64,000 bases of DNA. It comes from Streptomyces spirodelae. GTDB lineage: Bacteria > Actinomycetota > Actinomycetes > Streptomycetales > Streptomycetaceae. The translations under genes were made by a program, and so were the position numbers. The notes under the pieces are model-generated. The model searched no databases, was not told where the DNA came from, and saw only the letters and a list, made by a program, of their open reading frames with translations. The stretch lies in contig NZ_JAFFZN010000013.1 in assembly GCF_017676385.1 (NCBI RefSeq), positions 1-64,000 on the forward strand. Reading direction: 5' to 3'. Positions 1 to 64,000 of this stretch are shown piece after piece; positions within the stretch are counted from its first letter, which is position 1; every line of letters starts with the position of its first letter.

Positions 1-1
1 G

Positions 2-1096
2 CTGCGCCCCGTGGACCCCTACCGGTCGGTCAAGGCGGCGCTGGGCTGGCTGGTGATCGTCTCCGTGGTGATCACCACGCTGCTGGCGCTGTTCGCGATG
101 CAGTCGGCGACCGAGCTGCGGGTCATCACGATCATCTCCATCGTCGCCTCCCTGCTGATCACTCAGTTCGTCGCGCAGTCGCTGACCGCGCCGCTGGACG
201 AGATGACCGACGCGGCCAAGGCGATGGCGAGCGGTGACTACTCCCGACGGGTGCGCGGCGAGCGGCGGGACGAGTTCGGCGAGCTGGCGGCGAACTTCAA
301 CCGGATGGCGGCCGACCTGGAGGCGGTCGACCAGCACCGCAAGGAGCTGGTGGCCAACGTCTCGCACGAGCTGCGCACCCCCATCGCGGCCCTGCGTGCC
401 GTGCTGGAGAACGTGGTGGACGGCGTCTCCCAGGCCGATCCGGAGACGATGCGCACAGCGCTGTCGCAGACCGAGCGGCTGGGCAGGCTGGTGGACCACC
501 TGCTGGACCTCTCACGGCTGGACAGCGGCGTGGTGCCGCTGCACTCGCGGCGCTTCGAGGTGTGGCCGTATCTGGCCGGGGTGCTGAAGGAGGCCAATAT
601 GAGCAAGGGCTCGGGCCACTCCCGCAAGGACGTCCACCTCCATCTGGATGTCTCACCGCCTGAGCTGGTGGCCTACGCGGACCCCGAACGGCTGCACCAG
701 GTGGTGGCCAACCTGATAGACAACGCCGTCAAGCACAGCCCGCAGCACGGCCGCGTCACGGTCAAGGCCAGACCGGGCCCTGGCGCCGCCGGGGGTGCCG
801 GCTCGGCGCCGGGCGCCGGGGGCGGCGGCAGCCTGGAAGTCGAGGTGCTGGACGAGGGGCCCGGTATCCCCGAGGCGGAGCGGGAGCGGGTCTTCGACCG
901 GTTCAACGGCACGCACAGCACCGAGTCGGTCACCGGCCGCAAGGGCGGGATCAGCCCGGGCGGCGGCACCGGTCTGGGGCTGGCCATAGCGCGCTGGGCG
1001 GTGGAGCTGCACGGGGGCCGGATCCGGGTGGCCGAGTCTCCCCGTGGCTGCCGGATACAGCTCACTCTTCCGGGGGCGGGGGGAACACAGGTCTGA
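2..1096 (+). CDS. Sensor histidine kinase, 5' end outside the window
   Basis: This is the C-terminal part of a membrane two-component sensor kinase. The visible part begins next to a transmembrane helix (about residues 15-35 after codon 11) and has a second hydrophobic stretch (about 40-60). A HAMP-like linker follows, then a HisKA domain with the phospho-acceptor motif SHELRTP near residue 118. The HATPase_c domain has an N box (NLIDNAVKH), a G1 box (DEGPGIP) and a G2 box (GTGLGLAIARW). A Gly/Ala-rich insert sits inside the ATPase domain. The open frame runs off the left edge, so the GTG at 11 is probably internal. A partner response regulator would be expected upstream, outside the window. 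The ligand is unknown. Confidence 0.9.
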   Translation: MRPVDPYRSVKAALGWLVIVSVVITTLLALFAMQSATELRVITIISIVASLLITQFVAQSLTAPLDEMTDAAKAMASGDYSRRVRGERRDEFGELAANFNRMAADLEAVDQHRKELVANVSHELRTPIAALRAVLENVVDGVSQADPETMRTALSQTERLGRLVDHLLDLSRLDSGVVPLHSRRFEVWPYLAGVLKEANMSKGSGHSRKDVHLHLDVSPPELVAYADPERLHQVVANLIDNAVKHSPQHGRVTVKARPGPGAAGGAGSAPGAGGGGSLEVEVLDEGPGIPEAERERVFDRFNGTHSTESVTGRKGGISPGGGTGLGLAIARWAVELHGGRIRVAESPRGCRIQLTLPGAGGTQV

Positions 1097-1319
1097 CGTA
1101 CCCTCGCAGGTGAGACCTCGCGGACGCGAAACAAGGGCTCCCCGGTTCCCGTGCTGGGCAAATCCGTCAGTGATTCCCGCCGAATCCTGCCCCGAAACCG
1201 CCGCCGCGATGTGATGTACGTGACCAAGAGCGGCCCGGACTCCACCAATCGTCCGGAGAGGCGTAGCCTTTATTTCCGCTGTCCACCACCTAAGGAAGCG
1301 GAAGAGGGCGGTTGCCGCC

Positions 1320-4300
1320 GTGTCGTCACAGTCCCCCAACAGCTCATCGAGCACCACTACGGAACGGAAGGACGGACAGGGCAAGGACCCTGGCCCTTCG
1401 TTCGGGCCAAACGAGTGGCTCGTCGACGAGATCTACCAGCAGTACCTCCAGGACCCGAACTCGGTAGACCGAGCCTGGTGGGACTTCTTCGCTGACTATC
1501 AGCCGGAGTCCTCCGACGGAAGCACGGCGCCGGACGGCGCGGGCACCCCTCGGGACAACACCCCGTCGCCGGTGAAGGCCGCACCGGCCCAGGCGCAGGC
1601 GCAGGCCCCCGCCGCTCCCGCCGCCGGGCAGGCCGCCCCACAGCCTGCGCAGGCCGGCGCCCCGGCGAGCGCTCCGGCGAAGGCGGAGCCCGCCGAGCCG
1701 AAGCAGCAGCCCAAGCAGGCCGGGCCCAAGCAGGCCGAGCCCGCGAAGCCCGCGGCGCAGCAGCCCGCCCAGGCGGGCGGCGCGAAGGCGCCCGCCGGCA
1801 AGGCGGCGCCCGCGACGGAGGCCGCCGAGGGCCCTGAGTACGTGCCGCTGCGCGGCCCGTCCGCGGCCGTGGCGAAGAACATGAACGCCTCGCTGGAGCT
1901 GCCCACGGCCACGTCCGTGCGCGCGGTCCCGGTGAAGCTGCTGTTCGACAACCGCATCGTCATCAACAACCACCTCAAGCGCGCCCGCGGCGGCAAGGTG
2001 TCCTTCACGCACCTGATCGGCTACGCCATGGTGCAGGCGCTGAAGGCGATGCCGTCGATGAACCACTCCTACGCGGAGAAGGACGGCAAGCCGACCCTGG
2101 TCAAGCCGGACCACGTCAACCTGGGTCTGGCCATCGACCTGGTGAAGGCCAACGGCGAGCGGCAGCTGGTCGTGGCGGGCATCAAGAAGGCCGAGACGCT
2201 GACCTTCTTCGAGTTCTGGCAGGCGTACGAGGACATCGTCCGCCGCGCCCGGAACAACAAGCTGACGATGGAGGACTTCTCCGGCGTCACCTGCTCGCTG
2301 ACCAACCCCGGCGGCATCGGCACCGTCCACTCGGTGCCGCGTCTGATGCCGGGCCAGGGCCTGATCATGGGCGTCGGCGCGATGGAGTACCCGGCGGAGT
2401 TCCAGGGCACCTCGCAGGACACCCTCAACCGGCTCGGCGTCTCCAAGGTGATGACGCTCACCAGCACCTACGACCACCGCGTCATCCAGGGCGCGGCCTC
2501 GGGCGAGTTCCTGCGCAAGGTCTCGCAGCTGCTGCTGGGCGAGGACAACTTCTACGACGAGATCTTCAAGGCGCTGCGCATCCCGTACGAGCCGGTGCGC
2601 TGGATGCAGGACATCGACGCCTCGCACGACGACGACGTCACCAAGGCGGCGCGCGTCTTCGACCTGATCCACTCCTACCGGGTGCGCGGCCACATCATGG
2701 CCGACACCGACCCGCTGGAGTACAAGCAGCGCAAGCACCCCGACCTGGACATCACCGAGCACGGTCTGACCCTGTGGGACCTGGAGCGGGAGTTCGCGGT
2801 CGGCGGCTTCGCCGGCAAGTCCATGATGAAGCTGCGCGACATCCTGGGCGTGCTGCGTGACTCGTACTGCCGCACCACCGGCATCGAGTACATGCACATC
2901 CAGGACCCCAAGCAGCGCAAGTGGATCCAGGACCGCGTCGAGCTCCAGCACGTCAAGCCGGAGCGCGAGGAGCAGCTGCGTATTCTGCGCCGGCTCAACG
3001 CCGCGGAGGCGTTCGAGACGTTCCTGCAGACCAAGTACGTCGGCCAGAAGCGGTTCTCGCTGGAGGGCGGCGAGTCCGTCATCCCGCTGCTGGACGCGGT
3101 CATCGACGCGGCCGCCGAGTCGCGGCTGGACGAGGCCGTCATCGGGATGGCGCACCGCGGCCGGCTGAACGTGCTGGCGAACATCGTGGGCAAGCCGTAC
3201 GCGCAGATCTTCCGGGAGTTCGAGGGCAACCTCGACCCGAAGTCGATGCACGGCTCCGGCGACGTGAAGTACCACCTGGGTGCCGAGGGCGTCTTCACCG
3301 GCCTCGACGGCGAGCAGATCAAGGTCTCGCTCACCGCCAACCCCTCCCACCTGGAGGCCGTCGACCCGGTCCTGGAGGGCGTGGCACGCGCCAAGCAGGA
3401 CATCATCGGCAAGGGCGGCACGGACTTCACGGTGCTGCCGATCGCGCTGCACGGTGACGCGGCCTTCGCGGGCCAGGGCGTGGTGGCCGAGACGCTCAAC
3501 ATGTCGCAGCTGCGCGGCTACCGCACCGGCGGCACCGTCCACGTCGTCATCAACAACCAGGTCGGCTTCACCGCGGCTCCCGAGTCGGCGCGCTCGTCGA
3601 TGTACTCGACGGACGTGGCCCGGATGGTCGAGGCGCCGATCTTCCACGTCAACGGCGACGACCCCGAGGCCGTCGTCCGGGTGGCGCGACTGGCGTTCGA
3701 GTACCGGCAGGCGTTCAACAAGGACGTCGTCATCGACCTGATCTGCTACCGGCGCCGCGGTCACAACGAGACCGACAACCCGAAGTTCACCCAGCCGCTG
3801 ATGTACGAGCTGATCGACCGCAAGCGCTCGGTGCGCAAGCTCTACACCGAGTCGCTGATCGGCCGGGGCGACATCACGCTGGAGGAGGCCGAGCAGGCGC
3901 TCCAGGACTTCCAGGGACAGCTGGAGAAGGTCTTCACCGAGGTGCGGGATGCCACGTCGGCCCCGGCCCCGGCCGAGGTCCCGGCGCCGCAGCCGGAGTT
4001 CCCGGTGCACGTGGAGACGGCCATCAGCCAGGAGGTCGTCAAGCGGATCGCCGAGTCCCAGGTCAACATCCCCGAGCGGATCTCCGTCCACCCCCGCCTG
4101 ACGCCGCAGCTCCAGCGCCGCGCGCAGATGGTCGAGGACGACACGATCGACTGGGGCATGGGCGAGACGCTCGCCATCGGCTCGCTGCTGATGGAGGGCA
4201 CCCCGGTCCGGCTGGCCGGCCAGGACTCGCGGCGCGGCACGTTCGGCCAGCGGCACGCGGTACTGCTCGACCAGAACACCGGTGACGACTACACCCCGCT

Positions 4301-5213
4301 GCTGTACCTCTCCGACGACCAGGCCCGCTACACCGTCTACGACTCGCTGCTGAGCGAGTACGCGGCGATGGGCTTCGAGTACGGCTACTCGCTGGCTCGG
4401 CCGAACTCGCTGGTGATGTGGGAGGCGCAGTTCGGCGACTTCATGAACGGCGCGCAGACGGTCATCGACGAGTTCATCTCCTCGGCCGAGCAGAAGTGGA
4501 ACCAGACCTCTGGTGTCACCCTGCTGCTGCCGCACGGCTACGAGGGCCAGGGCCCGGACCACTCCTCGGCCCGTATCGAGCGGTTCCTCCAGCTGTGCGC
4601 GCAGAACAGCATGACGGTCGCCATGCCGTCGCTGCCCTCCAGCTACTTCCACCTGCTGCGCTGGCAGGTGCACAACCCGCACCACAAGCCGCTGGTCATC
4701 TTCACTCCGAAGTCGATGCTGCGGATGAAGGCTGCGGCCTCCAAGACGGAGGAGTTCACCAGTGGCGGCTTCCGCCCGGTGATCGGTGACACGATGGTGG
4801 ACAGCGGCCAGATCGACCCGGCCAAGGTCCGCAAGGTCGTCTTCTGCTCCGGCAAGGTCTACTACGACCTGGACGCCGAGCGGCAGAAGCGGGAGCTCAA
4901 GGACACCGCCATCATCCGCCTGGAGCGGCTCTACCCGCTGCCCGGCAAGGAGATCCAGACCGAGATGGCGCGGTTCTCCAACGCCGAGAAGTACGTGTGG
5001 GCACAGGAGGAGCCGGCCAACCAGGGCGCGTGGCCGTTCATCGCGCTCAACCTGGTCGACCACCTGGACCTGATCATCGGCTCGGAGCCCGTCCCCAACG
5101 CGGACCGGCTGCGGCGCGTCTCCCGGCCGTCCTCGTCCTCGCCCGCCGTGGGCTCGGGCAAGCGGCACGCGGAGGAGCAGGCGCAGCTCATCAAGGAGGT
5201 CTTCGAGATCTGA
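1320..5213 (+). CDS. kgd: Multifunctional 2-oxoglutarate decarboxylase/dehydrogenase E1-E2 fusion
   Basis: This 1297-aa protein is the actinobacterial fusion of an E2-type succinyltransferase domain with the thiamine-diphosphate E1 component of 2-oxoglutarate dehydrogenase, acting in the TCA cycle in the cytoplasm. The N-terminal segment starting [12 protein letters not shown] is the conserved E1 head. A low-complexity Ala/Pro/Gln/Lys linker follows (about residues 65-175), then the acyltransferase core with the catalytic DHRV motif near residue 385. The E1 part contains [12 protein letters not shown] near 610 and [10 protein letters not shown]. There is no lipoyl domain, as is normal for this family. 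The GTG start is chosen because the family begins MSSQSP; a purine-rich GAAGAGGG lies upstream. A strong hairpin follows the stop codon. The gene is intact. Confidence 0.97.
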
Positions 5214-5248
5214 GCCGGCCTGCACGGGACGGCTTGCCGTACGGAACC

Positions 5249-5283
5249 GAGGGCCCCCGCCGCGCGATGCGGCGGGGGCCCTC
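5249..5283. terminator. Strong hairpin between convergent kgd and TPR gene
   Basis: A perfect 15-bp GC-rich stem with a 5-nt loop (GCGAT) lies 36 nt after the kgd stop codon and just before the stop codon of the convergent TPR gene. It could terminate transcription from both sides. No U-tract follows, as is usual in high-GC actinomycetes. Confidence 0.85.
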
Positions 5284-5304
5284 GGGCATTCGCGTAAGGG
5301 GCGC

Positions 5305-8300
5305 TCAGCCCAGGTACGGCTCGTAGTCCCAGTACGGGCGGGTGCGCTGGCGGGCCGCCAGGGTGTGATGGTGCTGGGCGCCCAGCGAGCGGGTGAACCG
5401 CTCCAGGGCCTCGCTCTCCAGCTCGCGGGCCTCTTCCCGGCGCCGCAGCGAGCGCAGGTCACCGGCGTTGGCCACCATGCACGAGAGCGTGAGGGGATGG
5501 TCCCCGCCCAGCACCTGCCGGGACCGCTCCAGAGTGTCGCGGCTCAGTTCGTACGCGTCCTCCAGCGCCTCGCTGAAGTTGCGGCCGCCGCTGGTGTTGA
5601 GGGCGCAGCCGAGCGTGGCGGGGTGGTCGGCGCCCAGCAGCGTGGTGAGCCCGGCCAGCGCCTGCTCGAACATGTTCAGCGCCCCGTCGCGGTCGCCCGA
5701 CGCCTGGAGCACCAGGCCCGCGTTGGACTGCATCGCGGTGGGGACCGGGTGCGCCGGGCCCAGCAGGGCGCGGAAGGCGTTCTCCGCCTCGATCAGCAGT
5801 TCGCTGGCGAGTGCGAGGTCGCCGTTCTCGCGCAGGAAGTTGCCGTAGTCGGTCAGCAGGGACAGCGTGGAGTAGTGGGTGCGGCTGTGCACCTGCTCGT
5901 GCTGTTCCAGCAGGACGGCCATGGCGGTCGCGATGTCCTGGCGCGGGGTTCCCGCTCTGCGCTGGCAGAGCAGCAGGTTGTGCCGTGCCATGAGGGTCTG
6001 CGGATGCTGGGCGCCGAGCACCTGGAGATGCAGCCGCATGCCCAGCTCCTGCCGGGCCAGCGCCTCCTGGTAGCGGCCCATCAGCCGCAGGTCGCGGGCA
6101 CAGGCGTTGCCGGAGGCGAGGGTGTGCGGGTGACGGGCGCGCAGCACCTGCTCCCGTTTGCGGAGGGTGTCCAGATCCGCTTCGTAGGCGTCCTCGTAAC
6201 GGCCCAGTAGCCGCAGGCCGACGGCGAGATTGTGCTGCGCCAGCAAGCTCGTCCACTCCTCCGGGCCGTACAGCCGACGGGAGACCTCGACGACCTGCTC
6301 CTGCAGATGCAGCGCCTCGTCGTACTGGCCCAGCAACCGAAGGTCGGAGGCGAGGCAGCTGGTGGCGTCCATGATGGCTTCCTCGTGGGCGCCGTCGGCT
6401 TGCGGCATCTCACGCAGCCGTTCGAGGCGGGCGCTGTCGAGGGCCTGGGCCTCCCGGAAGCGGCCGCCTTCGCGCAGCAGATTGCCCTGGAGGGTGGTGA
6501 GGGCCAGCATCTGGTCGGCAGCGGCGTCCAGGAACGTCTCCCAGTCGGCGCGGATGCTCTCGGCCAGCTCGGCGCCGAGGGAGTACTCGCCGCTGGAGTA
6601 GCTGTAGCGCAGGCAGTTGAGCAGCATCTCCTGGACACGCCGCTCCTTGCTGGAGGGGGCGGCCGAGGCCAGCAGGTGGGGCAGCATCTCGGCGTACCGG
6701 CCCCAGTGGCGGCTGTCGTTGGGCGTGCTCGGGTCGGCCTCGACCAGCAGCCGGTGCACGGTCTCGCGGTAGACGTCGTTCTGCCGCCCCTGGGTCAGCT
6801 CGCTGATGACGCTGTGGACCACCTGGTGCATATGCACGGAGTCGTTCTGTTCGACGTCGCCGACCGCGGAGGTGCGGGCCTCGCGGGTGAGCACCGAGTA
6901 GTTGACCAGGGAGTCCAGAGCGCGGGACCAGCCGGAGCGGTCGGTGCTGAGCCAGCGCAGATTGTCCGGGAGTTCAGCCGACGGGATGCCCCGGGCGAGG
7001 CCCAGTGGGATGCGGCCGGGCGCGAAGACCGAGCACAGGGAGAGCAGTTCGACCGCGCGCGGCTCGGACTTGCGCAGCTTGTTCAGCAGCATCGACCAGG
7101 AGGTCAGGGACGAGTACGGGTAGTCGTCCGGCATGGTGTTGGTCTCCAGCCGGGTGAGCCCCACGCCGCGCACCATGCGCAGGTACTCGGGGACCTCCAT
7201 GCCCTCCTCGCCCAGCCAGGCCGCTGCCTGTGCCAGCTGGAGCGGCAGGTCCTGGAACTCGCTCGCCACCTGGTCGGCCTGCTCGACGGTGATGTGCGGG
7301 GCGCGGCGCATCAGATAGCCGGTGGACTCGGCGCGGCGGAAGGCGCTGATCTGCTTGATGTCGGTGAGGGACCGCCAGCTCTTGTTGCGCGAGGTGATCA
7401 GGACGTGGCCGCTGCCGCCCTGCGGGAGGTAGGCGGCGGCGTCCTCGGGCTCCTCCCAGCCGTCGAAGATCAGCAGCCACCGTCCGGAGGGCTCGTTCCT
7501 GCGCAGCGCCTCGCGTACGGCACGTACCCGCTCACCGACCTCGCCGGAGCTGTCGAGGCCGATCTCGGCGGCCAGCGACCCGAAGGTGTCACGCTGGGTG
7601 TTGCGCTGGTCGCAGTTGACCCACCAGACGACGTCGTAGTCGGGTGCGAACCGGTGTGCGTACTCGGCCACGATCTGCGTCTTGCCGATGCCCGCCGTAC
7701 CCACGAGCGTGCAGACGGCGGCACCGTGCTCGGCGTCCATCAGCCGCTGCTGGAGGTCGCCGAGGATGAGGTCGCGGCCCGTGAAGCGCGCGTTGCGGCG
7801 CGGCACCTCGCCCCACACGGCGGGCGGGTCGTTGGGGTAGCGGCTGGCGTAGCCCGGCTGCGGTACGGGCATCCGGCGGGGGCGCAGCCCCAGGCGGTTG
7901 AGCAGGCGCCGCTCGGCCTCCTCCTCACCGACGCCCCACAGGTTGACCGGCTCCAGTACGGCGGTGGCCGGCAGCAGTTCGCGGTTGGTGAGGTTGACGG
8001 CGGCGAACCGGTCGACGTGGTCGGCGACATAGCCGCGCAGCACCGCGTTCCAGTCGGCCTCGGTGCGCGGTCCGAGCTGGAGGAACAGGTCGCTGATCAC
8101 CAGCAGGACCCGCCCGGAGGCCAGCAGCAGATCGCCGAGCGCCTCCTCCAGCGGCTGCTCGCGGTCCGGGTCCCACCGCTGGAGGGTGGTGCGATGCCCA
8201 TGGCTCTCCAGCCGGTGTGCGATCCAGTTTCCCCACCCCCGGTGGTAGCCGGGAAAAACCACCACGAAGTGCTCGGACTCCCCTCCGGGCGCAGTGCCCT

Positions 8301-8325
8301 GAGCCGGTTCCCGCTGAGCGACCAT
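5305..8325 (-). CDS. TIR-like / NB-ARC / TPR protein (FxSxx-COOH system TPR protein type)
   Basis: This 1006-aa multidomain protein resembles the proteins annotated as FxSxx-COOH system tetratricopeptide repeat protein. Residues about 17-130 form a TIR-like alpha/beta domain (EHFVVVFPGYHRGWGNWIA and VLLVISDLFL). A STAND-type NB-ARC ATPase follows, with Walker A GTAGIGKT at 209-216 and Walker B LLIFDGW at 284-290. The C-terminal half (about 560-1000) is a long array of Kinesin-light-chain-like TPRs (LLGQYDEALHLQEQ, LMGRYQEALARQE). STAND proteins are signal-sensing switches that oligomerise. The TPRs probably sense the ligand and the TIR-like part may be an adaptor or effector. It is the last gene of the minus-strand locus, 60 nt after the hydroxylase gene. 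Its target is unknown, and I cannot tell whether the TIR-like domain is catalytic. Confidence 0.85.
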   Translation of the reverse strand: MVAQREPAQGTAPGGESEHFVVVFPGYHRGWGNWIAHRLESHGHRTTLQRWDPDREQPLEEALGDLLLASGRVLLVISDLFLQLGPRTEADWNAVLRGYVADHVDRFAAVNLTNRELLPATAVLEPVNLWGVGEEEAERRLLNRLGLRPRRMPVPQPGYASRYPNDPPAVWGEVPRRNARFTGRDLILGDLQQRLMDAEHGAAVCTLVGTAGIGKTQIVAEYAHRFAPDYDVVWWVNCDQRNTQRDTFGSLAAEIGLDSSGEVGERVRAVREALRRNEPSGRWLLIFDGWEEPEDAAAYLPQGGSGHVLITSRNKSWRSLTDIKQISAFRRAESTGYLMRRAPHITVEQADQVASEFQDLPLQLAQAAAWLGEEGMEVPEYLRMVRGVGLTRLETNTMPDDYPYSSLTSWSMLLNKLRKSEPRAVELLSLCSVFAPGRIPLGLARGIPSAELPDNLRWLSTDRSGWSRALDSLVNYSVLTREARTSAVGDVEQNDSVHMHQVVHSVISELTQGRQNDVYRETVHRLLVEADPSTPNDSRHWGRYAEMLPHLLASAAPSSKERRVQEMLLNCLRYSYSSGEYSLGAELAESIRADWETFLDAAADQMLALTTLQGNLLREGGRFREAQALDSARLERLREMPQADGAHEEAIMDATSCLASDLRLLGQYDEALHLQEQVVEVSRRLYGPEEWTSLLAQHNLAVGLRLLGRYEDAYEADLDTLRKREQVLRARHPHTLASGNACARDLRLMGRYQEALARQELGMRLHLQVLGAQHPQTLMARHNLLLCQRRAGTPRQDIATAMAVLLEQHEQVHSRTHYSTLSLLTDYGNFLRENGDLALASELLIEAENAFRALLGPAHPVPTAMQSNAGLVLQASGDRDGALNMFEQALAGLTTLLGADHPATLGCALNTSGGRNFSEALEDAYELSRDTLERSRQVLGGDHPLTLSCMVANAGDLRSLRRREEARELESEALERFTRSLGAQHHHTLAARQRTRPYWDYEPYLG

Positions 8326-8385
8326 GCTTGCGTTCTCCCTCGTCCAGCAGCCGTCGCCGCCCTGCGGGCGACGTATACGGCGAGA

Positions 8386-9747
8386 TTACCCAAAGTGACC
8401 GTTTGTGAGCCTGTCGGCTGCGCTTTCTGTGTTCCCGCGGGCGCCGCCGGCCCGCACGCCCGGGGAGCGCAGCCGCTCGTAGCGGTGGCGCATGCCCTCC
8501 ACGAACTCTGTGCCCTGACGGGTGAGTTGGCCAGAGCCCAGAAGGAGGAAAAGAGCGTGGTCGACCTGGGCGCCGTAGTCGGCGGCGTGGGCACGCGCGG
8601 CGGCACGTTCGGCGGATGTGGCCGAGGCCCGGCGGGCCAGCCTGCCCCACAGGTCGGCGAGGGCCAGATGCGCGTACGTGCCCTGCACCACGGCGCCCAG
8701 CGGCCTGGGATCGCTGCGCCAGCCCACCCGGTAGACGGCCTCGGCCGACTCCTCGTTGAGCCGTACGACACCGCCCAGCACGGCGAGCTTGCTGTGCTGC
8801 ACCTCGTGGACGAGGACCTCGGCCATCTCCTGGGGCGTCTGCGGAAGCGTCGTCAGCACCGCCCAGGGGGCGGCCAGCCGGGTCGCGCTGGCGCGCCCGT
8901 CGGGCTTCCAAAGGACGGGTACGACGGTACGGACCAGCGTCGCCACCTCGGTGGCCCGCTCCGGATCCGCCTCGCGCAGCAGGTCCAGCCCCCGCGCCCA
9001 CAGCTCCCGCCACTCGTACGCCTCGTCAGGGGCCGTGACGGAGGCGGGCAGCAGTCCGGCCAGTCCGGCGCGGCCCGTCTCGCTCGCCAGGTGCGGGTCC
9101 TGGTCGTCGAGGACTGCGGGCGCCCCGGGCAGCGGCGTCAGCGGGCGCCAGCGCGGCTGCGGGCCGCCCTGTGGCGCGTCGGTGCCGAGGCCGCGCTGCG
9201 GCACGGTCCGGTGGCCGAGTAAGTCCTCACGGGGAACGGACAGCGGGCGTCCGTCCTCGGGGGTGAGGGTGACGGTGTTCTCCGTCGCCGCTATCCGCAC
9301 CCGCGGCGCCGAAGCCGCATACGAGCCCAGGCCGGGGAGGATGAGGCGGCCTTCCGTCGCAGGCAGCACGAGCCGGAAGTCGCATCCGGCGGCGAGGGCG
9401 ACCGTCGCGGCCAGCGTGCCCAGGCCCGACAGCGCGGTGACGAACTCCTCATCGGGCGGGGCGGCGAGCGCGTGTGCCAGCCAGTTCCCGGCGGCCGGGC
9501 AGCCCAGGGCGGCACGTGCCGCGACGGGATCGTGGTGCTCGGCGTCCTCCAGGAGCGCCCAGTGCTCCCGCAGGGCTCGGGCCGCAGGCCCGGGGAGCCG
9601 GGCACGCTCGGCCCGGGTCAGCAGGGTCTTGAGCAGCACCAGGCGTCTGCTGTGCAACCAGCCGTCCAGTAAGTCGGCTTCGCCCGGCAGCGGTCGTGTC
9701 TCCCCCATCCGGCGTAGCTGAGGGGGCGGAATCTCAAAGGGGTTCAT
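8386..9747 (-). CDS. aKG-HExxH-type peptide beta-hydroxylase
   Basis: This 453-aa protein matches the HExxH family linked to FxSxx-COOH-type RiPP loci, which is thought to beta-hydroxylate a ribosomal peptide with iron and 2-oxoglutarate. The metal-binding HEVQH motif is at residues 314-318, in the context EVLVHEVQHSKLAVL. A conserved acidic stretch (NEESAEAVYRVGWRSDPRPLGAVVQG) follows and may supply the third ligand. The ATG start overlaps the end of the upstream small gene by 14 nt, which suggests translational coupling and supports that gene's product as the substrate. Codons 26 and 176 are TTA, the rare bldA-dependent leucine codon in Streptomyces. The family is usually found beside a radical SAM enzyme, but none is present here. 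Confidence 0.8.
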   Translation of the reverse strand: MNPFEIPPPQLRRMGETRPLPGEADLLDGWLHSRRLVLLKTLLTRAERARLPGPAARALREHWALLEDAEHHDPVAARAALGCPAAGNWLAHALAAPPDEEFVTALSGLGTLAATVALAAGCDFRLVLPATEGRLILPGLGSYAASAPRVRIAATENTVTLTPEDGRPLSVPREDLLGHRTVPQRGLGTDAPQGGPQPRWRPLTPLPGAPAVLDDQDPHLASETGRAGLAGLLPASVTAPDEAYEWRELWARGLDLLREADPERATEVATLVRTVVPVLWKPDGRASATRLAAPWAVLTTLPQTPQEMAEVLVHEVQHSKLAVLGGVVRLNEESAEAVYRVGWRSDPRPLGAVVQGTYAHLALADLWGRLARRASATSAERAAARAHAADYGAQVDHALFLLLGSGQLTRQGTEFVEGMRHRYERLRSPGVRAGGARGNTESAADRLTNGHFG

Positions 9748-10096
9748 GGCGGCCCACGCTGTCTCCCGGTCCCACAGGCGGGCCGGAGGTGCCGTGGACC
9801 GAGCCGAAGGTTGACCGGATCACGCCCCGTTTTCCAGCTGTCCGGGCGCTGTTCTGCTGCGCGTCACCCGTGTGCCCGGGCCGCGCGCGCCCGCCCTGTG
9901 TGCCGGAGGACCGCCACACCCGCGAGAGTTCCTCGGGAGCACGCAGCGCGCTCTCCACGGCGGCGGTTACGGCGGGATCGTCGCAGGTCCTCAGAGCGCG
10001 CAGGGTCAGACCCGAGAGATCGGGCAAGGGCGACGACGGTGCGGCGCCGGGCCCACGGCCCGGACTGCGGGACGCGCCCTCGGTCCGCTTCGGCAC
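9734..10096 (-). CDS. Candidate ribosomal peptide precursor (FxsA-like), 120 aa
   Basis: This small GTG-start gene has a very good ribosome binding site (GGGAGGAG, 7-8 nt upstream) and overlaps the hydroxylase start by 14 nt. The central segment LPDLSGLTLRAL at residues 24-35, followed by CDDPAVTAAVESAL, looks like the leader region of FxSxx-COOH precursor peptides. The expected C-terminal Phe-x-Ser-x-x end is absent. Instead there are a WRSSG at 61-65, where the core would normally end the protein, and an internal FGSVH at 97-101, with a basic Gly/Arg/Ser-rich tail to residue 120. It may be an atypical precursor, a read-through of a once shorter one, or a partner protein of the hydroxylase. 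The longer upstream frame (to 10234) lacks a binding site. Confidence 0.6.
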   Translation of the reverse strand: MPKRTEGASRSPGRGPGAAPSSPLPDLSGLTLRALRTCDDPAVTAAVESALRAPEELSRVWRSSGTQGGRARPGHTGDAQQNSARTAGKRGVIRSTFGSVHGTSGPPVGPGDSVGRHEPL

Positions 10097-10285
10097 GCTC
10101 TTCTCCTCCCTAGGAACCCGCCCGGGGGCAGTTGCACGGATGCTGTCTCTTTCCCGGGGCAGGAAACCGGAAACACTTGCGAGGCGCGGTGCCACCGCAT
10201 TCGGCCGGTCCTCGTCTTTCCCCGCACACCACATCAGGGCACCCCCCGTTCCCCCTCGCTGCCTCCCCCCGTAACCCCTACCCGC

Positions 10286-13200
10286 TCAGGACAGTTCGGC
10301 CACCCGGTCCCTGGTGTCGCGTACCTCTTCCCAGGGGATGTCCGCCAGATGACCGGCCAGCAACCGCCATTCGGCCTCCGCCGCGCGGTAGTCGGCCAGC
10401 GCCTCCTCGGTGCGCCCTTGGGAGCGGTGGAAACCGGCCCGTGCGTGCAGCGCCCTGGCCGCGGTGAGGGAGCCGCGCTCCCGCTCCTGGGCCAGCTCCT
10501 CCAGTGCTCTGCTGAACTCTGCCGCCGCCTGCTGGGACTCCGGAGCGGCCGCCGGGAAGAGCGCCCGGGCCCTGCCCAGGCGCAGCCACGCCTGCGCCCT
10601 GCTGTCCGCGTCGGGGCCCTGACGGGCCGCCTGCTCCAGCAGATGGCATCCCTCGTACAGGTCGGGCAGGAAGTTCTCGCGTTCGTAGCGGAGCAGCAGC
10701 GCACGGCCGAGCAGCAGCGCCGCCCTGGCCACGGTGGAGCTGCCGGACGGTGCCCGGGTGAGCGCCTCGCGCAGCAGTCCCTCGGCGCGCGAGAGGTCGC
10801 CCGCCTCGCCGAGCAGCATCTCGCCCCATTCGATGAGCAGTTCGCCGCGCTGGGCGCTGTCGCGTTCGGTCAGCCCCTCGGCCTCCCGGTACGCCTCGGC
10901 CGCCGCCTCCCAGTCGCGGGTCTCGCGCAGTACGCGGGCGCGCTCCCTGGCACTGCGCAGCCGCAGCCCGGACCGCTCCCCGGCCAGCGCGCCGGCCTGT
11001 GCCAGCACCTCGAGGCGCTCCTGCGGCGGGGCGCCGCTCAGCCGCAGCGCGGCCGCCAGGTCCAGCAGAGCGCCACAGCGCTGTGCGCCGGTCTCGTCAC
11101 GGCTGCCGGCTTCCCGGCCGCCGGCATCGGCTGTCTGCCGGGCCACCGGTACGGCCTGGGTCTCGGAGGTCGCGGAGGCGCTGGAGGGCTCTGGGGACCC
11201 GGGCGCGCGGTCTGCCAGCATGTCGCTCGCTTCGCGGAGTTCGCCGACGGCCTCGAGGGCCGCCCGGTGACGGTGTTCGGGTGCGGTCTGGGCCAGGGCG
11301 AGCAGCACCCGGCCCAGCCGGAGTTTACGGGTGCGCTCGGCGTCCGAGGGCAGTGACGGGTCGGCCGTGTCCTGCGGTGCACCCGTGCGGCCCGCCAGCG
11401 AGCGCAGCAGTCCTTCGGCGCGCAGCAGGTGCCGGGTGCCGCCGCTGATCTGCCAGAGCGAATGTTCCACTCCCGCGCGCTCCAGCAGGGTCCCGGGCAC
11501 GCTGTCGGTCAGCAGTTCGGCGGCGTCCCGCAGCAGCGGCTCGGGGCCCTGCGGGCTGCGCCGTACGGCGGCCGTGCCGGCCAGTGCGTGCAGGACCCGG
11601 CCGAGGGCGAGCCGGGCGCGTGCGCTGTCGCGGTCGGCGGCGCGTGCGGCCTCGCCCACCGAGCGGGCGCGGTGCAGCAGTTGGATGTCGCCCTGGGCAC
11701 GCCACTGCCGCAGCAGCCGCTCGGTCTCGGCCACCTGGTCGGCCGCGGTCTGCTCGGGCAGATAGAAGCGGACGACCTCGGCGGGGATGGTCGCGAACAT
11801 CTCGTCGCCGTCCTCGGCCTCGTCCGGCTCCGAGCCGCCCTCGACGGTGCCCGCGGGATCGCCTTCGGCGCGTTCCTGTTCGGCGCGGCCGGTCAGCTGG
11901 GCGACGGCCATGGCGGCGAAGTTGCGGGTGCCCTTGCCGAAGCGCTGCGCCACATACCCGGACAGGTGTTTGAGGATCAGCACTGCCGCGCCCTGGTCCA
12001 GGGACTGCAGCAGCAGGTCGCGGACGCCGGGAGCGAACGCGTAGCGCGGACCCGGCAGACTTCTGCGGCAACCGGTTCCCTCCGGCCCGTCGTCCTCCGG
12101 CAGCCGGGTCAGCAGCCCGGACAGCAGGACTTCCGCCAGCTCCATCGGCCCGGTGTCGGGCAGCATCGCTTCCTGCACCAGATGGATGACCGGCAGCAGC
12201 AGCGGCACCACGGCCAGGTGCACGGCCAGATCGAGGGCCCCGGGGGAGGCGCTGTTGCGGAACTCGCGCAGCAGGGTGCGGGCCGGTACGCCACCGGCCG
12301 GGGTGCGCGGTGCGGGCATCGCCGGGTGCCGGGGCAGGACCCAGGCGGCGGCGCCCGCGACCGCCCGCTCGCTGTCGGTGCCCAGCAGCCGCGCCCAGTT
12401 GCCCAGCGCCTCCGGTGTGGGCAGCAGCACGGGAACCGGCACGGCCTCCGCGGGCGGGGGCGGGCCGTAGCTGTCGGGCTCGAAGGTGACGCGCCCGCCG
12501 AGCCCGCGCTCGCGCAGTAACCGCCCGGGTTCGGCCGGCAGCGCCGTACGCGGCCACAGCCGGGGCGGCAGCGGCTGGACGACGGCCAGCGGCGAACGGC
12601 CCGACCAGTGGTGCAGCAGCCGCTGGGCGCGGCCGTCCTGCCACAGGGCACCCACGCAGTCGCTGACCACGAGGGTGAGGCGGCGGCCCGTGGTGTCGCG
12701 GTACTCGTCGGCGGGGCGCAGCCGCGCTGTGCCGTCGGCCGGCCCTGTGCCGATGAGCGGGGCTCCGTCCCTGGCGCGGTGCAGATAGCGCACCTGGACG
12801 TCGCGGAAGGCGCCGAGCTGTTCGAAGGTCTGCCGCAGCCGCTCCAGGGTGGGCTGCCATACGGAAGCGGTGGGCGAGGCGTCCATGATGAGCTGGATCT
12901 CGCTGTAGCGGCGGACCTCGGTGCCGAAGACCGGCCGCACGGCCGTGGAGCGGGCGCTCAGGTCCGCGGTGGCGTCCTCGTCCAGCGCGCCCTTGGCGGG
13001 CGGCAGCGGCGGCCGGTAGCCGTGCAACGGGCGCAGCGCGTGCTGGAGTTCGAGCAGTCCGGACAGCGCTCCCGCCGCGGGCGCACGGACCGGGAAGCCG
13101 GCCGGCGGGGCGCCGCCGTGCCGGCGCGGCGCGAACAGCGAGACGGGAGCCGTGCGCTCCGGTCCCGGGGGCGTCTCCTCCGGCTCGTCGGCGGCGTGGT

Positions 13201-13480
13201 CCTCGACTGGTGGCATGGGGGGCTCCGGCTGCGGCTTCCGGCCCTCTGGATAGCCGGGCCGGGTGGAGTCCGCGTCGGGTTCCCCTGCAGCGCTCGCCAA
13301 ATCGAAGCGGGCCAGCCACAGTGCCTCGGCCAGCTCCTCGGACGACGGGTTCCAGCCGGCCGCCCGCAGCCGCGCCACCAGCTCCGTGACGTCCTGCAAC
13401 GGCTGCCGCCCTGGCCACGAGGCCGCCGTGGACCGCGGCGCGTCCAAAGGTCGCCGCGGCGGCGGCGAGGCCGCACTCAT
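10286..13480 (-). CDS. SAV_2336-type vWA-domain protein of a MoxR-vWA conflict module
   Basis: This 1064-aa protein starts with a short helical module typical of SAV_2336-related proteins (LQDVTELVARLRAAGWNP, residues 28-45). A Pro-rich linker leads to a Rossmann-like domain (about 185-310) with a MIDAS-like DASPT at 200-204 and a second acidic residue in VVSDCVG (D274). This is a vWA fold that would bind a metal and a ligand. After a middle region come many helical TPR-like repeats (about 590-1060), some aligned with low-complexity Ala/Glu/Arg sequence. It follows the MoxR gene by 7 nt. MoxR and vWA proteins normally act together as a chaperone-like switch. Codon 321 is TTA. The exact role is inferred from context; no effector domain is evident. 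Confidence 0.75.
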   Translation of the reverse strand: MSAASPPPRRPLDAPRSTAASWPGRQPLQDVTELVARLRAAGWNPSSEELAEALWLARFDLASAAGEPDADSTRPGYPEGRKPQPEPPMPPVEDHAADEPEETPPGPERTAPVSLFAPRRHGGAPPAGFPVRAPAAGALSGLLELQHALRPLHGYRPPLPPAKGALDEDATADLSARSTAVRPVFGTEVRRYSEIQLIMDASPTASVWQPTLERLRQTFEQLGAFRDVQVRYLHRARDGAPLIGTGPADGTARLRPADEYRDTTGRRLTLVVSDCVGALWQDGRAQRLLHHWSGRSPLAVVQPLPPRLWPRTALPAEPGRLLRERGLGGRVTFEPDSYGPPPPAEAVPVPVLLPTPEALGNWARLLGTDSERAVAGAAAWVLPRHPAMPAPRTPAGGVPARTLLREFRNSASPGALDLAVHLAVVPLLLPVIHLVQEAMLPDTGPMELAEVLLSGLLTRLPEDDGPEGTGCRRSLPGPRYAFAPGVRDLLLQSLDQGAAVLILKHLSGYVAQRFGKGTRNFAAMAVAQLTGRAEQERAEGDPAGTVEGGSEPDEAEDGDEMFATIPAEVVRFYLPEQTAADQVAETERLLRQWRAQGDIQLLHRARSVGEAARAADRDSARARLALGRVLHALAGTAAVRRSPQGPEPLLRDAAELLTDSVPGTLLERAGVEHSLWQISGGTRHLLRAEGLLRSLAGRTGAPQDTADPSLPSDAERTRKLRLGRVLLALAQTAPEHRHRAALEAVGELREASDMLADRAPGSPEPSSASATSETQAVPVARQTADAGGREAGSRDETGAQRCGALLDLAAALRLSGAPPQERLEVLAQAGALAGERSGLRLRSARERARVLRETRDWEAAAEAYREAEGLTERDSAQRGELLIEWGEMLLGEAGDLSRAEGLLREALTRAPSGSSTVARAALLLGRALLLRYERENFLPDLYEGCHLLEQAARQGPDADSRAQAWLRLGRARALFPAAAPESQQAAAEFSRALEELAQERERGSLTAARALHARAGFHRSQGRTEEALADYRAAEAEWRLLAGHLADIPWEEVRDTRDRVAELS

Positions 13481-13487
13481 GTGAACG

Positions 13488-14552
13488 TCACCTCGGGCGG
13501 TCGAGGGGGCGTAGCAGCATCTCGGCCAGCCGGTCGCGGGTGACCCGCTCGACGCCCGAGGCGCGCTGTGTCAGGAACAGGGCGTTGAGCAGCTGGTCGG
13601 TGGCGATGACCTGCCCCGGCTGGCGCCGCAGGAATCGCTGGACCAGTTCGGCGCCCTCCTCCAGCGCCTCTTCCCCCAGGTGTGCGGAGACCATCGCGGC
13701 GAGCTGTTCGTCGCCGGGCGGTTTGAGGTCGAGCTGGATGCAGCGGCGCAGCAGCGCGGCCGGGAAGTCGCGCTCCCCGTTGGAGGTGAGCACGATGAAC
13801 GGGAAGACCGTACAGCGCACCCGGCCGCCCTCGATGCGCACCTTCTCGCCGTCGGCCGTCAGCACCTCGGTGACCGGCTCGCGGTCGGCGATGCGCTCCA
13901 GCTCGGGGATGACGAACTCGCCGTCCTCCAGGACGTTCAACAGGTCGCTGGGCAGGTCTATGTCGCTCTTGTCCAGCTCGTCGACGAGCAGCACCCGGGG
14001 CAGCGGGGTGCCCTCCGGCTCGGCCGGCCGGGCCGGCAGCAGCGCCGTGCCGAGCGGACCGAGGCGCAGATACGAGCCGATCGGCGGGCGGGCGCGCGGC
14101 GCGCTGCTGTCCCCGGCGACGGCACGGTCCAGCTGGACGTCCTGGAGGCGGCCGATGGCGTCGTAGTGGTAGAGCCCGTCCTGCAGCGTCGTCCGGCTGA
14201 CGACTGGCCAGCGCAGCACCCGGCCCAGGCCCAGCTCGTGTGCGACGGCGTGCGCGAGGGTGGACTTGCCGGTGCCAGGGTTGCCGGTCACCAGGAGCGG
14301 GCGGCGCAGATACAGTGCCGCGTTGACCGCCTCGACCTCTTCGGGCCGCGGATGGAGGCTCTCCACCAAGCGGCGCCTGGCGCCCAGCCTCCGGGCGGTG
14401 TCGGCGCCCTCCGGGTCGTCGCCGTGCGCCCCCGCCGGGGAGTCGGGGCCGGTGCCCGCGCCGGTGAAGTCGCGCCAGGGTGGCGGCTCGGGCAGCCCGC
14501 GCACACCCTCGTGCGGGACGCCCGCACCGCGGTAGATGCGCCAATCGCTCAC
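13488..14552 (-). CDS. MoxR-family AAA+ ATPase
   Basis: This 354-aa AAA+ protein has Walker A GNPGTGKST at residues 90-98 and Walker B LLVDEL at 188-193. The following sequence (DKSDIDLPSDLLNVLEDGEF) is characteristic of MoxR ATPases, as is the sensor segment LTSNGERDFP. The GTG start overlaps the stop of the upstream protease gene as GTGA, and the vWA gene follows 7 nt after its stop, so the three are almost certainly co-translated. MoxR ATPases remodel or activate vWA partner proteins, and here that partner is the SAV_2336-type protein. Residues 1-60 form a Pro/Gly-rich N-terminal extension. Confidence 0.92.
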   Translation of the reverse strand: MSDWRIYRGAGVPHEGVRGLPEPPPWRDFTGAGTGPDSPAGAHGDDPEGADTARRLGARRRLVESLHPRPEEVEAVNAALYLRRPLLVTGNPGTGKSTLAHAVAHELGLGRVLRWPVVSRTTLQDGLYHYDAIGRLQDVQLDRAVAGDSSAPRARPPIGSYLRLGPLGTALLPARPAEPEGTPLPRVLLVDELDKSDIDLPSDLLNVLEDGEFVIPELERIADREPVTEVLTADGEKVRIEGGRVRCTVFPFIVLTSNGERDFPAALLRRCIQLDLKPPGDEQLAAMVSAHLGEEALEEGAELVQRFLRRQPGQVIATDQLLNALFLTQRASGVERVTRDRLAEMLLRPLDRPR

Positions 14553-16894
14553 GGTGTGCTCCTCAACGCTGTCGGCGGCCTGGGCATGAGCGGTGGTTCG
14601 CGCAACGGTCCGTCCCCCGAGGTCCTGTGGGGCGGATCGTAGAGCAGGACGATATGCCGTGCCCAGGCCGACGAGGGATCAATTGGCCTGCTGTTGACGT
14701 CACTTGCGCCATCCGAGTCGTCGGACAGGTCGGCGTTCCTGTTGCGCAGGGCTCTGATGTGCCAGGGCAGCTGCCGTGCCGAGTGTGTCTCGCGCAGCAG
14801 CTCGGCGGCCCGCTCGTGGAACTCCGCGCAGTCGTCGTGGTCGTGGCCGTCGCTGTAGGAGTGCCGCCACAGTGCCATGGCGTGTCCGGCACCGAGCGCC
14901 GCCGCCATGGCGCGGGCCCCCGAGCCGCTGCCGGTCCGTGCACAGTACACCGGCACGGCGCCGGGCGGCGCCGCCATCAGCCGTCCGTAGGCGGCCTGGC
15001 CGCCCTCCGGCACCGGTGCGTCGTGGCCTGAGCCCGGCACCTCCCTGCGCAGCGGGACGGCCTCCATGGGGCCGTCCAGCACAGCGGCGGCGCGGCTGCG
15101 GCACTCGGGGGTGAAGCCATGGTCCTTGCGGGATCTGTCCCGTACGACCACGAGCCTGCGCTGGCCCAGCGGCAGGGTGTGCGGGTTGAACGGGTCGGAG
15201 GGGTCGTAGGGCCTGGCACGCCAGGCGTCCACCGGCTCGTCGAACAGCGGGCGTGGCAGTACGAACTCCACGGCCGCCAGGTGGTCGTCCACATCGCACT
15301 GGTCCAGGGCCTGGGACAGCGCGCCGCGCACGGCCTCCTCCAGCCGGGAGCGCGGTGCGTCCTCGCGGCTCTGCTCGACGGTGATCTCCTCCCGCTCGCC
15401 GTCCTCGGCGGCAGGGTCGGTCCCGGGTTCGGCTATCCCGCCGACGGTCGCGGGGTCACCGGTGTGGAACTCGTCCTTCTCGGCCGGGCGCACCAGCGCG
15501 ACTCGCCAGGCGTGCCGTCCGGAGCCGTAGATGTCCGGTTCTATCTCCACCAGCACATCCGCGCGTGCGGCCGAGGCGGGGCGGTGGCCGTCCAGCACTC
15601 CGGGGACGCGGGCCCGGATGACGTCGTTGAGCAGCGTCCGGGCCGTGCGCTCCACCCACTCGCGCAGGTCGGCCAGCGCCCGGGCGGCGCGCGGCGTACG
15701 CGTCCTACCCGATCGGGTCAGCGCGGCCGTCACCTTGGCGGCGTACAGCACCACCGCCTCCAGGGCCAGATCCCCGGACGGCTCCTCGTCGGCCGTGCTG
15801 TTGTCCCGGGGGTCGTAGAGCAGCCCGGCGCCCTCCCGCCAGGAGCGGGGATCGTGGTCGCGCAGCGTGTAGGGCCAGCGCAGCACCATGTTGCGTGCCT
15901 CGTTGGCCAGTTGCAGCACCTGGCCGGCGCCGGTGGGCGGGTCGACCTCGGCGAACAGCGCGTACAGCTCGGCGCGGCGGTCCACCGTGAAGCCGTACGC
16001 GGGCTCGCCGCCCGAGGGCCCCAGGCGGGCGTGCTGCCGGTACCAGCTGTGGCCCCAGAACCCGCTGTAGCGCCTCAGGTGGTGTCTGTCGTGCGCGGAG
16101 AGCACCTCGTGCAGGAGGCGGGCGCCGCGCGGCCCCGCGTCGCACAGCTTGCGGAGCGCGGTGACGGGGGTGGCCAGCCCGGAGCCCGGTCTGCGGCCCG
16201 CGCCCTTGCTGACGCCGAGCACGGTGCCGCGGCGCTGGTCGAGCACGGGCCCGCCGGAGCAGCCCTCGGTCAGCTGGTCGCCGCTGAGCATGAGCGGGCG
16301 GCCGACGACTCCGGTCGCCTTGCCCAGCCCGGTGAAGAACATCTGCTCGCCCTTGACCTCGCTCGGCGCCCAGCCGTACAGCCCGATGTCCGCCGGAGTC
16401 AGTACCGAACGGTCGCTCAGCCACAGGCAGTCGGCGTCCTCGGCGCCCGGCACCCGTACCAGCGCCAGGTCCGGGAACGGCCAGGGGGCCGGGGGCGCCT
16501 GGGGGTCCTCGGGCAGCGGCAGCCCGAACGCGAGCTCACCGAGGAGGACGGTGCCGGCGGCGCCCTCGGCACCGACTACCTCGTCCGAGCTGCCCAGGTC
16601 ACCCGCGCCCACGCCACCGGCCGCGACGGCTGTGCCCGCGGTGTCCCCGATCGTGATGCCGATGGCGCGCTCCCCCCTCCACACGGGCGCGGCACCCTTG
16701 CCGACGACATGGGCGCACGTGAGGACCCATCCGGGCGCGACGAAGAAACCGCTCCCCCAGAACGCTCGCCGGTTCCTGTCGCTGCGACGGCTGTCGCCGC
16801 TTGGCCCGCTGCTTGCGTCGTACCCCTCGGGCGGTGCCCCGATGCGCACGACGGATGCGCGAACGGAGTCGGCGAGGTTCGCGGGGGCGTTCAT
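14549..16894 (-). CDS. Trypsin-like serine protease fused to VMAP-type C-terminal region
   Basis: This protein of about 781 aa begins with a trypsin-like domain (residues about 8-265) with an apparently complete catalytic triad: His62 in TCAHVV, Asp142 in PDLALVRV and Ser213 in EGCSGGPV. No signal peptide is visible, so it probably acts in the cytoplasm. The middle segment (HLRRYSGFWGHSW, then LQLANEARNMVLRWP) and the C-terminal segment (VEIEPDIYG to RHIVLLYDPP) resemble the VMAP-M and VMAP-C regions of vWA-MoxR-associated proteins. Such proteins are proposed to act as thresholded proteolytic triggers in anti-invader systems. An ATG at 16894 was chosen over a GTG at 16912; neither has a strong binding site. 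The stop overlaps the moxR start. Confidence 0.8.
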   Translation of the reverse strand: MNAPANLADSVRASVVRIGAPPEGYDASSGPSGDSRRSDRNRRAFWGSGFFVAPGWVLTCAHVVGKGAAPVWRGERAIGITIGDTAGTAVAAGGVGAGDLGSSDEVVGAEGAAGTVLLGELAFGLPLPEDPQAPPAPWPFPDLALVRVPGAEDADCLWLSDRSVLTPADIGLYGWAPSEVKGEQMFFTGLGKATGVVGRPLMLSGDQLTEGCSGGPVLDQRRGTVLGVSKGAGRRPGSGLATPVTALRKLCDAGPRGARLLHEVLSAHDRHHLRRYSGFWGHSWYRQHARLGPSGGEPAYGFTVDRRAELYALFAEVDPPTGAGQVLQLANEARNMVLRWPYTLRDHDPRSWREGAGLLYDPRDNSTADEEPSGDLALEAVVLYAAKVTAALTRSGRTRTPRAARALADLREWVERTARTLLNDVIRARVPGVLDGHRPASAARADVLVEIEPDIYGSGRHAWRVALVRPAEKDEFHTGDPATVGGIAEPGTDPAAEDGEREEITVEQSREDAPRSRLEEAVRGALSQALDQCDVDDHLAAVEFVLPRPLFDEPVDAWRARPYDPSDPFNPHTLPLGQRRLVVVRDRSRKDHGFTPECRSRAAAVLDGPMEAVPLRREVPGSGHDAPVPEGGQAAYGRLMAAPPGAVPVYCARTGSGSGARAMAAALGAGHAMALWRHSYSDGHDHDDCAEFHERAAELLRETHSARQLPWHIRALRNRNADLSDDSDGASDVNSRPIDPSSAWARHIVLLYDPPHRTSGDGPLREPPLMPRPPTALRSTP

Positions 16895-17072
16895 GCGGCA
16901 CAGGGCGCGCACAGCAGCACGCCGAATCGTCGCCCCCCGCGTCGCGCGGCTCGCACTCCTTGCACAGCGCTCCCCCTCTACGCCCCGTTCCCCCGCGGCT
17001 CTCCTACGTGAGGTGTATGAGGTAGCAGGCTAGTCGCCGGGGGTGACAGACGGGAGGGGCGGGTCCCCGTGG

Positions 17073-17489
17073 TCATCCGCCCGGCAGGGCCGTGGTCCCC
17101 GGGTCGGCGGCTCCGCCGAGCGCTGTGGGCCCGTCGTCCGCCGTCGGGGGCTTGTGCCAGGTGAGGGTGACGGAGACCGACCCCTTGGCCTCTCCCTCGG
17201 CGAGGACGGCAGCGAGCGCCTTGCCCGACTTGACGGCGAGTTCGATACCGAACGTCACGCTGACCTCGTCAGGGCGCGCTTGCCGGGCGGCGGTGAGAAC
17301 GGCGGACCCCACCCCGCCGATCACCTCGTTGAGCTGCTGGGCACGCGCGAGGAGCTGGTCGCGCATGCCCACGTCGTCGTACTCGAACTCCTCCGCCCCG
17401 AGCGGGACTTCGTCCTCGTCCAGCACGTGCACCCGCGCCAGCACCGTCTCCCCGCCCGGCAGCGTGATCTCCCGGATCTCCCGCTCCAT
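17073..17489 (-). CDS. CU044_2847 family (trypsin-co-occurring domain 1) protein
   Basis: This 138-aa protein matches the CU044_2847/Trypco1 family, small proteins encoded beside trypsin-like proteases in conflict modules. The N-terminal half is a compact beta-rich domain (REIRLPGGETVLARVHV-like strand pattern) and the C-terminal half carries the conserved segment VSVTFGIELAVKSGKALAAVLAEGEAKG. The ATG at 17489 is preceded by GAGGGG at 6 nt, better than the GTG six bases upstream. It is the first gene of the minus-strand module, with 178 nt before the protease gene. Its role is unknown; a partner, regulator or substrate of the protease is the likeliest reading. Confidence 0.8.
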   Translation of the reverse strand: MEREIREITLPGGETVLARVHVLDEDEVPLGAEEFEYDDVGMRDQLLARAQQLNEVIGGVGSAVLTAARQARPDEVSVTFGIELAVKSGKALAAVLAEGEAKGSVSVTLTWHKPPTADDGPTALGGAADPGTTALPGG

Positions 17490-17657
17490 GTGCACCCCCT
17501 CGCTTCCGCGTTCGTCTCTGTCCGCGTCAACGTGCCCGGCGCGGGGTCATATTGAACCCCGCGCCGTCGATCGAACGGCCGGAACGGGCAATCCGCCAAC
17601 GGGCTCACGGAGTTCGAGCGCGGGGCCTACACTGTCGGGTGTGGTGGGCGGGAAGAG

Positions 17658-18839
17658 TCAACTGTCGCTCGCGCCCCAGCCCTGGGTTCCTGCCCTGCCC
17701 CCTGTGCCCGCACCACCGGCCCCGCGCAGCACGACGCCGATATGGGCGGCGGCGGTGGACAGATGGCGGCGCACCTCGCGCAGTTGGGCTTCGTCGACAC
17801 CGTGGTCGCGGGCCGCGTCGCGCACGTCGTCACGGAAGCGGTCCAGCAGGCGTTCCAGGTCGCGCGCCGGGTCGCCCGTGGGGTCGGCGAGCGGCACCTC
17901 GTCCTGGGCGTCCTGGGCGTCCTGGGCGTCCTGGGCGTCCTGGGCGTCCTGGGGACCCTTAGCGCCCTGGGCATCCGGCGCCGTACCCGTCGAACGGCTC
18001 TGTCCCGTGCCGTCCTGCGGCGGGCCAGGCTCCGCGGCCCAAGGTGGCGTCTGACCGGCGAAGCGGCTCAGGTCCCCCATCTCGCGGGCCAGTCCGGACA
18101 TGCCGTCGCGGACGGCGCCCTGCCAGTCACCCGTACGCATCCGGCTCTGCATCTGCTCCTGCACCTGGCGCGCGATCCGCCGCACCTCGGCCAGTGCCTC
18201 GGTGTGCGCCTCGCGCTCCTTGCGCGCCTGCCGCTTGGCCTGCTGGGCCTCCTCCTTCGCCTTGCGGGCCTGTTCCTTCCACTCGTCCTTGGCGCGGCGC
18301 AGCTCCTCCTTGGCTTTCCGCCATGCCTCGTTGTCGGTCCAGACCCCGTCCCAGCCGCTCTCCCAGCCGTCGTCCCAGCCGGGAGGTGCGCCACTGTCGC
18401 CGTCGGCACGCTCACCGGTCCTGCCTCGGCCACGCCCGGTTCTGGTCCGGCCGCGCGCGTCGCGCGCCTGCTCCCGCATCTCGCGGCGCAGGTCGCTGGC
18501 TGTGCCGCTGACGTCCTCGCGGATATCGGCGGCGAGCGCGGCCACGGAGTCGCGGATCTCGACCTCGAGTTCGGCGAGCTCGGCCCGCCTGTCGGCCAGT
18601 TCGGCGCGGCCCGCCTCCGTGATCGAGTAGACCTTGCGGCCGCCCTCGGTGGTGTGGCTGACCAGGCCCTCGGCCTCCAGCTTGGCCAGCCGCGGGTAGA
18701 CGGTGCCGGCGGAGGGCGCGTAGAGCCCCTGGAAGCGCTCTTCCAGCAGGCGCATCACCTCGTAGCCGTGGCGCGGCGCCTCGTCGAGCAGCATCAGCAG
18801 ATACAGCCGCAGGCGGCCGTGTGCGAAGACGGGAGGCAT
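17658..18839 (-). CDS. PadR-family transcriptional regulator with long charged C-terminal extension
   Basis: The first 95 residues are a PadR winged-helix DNA-binding domain (RLYLLMLLDEAPRHGYEVMRLLEERF, SAGTVYPRLAKLEAEGLV). The rest of the 393-aa protein is unusual: an Arg/Gly segment, a Trp-rich patch (WDDGWESGWDGVW), a Lys/Glu/Ala/Arg coiled-coil stretch, and an Asp-Ala-Gln repeat. A C-terminal helical segment ends the protein. Typical PadR proteins have 110-200 residues. The ATG starts 1 nt after the stop of the DUF4097 gene, so both form one operon. It probably controls the operon through the large palindrome upstream of that gene. The longer frame to 19160 overlaps the DUF4097 gene and was discarded. 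Confidence 0.88.
   Translation of the reverse strand: MPPVFAHGRLRLYLLMLLDEAPRHGYEVMRLLEERFQGLYAPSAGTVYPRLAKLEAEGLVSHTTEGGRKVYSITEAGRAELADRRAELAELEVEIRDSVAALAADIREDVSGTASDLRREMREQARDARGRTRTGRGRGRTGERADGDSGAPPGWDDGWESGWDGVWTDNEAWRKAKEELRRAKDEWKEQARKAKEEAQQAKRQARKEREAHTEALAEVRRIARQVQEQMQSRMRTGDWQGAVRDGMSGLAREMGDLSRFAGQTPPWAAEPGPPQDGTGQSRSTGTAPDAQGAKGPQDAQDAQDAQDAQDAQDEVPLADPTGDPARDLERLLDRFRDDVRDAARDHGVDEAQLREVRRHLSTAAAHIGVVLRGAGGAGTGGRAGTQGWGASDS
17901..17954. repeat. 9-nt tandem repeat inside PadR gene
   Basis: Five perfect and one imperfect copies of GTCCTGGGC lie in tandem. Read on the minus strand they encode repeated Asp-Ala-Gln. The array keeps the frame and may vary in copy number between strains by slippage. 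Confidence 0.95.
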
Positions 18840-18840
18840 G

Positions 18841-19842
18841 TCACAGGTCCTTCGCCGGAGAGGGGTTGCCGGGGTGCGCGGGCGGATTGGGGTCGCTTGC
18901 CGCCGCGGCGTCTTCGACGGCGGCTTCTTCGGCAGCGGTGTCCTGGCCGGTCGCTTCGGGGTCGGCGGCTGCCGGGTCGGCGAAGCCGTCCAGTGGGTCC
19001 TCCTCCAGTGGGTCCTCGCCCGGTGGCCGGCGGAGGAGGGCGAGGCCGCCGGAGACGTTGGCGGCCTGCAGGGTGCCGCGGCCCGCGCCGAGGGTGCCGG
19101 TGATGCGGCGGGCACTCCAGCCACCGGCCCGCAGCCCGTCGAAGGCGCTGGAGACGGCACCGCCCGTGGTGTGTGCGTCCACCGTCAGATCCGCGTCGTC
19201 CGGGAGCCTGACGGCGAGCTCCCCCGAGACGCTGGAGAGCCGGATGTCGGCGGGCTCACCTGTGCGGGGCGAGCACAGGTCGAGGATCATCGCGCCGCTG
19301 ACCGATTCGGCCCTGATCTCTCCGGCGGAGGCGTCGATGCAGGTCAGGTCGCCGGAGACGGTGGAGAAGCGCAGCGCTCCCGAGAGCCGCTGGGTCTCCA
19401 CGTCGCCCGAGACGGTCTCGGCCGCGACCGGGCCGGACAGCCCGACCAGGGTGGTGCTGCCGGAGACTCCGGCCACCCGGGTGCGGCCACGAATCCCGGA
19501 GACCACCGCGCCGGCCGCCACTACGCCGACCGACAGCTCGGCGTGCGCGGGCACCCGGACCGACACCTCCGCCTCGCGCCGCCAGCCCTTGCGGTCGAGC
19601 CACTTGAGGAAGCCGCGCCAGGGCAGGTCGTCATAGGCGACCACCAGCTTGCCCTCCTCGCGGCGGACGAGCAGTGGCGGGCCCTTGACCTTGCCGACCT
19701 CGACGCATGTGGTCGCATCCGGGGTGCCGACGACGTTGACGGTGCCGTTCACCACGCGGACGTGCAACTCGGTCACCGGGTCGTCGAACTCGAGCCGCTG
19801 CGGCTCGCTGATCTCCCACGAGCGGTCATCGGGTACGGGCAC
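18841..19842 (-). CDS. DUF4097-family beta-helix protein
   Basis: This 333-aa protein consists largely of short beta repeats of the DUF4097 type, seen as recurring VSGxxxxxxxSG steps (GIRGRTRVAGVSGSTTLVGLSG, AETVSGDVETQRLSG, FSTVSGDLTCIDAS). These form a right-handed beta-helix. Function is unknown; in actinomycetes such proteins are often encoded with PadR regulators or envelope-stress genes. The GTG at 19842 is chosen because GGGGAGG lies 5 nt upstream; an earlier GTG at 19932 falls inside the operator palindrome. The C-terminal tail is acidic and Ala/Pro-rich. The gene is followed after 1 nt by the PadR gene. Confidence 0.85.
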   Translation of the reverse strand: MPVPDDRSWEISEPQRLEFDDPVTELHVRVVNGTVNVVGTPDATTCVEVGKVKGPPLLVRREEGKLVVAYDDLPWRGFLKWLDRKGWRREAEVSVRVPAHAELSVGVVAAGAVVSGIRGRTRVAGVSGSTTLVGLSGPVAAETVSGDVETQRLSGALRFSTVSGDLTCIDASAGEIRAESVSGAMILDLCSPRTGEPADIRLSSVSGELAVRLPDDADLTVDAHTTGGAVSSAFDGLRAGGWSARRITGTLGAGRGTLQAANVSGGLALLRRPPGEDPLEEDPLDGFADPAAADPEATGQDTAAEEAAVEDAAAASDPNPPAHPGNPSPAKDL

Positions 19843-19904
19843 TGCGGCCTCCCCAGGCTCGGACGCTGCGGCGTGAGGGCAGACGGCACCTGTCCAACGC
19901 GCAA

Positions 19905-19941
19905 CGACATATCGCGTCTCGTCAAGAGACACGATATGTCG
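19905..19941. promoter_or_regulatory. Long palindrome, probable PadR operator
   Basis: Perfect arms CGACATATCG and CGATATGTCG enclose a second inverted pair, GTCTC and GAGAC. The palindrome lies 63 nt upstream of the DUF4097 start and contains ATAT cores, in line with PadR operators. Autoregulation of the DUF4097-PadR operon is inferred. Confidence 0.7.
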
Positions 19942-20043
19942 CGTATCGCGACAGGCGCAAGCCTCACGCCTTCCGCCCGGCCCGCCCGGCCCGCTCTGGC
20001 GAAGTCACCCGGCGACCCGGCACCCGGCCCACGGGCGCTCGCG

Positions 20044-20229
20044 TCAGTCCTCGTCCTCGTCCTCGTCGTCCAGGCGTGCCAGCCAGGTCGCGAGCCGCTC
20101 GACCGGCACCTCGAAGTCCGGGTTCAGATCGACGAAGGTGCGCAGCTGCTCGGACAGCCACGCGAAACTGACCTCTTCCTCGCCGCGCCGCTGCTCCAGC
20201 TCTTCGATGCCACGGTCGGTGAAGTACAC
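20044..20229 (-). CDS. DUF6104-family small protein
   Basis: This 61-aa acidic protein begins MYFTDRGIEELEQRRGEEEV and continues with the helix-forming segment FAWLSEQLRTFVDLNPDFEVPVERLATWLARL, ending in a run of Asp/Glu. It matches the small DUF6104 proteins conserved in Streptomyces, whose function is unknown. It is probably monocistronic: a palindromic hairpin lies upstream at 20323-20342, and the next gene on this strand downstream is the DUF4097 gene. Confidence 0.8.
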   Translation of the reverse strand: MYFTDRGIEELEQRRGEEEVSFAWLSEQLRTFVDLNPDFEVPVERLATWLARLDDEDEDED

Positions 20230-20322
20230 GGTTCTGCTCCTGGTCGGTACGTACGGGGAGTGAGGGCGCGGCCTGTCGCCTCCGCCTCAGAATATGCCGA
20301 GGCCACGACTCCCGGCCCCGGT

Positions 20323-20342
20323 CCCGGACGGCGCCGTCCGGG
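20323..20342. terminator. Perfect 20-nt palindrome, possible terminator
   Basis: CCCGGACGGC is followed directly by GCCGTCCGGG. It lies between the small membrane protein gene and the DUF6104 gene on the minus strand and would separate their transcripts. Confidence 0.55.
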
Positions 20343-20346
20343 CCGT

Positions 20347-20398
20347 CAGCCGTGCCCATCAGCCGTGCACGTCAGCCCTGCCCGTCAGCCCTGCCCCT
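20347..20398. repeat. 13-nt tandem repeat, four copies
   Basis: Four copies of a CAGCC(G/C)TGC-type 13-nt unit run in tandem over the stop codon and last codons of the small membrane protein gene. No function is evident. Confidence 0.85.
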
Positions 20399-20600
20399 TG
20401 ACCGCGTCGGAGGCCGCGCCGACCGCGACACCGAGGACGATCAGCAGCACGCAGGCGTAGATCTCGTAGCCGTCGAGAAAGCCGAAGTGCTGGAGCACCG
20501 TCCAGGGGAGATGGAGCCGGTCGCCACTGAGCTCGTGCAGGAGGCCGCCCCCGCCCTGGAGGATGAGAACGAACGAGACGAAGCCGAGAAATTTCTTCAT
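20385..20600 (-). CDS. Small membrane protein, 71 aa
   Basis: The start MKKFLGFVSFVLILQG is a hydrophobic N-terminal segment that could be a signal anchor. A second hydrophobic helix (YACVLLIVLGVAVGAAS) lies near the C terminus. Between them is LLHELSGDRLHLPWTVLQHFGFLDG. I do not recognise a named family with certainty; short proteins of this type are common in Streptomyces. The ATG at 20600 was chosen over an upstream start because it begins at the hydrophobic segment. The last codons overlap a 13-nt tandem repeat. Confidence 0.7.
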   Translation of the reverse strand: MKKFLGFVSFVLILQGGGGLLHELSGDRLHLPWTVLQHFGFLDGYEIYACVLLIVLGVAVGAASDAVKGQG

Positions 20601-20756
20601 GGCGGCAGACTGGCCGCGCCGACGCGGCGTGGGGATCGGGCTTCTGGGTGGGCGGCAGCGACGGAAGTCTGCGATACGCGCCACCCCTGTCATACCTAAG
20701 TCGCTGTCTGCTGGTCACCCGCTCCCCCAGCGCAGGGCGGCCCGTAGATTCGCGGC

Positions 20757-22064
20757 ATGGGGCTGCTGGGGATCGACGACACGGAGCGCCGGAACTCCCG
20801 CGCGGGATGGCCGGTTTCTCACCCGACGGGGTGGAGACGCGGCCCGACCGGATGGCTGCGCCGTGCGGCGGGACTGGTGCACCGCACCGGGGAGCGCGCC
20901 GGTGCGGGCGCGGCGCGCGGTGAACCCGTGCGCCGGCGCGGGGCGCGCGAGTGGGCGGTGGACATTGGTGCCTTCCTGTTCGCCGGGTGCTTTCTGGTAC
21001 TCAGCGCCGACGCCGTGTTCATCGACCCGGGCATGTCCCGGACGGCGCTCCTCCTGGACCAGTTGACCGGTGGCCTGGCCTGTGCCGCCCTCTTTTTGCG
21101 CCGTCGGTGGCCGGTTCTGCTCGCTGTCGCGCTGCTGCTGGCGGAACCCTTCTCGCACTTCCTCGCGGGCCCGATCATGGTCGCGCTGTTCACCGTGGCC
21201 GCGAGCAGGCCACCACGGGTGACGGCCTGCGTCGCCGTCCTGGCATTCGGCCCGCTGCCGGTCTTCCTGGCGGGCGCACCATCGTCCGACGACCCGAGAA
21301 CGGCCTCGGCCCTCACCTACTTCGCCCTCCTCGCCTGTGCCATCGGCTGGGGCCTGTATGTGCGGTCGCGACGCCAGCTCGTGGTCTCACTGCGCGAGCG
21401 GGCGGCTCGCGCGGCGGCCGAGGCGCGGCGTGAGGCACGCGAGGACATCGCCCGCGAGATGCACGACGTACTGGCGCACCGCCTCTCGCTGCTGAGCGTG
21501 CACGCGGGCGCCCTGGAGTTCAATCCCGGCGCCTCAGCCGACCAGGTGGGCCGGGCGGCGGCCGTCATCCGCGACAGTGCGCACCAGGCGCTGGAGGACC
21601 TGCGGGAGATCATCGGCGTACTGCGCGCGCCGGAGGAGGGGGACCGCCCGCAGCCGGTGCTCGCCGACGTCGAACGGCTGGCGGCCGAGTCACGGCAGGC
21701 GGGTGCCCGCATCACCCTGGAAATGGACGTGCCGGACGGCACCGAAACAGTGCCTCCGGTACCCGCCGTAGTGGGCCGTACGGCGTACCGCATCGTCCAG
21801 GAGGGCCTGACGAATGCCCGCAAGCACGGTCCGGGCCCCGAAGCCCCGGTCTCGGTGACCGTGCGGGGCGCCTCCGGCCAGGGCCTGACGGTCGAGATCC
21901 GCAACCCCGCCAGGCCCGCCGCGCCTGCCGACGGCACGATCCCAGGAGCCGGACAGGGCCTCATCGGCCTGAAGGAACGCGCCTCTCTAGCGGGCGGCAC
22001 CCTCGAACACGGCTGGGACGGCACCGACTACCGGCTGTACGCGACCCTCCCCTGGCCCGGCTGA
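20757..22064 (+). CDS. NarL-partner type sensor histidine kinase, no adjacent response regulator
   Basis: This 435-aa kinase has about five hydrophobic segments (residues 70-205), then a HisKA_3 dimerisation domain with phospho-acceptor His in REMHDVLAHRLSLLSVHAGAL. An ATPase domain follows with NARKHG and the glycine box GAGQGLIGLKERASLAGG. This architecture pairs with LuxR/NarL-type response regulators, normally encoded directly downstream. Here the next 339 nt hold no gene and the following gene is a secreted hydrolase, so the kinase looks orphaned. The first 60 residues are Arg/Gly-rich and poorly conserved, so the start may lie further downstream, for example before the segment REWAVDIGAFLF. 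Confidence 0.88.
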   Translation: MGLLGIDDTERRNSRAGWPVSHPTGWRRGPTGWLRRAAGLVHRTGERAGAGAARGEPVRRRGAREWAVDIGAFLFAGCFLVLSADAVFIDPGMSRTALLLDQLTGGLACAALFLRRRWPVLLAVALLLAEPFSHFLAGPIMVALFTVAASRPPRVTACVAVLAFGPLPVFLAGAPSSDDPRTASALTYFALLACAIGWGLYVRSRRQLVVSLRERAARAAAEARREAREDIAREMHDVLAHRLSLLSVHAGALEFNPGASADQVGRAAAVIRDSAHQALEDLREIIGVLRAPEEGDRPQPVLADVERLAAESRQAGARITLEMDVPDGTETVPPVPAVVGRTAYRIVQEGLTNARKHGPGPEAPVSVTVRGASGQGLTVEIRNPARPAAPADGTIPGAGQGLIGLKERASLAGGTLEHGWDGTDYRLYATLPWPG

Positions 22065-22403
22065 CTGCACCCCTGTCGGCCGACTACGGCGAGTCCGGAC
22101 GTCCGCACCCAGGGCGAGCGGAGCGGGGGCCGACGAGGGCCCGGATGTGAAGCCGCCCATAGGAGCCAGATCACTTACGAGGCGGCCTCGTATGTCCGGT
22201 TCGCCGGTTCCCTTGCCTGACGGCGAGTACCCACCACCTCGGGGCAAATCCGACGATTCTGGATCGTACGTCACATATTTGATGCGACGGGGAGCCAGTC
22301 CGCAGGGTGGGGCCAGGTCGCGACGAGACCGGGATGCACGCCCCCGAAGAGGCGCCCGGAGGACGCGGCCGGAACGTCCCCCACTGGAAGGCTCTCTGCT
22401 CGC
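22065..22403. other. 339-nt intergenic region without a gene
   Basis: It separates the histidine kinase from the transglycosylase gene. A short hairpin (ACGAGGC/GCCTCGT, 22177-22191) may terminate the kinase transcript. The following A/T-richer stretch (about 22250-22290) is a plausible promoter region. I looked for the c-di-AMP riboswitch known upstream of many Streptomyces wall-hydrolase genes and could not match it. Confidence 0.5.
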
Positions 22404-23174
22404 ATGCGTACTGCTCTGCGTAATCTCAAGCCCACCCGCCGCCTCGCCACCACCGGCCTGACCGCTCTGGGCGCGGCCGGCATCGCCACCACCGCACTGG
22501 CCGGCACCGCGCACGCCGCCGGTGCGCCCGCCAAGGCCGAGGGCAAGTCCTTCGCCGTCGAGAGCGCCGCTTCGGCCGCCGCGCCGCACAACAGCGCGCC
22601 GGGCAAGGCGGAGGGCAAGACCTTCGCCGTCAAGAGCGCTTCCGCGACGGTGCACTTCGGTACCCCCGCCGACCGCGCCGAGGGCACGTCCGCCGAGGGC
22701 GCCTCTCCGGCCGTCCAGGGCGCCTCTTCGACCGCCCAGGACATCGCCGCGCAGGCCAAGAAGGCAGCCGCCAAGGCCGAGCAGGCCCACGCCAAGGGCA
22801 ACAGCAAGGCCGACAGCAAGAGCGATGGCAAGCAGGCTGGTGGCCAGGAGTACGCGGACAATCTGGACGGGTGGATCCGCGAGGCCCGCGCGATCATGAA
22901 GGAGCACGGCATCCCCGGCTCCTACGACGGCATCAAGCGCAACATCATCCGCGAGTCGGCCGGTGACCCCAACGCGGTCAACGACTGGGACATCAACGCG
23001 AAGAAGGGCACCCCCTCCAAGGGCCTCCTCCAGGTGATCCAGCCCACCTTCGACCGCTACCACGTCGAAGGAACCCCCGACAAGCTCACCGACCCCGTCG
23101 CCAACATCGTCGCCGCCTGCAACTACGCAGCCGACCGCTACGGCTCCATGGACAACGTCGACTCCGCCTACTGA
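22404..23174 (+). CDS. Secreted transglycosylase (SLT) domain protein
   Basis: This 256-aa protein has a signal peptide with cleavage likely after AHAAG (residues about 1-36). A low-complexity spacer follows with a recurring PAKAEGKSFAVESA-like unit and a Lys/Ala-rich stretch. The C-terminal domain (about residues 150-256) is lysozyme-like: IKRNIIRESAGDPNAVNDWDINA carries the catalytic Glu, and GTPSKGLLQVIQPTF and NIVAACNYAADRYGS complete the SLT fold. It probably cleaves peptidoglycan glycan strands outside the cell during growth or spore germination. The gene stands alone, followed by a strong hairpin. Confidence 0.9.
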   Translation: MRTALRNLKPTRRLATTGLTALGAAGIATTALAGTAHAAGAPAKAEGKSFAVESAASAAAPHNSAPGKAEGKTFAVKSASATVHFGTPADRAEGTSAEGASPAVQGASSTAQDIAAQAKKAAAKAEQAHAKGNSKADSKSDGKQAGGQEYADNLDGWIREARAIMKEHGIPGSYDGIKRNIIRESAGDPNAVNDWDINAKKGTPSKGLLQVIQPTFDRYHVEGTPDKLTDPVANIVAACNYAADRYGSMDNVDSAY

Positions 23175-23213
23175 GCCCACACCCAGGCCACACCGCAACA
23201 CCCCGCATGCGAC

Positions 23214-23251
23214 AAGGAGCGGGTGGGAGAAACACCTCCCACCCGCTCCTT
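23214..23251. terminator. Bidirectional hairpin terminator
   Basis: A perfect 16-bp stem with a 6-nt loop lies between the convergent transglycosylase gene and the membrane protein gene. It can serve both strands. Confidence 0.85.
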
Positions 23252-23269
23252 CGCGTACGCACCCGGGCG

Positions 23270-23770
23270 TCATGCCCCGGTCGTGGAGCCCGGGCGGACG
23301 ATCATCAGGACGACCACCACGGCCCACAGCAGATTGAAGACACCGGTCACCATGGCCAGCCGGGCCGCGGCGGCGCGCGGGTCGGATATCTCGGGCACCG
23401 ACTCACCCTCGTCCAGGCCGATGCCCGCCGCGCCCAGCATCCGGGCCTGGCTGGGCAGCACGACGGCACCGAGGAGGACGGCGGCGAGAGTCGTCAGGAT
23501 GAGGGAGGCGACCAGCCAGGCGTCCGTGAGGACGCCGAGCTGGGCACCGGTCGCCATACCGAAGACCGGCACGGCCACACCGAAGACGGCGTACCCCTTG
23601 CAGACCCGGTGCAGCAGCGCGGCCGCTCCGGCGCCGCGCCCCTTCCTGGCGCCTTCCCCGGCGGCCAGCAGTTCCCTGGCGGCACGCGGGAAGATCGAAG
23701 CGGCGACCGCGATCGGGCCCACGGCCAGGATCGCCGCGAGGACATGGAGGGAGAGCAGCAGCTTGGTCAC
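23270..23770 (-). CDS. Four-helix membrane protein (DUF2269-like)
   Basis: This 166-aa protein has four predicted membrane helices (KLLLSLHVLAAILAVGPIAVA; KGYAVFGVAVPVFGMATG; LVASLILTTLAAVLLGAVVL; LAMVTGVFNLLWAVVVVLMIV). The first helix with its LHVL motif resembles DUF2269 and related integral membrane proteins. Function is unknown. It is divergent from a PadR regulator, with a perfect inverted repeat between them, so it is probably under that regulator's control. Confidence 0.75.
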   Translation of the reverse strand: MTKLLLSLHVLAAILAVGPIAVAASIFPRAARELLAAGEGARKGRGAGAAALLHRVCKGYAVFGVAVPVFGMATGAQLGVLTDAWLVASLILTTLAAVLLGAVVLPSQARMLGAAGIGLDEGESVPEISDPRAAAARLAMVTGVFNLLWAVVVVLMIVRPGSTTGA

Positions 23771-23801
23771 CGAGGACCCCCGGTTCTGGCGAACGGATAT
23801 C

Positions 23802-23833
23802 TTGGCAGCCTACGTATATGCGTTGGCTGCCAA
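23802..23833. promoter_or_regulatory. Inverted repeat between membrane protein and PadR genes
   Basis: TTGGCAGCC and GGCTGCCAA form perfect 9-nt arms around a 14-nt A/T-rich spacer in the 103-nt divergent promoter region. This is a likely operator for the adjacent PadR regulator. Confidence 0.75.
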
Positions 23834-23873
23834 TAGGTAGCACACCAATATGTTCCTTGCCTACACTGCCCCC

Positions 23874-24251
23874 ATGAAGACGGAGGCGGTGCGAGGGCAC
23901 CTCGACGGACTGCTGCTGGCCGTGCTGGAGGACGGGCCCCTGCACGGGTACGCGATCATCACCGCGGTGCAGGAGCGCAGCGGCGGCGCGCTGGAGCTGC
24001 GGACAGGCACCGTCTATCCGGCGCTCAACCGGCTGGAGCGGCTGGGGCTGCTGGCCGGCGACTGGCAGTCGGTCGGCGAGCGGCGCCGGCGCTGCTACAC
24101 GCTGACCGATGCCGGGCGGAGCGCGCTCGCACAGGAGCGCACGGCCTGGCAGCAGTTCACCACGGCGATCGGTGCGGTTCTCAACGCTCCCCTCGGGCCC
24201 GGCGCGCTCGGGACCGGGCCCGGCGCCCTCGGGACCGGGCCCGCGACATGA
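23874..24251 (+). CDS. PadR-family transcriptional regulator
   Basis: This 125-aa protein is a compact PadR winged-helix regulator: GHLDGLLLAVLEDGPLHGYAIITAVQERSGG and RTGTVYPALNRLERLGLL are the recognition-helix region, and RRRCYTLTDAGRSAL is the wing. The C terminus ends in two GALGTGP repeats. Its stop codon overlaps the start of the next gene as ATGA. PadR regulators encoded with permease-prefix proteins usually repress their own operon. Confidence 0.92.
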   Translation: MKTEAVRGHLDGLLLAVLEDGPLHGYAIITAVQERSGGALELRTGTVYPALNRLERLGLLAGDWQSVGERRRRCYTLTDAGRSALAQERTAWQQFTTAIGAVLNAPLGPGALGTGPGALGTGPAT

Positions 24252-24997
24252 GCAGCCGGATCATGCGCCGCCGAAGCCCGAGCGGCAGCGCCACGAGCCG
24301 CAGCACCGGCAGCGACGGGAAGCCGCAGGCGCAGCGGCCGCACACCGATCCGCTGGTCGCCTACACGACGGCGCTGAGTACCCGGCTGACAGGCCCGGCA
24401 CGGGTCAGGTCCCGGATGGTCGCGGAGATCCACGACGGGCTGCTGGACACCACCGACGCGTACGTCCTCGACGGCCTGCCCCGCGCCGAGGCGGCGCGGC
24501 TGGCGGTACGGGATTTCGGAGCGGTGGCCGAGCTGGCGCGGGAGTGTCAGCGCGAGCTGACGGTCGCGCAGACGCGCCACACCGCGCGAGCAGCGGCCCT
24601 GTGCGTGCCGTTCCTTCTGGTGTGCTGGGCGCTGGCGCGCAGCGCCGTCGGCCCGGTGGCCGCTCCCCTGGCGCTGCTGGCGGTCGTCAGCACCCTGCTC
24701 GCGGCCGTCACCCTCGCCGCGACCGGTGGTGTGCTGGCGCGCCGGTTCCCCAGCCCGCCTGCGCTGCCCCGGGTGGTCGCCTGGGCGGGGACGGGAGCCG
24801 GTGTCGGCATGGCGCTCGCCACGGCTGGGCTGGCCTGCACGGCTTTTGTCACCGACCCGTGGCCGCTGCCCGCGCTGGCGGGTGCGCTGTCCGCCGCCTC
24901 GCACGCCGTGCTGAGCACTTCGGTACGCGCCTGCCGCCGCTGTCTCGCGCCCGAGGCCGCGCTCTCCCAGGGCGGGCCCCGCTCCCTGGCGGGTTGA
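24248..24997 (+). CDS. Permease-prefix-domain membrane protein
   Basis: This 249-aa protein has a soluble N-terminal domain matching permease prefix domain 1 (YTTALSTRLTGPARVRSRMVAEIHDGLLDTTDAYVLDGLPRAEAARLAVRDFGAVAELARE) and four hydrophobic segments after residue 115. Such proteins are encoded next to PadR regulators, as here with a 4-nt overlap. Function is unknown. The C-terminal residues after the last helix are short and poorly conserved. Confidence 0.85.
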   Translation: MSSRIMRRRSPSGSATSRSTGSDGKPQAQRPHTDPLVAYTTALSTRLTGPARVRSRMVAEIHDGLLDTTDAYVLDGLPRAEAARLAVRDFGAVAELARECQRELTVAQTRHTARAAALCVPFLLVCWALARSAVGPVAAPLALLAVVSTLLAAVTLAATGGVLARRFPSPPALPRVVAWAGTGAGVGMALATAGLACTAFVTDPWPLPALAGALSAASHAVLSTSVRACRRCLAPEAALSQGGPRSLAG

Positions 24998-25055
24998 GCC
25001 CCCACCCTCGGCGCGGCATCCCCCGCTCCCCCGTACACGGCCCCCTGCCGCCACC

Positions 25056-26033
25056 TCAGCCCGGCAGCAGATCACCGGCGAGTACCGCCGCGTGACAGGC
25101 GGCCCGGGTACCCCAGGCGCCGTGCAGGGCGCGGGCCTTGCGCAGCGGCAGGGTCAGGTCGTATTCGTCCGTGTAGCCCAGGGCTCCGTGCACCTGGAGC
25201 GCGGTGCGTGCGGCCAGATGAGCGGCGTGCGCGCAGGCCGTCTTGGCGGCGGGCAGGTCGCGGGGGTCGGCTCCGGTGTCGCTCCGTACGGCGAGCGCCC
25301 CGCCGTACAGCAGCGGCCGTGCGAACTCCAGCGCCACGGCAACGTTCGCCAGCTGGTGCTTGACCGCCTGGAAGGAGCCCACCGGCCGCCCGAACTGCTG
25401 CCGGTGCTTGGCGTACTCCACGCTGCCTTGAAGCAGCGCCTCTCCGGCGCCGAGGAGTTGCGCTGCGGTCAGCAGGGTGGCGAGCGCCCTGATCCGGCGG
25501 GTATCGGCGGCGACGGCCTCGTCCGGCACACAGCGCACCAGGTGGCGGCCCGGGTCAAGGGAGCGCGACGGGGCATCCGCGACCGTGCCGGTGGCCAGCC
25601 CGTCGCCCTCCAGAACGAAGGCCACATCCGCGATCTGCGCGTCCACCGCGTATCCGGCCGCAGGATCGGTGACGGTCGCCAGCCGGTCGCCGCTCAGCAG
25701 GCGCGCTGTCCAGCCGGAGGCGGCGGGCAGCCCAGCGGCCAGCGCGACCGTCTCCACCAGCGGCCCGGGGACCGAGGCCCGGCCGATCTCCACGAAGGCG
25801 GCGGCGAGTTCGGGCGGGAACCAGCCGAGGCCCCCGCGCTCCTCGGGGACGGCCAGCGCGGGCAGTCCCGTCCCGGCGAGCGCCTGCCACAGGGCGCGGC
25901 CCGGCGCGTGGTCGCCGGCGGCCCAGGCGCGGGCGGCCTCGCACGGACCGGCGTCGGACGGACCGGCGTCGGCGAGCAGACGGCGGACGGTGTCGGTGTA
26001 GCTGCGGTGGTCCTCGTCCGGCAGGAAGCGCAC
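25056..26033 (-). CDS. Acyl-CoA dehydrogenase subunit (FadE32/33-like)
   Basis: This 325-aa flavoprotein has the acyl-CoA dehydrogenase C-terminal helical domain with KHRQQFGRPVGSFQAVKHQLA and HGALGYTDEY. It is shorter than typical 380-aa family members, like the partner subunits that form alpha2beta2 steroid acyl-CoA dehydrogenases in mycobacteria. It lies 6 nt downstream of a full-length family member and is probably its partner. Context suggests a role in dehydrogenating HIP-derived acyl-CoA intermediates. Exact orthology to a particular FadE cannot be decided here. Confidence 0.8.
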   Translation of the reverse strand: MRFLPDEDHRSYTDTVRRLLADAGPSDAGPCEAARAWAAGDHAPGRALWQALAGTGLPALAVPEERGGLGWFPPELAAAFVEIGRASVPGPLVETVALAAGLPAASGWTARLLSGDRLATVTDPAAGYAVDAQIADVAFVLEGDGLATGTVADAPSRSLDPGRHLVRCVPDEAVAADTRRIRALATLLTAAQLLGAGEALLQGSVEYAKHRQQFGRPVGSFQAVKHQLANVAVALEFARPLLYGGALAVRSDTGADPRDLPAAKTACAHAAHLAARTALQVHGALGYTDEYDLTLPLRKARALHGAWGTRAACHAAVLAGDLLPG

Positions 26034-26039
26034 GGCAGC

Positions 26040-27242
26040 TCAGCGTCCCCTCGGCAGGCCGAGCACCCGCTCGGCGACGATGTCGCGCTGGATCTCGTTG
26101 GTGCCCGCGTAGACGGGCCCGGCGAGGGCGAAGACCCAGCCGTCCAGCCACTCGGCGTCCGGACCGCCCTCGGTGATCTCACCCGCGCCGGGGCCGAGCA
26201 GATCGAGCGCGGTCTCGTGCAGGTCGATGTCGAGCTCGGACCAGAAGATCTTGTTCATGGAGGAGGCGAAGGCAGCGGGACCCGCGCCGGTTCCCCGCTC
26301 CCCCCGGGGCGAGTCCGCGGCTGCCCCGGGAGCCGCCGATGCCGCCGCGTACCCCGCGAGCTGGTAGGCACGGGCCCGGATCCACGCGTCGGCCACCCGT
26401 CCGGCGAGCGCGGTGTCATCGGTGGCGGCCCGCTCGCGCCACAGTCGGCGGAGGCGCTCGGCTGCGGCGGTGAAGCGGCCGGGTGCGCGCAGGGTGAGGC
26501 CCCGTTCGTTGCCCGCTGTGGACATGGCGGCCCGCCATCCGTCTCCCGGTTCCCCGATGACATCGGCGTCGGGGACGAAGACGGCGTCCAGGAAGATCTC
26601 CGCGAACGCCGGTTTGCCATCCAGCCGTCCGATGGGCCGTACGGTGACTCCCGGCGCGTCCAGCGGGAACATCAGATAGCTCAGCCCCCGGTGCCGTTCG
26701 GCTTCCGGGTCCGTGCGGAAGAGGCCGAAGGCCCGGTCGGCGAACGCGGCGCGCGAGGACCAGGTCTTGTGGCCGTACAGCAGCCAGCCGCCGCCGTACT
26801 GTCCGGTGCGTTCGGCGCGCGAGCGGAGCGCGGCGAGGTCGGAGCCGGCCTCGGGTTCCGACCATGCCTGCGCCCAGATCGTCTCCCCTGCCGCCATCGG
26901 CGGCAGGATGCGTGCCAGCTGTTCCTCGGTGCCGTGCGCGAACAGGGTGGGGGCGAGGAGGTTGATGCCGTTCTGGCTGACGCGCCCTGCCGCCCCGGCC
27001 GCGTAGTACTCCTCCTCGAAGATCAGCCACTCGGTGAGACTCGCGCCGCGGCCGCCCAGTTCGCGCGGCCAGGAGACCGCCGACCAGCCCCCCGCGTACA
27101 GCTCGCGCTCCCAGGCCCGGTGCGCGGCGAAGCCCTCGGCCGTCTCCAGGGACGGCAGCGGCCGGTCGGGTACGTGTGCCCGCAGCCAGGCGCGGGCCTC
27201 GGCGCGGAATGCCTGCTCGGCGGCGCTGAATTCCAGGTCCAT
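26040..27242 (-). CDS. Acyl-CoA dehydrogenase (FadE30/FadE31-like)
   Basis: This 400-aa protein is a full-length acyl-CoA dehydrogenase: N-terminal helical domain (LEFSAAEQAFRAEARAWL), FAD-binding middle (WAQAWSEPEAGSDLAALRS; YGHKTWSS) and C-terminal domain with GPVYAGTNEIQRDIVAERVLGLPRG. A Pro/Gly/Ala-rich insertion (about residues 312-335) is not typical. The ATG at 27242 follows the stop of the enoyl-CoA hydratase gene by 2 nt. The product probably oxidises HIP-CoA or a later steroid ring intermediate together with the adjacent short subunit. FAD is the expected cofactor. Confidence 0.85.
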   Translation of the reverse strand: MDLEFSAAEQAFRAEARAWLRAHVPDRPLPSLETAEGFAAHRAWERELYAGGWSAVSWPRELGGRGASLTEWLIFEEEYYAAGAAGRVSQNGINLLAPTLFAHGTEEQLARILPPMAAGETIWAQAWSEPEAGSDLAALRSRAERTGQYGGGWLLYGHKTWSSRAAFADRAFGLFRTDPEAERHRGLSYLMFPLDAPGVTVRPIGRLDGKPAFAEIFLDAVFVPDADVIGEPGDGWRAAMSTAGNERGLTLRAPGRFTAAAERLRRLWRERAATDDTALAGRVADAWIRARAYQLAGYAAASAAPGAAADSPRGERGTGAGPAAFASSMNKIFWSELDIDLHETALDLLGPGAGEITEGGPDAEWLDGWVFALAGPVYAGTNEIQRDIVAERVLGLPRGR

Positions 27243-27244
27243 GC

Positions 27245-28195
27245 TCAGGCTCCGGCCCCGCCTCGAGGAGCTCCGGCCCCGTCCCGACGAGCTCCGGCCC
27301 CGTCTTGAAGTCCGGTGTCCCGCGCGGGGCGCCCGGCGCGACGGCCCGCCTCCCGCATCGCGCGCGCGTCCATCCCGCTGAGCGCGTCGGTGCCGGTCTC
27401 GGCGTTGTGGGCGTGCGCGAGGTGGTGCAGTCCGAAGACCGAGTCGAGGCCACTGTGCAGGCCCATCAGGTCCTCGGCCTGGTTGACCGCGCGCTTGGTC
27501 AGGGCGAGGCCGAAGCGCGGCATCTCGGCGATGCGGGCCGCGAGCGCAGCGGCCTCGGCGGCGAGTTCGGCGCGCGGGACGACGCGGTTGACCATGCCGA
27601 TCTCGTACGCGCGCCGGGCCGTCATCCGGTCCCCCGTGTACAGGAGCTCCTTGGCGACGCGCGGTCCCAGCACCCAGGGGTGGGCGAAGTATTCGACGCC
27701 GGGGATGCCCATCCGTACCACCGGGTCGGCGAAGAAGGCGTCCTCGCTGGCGACGATCAGGTCGCACACCCAGGCGAGCATCAGTCCGCCCGCAACGCAG
27801 GCACCCTGTACGGCACAGACGACCGGCTTGGGCAGCTCGCGCCAGCGGCGGCACATACCCAGGTATACCTCGGACTCGCGGGCGTAGCGGGCCTCGGCGC
27901 CCTCCTTGCCCACGTGGTCCCACCACAGCCCGGCCTTACGGGGGAACGACCGGTGCGCGTCCCGGCCCGGGGTGCCGATGTCGTGCCCGGCGCTGAAGTG
28001 TTCGCCGGCACCGGCGAGGACGACGGCATGGACCGCGTCGTCGTCCGCTGCCCGCTGGAAGGCCGCGTCCAGGGCGTAGGTCATCGCGGAGTTCTGGGCG
28101 TTGCGGTACTCGGGGCGGTCGAGGGTGACGTGGGCGACGGCGCCGACGCGCTCGTACGTCACCACCTGCGGGGCCGCCGGGCGGTCGTCGGGCAT
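27245..28195 (-). CDS. Enoyl-CoA hydratase/isomerase family protein
   Basis: This 316-aa protein has the crotonase fold: VTLDRPEYRNAQNS, the oxyanion-hole segment VLAGAGEHFSAGHDIG, and VCAVQGACVAGGLMLAWVCDLIVASEDAFF. The last 15 or so residues (from DTGLQDGAGARR) come from a 21-nt tandem repeat and are not part of the fold. It is the first gene of a minus-strand operon with two acyl-CoA dehydrogenases. A KstR2-type box lies 38 nt upstream of the ATG. It probably hydrates an unsaturated ring- or side-chain-derived acyl-CoA in the steroid pathway. Confidence 0.88.
   Translation of the reverse strand: MPDDRPAAPQVVTYERVGAVAHVTLDRPEYRNAQNSAMTYALDAAFQRAADDDAVHAVVLAGAGEHFSAGHDIGTPGRDAHRSFPRKAGLWWDHVGKEGAEARYARESEVYLGMCRRWRELPKPVVCAVQGACVAGGLMLAWVCDLIVASEDAFFADPVVRMGIPGVEYFAHPWVLGPRVAKELLYTGDRMTARRAYEIGMVNRVVPRAELAAEAAALAARIAEMPRFGLALTKRAVNQAEDLMGLHSGLDSVFGLHHLAHAHNAETGTDALSGMDARAMREAGRRAGRPARDTGLQDGAGARRDGAGAPRGGAGA
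27249..27311. repeat. 21-nt tandem repeat at the end of the hydratase gene
   Basis: Three copies of a GCTCCGGCCCCG-based 21-nt unit run in tandem. They encode repeated Gly/Ala/Arg/Asp at the extreme C terminus of the hydratase. Confidence 0.9.
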
Positions 28196-28232
28196 GCGGG
28201 CACGCTCCTCGCACGAGGCTGCACAGTGCTTC

Positions 28233-28249
28233 CCTAACAAGTGTTTGGT
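28233..28249. promoter_or_regulatory. KstR2-type operator, box 1
   Basis: The sequence AACAAGTGTTTGGT inside this box matches the AnCAAGnnCTTGnT palindrome known for mycobacterial KstR2 at all but one defined position. It lies between the divergent hydratase and SDR genes. Read on the minus strand it shares 14 of 17 bases with box 2 at 33714. Confidence 0.75.
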
Positions 28250-28334
28250 AGATTAACGTGGCTCCGCCACCACGTCGAGAGCCGCAGAGAGTCGCAGAGC
28301 CGCACACAGCCGCAGAGCCGCGAGGGGCCGCCCC

Positions 28335-29129
28335 ATGACCAGCGCCGCACCCCCCTGCCCCGCACCGCACGGTCTGCTCGCCGACCGCTCCGTCGTCGTC
28401 ACGGCAGCGGCTGGAAGCGGGATCGGCGGGGCGACGGCGCGCCGCGTACTGGAGGAGGGCGCGGCAGGCGTCGTCATCGGTGACGTGCACGAGCGCCGAC
28501 TCGGCGGGACGGCACAGGCGCTGGCCCGCGAGTTCGGGCCCGGCCGTGTGCACGCCGTGCGCTGCGACGTCACCGAAGAGAGCGAGGTCGGCGCGCTGCT
28601 GGCCGCCTGCACGGACCGCCACGGCCGTATCGACGTACTGGTCAACAACGCGGGCCTGGGCGGCACGGCCGAGCTGGTGGAGATGACCGACGAGCAGTGG
28701 TCCCGCGTCCTGGACACCACACTGAACGGCACCTTCCGCTGCACCCGCGCAGCGCTGCGTGCCATGCGCGACCAGCAGGGCGGCGGCGGGGTGATCGTCA
28801 ACAACGCCTCGGTCGTCGGCTGGCGCGCCCAGCGCGGCCAGGCCCACTACGCGGCGGCCAAGGCGGGCGTGATGGCACTGACCCGCTGCGCGGCACTGGA
28901 GGCGGCCGACTTCGGCGTACGGGTCAACGCCGTCTCGCCCTCCCTGGCGATGCACCCGCATCTGGCCAAGGTCACCACTCCCGAGCTGCTGGAGGAGCTG
29001 ACATCCCGGGAGGCGTTCGGGCGCCACGCCGAGCCGTGGGAGGTCGCCAACGTGATCGTCTTTCTGGCCAGCGACTACTCCTCGTACATGACGGGCGAGA
29101 CCGTCGCCGTGAGCAGCCAGCATCCATGA
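28335..29129 (+). CDS. ipdF: SDR-family dehydrogenase (IpdF-like)
   Basis: This 264-aa short-chain dehydrogenase has the nucleotide-binding motif TAAAGSGIGGATARR, an NNAGLGG motif, and the catalytic Ser...Tyr-x3-Lys (NNASVVGWRAQRGQAHYAAAKAG). It sits directly upstream of the KstR2-like gene and fadA6, the position of ipdF in mycobacterial HIP clusters, where the enzyme oxidises or reduces a hydroxyacyl-CoA intermediate. A GAGGGG binding site precedes the ATG. The symbol rests on context more than on distinctive residues. Confidence 0.75.
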   Translation: MTSAAPPCPAPHGLLADRSVVVTAAAGSGIGGATARRVLEEGAAGVVIGDVHERRLGGTAQALAREFGPGRVHAVRCDVTEESEVGALLAACTDRHGRIDVLVNNAGLGGTAELVEMTDEQWSRVLDTTLNGTFRCTRAALRAMRDQQGGGGVIVNNASVVGWRAQRGQAHYAAAKAGVMALTRCAALEAADFGVRVNAVSPSLAMHPHLAKVTTPELLEELTSREAFGRHAEPWEVANVIVFLASDYSSYMTGETVAVSSQHP

Positions 29130-29164
29130 CGGGACCGGCCGCACACCCGACGGACAATGGACGC

Positions 29165-29797
29165 ATGGTGACGCCGAAGAAGACCGCCCCCGGCGCGAGG
29201 ACGGCGCCCGGTGCCGGGCGCCGTGCCGAACTGCTGGCCACCGCCGCCGAGGTGTTCGCGGAGCTGGGCTACAACGCGACCACCGTCCGTACGATCGCGG
29301 ACCGTGCCGGGCTGCTGGCCGGCAGCCTCTACTACCACTTCGACTCCAAGGAGTCGATGGCCGACGAGATCCTCAGCGCCTTCCTCACCGACCTGTGGGC
29401 GGGCTACCAGCGGATCGAGGAGGCCGGACTGGGGCCGCGCGAGACGTTCGAGGGGCTGGTGGCCGAGTCGTTCCGGCAGATGGAGCGGCACCGCCCGGCC
29501 GTCGCCATCTACCAGAAGGAGGCCCGCAGGCTGGCCTCCCAGGAGCGGTTCCGGTATCTGGCCGACTCCCAGGAGCGGTTCCAGAAGCTGTGGACGCGCA
29601 CCCTGGAACGCGGGGTGACCGACGGCAGCTTCCGCGGGGGTCTGGACATCCCCATCGCCTACCGGTTCGTACGCGACACCGTCTGGGTGGCGGCGGTCTG
29701 GTTCCGGCCCGGCGGACGCAAGAGCGCGGCGCAGATCGCCGAGCAGTACACCTCGATGGTGCTCGACGGAATCGCCACCCATCCGGTGGCCCGATGA
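29165..29797 (+). CDS. kstR2: TetR-family regulator, KstR2-like
   Basis: This 210-aa protein has a TetR N-terminal helix-turn-helix (AAEVFAELGYNATTVRTIADRAGLLAGSLYYHFDSKESM) and a helical ligand-binding C-terminal domain (residues 75-205). It is flanked by ipdF- and fadA6-like genes, exactly the place of kstR2 in steroid C/D-ring clusters. KstR2 represses the regulon and releases DNA when HIP-CoA binds. The two similar boxes at 28233 and 33714 are its likely targets. The ATG at 29165 is used; a GTG one codon later is also possible. Confidence 0.82.
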   Translation: MVTPKKTAPGARTAPGAGRRAELLATAAEVFAELGYNATTVRTIADRAGLLAGSLYYHFDSKESMADEILSAFLTDLWAGYQRIEEAGLGPRETFEGLVAESFRQMERHRPAVAIYQKEARRLASQERFRYLADSQERFQKLWTRTLERGVTDGSFRGGLDIPIAYRFVRDTVWVAAVWFRPGGRKSAAQIAEQYTSMVLDGIATHPVAR

Positions 29798-29816
29798 CCC
29801 AAGGAGCGTGACCGGT

Positions 29817-30980
29817 ATGTCCCGCGGTGAGGCGTACATCGTCCAGGCCGTCAGGTCGCCCGTCGCAAAGCGCGGCGGAGCGCTGGCTCAGGTGCACCCC
29901 GCGGACCTGGGGGCGCACGCGCTGCGTGCGCTGGTGGAGCGGTCCGGCATCGACCCGGAGGCGGTCGAGGACGTCGTCTTCGGCTGCCTGGACACCGTGG
30001 GCCCGCAGGCCGGCGACATCGCGCGCACGGCGTGGCTGGCAGCGGGACTGCCCGAGTCGGTGCCCGGCGTCACCGTCGACAGGCAGTGCGGCTCCTCTCA
30101 GCAGGCCGTGCACTTCGCGGCACAGGCCGTCATGTCCGGCACGGCCGATCTGGTGGTCGCGGGCGGGGTGCAGAACATGTCCCAGGTACCGATCGGCTAC
30201 GCCTCGGGCCGTGCGGGCGCCCCGCTCGGCCTCACCGAAGGCCCCTTCCAGGGCTCCGAGGGCTGGCGGGCCCGCTACGGCGACAAGCCGGTCAGCCAGT
30301 TCACCGGCGCGGAGCAGATCGCCCAGCAGTGGGACATCAGCCGCGCTGAGATGGAGCGCTGGGCGCTGCGCTCGCACGAGCGGGCGCTGCGCGCCGTCGA
30401 TGAGGGACGCTTCGAGCGCGAGATCGCCCCCTGGGGCGACCACGCGGTGGACGAGGGGCCACGGCGCGGCACCAGCCTGGAGAAGATGGCCGCTCTCGAC
30501 CCGCTGGTCCCCGGCGGCCGGCTGACGGCCGCCGTCTCCTCGCAGATCTCGGACGCCTCCAGCGCCGTGCTGCTCGCCTCCGAGGAGGCCGTACGCGCCC
30601 ACGGCCTCGCACCCCGCGCGCGGGTGCACCAGCTGGCCGTGCGCGGCGAGGACCCGATCCGGATGCTGACGGCGCCCATCCCGGCGACGGCGCACGCGCT
30701 CGAGCGGGCCGGGATGACGCTGGAGGACATCGATCTGGTCGAGATCAACGAGGCGTTCGCGCCCGTCGTCCTGGCCTGGCTGCGGGAGACCGGCTGCGAC
30801 CCGGAGAAGGTCAACGTCAACGGCGGCGCCATCGCCCTGGGCCACCCCCTCGGCGCCACCGGCGCCAGACTGCTGACCACCCTGCTGCACGAACTGGAGC
30901 GCACCGGCGGCCGGTACGGGCTGCAGACCATGTGCGAGGGCGGCGGCCAGGCGAATGTGACGATCATCGAACGGCTGTGA
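29817..30980 (+). CDS. fadA6: Thiolase, steroid 3-ketoacyl-CoA type (FadA6-like)
   Basis: This 387-aa thiolase has the nucleophilic Cys in VDRQCGSSQQAVHFAAQAV near residue 87, the segment INEAFAPV and the second active-site Cys-region motif GGAIALGHPLGATGAR followed by MCEGGGQANVTI. It would cleave acetyl-CoA from 3-ketoacyl-CoA intermediates. The ATG at 29817 is preferred because AAGGAG lies at a proper distance; the GTG at 29808 is too close to it. The gene follows kstR2 by 19 nt. Confidence 0.88.
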   Translation: MSRGEAYIVQAVRSPVAKRGGALAQVHPADLGAHALRALVERSGIDPEAVEDVVFGCLDTVGPQAGDIARTAWLAAGLPESVPGVTVDRQCGSSQQAVHFAAQAVMSGTADLVVAGGVQNMSQVPIGYASGRAGAPLGLTEGPFQGSEGWRARYGDKPVSQFTGAEQIAQQWDISRAEMERWALRSHERALRAVDEGRFEREIAPWGDHAVDEGPRRGTSLEKMAALDPLVPGGRLTAAVSSQISDASSAVLLASEEAVRAHGLAPRARVHQLAVRGEDPIRMLTAPIPATAHALERAGMTLEDIDLVEINEAFAPVVLAWLRETGCDPEKVNVNGGAIALGHPLGATGARLLTTLLHELERTGGRYGLQTMCEGGGQANVTIIERL

Positions 30981-31027
30981 GGGGGACCCCGGGCATGCCC
31001 GTCCGCGCGTTCTGAGAACGTGGGCCC

Positions 31028-31849
31028 ATGTGTGTCTCCCTGGGCCCCGCCGAGTTCTCCGGCACCACGCTGTACATGGGGCGCGTGCACCACCCCGAGC
31101 ACGGGCTGGTGCATGTCCTCGGCTACCAGAACACCGCCGTCAACCGCGCCGACGGCCCCAACGCCATGCTGCTGCACCTGCCCGCACGCGGAATGACGCA
31201 GGACAACTTCCTGGAAGTCGGGCGCAGTTCGGACGTGCTGGAGCGGATGGTGGAGGCCGTACGGCCCAGGTCCGTGGCAGCGGGCGGGATGGCCTGGATG
31301 GGCTGGGAGCAGCCGACGCGCGGGGTGCAGGTCTTCGAGCACGACATCTACACGGTGCTGCTCGCCTCCGACCCCACCGAACTGCCCGCCGCGCTCGACC
31401 GGGTACCCGCGCACAAGCGGCCGGCCCTCGCCCCGGAACTGATGCGGTTCTACGCGGAGCGCTACCCCGGTTACGCGATGGCGGTGTGCTGCTTCGACAA
31501 CACCGAGGCCGCGCAGGCGAAGCCGCTGCTGATGTGGTACCCGCCGCTCGACCCCGAGGTGCTGACCGCACCCGCGCTGGACGCCCACACCGGGAGGCCA
31601 CCGGGCATGGCGGGGAGGGTTCCGGTCGACCACTGGGTGCTGTACGGCAGCGACGAGGCGCCTGCCGGGTGGGGCGAGCCGGTGGGCCACTCCCCCGCCA
31701 TGCGGCACCGCCTACGCGGGTTTCTGCCCGACCAGGTGCGCGGCGAGCAGTTTTCGGGGCTGCTGCCGAACGGGGACTTCGCCCTCACCCATGCGGAGCT
31801 CCTGGCCGGGGGCCGCCCCGGCAGGGTGGGTGCCCCTGTGGAGCGATGA
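31028..31849 (+). CDS. Uncharacterised protein beginning Met-Cys, 273 aa
   Basis: I do not recognise a named family. The protein is soluble with no signal peptide or membrane helix. It begins MCVSLGPAEFSGTTLYMG, with Cys at position 2, and includes HVLGYQNTAVNRADGPNAMLLHLP and MRFYAERYPGYAMAVCCFDN. A Cys directly after the initiator Met is typical of N-terminal nucleophile hydrolases, but no supporting motif is certain. It lies 47 nt downstream of fadA6 on the same strand, so it may be cotranscribed with the steroid genes, though it is not a known part of that pathway. Confidence 0.8.
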   Translation: MCVSLGPAEFSGTTLYMGRVHHPEHGLVHVLGYQNTAVNRADGPNAMLLHLPARGMTQDNFLEVGRSSDVLERMVEAVRPRSVAAGGMAWMGWEQPTRGVQVFEHDIYTVLLASDPTELPAALDRVPAHKRPALAPELMRFYAERYPGYAMAVCCFDNTEAAQAKPLLMWYPPLDPEVLTAPALDAHTGRPPGMAGRVPVDHWVLYGSDEAPAGWGEPVGHSPAMRHRLRGFLPDQVRGEQFSGLLPNGDFALTHAELLAGGRPGRVGAPVER

Positions 31850-31889
31850 GGGGGTGCCCCCATGGCGCAGACTGCCCGAGCACAGCCGC

Positions 31890-32885
31890 TCACCCCGCGC
31901 CGTACACCGGTTCGGGGTCAGGGGACCTGTGGAGCAAGCCCTGGAGGGGGGCCGCCAGTTCGGCCGGCTCCCAGCGGGCGCCCTTGTCGATGTGGGCGCC
32001 GCGGCGCCAGCCGTCCATGAGGGTGATCCGGCCGCCCTCCGCCTCGAAGACGCGCCCGGTGACGCCCTCGCAGGCGTCGGAGCCGAGGTGGACGACGAGC
32101 GGCGAGACGTTCTCCGGGGCCATCGCGTCGAAGCTCCCGTCGGCGGGCGCGGCCATCCGCGCGGCGAAGGTCCGCTCGGTCATCCGGGTGCGGGCCGCCG
32201 GGGCGACCGCGTTGACCTGGACGCCGTACCGGCCGAACTCGGCCGCTGCGACGAGGGTGAGCGCCGCGACACCGGCCTTCGCCGCAGCGTAGTTGCCCTG
32301 TCCCACGGCTCCCAGCAGGCCGGCGCCCGAGGAGGTGTTGACGATCCGGGCGCGGCGCGTGCGACCCGCCTTCGACTCGGCGCGCCAGTACCCGGCCGCG
32401 TGCTTCATCGTCAGGAAGTGCCCCTTCAGGTGCACCCGTACGACCGCGTCCCAGTCGTCCTCCTCGAGGTTCACCAGCATCCGGTCGCGCAGGTACCCCG
32501 CGTTGTTGACCAGTGTGTCCAGGCCGCCGAAGTGCTCCAGCGCGGTACGGACCAGCCGGGCCGCTCCCTGGCTGTCGGCGACATCGTCCGTGCTGACGGC
32601 TGCCTCGCCGCCCATCGCCCGGATCTCGGCCGCCACCTGTCCGGCCGGGGTCTCGGCTGAGAGGGCAGTGCCGCCCGCTCCGTCCAGGGCGACTCCCAGG
32701 TCGTTGACGACGACCCGGGCGCCCGCGCGGGCGAAGGCGAGGGCGTGCGCGCGGCCCAGCCCGCGGCCCGCGCCGGTGACGACGACGACGCGTCCCGCGG
32801 CGGGGCGGTCCTGGGTCGGGGCCTCCTGGGTGGGGGTCCCCTCGGTGGGGGTCCCCTCGGTGGGAGTGGCTCGCTGCTGGTCCAT
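31890..32885 (-). CDS. SDR-family hydroxyacyl-CoA dehydrogenase (Rv3548c-like)
   Basis: This 331-aa short-chain dehydrogenase has GAGRGLGRAHALAFARAGARVVVNDLG, the NAGYLRDRM motif and the catalytic Ser and Tyr-x3-Lys (NTSSGAGLLGAVGQGNYAAAKAG). The pattern RDRMLVNLEEDDWD is typical of multifunctional-enzyme-type hydroxyacyl-CoA dehydrogenases. The first 30 residues contain a TPTEGTPTEG repeat. It lies 14 nt downstream of another SDR and divergent from echA20, matching the mycobacterial HIP cluster order. It probably oxidises a hydroxyacyl-CoA in steroid C/D-ring breakdown. Confidence 0.85.
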   Translation of the reverse strand: MDQQRATPTEGTPTEGTPTQEAPTQDRPAAGRVVVVTGAGRGLGRAHALAFARAGARVVVNDLGVALDGAGGTALSAETPAGQVAAEIRAMGGEAAVSTDDVADSQGAARLVRTALEHFGGLDTLVNNAGYLRDRMLVNLEEDDWDAVVRVHLKGHFLTMKHAAGYWRAESKAGRTRRARIVNTSSGAGLLGAVGQGNYAAAKAGVAALTLVAAAEFGRYGVQVNAVAPAARTRMTERTFAARMAAPADGSFDAMAPENVSPLVVHLGSDACEGVTGRVFEAEGGRITLMDGWRRGAHIDKGARWEPAELAAPLQGLLHRSPDPEPVYGAG

Positions 32886-32899
32886 GACGGCCTCCGGGC

Positions 32900-33658
32900 T
32901 CAGGGTTTGTTGACGTTCGCGGCGTCCAGGAAGGCGGGACGCTCGCCCCCGCCGTGCACGGCGAGCGAGGCGCCGGAGATGTAGCGCGCGGCGTCGGAGG
33001 CCAGGAACACGCAGGCGTCGCCCACCTCTTCGGGCTCCGCGAGCCGCCCCAGCGGCACGGTCGCGCCGACGGCCGCGACACCTGCCTCGTCGCCGTAGTG
33101 CAGCTGGGTGAGTTCCGTGCGGGCCATTCCGAGGACGACGGTGTTGACCCGCACCCCGTCCCCGGCCCACTCCATGGCCATCGAGCGCGCCAGGTTCTCC
33201 AGCCCCGCCTTGGCCGCGCCGTAGGCCGCCGTGCCCGGTGACGGGCGGGTCCCGCTGACGCTGCCCACCATCACGATGGCACCGCCACCGCGCTGGGTGC
33301 GCATCAGCGCGTGTGCCGCGCGGGAGAGGTACAGCGGGGCGAGCAGGTTGAGTTCGATGACGCGGGCGTGGCGGCGCGGGGCGCCCTCGGCCAGCGGGCG
33401 GTACGGGGCACCGCCCGCGTTGTTGACCAGCACGTCGAGGGAGCCGTGGTCGCGGGCTACGCGGTCGCAGAACTCCGCCGCCGCTTCCGGGTCGCGGACG
33501 TCGAGAGGGAGGTAGCGGGCGTGGCGGCCGTCGGCCGTGAGGGGGCGCGGGGGCGGGTGGCGGGCGCAGATGACGACCTGCGCGCCGGTGCGGAGAAACG
33601 CGCGCGCTATACCCGCACCCACCCCGCGGGTTCCACCGGTGATGACAGCAACGCTCAT
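32900..33658 (-). CDS. SDR-family oxidoreductase (Rv3549c-like)
   Basis: This 252-aa protein has an N-terminal TGGTRGVGAGIARAF motif, NNAGGAPYRP, and the catalytic segment GSVSGTRPSPGTAAYGAAKAG, ending VHGGGERPAFLDA. It is the first gene of a two-gene minus-strand operon, divergent from echA20, with a KstR2-type box between. Its likely role is a reductase or dehydrogenase step in the HIP pathway. Confidence 0.85.
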   Translation of the reverse strand: MSVAVITGGTRGVGAGIARAFLRTGAQVVICARHPPPRPLTADGRHARYLPLDVRDPEAAAEFCDRVARDHGSLDVLVNNAGGAPYRPLAEGAPRRHARVIELNLLAPLYLSRAAHALMRTQRGGGAIVMVGSVSGTRPSPGTAAYGAAKAGLENLARSMAMEWAGDGVRVNTVVLGMARTELTQLHYGDEAGVAAVGATVPLGRLAEPEEVGDACVFLASDAARYISGASLAVHGGGERPAFLDAANVNKP

Positions 33659-33713
33659 GACGTCGGCTCTTTCGCGAGGGCGGCACCGCTGCTAGCTTGC
33701 ACAACCGCATGGC

Positions 33714-33730
33714 ACCAAACAAACGTTAGG
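33714..33730. promoter_or_regulatory. KstR2-type operator, box 2
   Basis: ACCAAACAAACGTTAGG lies between the divergent SDR gene and echA20. It equals box 1 (minus strand) at 14 of 17 positions, differing only in the three central bases. The two boxes sit in the two divergent promoters of the steroid island. Confidence 0.7.
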
Positions 33731-33752
33731 TGGAAAGGTAGCTGATCCCGCG

Positions 33753-34520
33753 ATGTCTGTCTCCACCTCCACACCGCGCGACGGCGTCGCACTGGTGACC
33801 GTCGACCATCCACCGGTCAACGCCCTGCCGGTGCACGCCTGGTACGAGCTGGCCGAAGCCCTCACGGCGGCGGGCCGCGACCCGGCGCACCGCGCCGTCG
33901 TACTGACCGGCGCGGGCCGGGGCTTCAACGCAGGGGTCGACATCAAGGAGATCCAGCGGACCGCGGGACACAGCGCGCTCCTGGGCGCCAACCGGGGCTG
34001 CGCGGCGGCGTTCGCCGCCGTCTACGAGTGCGAGGTGCCGGTCATCGCCGCCGTGCACGGCCACTGCCTGGGCGGCGGCATCGGCCTGGTCGGCAACGCC
34101 GACGCGCTCGTGGCGACCGAGGACGCCACCTTCGGCCTCCCCGAACTCGACCGGGGCGCACTGGGCGCCGCCACCCATCTGTCCCGCATGCTGCCCCCGC
34201 ACCTGATGCGCCCGCTCTACTACACCGGCCGCAGCGTCACAGCCCGCGAACTGCACCGGCACGGCGCCGTATGGGCCCTCGCCGAGGGCCCGCACACCCT
34301 GCTGGAGACGGCTTTCGAGCTGGCCGACCGGATCGCCGCGAAGGACGGCCTGCTGCTCCGCCTCGCCAAGGAGGCCCTCAACGGGATCGACCCGCTCGAC
34401 GTGCGCCGCAGCTACCGCTACGAGCAGGGCTTCACCTTCGAGGCCAACCTCTCGGGCGTCTCCGACCGACACCGGGACGCCTTCGTCGACGCGCCGGCCG
34501 CCGAGGGGGCCGAGCGGTGA
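33753..34520 (+). CDS. echA20: EchA20-like ring-opening hydrolase of the HIP pathway
   Basis: This 255-aa crotonase-fold protein (VTVDHPPVNALPVHAWYEL; VVLTGAGRGFNAGVDIKEIQ; VHGHCLGGGIGLVGNADALVATEDATFGLPELDRG) starts the ipd operon. In mycobacteria EchA20 is the enoyl-CoA-hydratase-like enzyme that hydrolyses the D ring of a methyl-dioxo-indene carboxyl-CoA. The stop codon overlaps the ipdA start as GTGA. Assignment to EchA20 rests on its position immediately before ipdA, ipdB and ipdC. Confidence 0.85.
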   Translation: MSVSTSTPRDGVALVTVDHPPVNALPVHAWYELAEALTAAGRDPAHRAVVLTGAGRGFNAGVDIKEIQRTAGHSALLGANRGCAAAFAAVYECEVPVIAAVHGHCLGGGIGLVGNADALVATEDATFGLPELDRGALGAATHLSRMLPPHLMRPLYYTGRSVTARELHRHGAVWALAEGPHTLLETAFELADRIAAKDGLLLRLAKEALNGIDPLDVRRSYRYEQGFTFEANLSGVSDRHRDAFVDAPAAEGAER

Positions 34521-35380
34521 CCGCCTTGGACAAGAGCCTCTCCCTCGCCGGGTTCGCGGCCCGTATCGAGTCGGGCATGACCGTCGGCATCGGCGGCTGG
34601 GGCGCACGGCGCAAGCCGATGGCGCTGGTTCGGGCGCTGCTGCGGACCGACGTGGCGGATCTGACCGTCGTCTCGTGCGGCGGCCCCGACGTGGGACTGC
34701 TCGCAGCGGCCGGGCGGATCAGCAAGCTGGTGGCACCATTCGTGACGCTGGACTCGGTGCCGCTGGAACCGCACTTCCGCGCCGCCCGGGAAGCGGGAGC
34801 GCTGGAGTTCGAGGAGTGGGACGAGTCGATGTTCCTGTGGGGGCTGACGGCGGCGGCGCACCGGCTGCCGTTCATGCCGGTACGCGCCGGTATCGGCTCC
34901 GACATCCCGCGCCACAACCCCCGGCTGCGTACGGTGACCTCCCCGTACCAGGACGGCGAGGAGCTGCTGGCGGCGCCGGCGCTGACGCTGGACGTGACGC
35001 TGGTGCACCTCAACCGCGCCGACGTACGCGGCAACGGGCAGTCGCTGGGCCCCGACCCGTTCTTCGACGACCTGTTCACGGAGGCGGCCGAGCACACCTA
35101 TCTGTCGTGCGAACGGGTCGTCGACCACTTCACCGGACCGCCGCAGTCGCTGCTGGTGCAGCGGCAGAACGTCACCGGCGTGCTGCACACGCCGCGCGGC
35201 GCCCACTTCACCGCCTGCGCCCCCGACTACGGGCGCGACGAGGCGTTCCAGCGCGCTTACTTACGAGCCGCCCAGGACCCGGACGCCTGGCGGAGGTTCG
35301 AGGAGCACTTCCTGGCCGGTGACGAGCACGCCTACCAGCGCGCTGTCGACGGCTTCGCGCAGCGGGAGGCGACCGTATGA
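34517..35380 (+). CDS. ipdA: CoA-transferase-fold hydrolase, alpha subunit IpdA
   Basis: This 287-aa protein belongs to the family I CoA-transferase fold. IpdA with IpdB forms a heterotetramer that opens the last steroid ring (COCHEA-CoA hydrolysis) rather than transferring CoA. Visible segments are SGMTVGIGGWGARRKPMALVRALL, DLTVVSCGGPDVGLLAAAGR and FMPVRAGIGSDIPRHNP. The GTG start overlaps the echA20 stop and the stop overlaps the ipdB start. Codon 249 (35261-35263) is TTA, so translation is expected to need the bldA tRNA. The longer in-frame extension upstream overlaps echA20 and was dropped. Confidence 0.88.
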   Translation: MTALDKSLSLAGFAARIESGMTVGIGGWGARRKPMALVRALLRTDVADLTVVSCGGPDVGLLAAAGRISKLVAPFVTLDSVPLEPHFRAAREAGALEFEEWDESMFLWGLTAAAHRLPFMPVRAGIGSDIPRHNPRLRTVTSPYQDGEELLAAPALTLDVTLVHLNRADVRGNGQSLGPDPFFDDLFTEAAEHTYLSCERVVDHFTGPPQSLLVQRQNVTGVLHTPRGAHFTACAPDYGRDEAFQRAYLRAAQDPDAWRRFEEHFLAGDEHAYQRAVDGFAQREATV

Positions 35381-36162
35381 CAGCCCGGGTCCCCGCTGCC
35401 GCCGACGCCGCCCGCGCCACCCGCGCCGAGGTCTGCGTCGTCGCCTGCGCCGAGGTCTGGCGCGGCGACGGCGAGGTGCTGGCCGCCACAGCGGGCACCG
35501 TGCCGGCGCTGGGCGCCCGGCTGGCGCGGCTGACGTTCAGCCCGCGGCTGCTGCTGACCGACGGCGAGGCGATGCTGCTGAGCACCCCGGTGGGCGCCCC
35601 GGAGGACCCCGCGCCGGCCGAGGGCTGGCTGCCGTACCGCAAGCACCTCTCCCTCGCCGCGCGCGGCAAGCGGCACATGATGATGGGCGCGAGCCAGCTG
35701 GACCGTTACGGCAACCAGAACATCTCCTGCATCGGCGACTGGGCCCGCCCCCGGCGGCAGCTGCTCGGCGCGCGCGGAGCCCCCTCCAACACCGTCAACC
35801 ACCCCGTCTCCTACTGGGTGCCCAGGCACTCGCCCCGGGTCTTCGTCCCCCGCGTGGACACGGTCAGCGGTGTGGGCTACGACCGGGCAGCCGAGGCGGG
35901 CCCGGCCGCCGCGCGCTTCCACGAGCTGCGCCGGGTGGTCACCGATCTGGCGGTGTTCGACTTCGCGACCCCTGACCACCGGATGCGGCTGGCGAGTGTC
36001 CACCCGGGCGTGAGCGTCGCCCAGGTGTGCGAGCAGACGGGGTTCGAGCCGGCCGTGCCCGACCAGGTGCCCGTCACCCGCGAACCCACCGGGGAGGAGC
36101 TGCGGCTGCTGCGCGAGGTACTGGACCCGCACGGCAACCGCGACCGCGAGGTCCGCACATGA
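35377..36162 (+). CDS. ipdB: CoA-transferase-fold hydrolase, beta subunit IpdB
   Basis: This 261-aa protein is the partner of IpdA in the ring-opening hydrolase. Segments such as HMMMGASQLDRYGNQNISCIGDW and NTVNHPVSYWVPRHSPRVFVPRVDTVSGVGYDR are characteristic. The ATG overlaps the ipdA stop and its own stop overlaps the ipdC start as ATGA, so the three are translationally coupled. The first 20 or so residues are Ala-rich and variable. Confidence 0.88.
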   Translation: MTARVPAAADAARATRAEVCVVACAEVWRGDGEVLAATAGTVPALGARLARLTFSPRLLLTDGEAMLLSTPVGAPEDPAPAEGWLPYRKHLSLAARGKRHMMMGASQLDRYGNQNISCIGDWARPRRQLLGARGAPSNTVNHPVSYWVPRHSPRVFVPRVDTVSGVGYDRAAEAGPAAARFHELRRVVTDLAVFDFATPDHRMRLASVHPGVSVAQVCEQTGFEPAVPDQVPVTREPTGEELRLLREVLDPHGNRDREVRT

Positions 36163-37265
36163 GCCCCCACCCGGTGGCAGCCCCCGACGCGCCGCTGAGC
36201 ACCCCGTTCACCTCGCTCGTCGGTGTACGCCATCCCCTGGTGCAGACAGGCATGGGCTGGGTCGCCGGGCCCCGGCTGGTCTCCGCGACAGCCGAGGCGG
36301 GGGCGCTGGGCTTCCTCGCCTCCGCCACCATGACGCTGCCGCAACTGCGCGAGGCCGTACGGGAGGTACGGGCCCGTACCGAGGCACCGTTCGGGGTCAA
36401 CCTGCGCGCCGACGCGGGCGACGCGGAAGAACGGGTGCGGCTCCTGATCGAGGAGGGCGTTCGCGTCGCCTCGTTCGCGCTGGCTCCCTCCCGGGAGCTG
36501 ATCGGGCGGCTCAAGGACGCGGGCGTGGTCGTCATACCGACCGTCGGCGCCGCGCGGCACGCGCGGAAGGTCGCCCAGTGGGGTGCGGACGCCGTCCTGG
36601 TACAGGGAAGCGAGGGCGGCGGGCACACCGGGCAGGTCGCCACCTCGGTGCTGCTGCCGCAGGTGGTGGACGCGGTCTCGGTTCCCGTTCTGGGCGCGGG
36701 CGGCTTCCACGACGGGCGCGGGCTGGCCGCCGCGCTCTGCTACGGCGCGGCGGGCGCCGCCATGGGCACCCGCTTCCTGCTGACCAGCGAGTCCACGGTG
36801 CCCGACGCGGTGAAGGCCCGCTATCTGGCGGCGCGGGTCACCGACGTCACCGTCACCACGAAGGTCGACGGACTGCCGCACCGGATGCTGCGCAGCGAGA
36901 TGGTGGCGGCCCTGGAGTCCTCGGGGCGGTTGGCGGGGCTGCTGCGCGCGCTGCGCCACGCCGCCGCGTTCAAGAAGCACGCGGGGCTCTCCTGGGCCGC
37001 GATGCTGCGCGACGGCCGCGCCCTGCGGCACGGCAAGGACCTGTCCCTGGGCCGGCTGCTGCTCGCCGCCAACACCCCGATGCTGCTGAGGGCCGCCATG
37101 GTCGAGGGCCGCACGGACGCCGGGGTGATGGCCGCCGGGCAGGTCGCGGGGGTGATCGACGACCTGCCGAGCGTCGCCGAGCTGGTCGAGGGGACGGTCC
37201 GCCAGGCAGCGGCGGTGCTGGCGGAGTTGGGAGCCGGGGTCAGCGGGCCCCCTGCCATCGGGTGA
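36159..37265 (+). CDS. ipdC: NAD(P)H-dependent flavin oxidoreductase IpdC
   Basis: This 368-aa protein has the nitronate-monooxygenase/2-nitropropane-dioxygenase-like TIM barrel that binds FMN: HPLVQTGMGWVAGPRLVSATAEAG, QGSEGGGHTG and LGAGGFHDGRGLAAALCYGAAGAAMGTRF. In HIP catabolism IpdC is the reductase acting just before the IpdAB ring opening. The ATG overlaps the ipdB stop; a longer frame upstream overlaps ipdB and is not used. It ends the operon. Confidence 0.88.
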   Translation: MSPHPVAAPDAPLSTPFTSLVGVRHPLVQTGMGWVAGPRLVSATAEAGALGFLASATMTLPQLREAVREVRARTEAPFGVNLRADAGDAEERVRLLIEEGVRVASFALAPSRELIGRLKDAGVVVIPTVGAARHARKVAQWGADAVLVQGSEGGGHTGQVATSVLLPQVVDAVSVPVLGAGGFHDGRGLAAALCYGAAGAAMGTRFLLTSESTVPDAVKARYLAARVTDVTVTTKVDGLPHRMLRSEMVAALESSGRLAGLLRALRHAAAFKKHAGLSWAAMLRDGRALRHGKDLSLGRLLLAANTPMLLRAAMVEGRTDAGVMAAGQVAGVIDDLPSVAELVEGTVRQAAAVLAELGAGVSGPPAIG

Positions 37266-37472
37266 CAGCCGGGCCGCTGCGCCCCCGGGTACGCCTGCTT
37301 CCGCCACACGGACGGACCAGCGCTTTTTCCCGCGTCACTCCGACAGGCGGGCGGAAGAACCCGGGTGGCCCAGCCGGGCGGGGCGCGCCCGGGCACCGCT
37401 GCCGAGACTGACAGCAGTGCGTTCGTCATACGAAAGCCGAACGGCGCCCACGCCTCGCAGCCGGGAGTCCCC

Positions 37473-38297
37473 ATGGCCAGCAGGAAGAACCTCCTCGTCG
37501 ACCGGACGGCCCTCGCCCACAAGGCCAGATACGCCCTGACGCATCCGCAGCGCATCCCCGGCCATCTGCGGCGCGCTGGCCGGGACCGGTGGCTGGCCTT
37601 CAAGCACCGCGACCATGTGAGCTACTACCGCGCGGTGATGGCCTCCGACACCCGGCGCAGCCCGGACGCCGCGGTCGGCAGCCCGACCCGTGAGGCGTGG
37701 CTGAAGCTGGGCGAGCTCCAATTCGACTACCTGCGCCGACACGGACTGCAGCCGTCGACGCGGATGCTCGACATCGGCTGCGGCAACCTGCGCGCCGGCT
37801 GGCGCTTCATCCAGTTCCTGGAGCCGGGCAACTACTACGGCATCGACATCTCCCCCGACGTGCTGATCGCCGCCAAGCGGACACTCACCGAACAGCGCCT
37901 ACAGGACAAGCTGCCGCATCTGACCCTCACCCACGACCTGACGCTGGACTTCCTGCCCGACGCGCACTTCGACGTCGTCCACGCGCACAGCGTCTTCTCG
38001 CACTCGCCCCTGCACATCATCGAGGAGTGTCTGGCCCATGTGGGCCGGGTGCTGGCGCCCGGCGGGTTCTTCGACTTCACCTTCGACCGCACTCTCGGCA
38101 CCGAACACCAAGTGCTGCGGGAGGACTTCTACTACCGCACGGAGACGCTGACGGCGCTGGCCGAGCGGCACGGCCTGTGCGCCCGCTTCATGGACGACTG
38201 GGAGCTGCTGGGCCACGGCCAGTCCAAGATCCGCGTATCGCTGGAGCCCTCACCTGCCGCGAAACCCTCACCGGCCTCGCCTTCTGTTCAAGTATGA
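37473..38297 (+). CDS. Class I SAM-dependent methyltransferase
   Basis: This 274-aa protein has the SAM-binding motif MLDIGCGNLRAGWRFIQFL (residues about 99-117), YYGIDISPDVL as motif II, and FDVVHAHSVFSHSPLHIIEECLAHVGRVLAPGGFF as motifs IV-V. Residues 1-60 are basic. The ATG at 37473 has GGGAG 5 nt upstream and is preferred over an earlier start. The substrate is unknown; similar proteins act on glycans or small molecules. It is probably transcribed alone. Confidence 0.85.
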   Translation: MASRKNLLVDRTALAHKARYALTHPQRIPGHLRRAGRDRWLAFKHRDHVSYYRAVMASDTRRSPDAAVGSPTREAWLKLGELQFDYLRRHGLQPSTRMLDIGCGNLRAGWRFIQFLEPGNYYGIDISPDVLIAAKRTLTEQRLQDKLPHLTLTHDLTLDFLPDAHFDVVHAHSVFSHSPLHIIEECLAHVGRVLAPGGFFDFTFDRTLGTEHQVLREDFYYRTETLTALAERHGLCARFMDDWELLGHGQSKIRVSLEPSPAAKPSPASPSVQV

Positions 38298-38370
38298 CTG
38301 CCGGAAGGGGGTCTCGTCACCGTCTTCCAGGAGGACATTCGGCGCGGAAATCGCTCCTAGAGTCGCTGCC

Positions 38371-38910
38371 ATGACCGCACTCGAACAGCACTCCGAGCTC
38401 AGCCACGAACTGATCGCCATGAAGGCCGCGGATCAGGCGGCGGCCCCCAGGGCCAACAGCGACGACCCCGCCGAACAACTCGCCTGGCGGCGGGTGACAG
38501 CGCGGCACGGCGACCGGCTGCGCACCCTGCTGGAGAAGCACGGGCACTGGCCGGCCGCCGCGGAGGTGGGCGAGGAAGCCGCCCTGGGCGCCTGGCTGGT
38601 GGCACAGCACGCGGACCGGCAGCTGGACGTGCAGCGGCTGGCCCTCCGCCTGCTGGAACAGGCCGTCCAGGACGGCAGCGCCGGTCCCGAGGGCCCCTCC
38701 CGGCTGGCCTTCCTCCGCGACCGGCTGCATGTCAACGCGGGCCTGCCGCAGCGCTACGGCACCCAGATCCAGGGCATCACAGCGGGTGGGGCACCGGTCC
38801 CCTGGCCGGTCGAGGACGAGGAGAAGCTGGACGCCCACCGCGCGGAGGTCGGCATCCCGCCGTTCGCCCGGTACACGGCACAGCACGCACCCGCTGGGAA
38901 GCGGCCCTAG
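38371..38910 (+). CDS. DUF6624-family protein
   Basis: This 179-aa soluble protein matches DUF6624: a helical N-terminal half, then GHWPAAAEVGEEAALGAWLVAQHADRQ, and a C-terminal motif VNAGLPQRYGTQIQG followed by PVPWPVEDEEKLDAHRAEVGI. Family members carry a conserved His near AQHAD and the YGTQ motif; their function is unknown. The stop codon TAG overlaps the stop codon of the convergent oxidoreductase gene. Confidence 0.85.
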   Translation: MTALEQHSELSHELIAMKAADQAAAPRANSDDPAEQLAWRRVTARHGDRLRTLLEKHGHWPAAAEVGEEAALGAWLVAQHADRQLDVQRLALRLLEQAVQDGSAGPEGPSRLAFLRDRLHVNAGLPQRYGTQIQGITAGGAPVPWPVEDEEKLDAHRAEVGIPPFARYTAQHAPAGKRP

Positions 38911-39869
38911 ACGGTCAGCACGACCTTGCCGAACAGGTCGCCCTCCGCCATCTTCGCGAAGCCCTCGCGGGCCCGGTCCAGCGGGAGGACGGAGTCGATG
39001 ACGGGCCGCACGCCCTTGGCGGCGCAGAAGTTCAGCAGCCCGGCCAGCTCCTCCTTGGTGCCCATGGTGGAGCCGATCACCTTGAGCTCCAGGAAGAAGA
39101 TCCGGTTCAGCTCGGCGGCGGGCGGGTTGGGGCCGCTGGTGGCACCGGAGATCACCAGCGCACCGCCGGGGCGCAGCGACTTGACCGAGTGCGACCAGGT
39201 GGCGGCGCCCACCGTCTCCAGTACGGCGTCCACCTTGTGCGGCAGTCGGGCGCCCGCCTCCAGGGCCGCCTCGGCGCCCAGCTCCAGCGCCCGCTTCCGC
39301 TTGGTCTCGTCCCTGCTGGTGGCGAACACCCTGAGTCCTGCGGCGGCGCCCAGCACGATGGCGGCGGTGGCCACGCCGCCGCCCGCGCCCTGCACCAGTA
39401 CCGAGTCCCCTGGCCGCACACCGGCGTTGGTGAACAGCATCCGGTAGGCGGTCAGCCAGGCCGTGGGCAGACAGGCCGCTTCCTCGAAGGAGAGCTCCTT
39501 CGGCTTCGGCAGTACGTTCCACTGCGGTACGGCGACCCGCTCGGCGAAGGTGCCCTGGTAGCGCTCGGTGAGGATCGAGCGGGGCTCGCGCGGGCCCACT
39601 CCGTGCCCGGTCTGCCCGATGACCGAGTGCAGCACGACCTCGTTGCCGTCGTCGTCGATCCCGGCCGCGTCACAGCCGAGGATCATCGGCAGCGACTCCT
39701 CGCCGAGCCCCACACCGCGCAGCGACCACAGGTCGTGGTGGTTGAGCGAGGCTGCCTTCACCGCCACCGCCATCCACCCGGGCGGCACCTTGGGCTCCGG
39801 CCTGTCGCCCAGCTCCAGCCCACTGAGCGGCTCTTCCTTGTCGATACGAGCGGCGTATGCAGCAAACAT
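38907..39869 (-). CDS. Zinc-binding dehydrogenase / quinone oxidoreductase-like MDR protein
   Basis: This 320-aa medium-chain dehydrogenase has an N-terminal GroES-like domain (AASLNHHDLWSLRGVG, ILGCDAAGID) and a Rossmann fold with VLVQGAGGGVATAAIVLGAAAG, and a C-terminal segment EGDLFGKVVLTV. It lacks the structural four-Cys zinc loop of alcohol dehydrogenases, so it is probably an NADPH-dependent quinone or enone reductase. It is convergent with the DUF6624 gene and its stop overlaps that gene's stop by 4 nt. Confidence 0.88.
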   Translation of the reverse strand: MFAAYAARIDKEEPLSGLELGDRPEPKVPPGWMAVAVKAASLNHHDLWSLRGVGLGEESLPMILGCDAAGIDDDGNEVVLHSVIGQTGHGVGPREPRSILTERYQGTFAERVAVPQWNVLPKPKELSFEEAACLPTAWLTAYRMLFTNAGVRPGDSVLVQGAGGGVATAAIVLGAAAGLRVFATSRDETKRKRALELGAEAALEAGARLPHKVDAVLETVGAATWSHSVKSLRPGGALVISGATSGPNPPAAELNRIFFLELKVIGSTMGTKEELAGLLNFCAAKGVRPVIDSVLPLDRAREGFAKMAEGDLFGKVVLTV

Positions 39870-39940
39870 GCCCCGACGCTACGCCGCGCCGTGCGCCCGG
39901 GGACAGACCGTGCGGCCCCCGAGCGACCCATCTCACGCCG

Positions 39941-40534
39941 TCAGCGCACGTAGTCCTTGAACTTCGCCGTATCCAGGGTGAAGCCGACCGGATCGGGCAG
40001 TTCGACCGGTTCGCCGAAGTTCACGGTGTGGGTGTCGCGGTAATGGCCCCGTTCCGGACCGCTGTGCACGGTGACGGTGCAGGAGTCCCGGTCGATCAGC
40101 AGGTATACGGGGATTCCGGCCTCCGCGTACGCCCTGGGCTTCTCCCACCGGTCGCGCTGGTCGGTGTCGTGGTCGTACGAGGTGACCTCCACCGTCATCA
40201 GGACCCCTTCGGCGTCCGACCACTCGCCATGCCCCGCGAAGTGACCGTCGGGGGCCAGCACGCCGTCCGGGCGGGCCCGCCCCTTGCGGTACGCCTCCAC
40301 CACCAAGCCCCGCTCGGGGTACAGCCACAGTTTCGGGCAATGCTGCATGCACTGCCTCTGCACCCACTTGATGATCTCGTCGTGATCTCCGTCCGGCACC
40401 TTCTTGACCCCGATCTGTCCGCCGAGGAACTCCAGCGTGACGGTCTCGGGGGCCCCGGAGGCGAGTTGCTCGAACTCCTCCACGGCCATCTGCCCTGCGG
40501 GCTTGTGCGCGTTCCGCTCGACCATAACCGTCAT
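39941..40534 (-). CDS. Uma2-family endonuclease-fold protein
   Basis: This 197-aa protein has the Uma2 PD-(D/E)XK fold: MAVEEFEQLASG at the N terminus, the acidic motif ARPDGVLAPDGHF, then LMTVEVTSYDHDTDQRDRWEKPRAYAEAGIPVYLLID with the E and K of the nuclease core. Uma2 genes are multicopy in Streptomyces and of unknown function. The ATG at 40534 has a very good binding site (AGGAGGTG). A longer frame upstream is not supported. Confidence 0.88.
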   Translation of the reverse strand: MTVMVERNAHKPAGQMAVEEFEQLASGAPETVTLEFLGGQIGVKKVPDGDHDEIIKWVQRQCMQHCPKLWLYPERGLVVEAYRKGRARPDGVLAPDGHFAGHGEWSDAEGVLMTVEVTSYDHDTDQRDRWEKPRAYAEAGIPVYLLIDRDSCTVTVHSGPERGHYRDTHTVNFGEPVELPDPVGFTLDTAKFKDYVR

Positions 40535-40646
40535 GTTGGCACCTCCTTCCTTGTCGGGGACAGTCTTGGCGGACCGGACGGCTTGTCGTACGGATTCACG
40601 CTCGCGGTACTCCGAACGAGTGATCCACTCGCTCGGAGCCGGCGCT

Positions 40647-41552
40647 TCAGCCGTCCAGCGGCATGGCCTCCGCCAGGGTGCGCCACTCCTCGCGGGGGAG
40701 ATCGGTGCCGATGCCGGGGGTGACGACCTGGAGGGCGACGTGGTCGGCGCCGGAGTCGAAGAAGGCGTCCACACGGGCCCGGATGGCCTCGGCGTCGCCG
40801 ATGGCGTACACCGCCTCGATCAGTCGGTCGCTGCCGCCGTCGGCGAGGTCGGACTCGGCGAAGCCGAGGCGGAGCAGGCTGTTCCGGTAGTTGGCCAGGC
40901 CCAGATAGAAGGAGAGGTAGTCGCGCGCCGTGGCGTAGGCCCGGGCGCGGTCGCCGCCGGAGGGCAGGAGGACGACCTTCAGCTCGGGGGCGAGCACCGG
41001 GTCGGCGCCGAGGATGTCCCGGGCCTCGGCCGTGTGTTCGGGGGTGACGAGGTAGGGCAGAGCGCCCAGCGACCGCTCGGCCGCCAGCCGCAGCATCTTC
41101 GGCCCCAGCGCCGCCAGTGCGCGCCCGGCAGCCGGGACCGGACGCGGCGCGTTGTCCAGCACGTCCAGGTAGGAGCGCATGGCCGAGTAGGGCCGGTTGG
41201 CCAGCGGATGGTCGAGGGTGTGGCCGCTGTGCGCCTCCGCGTGGCTGACGCCGAGGCCGAGCAGGAAGCGGCCGCCGTACTCCTCCGTCAGCTGCGCGTG
41301 CCGCGCGGCCACCTCGGGCGCCGCGTGCTGCCAGATGCTGAGGATGCTGGTGCCGACGGTCGCCCGCGAGGTGGCCGCCAGCAGTTGGTGTGCCATGTCG
41401 GGCGAGGGGCTGCCGCCGATCCAGAGGGCGCGGTATCCCAGCTCCTCCAGTTCGGCGGCGGCCTCCTCGACCTGGGGCCGCCGTGCGGCGTCGTCCATGC
41501 GCAGTGCGGCGGCCCAGATGCCGACCCTGCCGAGTTGTGCGTTGTATGCCAT
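40647..41552 (-). CDS. LLM-class F420-dependent oxidoreductase
   Basis: This 301-aa TIM-barrel protein belongs to the luciferase-like monooxygenase class that uses coenzyme F420 in actinomycetes. Characteristic parts are LGRVGIWAAALRMDD at the N terminus, LEELGYRALWIGGSPSPDMAHQLLAATSRATVGTSILSIW, and GGRFLLGLGVSHAEAH. The C-terminal region (VALQVVTPGIGTDLPREEWRTLAEAM) fits the subfamily of about 280-300 residues. The substrate is unknown. No strong binding site was seen before the ATG. Confidence 0.87.
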   Translation of the reverse strand: MAYNAQLGRVGIWAAALRMDDAARRPQVEEAAAELEELGYRALWIGGSPSPDMAHQLLAATSRATVGTSILSIWQHAAPEVAARHAQLTEEYGGRFLLGLGVSHAEAHSGHTLDHPLANRPYSAMRSYLDVLDNAPRPVPAAGRALAALGPKMLRLAAERSLGALPYLVTPEHTAEARDILGADPVLAPELKVVLLPSGGDRARAYATARDYLSFYLGLANYRNSLLRLGFAESDLADGGSDRLIEAVYAIGDAEAIRARVDAFFDSGADHVALQVVTPGIGTDLPREEWRTLAEAMPLDG

Positions 41553-41640
41553 GGCCGACACAGCATCACATCGGACGCTGGTATTCCAGGAACGACGGCG
41601 TCTCGACCCGTGGGAAGCGGCGGCGGCCCTCGTCCTTCGG

Positions 41641-42402
41641 CTACAGCACCTTGGAAAGGAAGGACTTGGTGCGCTCGTGCTGCGGGTTGCCGAGCACGTC
41701 CTTCGGATTGCCGGACTCGACCACGACGCCGCCGTCCATGAACACCAGCGAGTCGCCGACCTCCCGCGCGAAGCCCATCTCATGGGTGACGACGACCATC
41801 GTCATCCCGTCCCTGGCCAGCGCCTTCATCACGTCGAGCACCTCGCCCACCAGCTCGGGGTCGAGCGCCGAGGTCGGCTCGTCGAACAGCATCAGCTTCG
41901 GGTCCATGGCCAGCGCCCGTGCGATGGCCACCCGCTGCTGCTGGCCGCCGGAGAGCTGCGCCGGGTAGCTGTCGACCTTGTCGGCCAGCCCCACCCGGTC
42001 CAGCAGTTCGGTGGCCCGCTTGCGCGCCTCGGCCCGCGGGGTCCGCTTGACCTGGACGGGCGCCTCCATCACGTTCTCCACCGCCGTCATGTGCGGGAAG
42101 AGGTTGAAGCGCTGGAAGACCATGCCGATGTCGCGCCGCTGTGCCGCGACCTCGCGGTCCCGCAGCTCGTAGAGCTTGCCGCCCTTCTCGCGGTAGCCGA
42201 CGAGCGTGCCGTCGACGTACAGCCGCCCGGCGTTGATCTTCTCCAGGTGGTTGATGCACCGCAGGAAGGTGGACTTGCCGGAGCCGGAGGGCCCGACGAT
42301 GCAGAAGACCTCGCCGGTCCTCACCTCGAGGTCGATGCCCTTGAGGACCTCGACGTGGCCGAATGACTTGCAGACCTGTTCGGCCTTGACCATCGTGCTC
42401 AT
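41641..42402 (-). CDS. Polar amino-acid ABC transporter, ATP-binding protein
   Basis: This 253-aa ATPase has Walker [11 protein letters not shown]-loop [16 protein letters not shown], signature [15 protein letters not shown], Walker [16 protein letters not shown] and the H-loop VVTHEM. The [13 protein letters not shown] sequence is typical of GlnQ/HisP-type amino-acid importers. The ATG overlaps the permease stop as ATGA. It is the last gene of a three-gene operon and would energise uptake of a polar amino acid. Confidence 0.95.
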
Positions 42403-43355
42403 GCGCCCTGCACCCCCGATCCGGTGCCCCGGCCCATGCCGAAGACGTTCTTGCGTATGCGCTGCCACGGGGTGTCGGGCAGTTGGCGGAGGGAGCCACG
42501 CGCGTAGCGGCGCTCCAGGTAGTACTGGCCCACGCTGAAGACGCTGGTGATGACCAGGTACCAGATGGTGGCCACCAGCAGCATCTCCACGACCGCGCTG
42601 GAGTTGTTGCCGATGTTCTGCCCCTTGCGCAGCAGTTCCTCGTACATCACGACCGAACACAGCGACGAGGTCTTCAGCAGGTTGATGAACTCGTTGCCGG
42701 TGGGCGGCACGATCACCCGCATCGCCTGGGGCAGCACGATGCGGCGCATGTTCTGCCCCTGGGTCATACCGAGCGCCTGCGATGCCTCGGTCTGGCCCTC
42801 GTCCACCGACTGGATGCCGGCCCGGCAGATCTCCGCCATGTACGCGGCCTCGTTGAGGCCGAGGCCGAGGAGCGCCGCCATGAACGGAGTCATGACGTCG
42901 GTCATCTCGTCCTTGTAGATGGGCATGATGTTGAACACGGGGAAGACCAGCGCCAGGTTGAACCACAGCAGCAGCTGCACATAGACCGGCGTGCCGCGGA
43001 AGAACCAGATGTAGCCCCAGGCCACGGACGAGGTCACCGGGTTCTTCGACATCCGCATGACCGCGAGGACGATCCCGAGCACCAGCCCGATCAGCATCGA
43101 CAGCACGCTGACGACCAGCGTGTTCCTGACGCCTTCGAGGATCTGATCGTTGAAGAAGAAGTCGCCCACCGCCTGCCAGCGCAGCCCCTCGGCGGTGGCG
43201 AAGGCGCGGACGAGCAGCGCCAGGAGAGCGATGACCACGACGGCGGACACATACCGCCCGTAGTGCCGCACGGGTATGGCCTTGATGGCCTGGGGGGCCT
43301 CCTTCGACGGGGGTGCCCCGCCGGAGGAGGTCTTGTCGATGGTGGGTGGTGTCAC
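42399..43355 (-). CDS. Polar amino-acid ABC transporter, permease
   Basis: This 318-aa membrane protein has a cytoplasmic N-terminal tail, then about six helices. It carries the HisM/GlnP-type EAA loop [43 protein letters not shown], which binds the ATPase. [20 protein letters not shown] is the family signature. A single permease gene suggests a homodimer. It overlaps the ATPase gene and follows the substrate-binding protein gene after a repeat-rich spacer. Confidence 0.94.
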
Positions 43356-43429
43356 GGGGGCTTGCCTCTCAGCGTCCTCGGCGTCGTGCTGGGTGTCTCA
43401 TGGGTCCGCGCCGCGCGGCCCAGGTGGCG

Positions 43430-43489
43430 GCGGCTCAGGTACCGGCGGCTCAGATGCCGCCGGTCAAGGTTCCGGCGGCTCAGGTGCCG
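43430..43489. repeat. 15-nt tandem repeat between transporter genes
   Basis: Four copies of a GCGGCTCAGGTNCCG-like 15-nt unit run from within the last codons of the substrate-binding protein gene into the spacer before the permease gene. They could fold or vary in number; no coding role beyond the stop codon is seen. Confidence 0.85.
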
Positions 43490-44436
43490 GCGTTGATCGT
43501 CACCTTCTTCACGCCGCCGTCCTGCACGCCCCACTTCTCCAGCGCCCGCTTGTAGGACCCGTCCTCGATGATCTCTTCCATGGCGGCCTTGAGGGCGTCG
43601 CGGAGCTTCTTGTTGTCCTTGCTGACGGCCATGCCGTAGGGGGCCGACTGCATCTGGTCACCGACGACCTCGAAGTCGCTCCCGGACTTGGCGGCGTTGG
43701 CCGCGACGGGGAAGTCGGAGATGTCCGCGACGACGCCGCCGGCCTTCAGCCGTACCCGAGCCTCGTCGTCCGTGTTGTACGGCTCGATGTCGATCTTCTT
43801 CTCGCCCTCCTTGACGCACTTCTTGGTCTGCGCCTTGAGGATCTCGTGCGAGGTGGTGCCGCGCTGGGTGGCCACCTTCTTGCCGCACATCTGGTCGACC
43901 GACTCGATCTTCTCCGGGTTGCCCTTCTTGACCAGGATCGAGGAGCCGGCGGAGAGGTAGTCGACGAAGTCGACGCCCTTGCCCGCCTTCTTGCCCTTGT
44001 CGTCCAGGCCCTCCTGGCGGTCCTTGGTGTCCGTCATCGACGACATGATCATGTCGAAGCGGCCGGTCTGCATGGAGGTGATCAGACCGTCGAAGGTGCC
44101 GTTGGTGAACTCGAAGCGGACGCCCAGCTTCTTGCCCATCGCGTCGGCGAGGTCCGGGTCGAGGCCGACGATGTCGGCCCCCTCCTTGTACTCCATGGGC
44201 TTGTAGGCGGCGTCGGTGCCGACCTTGATCACACCCGCACTGCGTATCTTCTCCGGCAGCATGGAGTTCAGCTTGCTGCTCCCGCCGCCGGAGCCGCCGC
44301 CGGCCCCTTCGGTCTGGTCGCCGCAGCCGGCCAGCAGCAGGGCGCCGCCGACCGCGAGGGCCACCGGAACGGTCCCGGCACGCCGGGCGGCCGCGCGTGC
44401 GGCCCGGCCGGTGGTCATGAGTCTGCTGACGGTCAT
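43480..44436 (-). CDS. Polar amino-acid ABC transporter, lipoprotein substrate-binding protein
   Basis: This 318-aa protein has a lipoprotein signal (VALAVGGALLLAGC, lipobox LLAGC) followed by a Gly/Ser linker. The periplasmic-binding-protein type 2 fold follows: SAGVIKVGTDAAYKPMEYKEGADIVGLDPDLADAMGKKLG, TFDGLITSMQTGRFDMIMSSMTDTKDRQ and CGKKVATQRGTTSHEIL. Such proteins bind Gln, Glu or basic amino acids. The ATG at 44436 was chosen because the signal peptide starts there. The gene leads the three-gene operon. Confidence 0.94.
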   Translation of the reverse strand: MTVSRLMTTGRAARAAARRAGTVPVALAVGGALLLAGCGDQTEGAGGGSGGGSSKLNSMLPEKIRSAGVIKVGTDAAYKPMEYKEGADIVGLDPDLADAMGKKLGVRFEFTNGTFDGLITSMQTGRFDMIMSSMTDTKDRQEGLDDKGKKAGKGVDFVDYLSAGSSILVKKGNPEKIESVDQMCGKKVATQRGTTSHEILKAQTKKCVKEGEKKIDIEPYNTDDEARVRLKAGGVVADISDFPVAANAAKSGSDFEVVGDQMQSAPYGMAVSKDNKKLRDALKAAMEEIIEDGSYKRALEKWGVQDGGVKKVTINAGT

Positions 44437-44966
44437 GCGCTGGTCCTCCTGAGGTGAGGGGGAAGCCGTGGGGTCGGGCACACACCTTCGGATGTCGCGA
44501 CCGTGTCCGACGGATGAACGGATGAACGATGGGGGGCATCTTGCCATCCGGACAAGCGGCTACAGGACGCCTCCGAGGTCAAAATCGGATAACGGATATC
44601 CGACTCCGATTACAGGGCACGGCGGAGGGCCGTAAAGGGGTCGGGGACCGAAGTGTGGTCGCTCACACCGGCCCCCTGTCTCACTCCGCGGACTTCAAGT
44701 CGGAGTCGAGGCAGTTTGCCCCGCATTGGTGCAGCTTCGATGCCGGTGCGGCCGGAACTAGGTCGTCCTCGGCTGCCGGTGTCGGGTAGAAAGGTCGATT
44801 ACACCCCTCACCCGGGGACCAGGGCGCGTGTGCGGCGCGCCCGGCGTCCGTACCTCCCTCCGGGCCGCGACAGGCCGCTCGCCCGGGAAGCGGACGTGGT
44901 GCCCGCCCGTTCCTCACCGCAGGGAGCGGTCACCCTCACACAGATTCGACAAAGGGGTTCAACACA
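44437..44966. other. 530-nt divergent intergenic region
   Basis: This region separates the ABC transporter operon from malic enzyme and must hold both promoters. The stretch 44575-44620 is A/T-richer than its surroundings and contains the palindrome GGATATCC within a GGATAACGGATATCCG context. A further imperfect inverted repeat (ACTCCG/CGGAGT with ACTT/AAGT) lies around 44684-44708. No conserved small gene was found. Confidence 0.55.
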
Positions 44967-46163
44967 GTGGCAGCGGAGATCGTCAATCAGAAGGACGGGC
45001 TGGAGTCGGATGTCATCGATCCGGCGTTCGCCCTGCACCGGGGCGGCAAAATGGCCGTCCAGGCGACCGTGCCGGTGCGGGACGCCGACGACCTGTCCCT
45101 CGCCTACACGCCGGGCGTCGCCAAGGTCTGCAGCGCCATCGCCGAACAGCCCGGGCTCGTCGACGACTACACCTGGAAGTCCCAGGTCGTCGCCGTGGTG
45201 ACCGACGGCAGCGCGGTGCTCGGACTGGGCGACATCGGCCCCGGCGCCTCCCTCCCGGTCATGGAGGGCAAGGCCATCCTCTTCAAGCAGTTCGGCGGCG
45301 TCGACGCGGTCCCGCTGGCGCTCGACACCCAGGACACGGACGAGATCGTGGACACCGTGACCCGGCTCGCACCGTCGTTCGGCGGTGTCAACCTCGAGGA
45401 CATCTCGGCACCCCGGTGCTTCGAGATCGAGGCCCGCCTCAAGGAGAAGCTGGACATCCCGGTCTTCCACGACGACCAGCACGGTACGGCCATCGTCACG
45501 CTGGCCGCGCTGCGCAACGCGGCGAAGCTGAGCGACCGCGCGCTGGGCTCGCTGCGCGCCGTCATCTCCGGCGCGGGCGCCGCCGGGGTCGCCATCGCCA
45601 AGATCCTCGTCGAGGCCGGCATCGGGGACGTCGCGGTCTGTGACCGCAAGGGCGTCGTCTCCGCGGACCGCGACGACCTCACCCACGTCAAGCGGGAGCT
45701 GGCCGGCTTCACCAACAAGGCGGGCCTCTCCGGCTCCCTGGAGGCAGCCCTGGAGGGCGCCGACGTGTTCATCGGCGTCAGCGGCGGCACGGTGCGCGAG
45801 GAGGCCGTCGCGAAGATGGCGAAGGGCTCGTTCATCTTCGCCATGGCCAACCCGAACCCGGAGATCCACCCGGATGTGGCCCGCAAGTACGCAGCAGTGG
45901 TGGCCACCGGGCGCAGTGACTACCCCAACCAGATCAACAATGTGCTGGCCTTCCCCGGTGTCTTCGCCGGTGCGCTGCAGGTCCGGGCGACGGACATCAC
46001 CGAGGGGATGAAGCTGGCCGCCGCGGAGGCGCTGGCCGCAGTCGTCGCCGACGAGCTCAGCGCCGAGAGGGTGATCCCCTCGCCCTTCGATGAGCGGGTG
46101 GCACCCGCGGTGACCTCCGCCGTTGCGGCCGCGGCCCGAGCGGAGGGCGTCGCGCGGCGTTAG
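44967..46163 (+). CDS. NAD(P)-dependent malic enzyme
   Basis: This 398-aa enzyme oxidatively decarboxylates malate to pyruvate. Visible parts are LAYTPGVAKVCSAIAEQP, DGSAVLGLGDIGPGASLPVMEGKA and the metal-binding FEIEARL...FHDDQHGTAIVTLAALRNA, then the Rossmann motif ISGAGAAGVAIAKIL and FAMANPNPEIHPDVA. It is of the short bacterial type without a phosphotransacetylase domain. The GTG at 44967 has AAAGGGG upstream. Whether it prefers NAD or NADP cannot be read safely. A strong hairpin follows. Confidence 0.95.
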   Translation: MAAEIVNQKDGLESDVIDPAFALHRGGKMAVQATVPVRDADDLSLAYTPGVAKVCSAIAEQPGLVDDYTWKSQVVAVVTDGSAVLGLGDIGPGASLPVMEGKAILFKQFGGVDAVPLALDTQDTDEIVDTVTRLAPSFGGVNLEDISAPRCFEIEARLKEKLDIPVFHDDQHGTAIVTLAALRNAAKLSDRALGSLRAVISGAGAAGVAIAKILVEAGIGDVAVCDRKGVVSADRDDLTHVKRELAGFTNKAGLSGSLEAALEGADVFIGVSGGTVREEAVAKMAKGSFIFAMANPNPEIHPDVARKYAAVVATGRSDYPNQINNVLAFPGVFAGALQVRATDITEGMKLAAAEALAAVVADELSAERVIPSPFDERVAPAVTSAVAAAARAEGVARR

Positions 46164-46174
46164 CCGAACTTCTT

Positions 46175-46215
46175 GGGGCCTCCCCCTCGCCGGCGTCCGG
46201 TGAGGGGGAGGCCCC
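46175..46215. terminator. Bidirectional hairpin after malic enzyme
   Basis: A perfect 14-bp stem (GGGGCCTCCCCCTC with its complement) with a 13-nt loop lies between convergent malic enzyme and methyltransferase genes. Confidence 0.85.
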
Positions 46216-46287
46216 TGTCGCTTGTCCGCGGACCGCGGGGGCATCCCCGGCTGGTCGCGCAGTTCCCCGCGCCCCTGACGGGGCACG

Positions 46288-47073
46288 TCAGCGCAAGGCG
46301 AGCACCATGGCGTCGGTGGGGGAGGCCCACACCGTGCGGGCTTCGGCGAAGCCGACGTCGCGCAGCGTGGCCGCGTGCCACTCCGCGCTCTGGAACTCCT
46401 CGTTGTTGTGGTCGTGCCGCACCTCGGCCGGGTTGCCGAAGAGGGCGAACCGCTCCTGGGCGACCTGGGCGAGGGCGGGCTCCTCGGAGAGCGCCCGCCA
46501 CCAGCCGCCCCAGTCGAGCGCGCCCTCGTCACGCTGCCGCTTGCGCCGCTCCTCCTCGAAGAGGTGCACCGCGGCGTTGATGCGCGGCGTCGACTCGTCC
46601 GGCATGTGGTCGGCGTTCAGGAAGACGCCGCCTTCCCGCACCACCCCGGCGAGCTGCCCGTAGAGGGCGCGCAGCGGCTCGGTGCGCATCCAGTGCAGCG
46701 CCGTGGCGGTCAGCACGGCGTCATAGGGGCCCTCAGGGAGCAGGGCCGGCCAGTCGGGGTCGCTCAGGTCGGCCGTCACGAAGGTGGCCCGCGGGTCGTC
46801 CGCGAAGGTGCCGCGCGCGAGGGCCAGCAGCGCGGGGTCGCGGTCGACGCCGACAGTCCTCGCGTTCGGCATCCGCGTAAGGACGCGGTCCGAGATACTG
46901 CCCGTACCGCAGGCGAGGTCGAGCACCCGGGGCTCGGGGCCCACCAGGGCCGCTGTCATCTCCAGCATGACCCGGAACCGCTCCTCGCGGTCGGGCATGT
47001 ACCACTCCTGCTGCCGGTCCCAACTCTCCTGCCAGCGCCGCCAGTCGGCCTTGTCGAGTGCGTGGGTCGTCAT
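46288..47073 (-). CDS. Class I SAM-dependent methyltransferase
   Basis: This 261-aa protein carries SAM motif I RVLDLACGTGSISDRVL (residues about 50-66) and motif II VGVDRDPALLALA. Motif IV-like YDAVLTATALHWMRTEPLRALYGQLAGVVREGG resembles trans-aconitate methyltransferase-like proteins. Its substrate is unknown. It is divergent from the CGNR regulator gene with only 77 nt between, so the two are probably coregulated. The ATG at 47073 begins MTTHALDKADW and is preferred to an earlier in-frame start. Confidence 0.88.
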   Translation of the reverse strand: MTTHALDKADWRRWQESWDRQQEWYMPDREERFRVMLEMTAALVGPEPRVLDLACGTGSISDRVLTRMPNARTVGVDRDPALLALARGTFADDPRATFVTADLSDPDWPALLPEGPYDAVLTATALHWMRTEPLRALYGQLAGVVREGGVFLNADHMPDESTPRINAAVHLFEEERRKRQRDEGALDWGGWWRALSEEPALAQVAQERFALFGNPAEVRHDHNNEEFQSAEWHAATLRDVGFAEARTVWASPTDAMVLALR

Positions 47074-47109
47074 GCCCGTCCTCCGCCGTAATACGCTCGT
47101 AGGGCCTTC

Positions 47110-47169
47110 AACTATTACTGACGATAGACCGCCCGCCGTAAGGATCACAAGTGGAACTGAACTATTACT
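47110..47169. promoter_or_regulatory. Direct repeats at the methyltransferase/CGNR divergent promoter
   Basis: AACTATTACT occurs at 47110-47119 and 47160-47169, each flanked as T(C/G)...(G/C)A. The second copy covers the first codons of the CGNR gene. The pair is A/T-rich in a GC-rich region and may bind the CGNR protein. Confidence 0.45.
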
Positions 47170-47825
47170 CAGATCTGGCAGTGCGCCTGGTGAACAGCGA
47201 GCAGCCCGAGCGCGGGGAGGACACCCTCACCTCGGTGGAGGCCGTCCGTGACCTGTTCGGCGCCCAATGGGTGACGGCACGCCGCGCGACCGAGGCTGAC
47301 GTCAACAGGCTGCGCGCCGTACGCACCAGGCTGCGCGCCGTCTTCACCGCGGCCTCCGAGGGCGACGAGGTGCGCGCCGTCGACCTGCTCAACGCGCTGC
47401 TGATGGAATTCCCCACCAGTCCACAGATCTCCGGACACGGCGACCTGGACGAGGAGGGGCGGCCGCGCTGGCACATGCACCTGGCCGAGCAGCCGGCCAA
47501 CGCCACCGCCGCCTACGCCGCGACGGCCTGTATGGGGCTCGCCTTCCACCTCACCGACCTGGGAGTGGACCGGCTGGGCATCTGCCAGGCGACGCCCTGC
47601 CGCAACGCCTATCTGGACACCTCGACCAACCGCTCGCGCCGCTACTGCTCGGACCGCTGCGCGACCCGCGCCAACGTGGCCGCCTACCGCGCCCGCAAGC
47701 GCCTGGAGAGCAGCCCGGCGGGCCCCGCCGAGGCACCGTCGGACGGCGGCCGCGGCCGCACCGGGCCGACCAGCGGGCGGACAGCCGAGACCGACCAGCG
47801 CACCAGCGGTCCCGGCGAGCGCTGA
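47151..47825 (+). CDS. CGNR zinc-finger (ABATE domain) regulator
   Basis: This 224-aa protein has an N-terminal ABATE-type stress-sensing domain (YYSDLAVRLVNSEQPERGEDTLTSVEAVRDLFG) and a C-terminal CGNR zinc finger (CQATPCRNAYLDTSTNRSRRYCSDRCATRANVAAYRARK) with four Cys ligands. The last 30 residues are Pro/Gly/Arg-rich. It is likely a transcription factor acting on the divergent methyltransferase gene. Its 3' end overlaps the convergent sodX gene by 142 nt. A GTG start is used. Confidence 0.88.
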   Translation: MELNYYSDLAVRLVNSEQPERGEDTLTSVEAVRDLFGAQWVTARRATEADVNRLRAVRTRLRAVFTAASEGDEVRAVDLLNALLMEFPTSPQISGHGDLDEEGRPRWHMHLAEQPANATAAYAATACMGLAFHLTDLGVDRLGICQATPCRNAYLDTSTNRSRRYCSDRCATRANVAAYRARKRLESSPAGPAEAPSDGGRGRTGPTSGRTAETDQRTSGPGER

Positions 47826-48199
47826 AGGCCGCGCGGCGGGCGCAGCCGCAGCCACGCCCTGGCCACGACGAGGTCGTCGGGGACCGCGCCGAACTCCCGG
47901 CTGTCGTTCTTGACCTCCGGATTGTCACCCTGCACCCACCAGCCGCCCGAGCGGCGTTCGAGGGCGCGTTTGACGATGAGCAGATCGTGCTGGAAGGGGT
48001 GGCGCAGCACGACGATGTCACCCGCGCGCACGGTCGCGCCGTAGGTGACCAGGAGCTGGTCGCCGGGGAAGAGGGTCGGCTCCATCGAGGGGTTGTAGAC
48101 CTCGGCCAGACCGATCCGCTTCAGCGGCCCACCGTGCCCGTCCCAATCCCGGCCCTGAGCACCGTGGGTCTGCTCGCGCTGCGGCGTACGTTCCGGCAT
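47684..48199 (-). CDS. sodX: Nickel-type superoxide dismutase maturation protease
   Basis: This 171-aa S26-type signal peptidase relative removes the leader of SodN so that the mature N-terminal His can bind nickel. The catalytic Ser is in NPSMEPTLFPGD and the catalytic Lys in LLIVKRALERR, followed by GWWVQGDNPEVKNDSREFG. The gene is divergent from sodN, as usual. The normal end of the family lies near DDLVVARAWLRLRP; here a 35-residue basic extension continues to the stop and overlaps the CGNR gene on the other strand. The ATG at 48199 is preferred to an upstream GTG. Confidence 0.9.
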   Translation of the reverse strand: MPERTPQREQTHGAQGRDWDGHGGPLKRIGLAEVYNPSMEPTLFPGDQLLVTYGATVRAGDIVVLRHPFQHDLLIVKRALERRSGGWWVQGDNPEVKNDSREFGAVPDDLVVARAWLRLRPPRGLQRSPGPLVRWSVSAVRPLVGPVRPRPPSDGASAGPAGLLSRRLRAR

Positions 48200-48378
48200 C
48201 AGTCTGCGCCTCCGGTCCCCAGGCCGCCTCCGGCCCATTACTCAGCAGATCCAGTACTCCAGCAGATCCAGCCCGTCACTGGACTTTTGTCCTAAGCCCG
48301 TGGGGGCACACGCGAAAAGACTTCCCACACGGAGTAATCTCGCACGTGAGAAGACGATCACGAGGAAGGATGGCTTTT

Positions 48379-48774
48379 ATGCTCTCCCGACTGTTCGCCC
48401 CCAAGGTGCAGGTCAGCGCCCACTGTGACCTGCCCTGCGGTGTCTACGACCCGGCGCAGGCCCGGATCGAGGCCGAGTCCGTGAAGGCCATTCAGGAGAA
48501 GTACCAGGCCAACGACGACCCGCACTTCCGGGCTCGGGCCACCACCATCAAGGAAGAGCGCGCGGAGCTCGCCAAGCACCACGTCTCGGTGCTGTGGAGC
48601 GACTACTTCAAGCCGCCGCACTTCGAGAAGTACCCGGAGCTGCACCAGCTGGTGAACGACGCCCTCAAGGCGCTCAGCGCGGCCAAGGGGTCCACCGACC
48701 CGGCCACCGGCCAGAAGGCGCTGGACTACATCGCCCAGATCGACAAGATCTTCTGGGAGACCAAGAAGGGCTGA
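48379..48774 (+). CDS. sodN: Nickel superoxide dismutase precursor
   Basis: This 131-aa precursor becomes a nickel-containing superoxide dismutase, a cytoplasmic homohexamer. The mature protein starts at the nickel hook HCDLPCGVY (His1, Cys2, Cys6), which follows a 14-residue leader removed by SodX. The rest (DDPHFRARATTIKEERAELAKHHVSVLWSDYFKPPHFEKYPEL) matches the family. The second ATG (48379) fits the length of characterised precursors and lies about 9 nt after AGGAAGG; the ATG at 48370 is too close. A TAATCT at 48335 could be a -10 element. Nickel control by Nur is known in Streptomyces but no Nur box was identified. Confidence 0.96.
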   Translation: MLSRLFAPKVQVSAHCDLPCGVYDPAQARIEAESVKAIQEKYQANDDPHFRARATTIKEERAELAKHHVSVLWSDYFKPPHFEKYPELHQLVNDALKALSAAKGSTDPATGQKALDYIAQIDKIFWETKKG

Positions 48775-48834
48775 ACCGCCTTCGCGTCCACGGCCTGCGG
48801 CTCCCCTGCCGCGAGGGCGACGATTCCGCGCCCG

Positions 48835-48892
48835 GTCCGCGCCCGGTCCGTGCCCAGCCGGCATCACCGGCCAGGACGGACCGGGCGCGGAC
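48835..48892. terminator. Large hairpin between sodN and P450 genes
   Basis: A perfect 17-bp outer stem with an inner CCGG/CCGG stem lies 60 nt after the sodN stop and before the end of the convergent P450 gene. It probably terminates both. Confidence 0.8.
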
Positions 48893-48970
48893 GTCTTCCC
48901 GGTTGCCGAGGAACCCGGCTCCTGAGGGCCCGACGCAGAGGGCCCGGCTCATGACGGGCCGTCCGTCGGC

Positions 48971-50173
48971 TCACCAGGTGACCGGCAGTCCGACGGGTCC
49001 CCTGATGAGCACGCTCCGCTGCCAGGCGACCTCTTCCCCGGGGACCGCCAGCCGCAGCCCGGGCAGCCGTCGCAGCAGGGTGGACAGCAGCACCTCTGCC
49101 TCCATCCGGGCCAGCAGCGGCGCCACGCAGTGGTGCGGCCCGTTGCCGAAGGCCAGGTGCGGCGGGCCCTGGCGGTCGGGGTCGATCTCGTCCGGCTCCG
49201 GGAAGCGGCGGGGGTCGCGGCAGGCCGCCACATACGAGACCTGTACGACCTCGCCGCGGCGGATCAGCACACCCGAGACCTCCACGTCCTCGGTGGCGAT
49301 CCGCGGCTGCCCTACCCCGTTCTTGTGCGGAATCCAGCGCAGCAACTCCTCGACCGCCCGCGGCAGCACGTCCGGCTCCGCCAGCAGCCGCTCGCGCAGC
49401 CGTCGGCGGGTCAGCAGCAGATAGACCATGTTGGCGGCGTTGTTGCGCACCGCGTGCCAGCCGTTGAGCCCGATCAGGGTGGCCAGTGCGAGCAGTTCCT
49501 CCTCGTCGATCCGGCCCCCGTCGACCGCGGTCACCATCCGCGTCATCAGATCGTCCGCAGGCCGGAACCTGCGGTGGGCGGCCAGCTCGCGGAAGTATCC
49601 ACGCGCGGCGGCCTTCACTCTTTCGGCTTCCGCGTGAGCCGCGTCGTCGTGCGCCCGCCTCAGCAGCGCCTCGGCCCAGTCGCGCAACTGCGGCCGGTCC
49701 TCGGCCGGTACGCCCATCAGCTCCCCCACCACCGCCAGCGGGAAGGGCGAGACGACGTGGCGTACGACGTCGGCCGGCGGCCCGGCCGCCACCATCGTGT
49801 CCACCAGCCCGTCCACGATCTCCCACGCCCGCGTCCTGGCTCCCTCCACCGCGCGCCGGCCGAACGCCGGGGCCACCACGGAGCGCACCCGCGAGTGCCC
49901 GGGCGGATCGACGAAGCTGACCGCGCTGTCGAGCGGGACGAGGTGTCTGGTCATCCGGGGCGTGGGGCGTCCGACGATGTCCCGGCTGAACCGGGGATCG
50001 GAGGTGACGAAGCGGACGTCGTCGTACCGCGTCGCCAGCCAGCAGTCCCCCTCTCCGTACGGCAGCCGGATACGGAACGGGGGCCTGGCCACCGCTGCCC
50101 CGAGGAAGGGGTCGAACTCCAGCTCCGGCGGCGCCTCGGGCACCTCGTACAGCGGACACTCCGGCACGGTCAC
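48971..50173 (-). CDS. Cytochrome P450 (CYP158A-like, in rppA operon)
   Basis: This protein of about 400 aa has the P450 ExxR region EELLRWIPH, preceded by the K helix, the meander DPRRFPEPDEIDPDR, and the haem-binding AFGNGPHHCVAP with Cys ligand. The I-helix reads LIGLNGWHAVRNNAANM and lacks the usual acid-Thr pair. CYP158A2, known to couple flaviolin oxidatively, also lacks the Thr as I recall. The gene follows the cupin gene in the rppA operon, so it should polymerise or couple flaviolin-type naphthols into pigment. GTG at 50173 overlaps the cupin stop; GTG at 50167 is better spaced from AGGAGG and is equally possible. Confidence 0.87.
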   Translation of the reverse strand: MTVPECPLYEVPEAPPELEFDPFLGAAVARPPFRIRLPYGEGDCWLATRYDDVRFVTSDPRFSRDIVGRPTPRMTRHLVPLDSAVSFVDPPGHSRVRSVVAPAFGRRAVEGARTRAWEIVDGLVDTMVAAGPPADVVRHVVSPFPLAVVGELMGVPAEDRPQLRDWAEALLRRAHDDAAHAEAERVKAAARGYFRELAAHRRFRPADDLMTRMVTAVDGGRIDEEELLALATLIGLNGWHAVRNNAANMVYLLLTRRRLRERLLAEPDVLPRAVEELLRWIPHKNGVGQPRIATEDVEVSGVLIRRGEVVQVSYVAACRDPRRFPEPDEIDPDRQGPPHLAFGNGPHHCVAPLLARMEAEVLLSTLLRRLPGLRLAVPGEEVAWQRSVLIRGPVGLPVTW

Positions 50174-50766
50174 CCCTCCTGCCTCCGCTCCGGGCCGTGC
50201 CGGAGCGGGGTGAGCTGCTCGATGTCGTAGCGGGCGCGCAGTTCGGCGACGACCCGCGTATCGGGAGGGCCGCCCGCGGCCAGGATCTCCAGCAGCTCCT
50301 CGAAGTACCGCTCGTGGTCGGGCGGCGGTGCCGACTGGAACAGCATCCGTGCGGGGGCGCCGGTCGGGTTGGCGAACGCGTGCGGGCAGCCCGGCGGCAC
50401 CACCGCGACGGTGCCGGGCGTGGCCCGTACCACCCGGTCGCCTCCGGCCGACTCCCAGCCCCGCCAGCCGTCGCTGGTGCGGACCCTGGGTTCGAAGGCG
50501 AAGATGTCGAGCTCGCCCTCCAGCACGTAGAAGAACTCCTCGGTGCGGGAGTGGACGTGGGCGCCGACATCGAAACCCGGCGGGACGACGACCTCGAAGC
50601 TCGAGGCCGCCTGTGAGTGTTCCCCGGTCACCTTGAAGGTCACCTGCTGCGCCGCGGTCCGCACCGTGCGGCCCTGGCCCGGCGGGACGACGAGGCCGTG
50701 CCGGGGCGGCCGAGGGGCGGCTTTCCCCGGGGCCGGTCGGTTGTCGGTGTCTCCGGTACCGGTCAT
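50170..50766 (-). CDS. Cupin-domain quinone-forming monooxygenase (MomA/SCO1208-like)
   Basis: This 198-aa protein has a single cupin barrel: FEVVVPPGFDVGAHVHSRTEEFFYVLEGELDIFAFE with the His/Glu metal ligands, then GTVAVVPPGCPHAFANP. In rppA operons such cupins oxidise tetrahydroxynaphthalene to the quinone flaviolin. The ATG overlaps the rppA stop codon as ATGA, and its own stop overlaps the P450 start. The C-terminal helix (YFEELLEILAAGGPPDTRVVAELRARYDIEQL) is typical. Confidence 0.85.
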   Translation of the reverse strand: MTGTGDTDNRPAPGKAAPRPPRHGLVVPPGQGRTVRTAAQQVTFKVTGEHSQAASSFEVVVPPGFDVGAHVHSRTEEFFYVLEGELDIFAFEPRVRTSDGWRGWESAGGDRVVRATPGTVAVVPPGCPHAFANPTGAPARMLFQSAPPPDHERYFEELLEILAAGGPPDTRVVAELRARYDIEQLTPLRHGPERRQEG

Positions 50767-51854
50767 GGGCTGAGGACTCCTTCCGGAGGGCTGTCGGGGC
50801 TGTGCAGGGGACTCCGCCACCGGCCCAGGGCCATCTCAGCCGTGATACCGGGCCCGAACCCGGCCAGCAGCCCCCTGGCCCCGTCCCCCGGCCCGCCCTC
50901 CTCGAACAGCCTGCGCAGCGCATCCAGGACGACGACGCTGGCCGTGTTGCCGTACTCGGTCAGCGTCGCCCGGCTGAACCGGAAGGCGTACTGCGGCACC
51001 CGCAGGAATTCGCCCAGGTCCAGCAGGATGCGCGGGCCGCCGGCGTGCACGATGTAGAAGTCCAGACCCGTGACGTCCCAGCCGTGGAGCGTCGCCAGAT
51101 CGCCCAGCGCCGGTGCGAGCGGGCCCATCGTGGAGGGCACCCGCTTGTCCAGTACGAAGTGGAAGCCGGTGGAGCGCACGTCGTAGGAGATCCACGCCTC
51201 GGTGCCGGGGATCAGATACGAGCCGTTACGCTCCAGCGAGATGCCCGTTCCGCCCGAGCCCCGTACCACCGCCGCTGCCACACCGTCACCGAACAGGCCG
51301 TTGGACAGCAGTGATCCGATTCCGGAGTCGGTCGGCTGGTAGCACAGGGAGCAGAACTCGCAGGCCACGATGAGGGCGTTGGCGTCGGGGTGCGCGGTGC
51401 AGAAGTCGTGCGCACGGTTGATCGCGGCGCCGCCGCCCGCGCACCCCAGCTGCGCGATGGGCAACTGCCGGGTCGTGGACCTGAACCCCTGGGTGTTGAT
51501 CAGCCACGCGGTGAGCGAGGGCATCATGAAGCCGGTGCAGGAGACATAGACGATCAGGTCGATGTCCTCGGCGGCCAGTTCGGCGGTGGCCAGCGCTCTG
51601 GAGACCACCTGCGGCACCCGGGCCTTCGCCTCGGACTCGTACACCGTGTTACGGGCCTCGAAGCCGGGGTGCCGGAGCGTGAGGTCCAGGGGCTGGACCA
51701 GATGTCTGGTCCTGACCCCGGTGTTCTCGATGAGCCGCAGCACGAGGGGGAGCTGTGGGTGCTCCGAGTGCAGGGAACGCGCCAGTGCGAGAGTGTCCGC
51801 CATCGTGATCACATGTGGCGGGACCTGTACAGCAGGTCTGCACAATGTCGCCAT
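50763..51854 (-). CDS. rppA: Type III polyketide synthase, 1,3,6,8-tetrahydroxynaphthalene synthase
   Basis: This 363-aa chalcone-synthase-like enzyme condenses five malonyl-CoA into tetrahydroxynaphthalene. The catalytic Cys is in IAQLGCAGGGAAINRAHDF, the His in FYIVHAGGPRILLDLGEF and the Asn in EYGNTASVVV. CEFCSLCYQPTDSGIGSLLSNGLFGDGVAAAVV is the RppA signature. The ATG at 51854 begins MATLCRPAVQVPP, in line with family N termini. It is the first gene of the rppA-cupin-P450 operon that makes red-brown naphthoquinone pigment. Confidence 0.96.
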   Translation of the reverse strand: MATLCRPAVQVPPHVITMADTLALARSLHSEHPQLPLVLRLIENTGVRTRHLVQPLDLTLRHPGFEARNTVYESEAKARVPQVVSRALATAELAAEDIDLIVYVSCTGFMMPSLTAWLINTQGFRSTTRQLPIAQLGCAGGGAAINRAHDFCTAHPDANALIVACEFCSLCYQPTDSGIGSLLSNGLFGDGVAAAVVRGSGGTGISLERNGSYLIPGTEAWISYDVRSTGFHFVLDKRVPSTMGPLAPALGDLATLHGWDVTGLDFYIVHAGGPRILLDLGEFLRVPQYAFRFSRATLTEYGNTASVVVLDALRRLFEEGGPGDGARGLLAGFGPGITAEMALGRWRSPLHSPDSPPEGVLSP

Positions 51855-52055
51855 GAAAGGTCCAACGAGGGACCGACTCCGGTGGACACTCCACCTATCG
51901 AGCGGCAATAACTGTCTGACCTGCTGAAATACGCCTCAGGAGCACCAATCGCCCCATAGGGCGCGATGGAGATGCGGCCGCGCTTTTCGGGCGGCAATAC
52001 CCATACGGGTCAACACCGCGTGCGAAACGTTGCTGAATATAAACAGACTGTGTTC

Positions 52056-52412
52056 ATGCCTGAGCAACGTGAACGGCACACGCGGACGGCGACCAAATCC
52101 GCCACCAAATCCGCCACCAAGTCCGCCGCTGCCTCGAAACGCTCCACCTCCTCCCGCACCAAGGGCCCGGAGGAGGCGGCGCGCCGCGCGTGCCGCGGTC
52201 TCAGCCGACTGATCGGCCACGAGGCCGAAGGGGTCTCGGCGGTGCGCCGTGCCGAGGAGGGGTGGCGCGTCCACGTCGACGTGCTGGAGGTCCCGCGCAT
52301 CCCGGACACCACGAGCCTCCTGGCCACCTACGAGGTGGAGCTCGACGGCAAGGGAGAGCTCACCCAGTACCGCAGGATCCGGCGTTACCGGCGTGGCGCG
52401 AGCGACGACTGA
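52056..52412 (+). CDS. gvpO: Gas vesicle protein GvpO
   Basis: This 118-aa protein is the first of ten gvp genes. Residues 1-35 are basic with three Thr-Lys-Ser-Ala repeats encoded by a 12-nt tandem repeat. The C-terminal domain (RRACRGLSRLIGHEAEGVSAVRRAEEGWRVHVDVLEVPRIPDTTSLLATYEVELDGKGELTQYRRIRRY) is the GvpO family. GvpO is needed for gvp expression or vesicle formation in haloarchaea, and its place first in the operon is conserved in Streptomyces. The 201-nt spacer to the divergent rppA gene must hold the operon promoter. Confidence 0.92.
   Translation: MPEQRERHTRTATKSATKSATKSAAASKRSTSSRTKGPEEAARRACRGLSRLIGHEAEGVSAVRRAEEGWRVHVDVLEVPRIPDTTSLLATYEVELDGKGELTQYRRIRRYRRGASDD
52092..52127. repeat. 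12-nt tandem repeat in gvpO
   Basis: Three copies of ACCAA(A/G)TCCGCC encode Thr-Lys-Ser-Ala repeats. Confidence 0.9.
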
Positions 52413-52463
52413 CGGCGCCGCTCCGCCCCGAGGTGCCGTCATCGCCCGAGAGGAAAGCCGCCC

Positions 52464-52988
52464 ATGACGACGACCACCACCTACAACGAGGCTGCGGTGT
52501 GCGTACCGCGCGCCGGGACCCTCTACGACGTACTCGAGCTCATCCTCGATCGCGGCATGGTGATCGACATCTTTGTCCGGGTGTCGCTCGTCGGCATCGA
52601 GATCCTCAAGATCGACGCCAGGATCGTGGTAGCCAGCGTCGATACGTATCTGCGCTTCGCCGAGGTCTGCAACCGCCTCGACCTCAACGAGGACGCGTCC
52701 AGCAGGACGGTGCCCGAGCTCTTCGCCGGGATGGCGACCGGCGTGTCCAGGACCGGCGCCAAGCGGGCCGCCAAGTCGGTGGGCGGCAAGGTCAAGGAAG
52801 CCATCGGGGCGGGCGACGACGATGACGAACGCGACGAGGACCGCTACGAGGACACCGGGGATCGTTACGAGGACCGCGAGGAGGAGGCCGCCGAGCCCCG
52901 CAGGCGCCGTACCAGCAGCAGCTCCGGTTCCGCACGCTCGGGCGGCGGCCGCACGGCACGCGGCACCCATCGCACCGAGGAGGGCTGA
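52464..52988 (+). CDS. gvpA: Gas vesicle structural protein GvpA
   Basis: This 174-aa protein carries the GvpA core (residues about 17-75): TLYDVLELILDRGMVIDIFVRVSLVGIEILKIDARIVVASVDTYLRFAEV, which forms the hydrophobic wall of gas vesicles. It has a C-terminal extension of about 90 residues, acidic and then Arg/Ser-rich, absent from classical 75-residue GvpA. Such extended GvpA is usual in Streptomyces clusters. It follows gvpO and is followed closely by gvpF. Confidence 0.92.
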   Translation: MTTTTTYNEAAVCVPRAGTLYDVLELILDRGMVIDIFVRVSLVGIEILKIDARIVVASVDTYLRFAEVCNRLDLNEDASSRTVPELFAGMATGVSRTGAKRAAKSVGGKVKEAIGAGDDDDERDEDRYEDTGDRYEDREEEAAEPRRRRTSSSSGSARSGGGRTARGTHRTEEG

Positions 52989-52991
52989 GGA

Positions 52992-53771
52992 ATGGGCACC
53001 TCCCAGGTGTACGTCTACGCCATCGTCCACGCCGGCCGGGGCCTCCCTCCGGAAGCGCGCGGCGTCGGCCGCCCCCCGGCCTCCGTCCGGCTGCTGCCGG
53101 TCGGGGAGCTGGCCGCGGTGGTCAGCGACGTACCGGAGGACCTGCGCGCCCGGCGCCGCGACCTGATGGCACATCAGGACCTGCTGATCCGGCTGGGGGC
53201 CGACGCACCGGTGCTGCCGATGCGGTTCGGCATGGTGGCCGAGGACACCAGGACAGTGGCAGAGGCCGTCGAGGCCGCCGCCGCGACACACCTGGCAGCA
53301 CTCGAACGCCTGCGCGACCGCACCGAGATGAACCTCAAGGTCTCCCCGGCACAGTGCGGGATCGAGTCCCTGGTCAGGGCCGACGCAGAGCTGAGAAGGA
53401 TGCTCACCGATGTGCGGCGCCGCCCCTCGTACGAGGGGAACGTACGACTCGGCCAGGCGGTCGCGGACGGGCTGACCCGCCGTGCGACCCAGGCGGTCGA
53501 GGAGGCGCTGCCCCGGCTGACAGCCCTCGCGGACGGCTTCGTACGCGGTCCTGAGGTGCCCGGATGCGTGCTGAACGGATCCTTCCTCGTCCCGGCTGCG
53601 GCGAGCGAGCGCTTCCGCGCCGAGGTGGAGCGCACCGCAGCCGCCCACGCGGACCAGGTGGAGCTGCGCCTGACCGGACCGCTGCCCTGCTACAGCTTCG
53701 TCCCGCAGGACGGCGCCGAACCGGCGCCGCCGGCCCGCGCCCGCGCCGAGCACGCCATGACGGGAAGCTGA
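52992..53771 (+). CDS. gvpF: Gas vesicle protein GvpF
   Basis: This 259-aa GvpL/GvpF-family protein starts SQVYVYAIVHAG and contains LPMRFGMVAEDTRTVAEAVEAA and MNLKVSPAQCGIESLVRADAELR. It probably helps nucleate the vesicle by binding GvpA. The last residues (SFVPQDGAEPAPPARARAEHAM) are Pro/Ala-rich. The start follows the gvpA stop by 3 nt. Confidence 0.92.
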   Translation: MGTSQVYVYAIVHAGRGLPPEARGVGRPPASVRLLPVGELAAVVSDVPEDLRARRRDLMAHQDLLIRLGADAPVLPMRFGMVAEDTRTVAEAVEAAAATHLAALERLRDRTEMNLKVSPAQCGIESLVRADAELRRMLTDVRRRPSYEGNVRLGQAVADGLTRRATQAVEEALPRLTALADGFVRGPEVPGCVLNGSFLVPAAASERFRAEVERTAAAHADQVELRLTGPLPCYSFVPQDGAEPAPPARARAEHAMTGS

Positions 53772-53772
53772 C

Positions 53773-54096
53773 GTGGGGCTCTTCAGTGGAGTGCTGCTGC
53801 TGCCGCTGGCGCCGGTGCGGGGCGTCGAGTGGGTGGCCGACCGGCTGCTGGAGGCGGCCGAGCGAGAGCTGTGCGACCCGGCGACGCTCAGGGCCAGGCT
53901 CGGCGAGCTCAATCGCGCCTACGAGGCGGGGGAGCTGACCGAGGAGGAGTTCGAGCAGGAGGAGGAGCGGCTGCTCGACCAGCTCGAACAGCGCCCTCCG
54001 CTCGGGGGCCCCACCACGGTGGCCCGTACCCGGGTACGGACATCGACCGACGAAGAGACCAGGACAGACCGAGCTCAAGGGACCAGTCATGACTGA
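53773..54096 (+). CDS. gvpG: Gas vesicle protein GvpG
   Basis: This 107-aa protein has the GvpG signature MGLFSGVLLLPLAPVRGVEWVADRLLEAAERELCDP followed by a helical LGELNRAYEAGELTEEEFEQEEERLLDQLEQ. GvpG is one of the minor proteins for vesicle assembly. It starts with GTG right after gvpF and overlaps gvpY by 8 nt. Confidence 0.92.
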   Translation: MGLFSGVLLLPLAPVRGVEWVADRLLEAAERELCDPATLRARLGELNRAYEAGELTEEEFEQEEERLLDQLEQRPPLGGPTTVARTRVRTSTDEETRTDRAQGTSHD

Positions 54097-54679
54097 CAGT
54101 TGCAAGACGGCCGTCCTCGCCGCCGTCGCGGGCGGCTACCTCCTCGGCCGTACCAGGAAAGCCAAGCTGGCGCTGACCCTCGGTTCTGTGGTGGCCGGAC
54201 GGCGGCTCGGCCTCGACCCGCAGGAGCTGCTGCGCCAGGGCGTCCGCAAGCTCGCGGAGACGCCCCAGTTCGAGGAGCTGACCGATCAGATCAAGCATCA
54301 ACTGATGGCAGCGGCCCGCACGGCGGCAAGTTCGACGGCCAACCGCCGGCTCGAATCGCTGGCCGACTCGCTCCGCGACCGCACGGCCCGGCTCGGCGGC
54401 GAGGGCGGCCCGGACGACGAGAACGGGGGCGACGACGGAGACGGTGACGGTGACGGCGGGGAGAAGCCGCAGAAACGGCAGGAGGAACGGCAGAGCTCCG
54501 GCGAGCAGCGTTCCTCGTCCGGTGGGGATTCCTCCGCCGGGCGACCGCGGAGAAAGCCGTCCACCGACCGGCCCGCGAAGAAGAAGCCCTCCGGCTCCAC
54601 CGGAGAGAGGTCGTCAGCAGGCAGTCAGCGGGAGAAGTCCGCCGACCGATCGGCTGCGGGAGGCAGGCGCCATGGCTGA
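54089..54679 (+). CDS. gvpY: Gas vesicle-associated protein GvpY
   Basis: This 196-aa protein has a short hydrophobic N-terminal region (KTAVLAAVAGGYLLGRTRKAKLALTLGSVVAGRRLG) and a basic, Ser/Gly/Arg-rich C-terminal half. The position between gvpG and gvpZ matches Streptomyces clusters, where the gene is called gvpY. Its role is unknown. It overlaps gvpZ by 8 nt. Confidence 0.82.
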   Translation: MTDSCKTAVLAAVAGGYLLGRTRKAKLALTLGSVVAGRRLGLDPQELLRQGVRKLAETPQFEELTDQIKHQLMAAARTAASSTANRRLESLADSLRDRTARLGGEGGPDDENGGDDGDGDGDGGEKPQKRQEERQSSGEQRSSSGGDSSAGRPRRKPSTDRPAKKKPSGSTGERSSAGSQREKSADRSAAGGRRHG

Positions 54680-55676
54680 GCAGAACAAGAAGGCAGACGA
54701 GGGTGACTCGCCGCTGGGGCGGGTGCGCGAGGAACTGCTGGAGTATCTGAGCGCCGCCGGCCGGCACGCCGTCGGCAAGGCCACCGACAAGCTGACCGAC
54801 ATCGCCGACCCGAGCAAGCTGCTGCCCGGTGGCGGGGAGGGTGACGGCGGCGGTATGGCCAAGGTGGCGGCCCGCACGCTGCAGGGCGAGAGCCCGGCGA
54901 AGTCCCTCGCCAAGGAGAAGGTCAAGGGCGCCAAGGACAAGGTGGTCGGCAAGGCCAAGGAGGCGTTCGGCGGGGGCGGCAGCAAGCCGGGGGACCTGAA
55001 GGCCATCAACATCATCGAGCACATCGACGTCGGCCGCCCGCTGAGCACGGTCTACAACCAGTTCACCCAGTACTGGGACTTCGGCAGCTTCATGAACGGT
55101 GTCAGCAGCGCGCAGCGGGACGAGGAGGACGAGACCAAGTCGACCTGGAAGGTCCGGGTCTGGCCCTCGACGCGCAGCTTTGACGCCACCGTGCAGGAGC
55201 AGATCCCCGACAAGCGGATCGTCTGGACCTCCGAGGGCTCGAAGGGCACCACCAAGGGCGCGGTCAGCTTCCACCGTCTCGATGAGAACCTCACCCGCGT
55301 CACGGCGGTCGTCGAGTACTACCCCTCCGGCTTCTTCGAGAAGACCGGCAACATCTGGCGGGCCCAGGGCAGACGGCTCCGCCTCGACCTCAAGCACTTC
55401 CAGCGCTACGTCACTCTCCAGGGGGACGAGGTGGAGGGCTGGCGCGGCGAGATCCGGGACGGCGAGGTCGTCCGTAGCCACGAGGACGTGGTCAAGCAGG
55501 AGGACGAAGAGGAACGCGAGGGCCGGGAGGACCAGGAGGACAGGGAGGACCAGGGGCCCGACGAGGACGAGGAGGGGGATTACGAGGACGAGGACAACGA
55601 GGAAGACGCGGAAGACGAGAACGGGGACGAAGACGAGGGCTACGAGGACGAGGAGGACGAGGATGACGAACGGTGA
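54672..55676 (+). CDS. gvpZ: GvpZ, SRPBCC-family gas vesicle cluster protein
   Basis: This 334-aa protein has a Lys/Ala-rich N-terminal helix region, a central SRPBCC/START-like domain (residues about 115-260: IIEHIDVGRPLSTVYNQFTQYWDFGSFMNGV ... WRAQGRRLRLDLKHFQRYV) and an extremely acidic C-terminal tail of about 65 residues, nearly all Asp/Glu. The SRPBCC domain would hold a hydrophobic ligand. The position before gvpJ agrees with gvpZ. The ATG at 54672 overlaps gvpY. Confidence 0.88.
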   Translation: MAEQNKKADEGDSPLGRVREELLEYLSAAGRHAVGKATDKLTDIADPSKLLPGGGEGDGGGMAKVAARTLQGESPAKSLAKEKVKGAKDKVVGKAKEAFGGGGSKPGDLKAINIIEHIDVGRPLSTVYNQFTQYWDFGSFMNGVSSAQRDEEDETKSTWKVRVWPSTRSFDATVQEQIPDKRIVWTSEGSKGTTKGAVSFHRLDENLTRVTAVVEYYPSGFFEKTGNIWRAQGRRLRLDLKHFQRYVTLQGDEVEGWRGEIRDGEVVRSHEDVVKQEDEEEREGREDQEDREDQGPDEDEEGDYEDEDNEEDAEDENGDEDEGYEDEEDEDDER

Positions 55677-55688
55677 GGCAGGCCGACC

Positions 55689-56096
55689 GTGACCGAACGC
55701 ACCGCCGAGCGGCCCATCACCCATGCACCCTCGACCCCGTCCGGCCCGGCGAACCTCGCCGACATCCTCGAACGAGTGCTGGACAAAGGCATCGTGATCG
55801 CCGGGGACATCAAGATCGACCTGCTCGACATCGAACTGCTCACCATCCGTCTGCGTCTGTTCGTCTCCTCGGTCGAGACGGCCAAGAAGGCCGGCATCAA
55901 CTGGTGGGAGACCGATCCAGCGCTCTCGACCCGCGCCCACCGGGAGGCCGTCGACGAGGAGAACAAGCGGCTGCGGGAGCGGATCGCCGAGTTGGAGGCC
56001 GGCGCCGGCGAGAGCAGGGACAAACCGCGGGACGCGGGCTGGGACGAGAGCCGAAGCCACAGCTGGCACCACGTGAAGGAGGCGGGCGGCAGATGA
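55689..56096 (+). CDS. gvpJ: Gas vesicle protein GvpJ
   Basis: This 135-aa protein is a GvpA-like minor structural protein: NLADILERVLDKGIVIAGDIKIDLLDIELLTIRLRLFVSSVETAKKAGINWWE is the core (residues about 22-75). The C-terminal extension is charged and helical, ending ESRSHSWHHVKEAGG. A GTG start is used. Its stop codon overlaps the start of gvpL. Confidence 0.92.
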   Translation: MTERTAERPITHAPSTPSGPANLADILERVLDKGIVIAGDIKIDLLDIELLTIRLRLFVSSVETAKKAGINWWETDPALSTRAHREAVDEENKRLRERIAELEAGAGESRDKPRDAGWDESRSHSWHHVKEAGGR

Positions 56097-57034
56097 CACA
56101 GACGGTGGGCGAACCCGGCCCCCGCACGGGGTCACGTACCGGGGCCGCGTGCACGGCGACCTACGTCTTCGCCGTCTGCCGTGGCGGCGACCCGGCGACG
56201 CTCACCGGGTTGCCGGGCCAGGCGGCGGGAAACCCGGTCCGCCTGCTGCCGTTCGGCTCGCTGGAGGCGGTGGTCCAGGACGTCTCCGCGGCCGAGTTCG
56301 GCGAGGAGACCCTGCGCGAGCGGCTGACCGATCGCGCGGAACTGGAGCGCTGCGCCCGCGCACACCATGCGGTGATCGCCGCCGTGGCCGGGAGCGCGCC
56401 GACGCTGCCGTTGCCGCTGGCGACCCTGTATCTGGGCGACGAACGGGCCCGCGCTGCGCTGCGCGAGGACGAGCGCCGCTTCCTCGCCGTGCTGCAGAGG
56501 ATCGCGGGCCGGGTCGAGTGGGGCGTGAAGGTGTACGCGCGGCGGGAGGCGCCCGAGGGTCCGGACCGCTCAGCGACGGTCGCACCGACCCGGACCCTGA
56601 CGCGGACCGCGACCCGGACCGCGACCCGGACCGCGGCCCGGACCCCGGTGCGCACCACGGCCGGGTCCGCCGCTGCGGGCGCGGGCGCCGTGGACTCCGG
56701 CGCACACTCCGGGCGTGCGTATCTGGAGCGGGTACGCGGGGCACGCCAGGAGCGGGAGCGGCGGCAGCAGGCCGGACTCGTGGCGGCGGAGACGGTGGAC
56801 CGTGCGCTGCGCGGCGTCGCGGTGGCGAGCCGTCGGCTCCGTACGCACGACACGACGCTCACCGGCGAACGCGGCGTCCAACTGCTCAACGCCGCCTATC
56901 TGGTGGCCGATGGCCACGAGCGCGAGGTGGCGGCGGCTGTGGCGGAAGTCCGGGCCGACCCGGCGTGCCAGGGCGTCGAGGTGGAGGTCACCGGGCCGTG
57001 GGTGCCGTACTCGTTCGTCGACGGGGGTGAGTGA
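56093..57034 (+). CDS. gvpL: Gas vesicle protein GvpL
   Basis: This 313-aa GvpL/GvpF-family protein starts with ATYVFAVCRGGD and contains FGSLEAVVQDVSAAEF, LPLPLATLYLGDERARAALREDE and RVEWGVKVYARRE. An insertion of about 50 residues, mainly Thr-Arg-Thr-Ala repeats from 12-nt tandem repeats (56586-56648), sits in the middle, followed by SGRAYLERVRGARQERERRQQ. The ATG overlaps the gvpJ stop. Confidence 0.9.
   Translation: MTQTVGEPGPRTGSRTGAACTATYVFAVCRGGDPATLTGLPGQAAGNPVRLLPFGSLEAVVQDVSAAEFGEETLRERLTDRAELERCARAHHAVIAAVAGSAPTLPLPLATLYLGDERARAALREDERRFLAVLQRIAGRVEWGVKVYARREAPEGPDRSATVAPTRTLTRTATRTATRTAARTPVRTTAGSAAAGAGAVDSGAHSGRAYLERVRGARQERERRQQAGLVAAETVDRALRGVAVASRRLRTHDTTLTGERGVQLLNAAYLVADGHEREVAAAVAEVRADPACQGVEVEVTGPWVPYSFVDGGE
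56586..56648. repeat. 12-nt tandem repeat in gvpL
   Basis: About five copies of a GACCCGGACCGC-like unit encode Thr-Arg/Ala-Arg-Thr repeats inside the GvpL insertion. Confidence 0.85.
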
Positions 57035-57275
57035 GGTGCCCGTCGGCGCACATGTGGGCGAGGTCGTGCCCTGGGAGGGGCCGGAGAGCGGCGCGCCGAT
57101 CGGGGTGCCCCTGGTGGATCTGCTGGACCGGGTACTGGCCACGGGCGTGGTGGTCAGCGGCGACCTGGTGCTGGCGATCGCGGAGGTGCCACTGGTGCGG
57201 CTCTCCTTGAACGCGCTGCTGTCCTCGGTGAACGAACGTGTCGCCGCTCCCTGGGGCGACGGGGGCCCGCTGTGA
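57027..57275 (+). CDS. gvpS: Gas vesicle protein GvpS (GvpA-like)
   Basis: This protein of 82 aa is a short GvpA-family paralogue: GVPLVDLLDRVLATGVVVSGDLVLAIAEVPLVRLSLNALLSSVNERV. The GTG at 57027 gives MSEVPVG and overlaps the gvpL stop by 8 nt. The GTG at 57036 has a better-spaced GGGGG binding site and would give 79 aa. The stop overlaps the gvpK start. It is a minor wall or nucleating component. Confidence 0.88.
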   Translation: MSEVPVGAHVGEVVPWEGPESGAPIGVPLVDLLDRVLATGVVVSGDLVLAIAEVPLVRLSLNALLSSVNERVAAPWGDGGPL

Positions 57276-57577
57276 CGCGGGCGGCAGGCGAGCCGGTCCG
57301 GGCCGGGAGCGGCAGGCTGGAGCTGGACCCCGACCGGGTCGGCCGGGACCTGGTCTGCCTGGTCCTGACGGTGGTCGAGCTGCTGCGCCAGCTGATGGAG
57401 CGCCAGGCTCTGCACCGCTGCGACCAGGGCGATGTGACCGACGAACAGATGGAGAAGATCGGCACGACGCTGATACTGCTGGACGAACGCATGGACGAAC
57501 TGTGCGCACAGCACGGGCTCACCAGGGACGAGCTGAACCTCGACCTCGGGCCGTTGGGCACACTGCTGGAGCGCTGA
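57272..57577 (+). CDS. gvpK: Gas vesicle protein GvpK
   Basis: This 101-aa protein matches GvpK: RLELDPDRVGRDLVCLVLTVVELLRQLMERQALHRCDQGDVTDEQMEKIGTTLILLDERMDELCAQHGLTRDELNLDLGPLG. It is all-helical. The GTG start overlaps the gvpS stop as GTGA, and it closes the operon, with a hairpin 68 nt downstream. Confidence 0.93.
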   Translation: MTRAAGEPVRAGSGRLELDPDRVGRDLVCLVLTVVELLRQLMERQALHRCDQGDVTDEQMEKIGTTLILLDERMDELCAQHGLTRDELNLDLGPLGTLLER

Positions 57578-57644
57578 GGGGCGGTCGGCGTCGCCCATTT
57601 GGCGGAAGTCGCCCGGAGCGTGGTCCGGAAAGAGGATGATGGAT

Positions 57645-57670
57645 GCCCCGGCGGCCCCCTCCGCCGGGGC
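57645..57670. terminator. Hairpin at end of the gvp operon
   Basis: GCCCCGGCGG and CCGCCGGGGC form a perfect 10-bp stem around a 6-nt loop. It lies between gvpK and the convergent GAF-ANTAR gene. Confidence 0.7.
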
Positions 57671-57799
57671 ACGCCGCGGGGGCTTGGACGGCGATCCCCC
57701 GACGGTGTGGGCCCGCCACCGCGCCTATCGGCGGCGGGCCCGAGCGGCCCGGGACGCCCTTGACCCCCTCGCGCCCCGGGCCGTGCCGTCCCCCCTCCC

Positions 57800-58762
57800 T
57801 CACCGGCGCCTGCGGTACGGCGGTGCTCCCGCGCGGCGCTGGAAGGGCGGGTCCAGCAGCCGCGCCTCGACCACGTCCCGCGCCACCTGGTGCAGCGGCC
57901 GCCGGTGGGAGCGCGCGAAGGCACGCAGGGTGCGGAAGGCGTCGTCGACGGAGCCGTGTCCGCGCTCGGCGAGCACTCCCTTGGCCTGCTCGATCACCAC
58001 CCTGCTGCCGAGCGCCAGTTCCAGTTCCCCGCAGCGGCGCACCGCGGACTCGTGCGCCAGGCCCAACGCACACGCCCTGGCCAGTGCGCTCAGCGCGGTG
58101 ACGGCGGCCGGGCCGAGCGGTTCGGCGTCCAGGAGGTGGACGACGAGCACGCCCGCGCCCGGCGCGCACTCCGCATCCCGCACGTTCTGGGTCCCCGCGT
58201 CGCCCGCGTCCTGGGCGCCCGGCAGCAGAACGGTGTGCACGGCGCGTACTCCGGCCTCCAGTGCCATCGGCGTATACCGGGGCCAGCCGGGCGCGGCCTC
58301 GGTCAGCGGCAGGGACGAGAGGGCGACGCCGGTGCGCAGGGTCTCGGTCGCGGGTCCCTCGCGCAGCTCACGCTCCGTCAGGCGCAGCCGCGCGGCGCGT
58401 TCGCCGCTGAGGCCGTAGGGCGCGGGTCCGCCCCCCGGCCCGGCGCCGAGGTGTACGGCGGTCTCGCACCGCCGGCCCTCCTCGGCGAGCCGCCGCCGGG
58501 CGTGCGCCGCCAGCGCTGCCGGCTTCGGATGGCTGCCGTCCGCCGCTCCGGTGCCGCCGCTGCCCGCGAGCTCCAGCAGCGCGTCGGCCAGCAGCCGTTC
58601 GCGCTCGCTCGCACCGCACGCGCCCGTCTCGCACTCGCCCGTCTCGCACTCGCCCGCGTCGTATCCGCCCGCTTCGCAGCCGTCCGCGTCGGTGTGGTGT
58701 CCGTCCCGGCGACCGGGGAAGCGCTGGAGTGCGGCCGCCGCGCGGGAGCTGGGCACAGACAT
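57800..58762 (-). CDS. GAF-ANTAR domain RNA-binding antiterminator-type regulator
   Basis: This 320-aa protein has an N-terminal segment of low complexity with a 5-residue repeat (CETGE; residues about 30-50), then a GAF-like sensor (about 75-245). A C-terminal ANTAR domain follows (LALGSRVVIEQAKGVLAERGHGSVDDAFRTLRAFARSHRRPLHQVARDVVEARL). ANTAR domains bind RNA hairpins and prevent transcription termination. The ATG at 58762 begins MSVPSSRAAAALQR. It is divergent from an AraC regulator with 264 nt between. The signal sensed is unknown. Confidence 0.87.
   Translation of the reverse strand: MSVPSSRAAAALQRFPGRRDGHHTDADGCEAGGYDAGECETGECETGACGASERERLLADALLELAGSGGTGAADGSHPKPAALAAHARRRLAEEGRRCETAVHLGAGPGGGPAPYGLSGERAARLRLTERELREGPATETLRTGVALSSLPLTEAAPGWPRYTPMALEAGVRAVHTVLLPGAQDAGDAGTQNVRDAECAPGAGVLVVHLLDAEPLGPAAVTALSALARACALGLAHESAVRRCGELELALGSRVVIEQAKGVLAERGHGSVDDAFRTLRAFARSHRRPLHQVARDVVEARLLDPPFQRRAGAPPYRRRR
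58621..58680. repeat. 15-nt tandem repeat in GAF-ANTAR gene
   Basis: Two perfect copies of CGCCCGTCTCGCACT and two degenerate ones encode the Cys/Glu/Thr/Gly repeat of the N-terminal segment. Confidence 0.85.
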
Positions 58763-59026
58763 GTTCACTCCGGTCCTGTTCTGCTCCGTCGCTGCCGCGG
58801 AATCCGTCAAGTCGGGGCCCTCTCGTACGGTTCGGGACGAGAGGGACGCGCGGCGCGGCACGGGCCAGAACAGCGCGCGTCTCCACCGCGGCGCAAGCGG
58901 TGCCCTGCGGCCATGTCGCTTTCGGGGCACCCGCTTCGCCATGTGGGCTGCGTCCCGTCGCCGCGCGGGCCTAGCATCGCCCACTGGGAAGGGAAAGGCC
59001 GGGCCCGGCCCGAGCGAGGAGGGGCT

Positions 59027-59992
59027 ATGGACGACCCTGTGCGCCGTATCCGGATGAGGACGTCCGACCCGCAGGAGACGGAGGAGTTCCTGCGGCGGAC
59101 CTACACCGAGCACACCGCGCAACTCTTCGGCGACACCGAGCGGTTCAGATTCGACGCCGCGCTCACCCAGGCGGGCGCGATCGGCGTGGAACGCCTGGCG
59201 CACTCGATGCGGGTGCGTGCCGAGGCCGAGCCGTCCCACTGTGTGTACGTGGTGCAGGTGCTCGGCGGCACACTGGAGGTCAGCGCGGGCCGCAACGAGC
59301 TGCGCTCGGGCCCAGGAGACCTGCACGTGTGCGACCCGTACGCGCCGACGCTGGCCAAGTGGGACAACCTACGGCTGGGTGTCGTACGCATCGGACTGCG
59401 CGAGGTGGAGCGGGTCGCGGCGGACCTGGCGGAGGGCGACACGGCGACGGCCCGGCTCTCCTTCGCCCGCCCCGTCTCACCGGAGCGGGCGCGCTACTGG
59501 CAGGCCGTCGTCCGGCACATCAGCCACGACGTGCTGGGCAACCCGCAGGCCGCAGGCAGTCCGCTGATCCTGGACGAGACGGCGCGACTGCTGGCCACCG
59601 CCGTGCTGGCGACCTTCCCCCACGACCACGCCGAGCGGTCCCGGCTCCCCTCGCCCGGCTGGCTGGCCCCCGCCGCGCTGCGCCGGGCGATGGCGTACAT
59701 CGACGCCAACGCGGGCCGGCCCCTCCCCCTGCACGAGATCGCGGCAGCGGCCCGCACCAGCACGCGCGCCCTCCAGCACGCCTTCGCACGGCACTGTGAG
59801 ACCACACCGACCGGGTATCTGCGCCGGGTCCGGCTGGAGGGCGCGCACCGCGATCTGCAGGCGGCGGACCCGACATCGGGCGTAACGGTCTCCGCGGTGG
59901 CAGCGCGCTGGGGGTTCGCCAAGGCGGGGCGGTTCGCGAGCCAGTACCGCGAGCGGTACGGCGTGCCGCCCAGCCGAACGCTGCGCGGCTGA
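59027..59992 (+). CDS. AraC-family transcriptional regulator
   Basis: This 321-aa protein has an AraC-binding-like N-terminal beta domain (residues about 15-150; SGPGDLHVCDPYAP). The C-terminal double helix-turn-helix (about 215-320) reads MAYIDANAGRPLPLHEIAAAARTSTRALQHAFARHCETTPTGYLRRVRLEGAHRDL, then VTVSAVAARWGFAKAGRFASQYRERYGVPPSRTLRG. GAGGAGGGG precedes the ATG. It is divergent from the GAF-ANTAR gene, and both may share the 264-nt promoter region. The target is unknown. Confidence 0.92.
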   Translation: MDDPVRRIRMRTSDPQETEEFLRRTYTEHTAQLFGDTERFRFDAALTQAGAIGVERLAHSMRVRAEAEPSHCVYVVQVLGGTLEVSAGRNELRSGPGDLHVCDPYAPTLAKWDNLRLGVVRIGLREVERVAADLAEGDTATARLSFARPVSPERARYWQAVVRHISHDVLGNPQAAGSPLILDETARLLATAVLATFPHDHAERSRLPSPGWLAPAALRRAMAYIDANAGRPLPLHEIAAAARTSTRALQHAFARHCETTPTGYLRRVRLEGAHRDLQAADPTSGVTVSAVAARWGFAKAGRFASQYRERYGVPPSRTLRG

Positions 59993-60198
59993 GCGGAACC
60001 ACGGCCACCCGCGGCCCTGGCCCTGCCCCACCGCCGCCTCCCCTCCCCCTCCCCCGAAATCCTTGGCCCAGGCACCACCGCGACGACCTGGTCGCGGGGA
60101 CAGGACGGCTGAGGCGGAGGCTGCGGGGAGCAGGAACGGCTGAGGGAGGGGGCAGAACGGCTGAGGGGGGCGGAACGGCCGGGGCCGAGCTCTCCCGC

Positions 60199-61386
60199 TC
60201 AGTCCCCGGCCCGGCCCAGCCGCCACAGCCGGGTCGTCTCCGCGGCTCGCGCAGTGTGCAGGGGCGCTTCCGGATCGCCCGCTCTGCCGTGCCGGGGGCG
60301 CGCATCCAGGTGGCCGACGACCCGCAGGCCCGCGCCCGCGATCCACTCCAGAAGCTGCTCCCGGGGGCGCAGCCCCAGGTGTTCGGCCAGATCGGAGAGG
60401 ATCAGCCAGCCCTCCCCGCCGGGTGCGAGCCGTCCGGCGAGCCCGGTGAGGAAGCCGCGCAGCATACGGCTGTCGGGGTCGTAGACGGCCTGTTCCAGCA
60501 CGGAGGTCGGCTTGGCGGGCAGCCAGGGCGGGTTGCACACGGCGAGGTCCGCCTGCCCGGCCTCCTCGGACGGGAACAGATCGGCGTGGACGACCTCCAC
60601 GGCGCCGGCCACCCCGAGCCGCGTCACGTTCTCCCGCGCGCAGGCCAGCGCCCGCTCCCCCACATCTGTGGCGACGACCCGGCCCACCCCGCGCCGGGCG
60701 AGCACAGCGGCGAGGACGCCCGTGCCGGTCCCGATGTCGAAGGCGACCAGCCGCGCGGCCTCCTGCGCGGGCAGCGGGGCCTGCGCCACCAGGTCGACGT
60801 ACTCGCCGCGCACCGGCGAGAAGACCCCGTGGTACGGGTGGATGCGCTCGCCGCCCAGCGCGTCGACGGTCACGCCCTTGCGCCACCACTCGTACGCGCC
60901 CAGCACGCCCTGCAGCTCGCGCAGTGACACCAGCTCCAGCTCGCCGGCGGCGCCCGAGGGACCGTACGCGGCGACGCAGGCCGGGCCCACATCGGGCGCG
61001 CGCCGCAGCGGCACCGCGTAGGAGCCGCCGGGCGCGGCCTCCAGCGGGACCAGCAGCATGCCCAGCACCCGGGCCCGGCGGGAGCGTGCCTGCCGGTAGA
61101 GGTGGAAGCTCTCGCGGGGCGTGGCGCCGTGCTTGGGCGGCTTGCGGTCGACGCGCCGGCCGAGCGCGGCCAGCAGTTGCCGGGCGCCGTGGTAATCGCC
61201 GCGCCACAGCAGCGCGGTGCCCTCGCAGACGAGCTTGTAGGCGATGTCGGCGGCCATCCTGTCGTCGGCCACCGCTGTCCGGCGCGGCGGCCGCGCCCCG
61301 CTCTCGGACCGCCATACGGCAGTGCACCGCCGACCGCCCTCGTCCCAGCTGACGGTCCCGGCCTCTGCCTTCGGCTGTGCGCTCAC
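60199..61386 (-). CDS. NPPW-motif SAM-dependent methyltransferase
   Basis: This protein of about 395 aa has a helical N-terminal domain of about 200 residues (AADIAYKLVCEGTALLWRGDYHGARQLLAALGRRVD). A class I methyltransferase domain follows: VAFDIGTGTGVLAAVLARRGVGRVVATDVGERALA as SAM site and DLAVCNPPWLPAK as the N6/N5-type catalytic NPPW motif, as in HemK/PrmC-like or nucleic-acid methyltransferases. It probably modifies a Gln, Asn or adenine nitrogen. The start is uncertain: GTG at 61386 was used because family-like sequence begins there; no good binding site was found. Confidence 0.82.
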   Translation of the reverse strand: MSAQPKAEAGTVSWDEGGRRCTAVWRSESGARPPRRTAVADDRMAADIAYKLVCEGTALLWRGDYHGARQLLAALGRRVDRKPPKHGATPRESFHLYRQARSRRARVLGMLLVPLEAAPGGSYAVPLRRAPDVGPACVAAYGPSGAAGELELVSLRELQGVLGAYEWWRKGVTVDALGGERIHPYHGVFSPVRGEYVDLVAQAPLPAQEAARLVAFDIGTGTGVLAAVLARRGVGRVVATDVGERALACARENVTRLGVAGAVEVVHADLFPSEEAGQADLAVCNPPWLPAKPTSVLEQAVYDPDSRMLRGFLTGLAGRLAPGGEGWLILSDLAEHLGLRPREQLLEWIAGAGLRVVGHLDARPRHGRAGDPEAPLHTARAAETTRLWRLGRAGD

Positions 61387-61622
61387 CGGACAACCGTAAC
61401 GGTGCCCACCGACACCGTCGTCCGCGCCGCCTGGGACCGCGGAGCCGCCGACGGCGGTTACGAATGCCACGCCGGCTGCCCTCGGGCGATCGTGTGAAAA
61501 TGGTCTGACCTGCGGCTCGTTCTCCGCCGTGCGGCACGGGGAACCCGCTGATCACGGCATACGTTGAGCGGTGTACCGGAGCCGACCCGGCCGGTACAGC
61601 CGCACACGACGGAGGCAGGACC

Positions 61623-61856
61623 ATGGCAGGCTTTCTCGACCGCGCCAAGGAGCAGGCTCAGCGGGGCATCGCCCAGGGCAAGGAGAAGATGGAAGAGGTC
61701 CAGGCCCAGCGTGCGGGCAACGACCTGCTGCGCCGGCTGGGCGCCGCCTACTACGCGGAGCAGAACGGCACGGGCTCGGCCCAGGAGGTCCAGCGCGCCC
61801 TGGCGGCCGTCCAGGAGCACGTGGCGCAGAACGGCGACGGCTTCCTCAAGAGCTGA
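61623..61856 (+). CDS. Small coiled-coil protein, 77 aa
   Basis: This 77-aa protein (MAGFLDRAKEQAQRGIAQGKEKMEEVQAQRAGNDLLRRLGAAYYAEQNG) is mostly amphipathic helix. Similar small proteins are common in Streptomyces but no function is known to me. The ATG has GGAGG nearby upstream. Its stop lies 8 nt before the stop of the convergent Nudix gene. Confidence 0.8.
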   Translation: MAGFLDRAKEQAQRGIAQGKEKMEEVQAQRAGNDLLRRLGAAYYAEQNGTGSAQEVQRALAAVQEHVAQNGDGFLKS

Positions 61857-61864
61857 GCCGCCGC

Positions 61865-62395
61865 CTACCCGAAGCGGACGCGGTGCAGCATCAGCAGTGC
61901 CGCCGCCATGTTCGCCGCGGGGACCTCGCCTGCGGCGATGAGGTCGGGCACCTCCTTGAGCGGTACCCACTCCCGTTTCTCGGACTCGAAGTCGTCCTCG
62001 GGCGGCCCCACGTACTCGGCGCTCGGTGACCAGTAGATGTGGTGCCGGGCGTCGGTCAGTCCGTTGGAGGGCTCGACCGTCATCAGGTGGCGGAGCGGGC
62101 CGGGCCGCCAGCCCGTCTCCTCCACCATCTCCCGCGCCGCCGCCGTGACGAGGTCCTCGCCCTCCTCGACGACTCCGGCCGCCAGTTCCCACCCCCAGCT
62201 GTCCGTGATGAAGCGGTGCCGCCACAGCAGCAGCACCTCGTTGCGTTCGTTGACGGCGGTCGCCGCGGCGACGGGCCGCAGCCGGATCAAGTAGTGATCG
62301 AGGTGCTGCCCGTTGGGCAGTTCCACGTCGGCGAGATTCACCCGAAGCCACTGGTTCTCGTACACAGTGTGTTCACCCAGGTTCTTCCATCGCAC
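61865..62395 (-). CDS. Nudix hydrolase
   Basis: This 176-aa protein has an intact Nudix box, G-x5-E-x7-REVxEExGW type (GVVEEGED...REMVEETGW, residues about 74-96), which binds Mg2+ and hydrolyses nucleoside-diphosphate-X compounds. The N-terminal strand pattern (KNLGEHTVYENQWLRVNLADVELPNGQHLDHYLIRL) resembles ADP-ribose or sugar-nucleotide pyrophosphatases. The GTG at 62395 with AAGGGGG at 7 nt is preferred to the ATG at 62428. The substrate is unknown. Confidence 0.9.
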   Translation of the reverse strand: MRWKNLGEHTVYENQWLRVNLADVELPNGQHLDHYLIRLRPVAAATAVNERNEVLLLWRHRFITDSWGWELAAGVVEEGEDLVTAAAREMVEETGWRPGPLRHLMTVEPSNGLTDARHHIYWSPSAEYVGPPEDDFESEKREWVPLKEVPDLIAAGEVPAANMAAALLMLHRVRFG

Positions 62396-62480
62396 GTATG
62401 TGCCCCCTTCCCGACGGAGGTTGGGCACATCCCAGCATGTCGTGCGCTCCCACTGACAGAGGCACTCCGCGCGCCCCGGC

Positions 62481-63833
62481 TCAGAACGGCACGCTCAGCG
62501 ATTCCTCGATGAGCTTCGCGGCCTCGACCGCTGAAGTCCCGGGGTGCTGCTCCAGCCGCTTTCTGACCCTGCGCATGCGCCCGCGCAGCCGCTGCGACTC
62601 GATGCCCTGCGCGGTGTCCACCATCTCCGCCGCGGTGACTGCGGCACGCTCCGGCTCGCCCGCGTGCAGTGCCACGTCGGTGAGGGTGGCGAGCCGGTTG
62701 ACGCGACCGCGGACGTGCGCGGGCGCACGTGCCGCCTCCTGGGCGTACCGGGCGGCCGCCGACAGCTCTCCCAGGAGGATCAGCGCCTCGGCCAACCGCA
62801 CCTCCACCAAGCCCGGTTGGACGTAGCTGGTCTCCTCGGGTTCCTCCTCGGCGCGGATGCGCTCGGAGTACGCCTCGGCCCGGCGCATGCAGTCGTGCGC
62901 GTTGCGCCGGTCGCCCAGCCGTGCGTACGCGCTGGCCTGCATCGCGTACACATCCGTGGCGAGCGCGGGGCTGAGATGGCCTCCCGTGGTGCGCAGCACG
63001 GCCTGCGCGCAGGCGAGCGCGTGCCGGGTGTCGCCGAGGAAGAGCGCCTGGTTGACGAGGAGGGCCACCACATAGCCGCCGAAGAGCAGGTCTCCGGACG
63101 CCTTGCCCAGGCGCAGCGCCTGGTGGAAGTAGCGCTGGGCCAGCCCCTGCGCGTCGGCGTCGTAGGCGCAGATGCCGCTGATGGCGGCCAGCGAGCCCGC
63201 GGCGCGGCACAGTTGGCGGCCCGTGGTGTCGTTGTAGCTGCCGCGCAGCAGGGGGGCGACCTCGCCGTTGAGGAAGCCGACGACGCGGGCCCGGGTGGCG
63301 ACCCCGCCGGCGTTGCGGTACAGGTGCTCGTAGTGGCCGCGTGCCGCGTGCAGCACGCTCACATCGGCCGCGGTGACCTCGGGGCCGCCCGCGTGCGAGA
63401 CGTCCCGGTCCTCGGGCGGGTTCTCCCATTCCCATACGGGTGCGACGGCTGCGGCGCCGGTCAGCAGGGTGGGGCCGGGCCAGTCGCTGTGCACCTGGTC
63501 GGAGCGCCACAGGGAGGCGGCGCGCTCCACGAACCGGCGCAGTGCGGCCTCTTCGGTGCCGAGCGGGGCCGCCGAGGGCCGGGCTGACGTGACATCCATA
63601 CCGATGTCACTGAGGGTGAGCGTCCTGCCGAGTTGGCGGCCGAGGATCTCGCAGATCAACTCGGGGACGCTGCCGCGTGGCCGCTGTCCCTTGAGCCAGC
63701 GCGCCACGGCCGTGTGATCGTAACGCAGGGTTATTCCTGCTTGGTTGCCTAATCGATTGATTCTCGCCGCAAGACCGGCACGGGACATCCCTGCCTGGTC
63801 AAGGAGCGCGTCCAGTTGGCTGTTGGGCTCCAT
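62481..63833 (-). CDS. nsdA: NsdA-like TPR transcriptional regulator
   Basis: This 450-aa protein resembles NsdA, known in Streptomyces coelicolor as a negative regulator of sporulation and antibiotic production. The N-terminal part (residues about 1-70) is a helix-turn-helix-like segment (LDALLDQAGMSRAGLAARINRL...YDHTAVARWLKGQRP). The rest is TPR-like (YFHQALRLGKASGDLLFGGYVVALLVNQALFLGDTRHALACAQAVLR). Codon 28 is TTA, so bldA may control it, and codons around it (63735-63775) are unusually A/T-rich. GGAGGG precedes the ATG. A perfect palindrome lies 49-71 nt upstream. Confidence 0.8.
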   Translation of the reverse strand: MEPNSQLDALLDQAGMSRAGLAARINRLGNQAGITLRYDHTAVARWLKGQRPRGSVPELICEILGRQLGRTLTLSDIGMDVTSARPSAAPLGTEEAALRRFVERAASLWRSDQVHSDWPGPTLLTGAAAVAPVWEWENPPEDRDVSHAGGPEVTAADVSVLHAARGHYEHLYRNAGGVATRARVVGFLNGEVAPLLRGSYNDTTGRQLCRAAGSLAAISGICAYDADAQGLAQRYFHQALRLGKASGDLLFGGYVVALLVNQALFLGDTRHALACAQAVLRTTGGHLSPALATDVYAMQASAYARLGDRRNAHDCMRRAEAYSERIRAEEEPEETSYVQPGLVEVRLAEALILLGELSAAARYAQEAARAPAHVRGRVNRLATLTDVALHAGEPERAAVTAAEMVDTAQGIESQRLRGRMRRVRKRLEQHPGTSAVEAAKLIEESLSVPF

Positions 63834-63881
63834 GCCGCCCTCCGTCGGGTCCAACGTGTTGTTTCGCAGAGTAACGGACCT

Positions 63882-63904
63882 GCTTTCACACGGGGTGTGA
63901 AAGC
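63882..63904. promoter_or_regulatory. Palindrome upstream of nsdA-like gene
   Basis: GCTTTCACAC and GTGTGAAAGC are perfect 10-nt arms around GGG, 49 nt upstream of the start codon. This is probably an operator, perhaps for autoregulation. Confidence 0.65.
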
Positions 63905-64000
63905 ACCACGCAGTCGTGCGCCCGGCACATGCTCCCGAAGCCGCGAGCGATGCGCTTTCCTGAAATCGTCCGCGTGCATGACAGCACATCCAGCACACGG

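What the first reader, a model, noticed from the sequence alone, without database searches (positions are those of the whole stretch)
9734..10096. Atypical 120-aa RiPP-like precursor without the C-terminal FxSxx end
The leader-like LPDLSGLTLRAL plus DDPAVTAAV segment and a 14-nt overlap with the hydroxylase gene suggest a substrate peptide. The usual C-terminal Phe-x-Ser-x-x is missing. A WRSSG sits where the core should end, and an FGSVH lies 20 residues before the true end. This may be a new core type, a processed precursor needing proteolysis (a protease is encoded in the same locus), or a decayed gene.
Basis: partly seen in the sequence, partly recalled or inferred. Interest (0 to 1): 0.75.

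Follow-up and report, generated by a model that had tools for sequence, protein, structure and literature searches.

The report
Radical-SAM-less FxSxx-type precursor peptide, "W-type"
A small Streptomyces gene appears to encode the substrate peptide of a defence-like gene system in which the usual cross-linking enzyme and its target residue are both absent, leaving a conserved tryptophan and an oxygenase as the likely modifying enzyme.

Summary
The ORF is real: minus strand, GTG 10096 to stop 9734, 120 aa, 14-nt overlap with an aKG-HExxH peptide hydroxylase gene, inside a complete Trypco1 / trypsin-VMAP / MoxR / SAV_2336 / TIR-NB-ARC-TPR system. It is a divergent FxsA homologue, not a decayed gene: pN/pS is 0.19 from LPDL to the Trp. 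Of 63 loci picked by HExxH similarity, 25 have an FxsB radical-SAM gene before HExxH and 38 do not (one of these is cut too short to tell); a second draw added 18 without. All 55 readable W-type precursors keep the Trp (54 at one fixed distance); 0 of 53 distinct ones keep the Phe two residues on, against 25 of 26 FxSxx-type. The HExxH proteins split on one branch (100/100). So the missing FxSxx end marks a coherent radical-SAM-less clade. FGSVH is not a core: its Phe is not conserved, and sister loci carry a nucleotide element there that is partly untranslated. Residues 66-120 look like translated spacer. Most likely HExxH oxidises the peptide near WRSSG without a prior cyclophane (inferred; no chemistry was tested). 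New variant of a known kind.

The parts
9734..10096 (-). W-type FxsA-like precursor peptide, 120 aa
9902..10027 (-). residues 24-65, leader LPDL...DDPAV...EELSRV plus WRSSG: the part under protein-level selection; Trp61 is the invariant residue
   Evidence: pN/pS 0.19 from LPDL to the Trp; W at position 38 from the L of LPDL in 54 of 55 rows, at 41 in one
9839..9901 (-). residues 66-86, linker, evolving near neutrally
   Evidence: variable columns 14/13/14 by codon position in 21 codons
9748..9836 (-). DNA-conserved 89 nt upstream of HExxH; holds the FGSVH codons (9794-9808) and the place of the TTTYCRGYC element of sister loci (diverged here)
   Evidence: between-clade DNA identity 0.83-0.86 against 0.59-0.67 in the two 30-nt blocks before it; no clear codon phase; L179 has the strict element there, read by eye
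8386..9747 (-). aKG-HExxH-type peptide hydroxylase, HEVQH intact
   Evidence: TIGR04267 145 bits; AF2 model matches SjiH 22ob and ChlH 8s5f; profile match
5305..8325 (-). FxsT: TIR - NB-ARC - TPR effector-like protein
   Evidence: NF040586 730 bits; PF13676, PF00931, PF13424
10286..13480 (-). SAV_2336-type protein (vWA-like by eye and position) with a weak C-terminal TPR-like part
   Evidence: NF041121 486 bits; TPR hits below cut-off and no vWA hit in Pfam
13488..14552 (-). MoxR-like AAA ATPase
   Evidence: PF07728 30.5 bits, cut-off 22
14549..16912 (-). trypsin-like protease fused to VMAP-C
   Evidence: PF13365 and PF20028
17073..17495 (-). Trypco1 protein
   Evidence: PF19493 62.6 bits

Best explanation
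The ORF encodes the precursor peptide of a variant of the FxSxx-type peptide-processing module of VMAP (trypsin-MoxR-vWA) conflict systems. In this variant the FxsB radical-SAM gene, which in FxSxx-type loci lies between precursor and HExxH gene, is absent, and so is the Phe that FxSxx-type precursors carry two residues after the conserved Trp. The leader (LPDL...DDP...) still docks the peptide on a partner common to both variants, most likely the aKG-HExxH enzyme, which then oxidises residues at or just after Trp61 (W-R-S-S-G here) without needing a cyclophane. The trimmed or modified peptide would act as a signal or ligand inside the TIR-NB-ARC-TPR / VMAP system. Residues 66-120 are not part of the product: they are spacer that became translated, running over a cis-element up to the HExxH start and possibly coupling its translation. 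SHOWN by sequence: homology, selection up to the Trp, Trp conservation, joint absence of FxsB and Phe, intact HExxH, the nucleotide element in sister loci. INFERRED: substrate role, site and type of modification, partner of the leader, signalling role, coupling, and that the window's own tail holds a diverged copy of the element.
For: Of 63 loci, 25 have FxsB directly before HExxH (precursor found upstream of it in 24) and 38 have none; in 37 of the 38 the precursor is the next gene upstream of HExxH, the last (L100) is cut 150 nt upstream and cannot be judged. Second draw: 18 further loci with no FxsB in the 1.5 kb upstream, all with the Trp. Trp at position 38 in 54 of 55 rows; Phe at +2 in 0 of 53 distinct rows against 25 of 26 FxSxx-type. 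One branch splits the classes, 100/100; W-type still a clade with 10 outgroup rows, 100/99. No FxsB over cut-off in the own genome; FxsB at E 1e-50 in 6 of the 36 genomes known here to hold a W-type locus against 178 of the 259 others (counted by hand). HExxH motif in 63 of 63. Gene order otherwise kept in W-type loci where the contig reaches. Fold match to SjiH and the ChlBH HExxH domain. HExxH enzymes act in clusters listed without a radical-SAM gene in other RiPPs (pfl in PMC12636437, pes in PMC13060819; passages).
Against: No peptide or modification has been observed. ChlBH activity depends on a pre-installed cyclophane (PMC12636437 introduction). The short core has no motif beyond the Trp and small or acidic residues, unusual for a defined RiPP core. 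The direction (loss of FxsB rather than gain) rests on a weakly supported root (78/89). A radical-SAM enzyme acting in trans is not excluded: two weak FxsB-like hits (38.4 and 31.5 bits) exist in the genome, and 6 of 36 W-type genomes hold an FxsB elsewhere. Post-Trp relaxation is not uniform: pN/pS 0.16-1.42 by group, several on few codons, one undefined.
Confidence: 0.66

Rival explanations
1. The peptide is not a substrate but a small adaptor or regulatory subunit: the conserved leader plus Trp binds HExxH, VMAP or FxsT, and the variable end has no chemistry.
For: Mainly leader plus Trp is constrained; C-terminal parts vary from 4 to 60 residues after the Trp and are relaxed in most groups tested.
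Against: The HExxH enzyme keeps its motif in 63 of 63 loci and I see no other candidate substrate in the window's locus (by eye); the FxSxx-type homologues are named RiPP precursors (TIGR04268).
Confidence: 0.2
2. The C-terminal tail with FGSVH is a genuine second or alternative core, a displaced FxS.
For: Tail residues 87-120 are highly conserved in the five closest rows; a codon-phase test does not separate tail from leader (p 0.15); 14 sister precursors carry F-[SP]-[AV] in their tails.
Against: L092/L093 read TSGPV and L179 SFSGPG there; with L179 the leader keeps 32-36 of 42 residues, the tail 9 of 33 (tail counted by eye, ungapped, against the window); the F[SP][AV] codons are the element TTTYCRGYC, which in 8 of 22 loci of the first set and 7 of 12 of the second lies after the precursor's stop.
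Confidence: 0.06
3. Decayed FxsA gene left after loss of FxsB.
For: Below the FxSxx-COOH cut-off (12.2 of 28 bits); no radical-SAM partner over cut-off.
Against: pN/pS 0.19 up to the Trp in the window's own group; 55 loci keep leader and Trp.
Confidence: 0.03
4. One of the known non-FxSxx precursor types of Kaur et al. 2020 (RxD or acidic), so nothing new.
For: The paper mentions a radical-SAM gene only for the FxSxx and FtsH types; I could not read its source data.
Against: In the RxD and acidic types the AP-ATPase is said to be fused to the vWA protein; here it is a separate TIR gene. L190, the one locus where I found a precursor ending in ARAD (RxD-like), lies outside the W clade. Some W-type ends are acidic, but the window's WRSSGTQGG is not.
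Confidence: 0.1

Closest known systems
FxSxx-COOH (FxsA, TIGR04268) with FxsB and HExxH in VMAP-ternary systems (Kaur et al. 2020, PMC7159879; passages and section 24 seen)
   Same: leader, distance to the Trp, neighbouring genes (VMAP/MoxR/SAV_2336, HExxH, separate TIR-NB-ARC-TPR)
   Different: no FxsB gene, no FxSxx end, C-terminal extension
ChlBH / ChlH (PDB 8s5f) and SjiH (PDB 22nu, 22ob)
   Same: HExxH aKG oxygenase fold and HExxH...KL...WRxDxRP residues
   Different: [quoted passage not shown] this enzyme stands alone
PflC/PosC (PMC12636437) and PesO (PMC13060819); passages seen
   Same: HExxH enzymes acting on RiPP precursors in clusters listed without a radical-SAM gene; PflC/PosC also cut the backbone
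   Different: other precursors and other partner enzymes; no VMAP genes in the gene lists I saw for pfl and pes
RxD-type peptide modules (PMC7159879 section 24; L190 here)
   Same: HExxH with a small precursor, no FxsB beside it in L190
   Different: RxD end, AP-ATPase said to be fused to vWA; other HExxH lineage

Membership tests
FxSxx-COOH precursor (TIGR04268) | score over the curated cut-off (28 bits) | tested here: not met
   12.2 bits; 15.7 in the genome scan
FxSxx-COOH precursor (TIGR04268) | C-terminal Phe-x-Ser-x-x | tested here: not met
   ends GRHEPL; no Phe at +2 from the Trp
FxSxx-COOH precursor (TIGR04268) | adjacent FxsB radical-SAM/SPASM gene | tested here: not met
   none in the 19-kb region, none over cut-off in the genome
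FxSxx-COOH precursor (TIGR04268) | leader homologous to FxsA | tested here: met
   sub-threshold match to profile positions 1-29; FxSxx-type precursors are hit by a profile of W-type rows, many at E 1e-5 to 1e-9, a few near 1e-3; leader-to-Trp spacing differs by one residue
VMAP-ternary conflict system with peptide-processing module | VMAP, MoxR and vWA proteins plus HExxH, precursor and AP-ATPase-TPR | tested here: met
   the vWA assignment of the SAV_2336 protein is by position and eye, Pfam shows no vWA hit
aKG-HExxH peptide hydroxylase (TIGR04267) | over cut-off, HExxH intact, fold of ChlH | tested here: met
   145 bits over 40; HEVQH; 22ob and 8s5f
RiPP precursor in general | post-translational modification of the peptide | not testable with these tools
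   needs mass spectrometry

The most novel reading that the evidence does not exclude
W-type modules are a further, radical-SAM-independent class of VMAP peptide systems in which the HExxH enzyme alone makes the active peptide, hydroxylating at or next to the invariant Trp and oxidatively cutting the backbone just after it (as PflC/PosC do elsewhere), which is why everything after W-x-S-x-G is free to be spacer; the cut, possibly amidated peptide is the ligand that arms the TIR-NB-ARC-TPR protein.
Probability: 0.2. Interest if true: 0.75.

Novelty: new variant of a known kind. Interest (0 to 1): 0.55.

Why it matters
It separates two enzymes that occur together in FxSxx-type loci: nature seems to have run the experiment of leaving out the radical-SAM step while keeping leader, HExxH and the rest of the immune-like system. 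That makes testable what the HExxH step alone does, what the leader binds, and whether the peptide, rather than its cross-link, is what the TIR-NB-ARC-TPR protein responds to. It also warns that conserved F-x-S-like strings near the ends of such ORFs can be DNA elements that happen to be translated.

Tried and rejected
FGSVH as a core: rejected. Decay: rejected. A frame-shifted FxSxx: none seen in the three frames of the last 120 nt before HExxH in the five closest rows (by eye); the linker was not read in other frames for this. A hidden upstream start of HExxH explaining the conserved tail: its frame has a stop inside the conserved stretch in three of five rows. Rfam element in 9500-10400: none at E <= 1. 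Codon-phase test of tail against leader in the five closest rows: not significant (Fisher p 0.15), so the nucleotide-element reading of the window's own tail leans on L179 and on sister loci; the window itself lacks the strict motif and the matrix hits of its group at that place are weak or not among the best three. RNA folding of the element was not tried. No metagenome or viral collection was scanned; genome contigs was scanned once.

Limits of my own counts: the 60 fetched loci are nearly all the best-scoring of the matches listed (153 of 295 genomes matched), so 38 to 25 is no estimate of frequency, and some of the 259 'other' genomes may hold W-type loci I did not look at. The profile used to find precursors was seeded from 11 rows that contain the Trp, and the trimming script preferred a leader with a Trp 33-46 residues on. 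The motif was defined after looking at the first set; the second set is the independent test. In FxsB loci the 200 nt before HExxH lie inside FxsB, so 0 of 25 there is no fair control; at the matching place before FxsB the motif is found in 2 of 25, so it is enriched in, not unique to, W-type loci. The loci are related, so Fisher and shuffle figures overstate independence. L100 and L173 (contig end or short flank) and L144, L171, L174 gave no precursor and are left out of the precursor counts. L152 equals L029 in the precursor.

Full report
WHAT IS THERE. The ORF lies on the minus strand, GTG 10096 to stop 9734, 120 residues, overlapping the next gene by 14 nt. An AGGGAGGAG stretch precedes the GTG and is kept in the four close relatives. 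Neighbours on the same strand, in order: Trypco1 (17495-17073), trypsin-VMAP-C (16912-14549), MoxR-like ATPase (14552-13488), SAV_2336-type protein (13480-10286), this ORF, aKG-HExxH hydroxylase (9747-8386), TIR-NB-ARC-TPR FxsT (8325-5305). The profile for FxSxx-COOH peptides matches only the leader, below cut-off (12.2 of 28 bits).

RELATIVES. HExxH matches in 153 of 295 genomes of the genus led to 60 fetched regions, nearly all the best-scoring matches; with the window and two named records (L028 Streptomyces smyrnaeus, L029 Streptomyces oryzae) 63 loci were compared. In 25 an FxsB gene sits directly before HExxH; in 38, including the window, tblastn with seven FxsB seeds finds none. One of the 38, L100, has only 150 nt upstream and cannot be judged; the others have at least 2.4 kb. 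The remaining gene order is the same in W-type loci wherever the contig reaches; in some FxsB loci the VMAP or MoxR hits are missing from the region. A second draw, from the order, gave 23 new loci: 18 without FxsB in 1.5 kb and with a W-type precursor, 4 with FxsB, 1 (L173) too short to tell. In that draw 1 of 8 genera, the window's own, had matches at E 1e-30.

PRECURSORS. 55 W-type rows (53 distinct) and 26 FxSxx-type rows were compared. In W-type rows the Trp is at position 38 from the first Leu of LPDL in 54 of 55 and at 41 in one; in FxSxx-type rows at 39 in 24 of 26, so WRSSG corresponds to the LWGF region. Phe two residues on: 25 of 26 FxSxx-type, 0 of 53 distinct W-type. FxSxx-type rows end 6 residues after the Trp in 22 of 26; W-type ends vary from 4 to 60 residues. 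After the Trp the commonest W-type residues are Tyr (19 of 53) at +1, Ser (18) and Glu (14) at +2, Gly (18), Asp (11) and Ser (9) at +3.

PHYLOGENY. HExxH proteins of the two classes fall on the two sides of one branch, support 100/100 (63 rows). With ten more distant HExxH proteins (and 13 W-type, 8 FxsB rows) the W-type remains one clade (100/99); its sister relation to the FxsB-VMAP clade is weak (78/89). Six of these ten have FxsB beside them; of the four without, one (L190) gave a precursor candidate, ending ARAD like the RxD type of Kaur et al.. Loss of FxsB in the W-type is therefore the likelier direction but not proven. FxsB at E 1e-50 is found in 6 of the 36 genomes known here to hold a W-type locus and in 178 of the 259 others (counted by hand; Fisher 2.6e-9, not corrected for kinship). 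The window's genome has none over cut-off.

SELECTION. In the window's group of five, pN/pS is 0.19 from LPDL to the Trp and 0.75 after it. By columns, residues 25-65 vary 8/3/20 by codon position, 66-86 14/13/14, 87-115 6/6/8. Leader against linker differs (p 0.017); leader against tail does not reach significance (p 0.15); the tail is far more conserved than the linker (p 3e-7). In the other eight groups the ratios up to the Trp are 0.29-0.59; after it 0.16-1.42, some on few codons, one undefined.

A NUCLEOTIDE ELEMENT IN THE TAIL. TTTYCRGYC, defined after looking, occurs within 200 nt upstream of HExxH in 22 of 37 W-type loci (dinucleotide shuffles: mean 0.12, at most 2); 30 copies exist on that strand in the 668 kb of W-type loci and 5 in the 453 kb of FxsB loci. 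It is in 0 of 25 FxsB loci within 200 nt of HExxH, but that stretch is inside FxsB; at the matching place before FxsB it is in 2 of 25. In 14 of the 22 it is inside the precursor frame and reads F[SP][AV]; in 8 it lies after the stop codon. In the second draw 12 of 18 have it within 250 nt (shuffles: mean 0.04, at most 1), 7 of them after the stop. The five loci of the window's group lack the strict form, and the matrix scores there are weak. Their relative L179 (67% DNA identity) has TTTCCGGCC where the window has the FGS codons, keeps 32-36 of 42 leader residues but 9 of 33 tail residues (tail counted by eye), and its precursor appears to stop before the HExxH start, so neither FGSVH nor the 14-nt overlap is kept. 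Residues 66-120 are therefore best read as translated spacer.

ENZYME. HExxH is present in 63 of 63 loci. The AlphaFold model of the window's enzyme (pLDDT 87.1, pTM 0.86) matches SjiH (22ob, E 3.4e-19, TM 0.76/0.84) and the ChlBH HExxH domain (8s5f, E 4.8e-9); the profile alignment carries the HExxH...KL and WRxDxRP residues.

LITERATURE. Kaur et al. 2020 (PMC7159879; passages and section 24 seen) describe the VMAP systems, four precursor types, and an additional radical-SAM gene when the peptide is FxSxx; they call the HExxH protein a peptidase. Later work shows aKG-dependent hydroxylation and, for PflC/PosC, oxidative backbone cleavage (PMC12636437: opening and passages; PMC13060819: passages). 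Searches for FxSxx, FxsA/FxsB, HExxH, SAV_2336 and ChlH listed no title on a radical-SAM-less, Trp-type precursor; I saw listings only, and most subscription papers are not held.

CONCLUSION. The mechanism (HExxH acting alone around Trp61; tail as spacer) is the best inference, about two in three.

Noticed in passing
window:10147-10176 (minus strand, upstream of the precursor): GTTTCCGG...CCGGGAAAG, an inverted repeat kept upstream of the precursor in the window group and L179, with similar strings in several sister loci; it shares the TTTCCGG core with the element before HExxH and may be a regulator site.
   Followed up: partly
L133, L141, L143, L147: FxsB-containing loci whose precursors have [LR]WDF or LWGGF and run beyond the usual six residues after the Trp (EAPKRQDW and others), possible intermediates.
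   Followed up: no
FxSxx-type rows among L125-L151, L170, L172: At the third place of the F-x-S-x-x end 16 of 26 rows have Asn and 4 Ser, so VMAP-linked ends are often FxNxx.
   Followed up: no
window:1320-5213 (+): 2-oxoglutarate dehydrogenase/decarboxylase (Kgd-type) gene lies tail to tail with FxsT, near an aKG-dependent oxygenase; probably chance.
   Followed up: no
L107 around -350 and -523 from HExxH: Two TTTCTGTTTC[CT]GG[CT]CGGTCGGGAAG copies about 170 nt apart upstream of the precursor region.
   Followed up: no
L190: HExxH gene without FxsB beside it and a small precursor candidate ending ARAD, apparently the RxD type.
   Followed up: partly
L126-L151, 250 nt before FxsB: 2 of 25 FxsB loci hold the TTTYCRGYC motif before FxsB, so the element may predate the split.
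   Followed up: no
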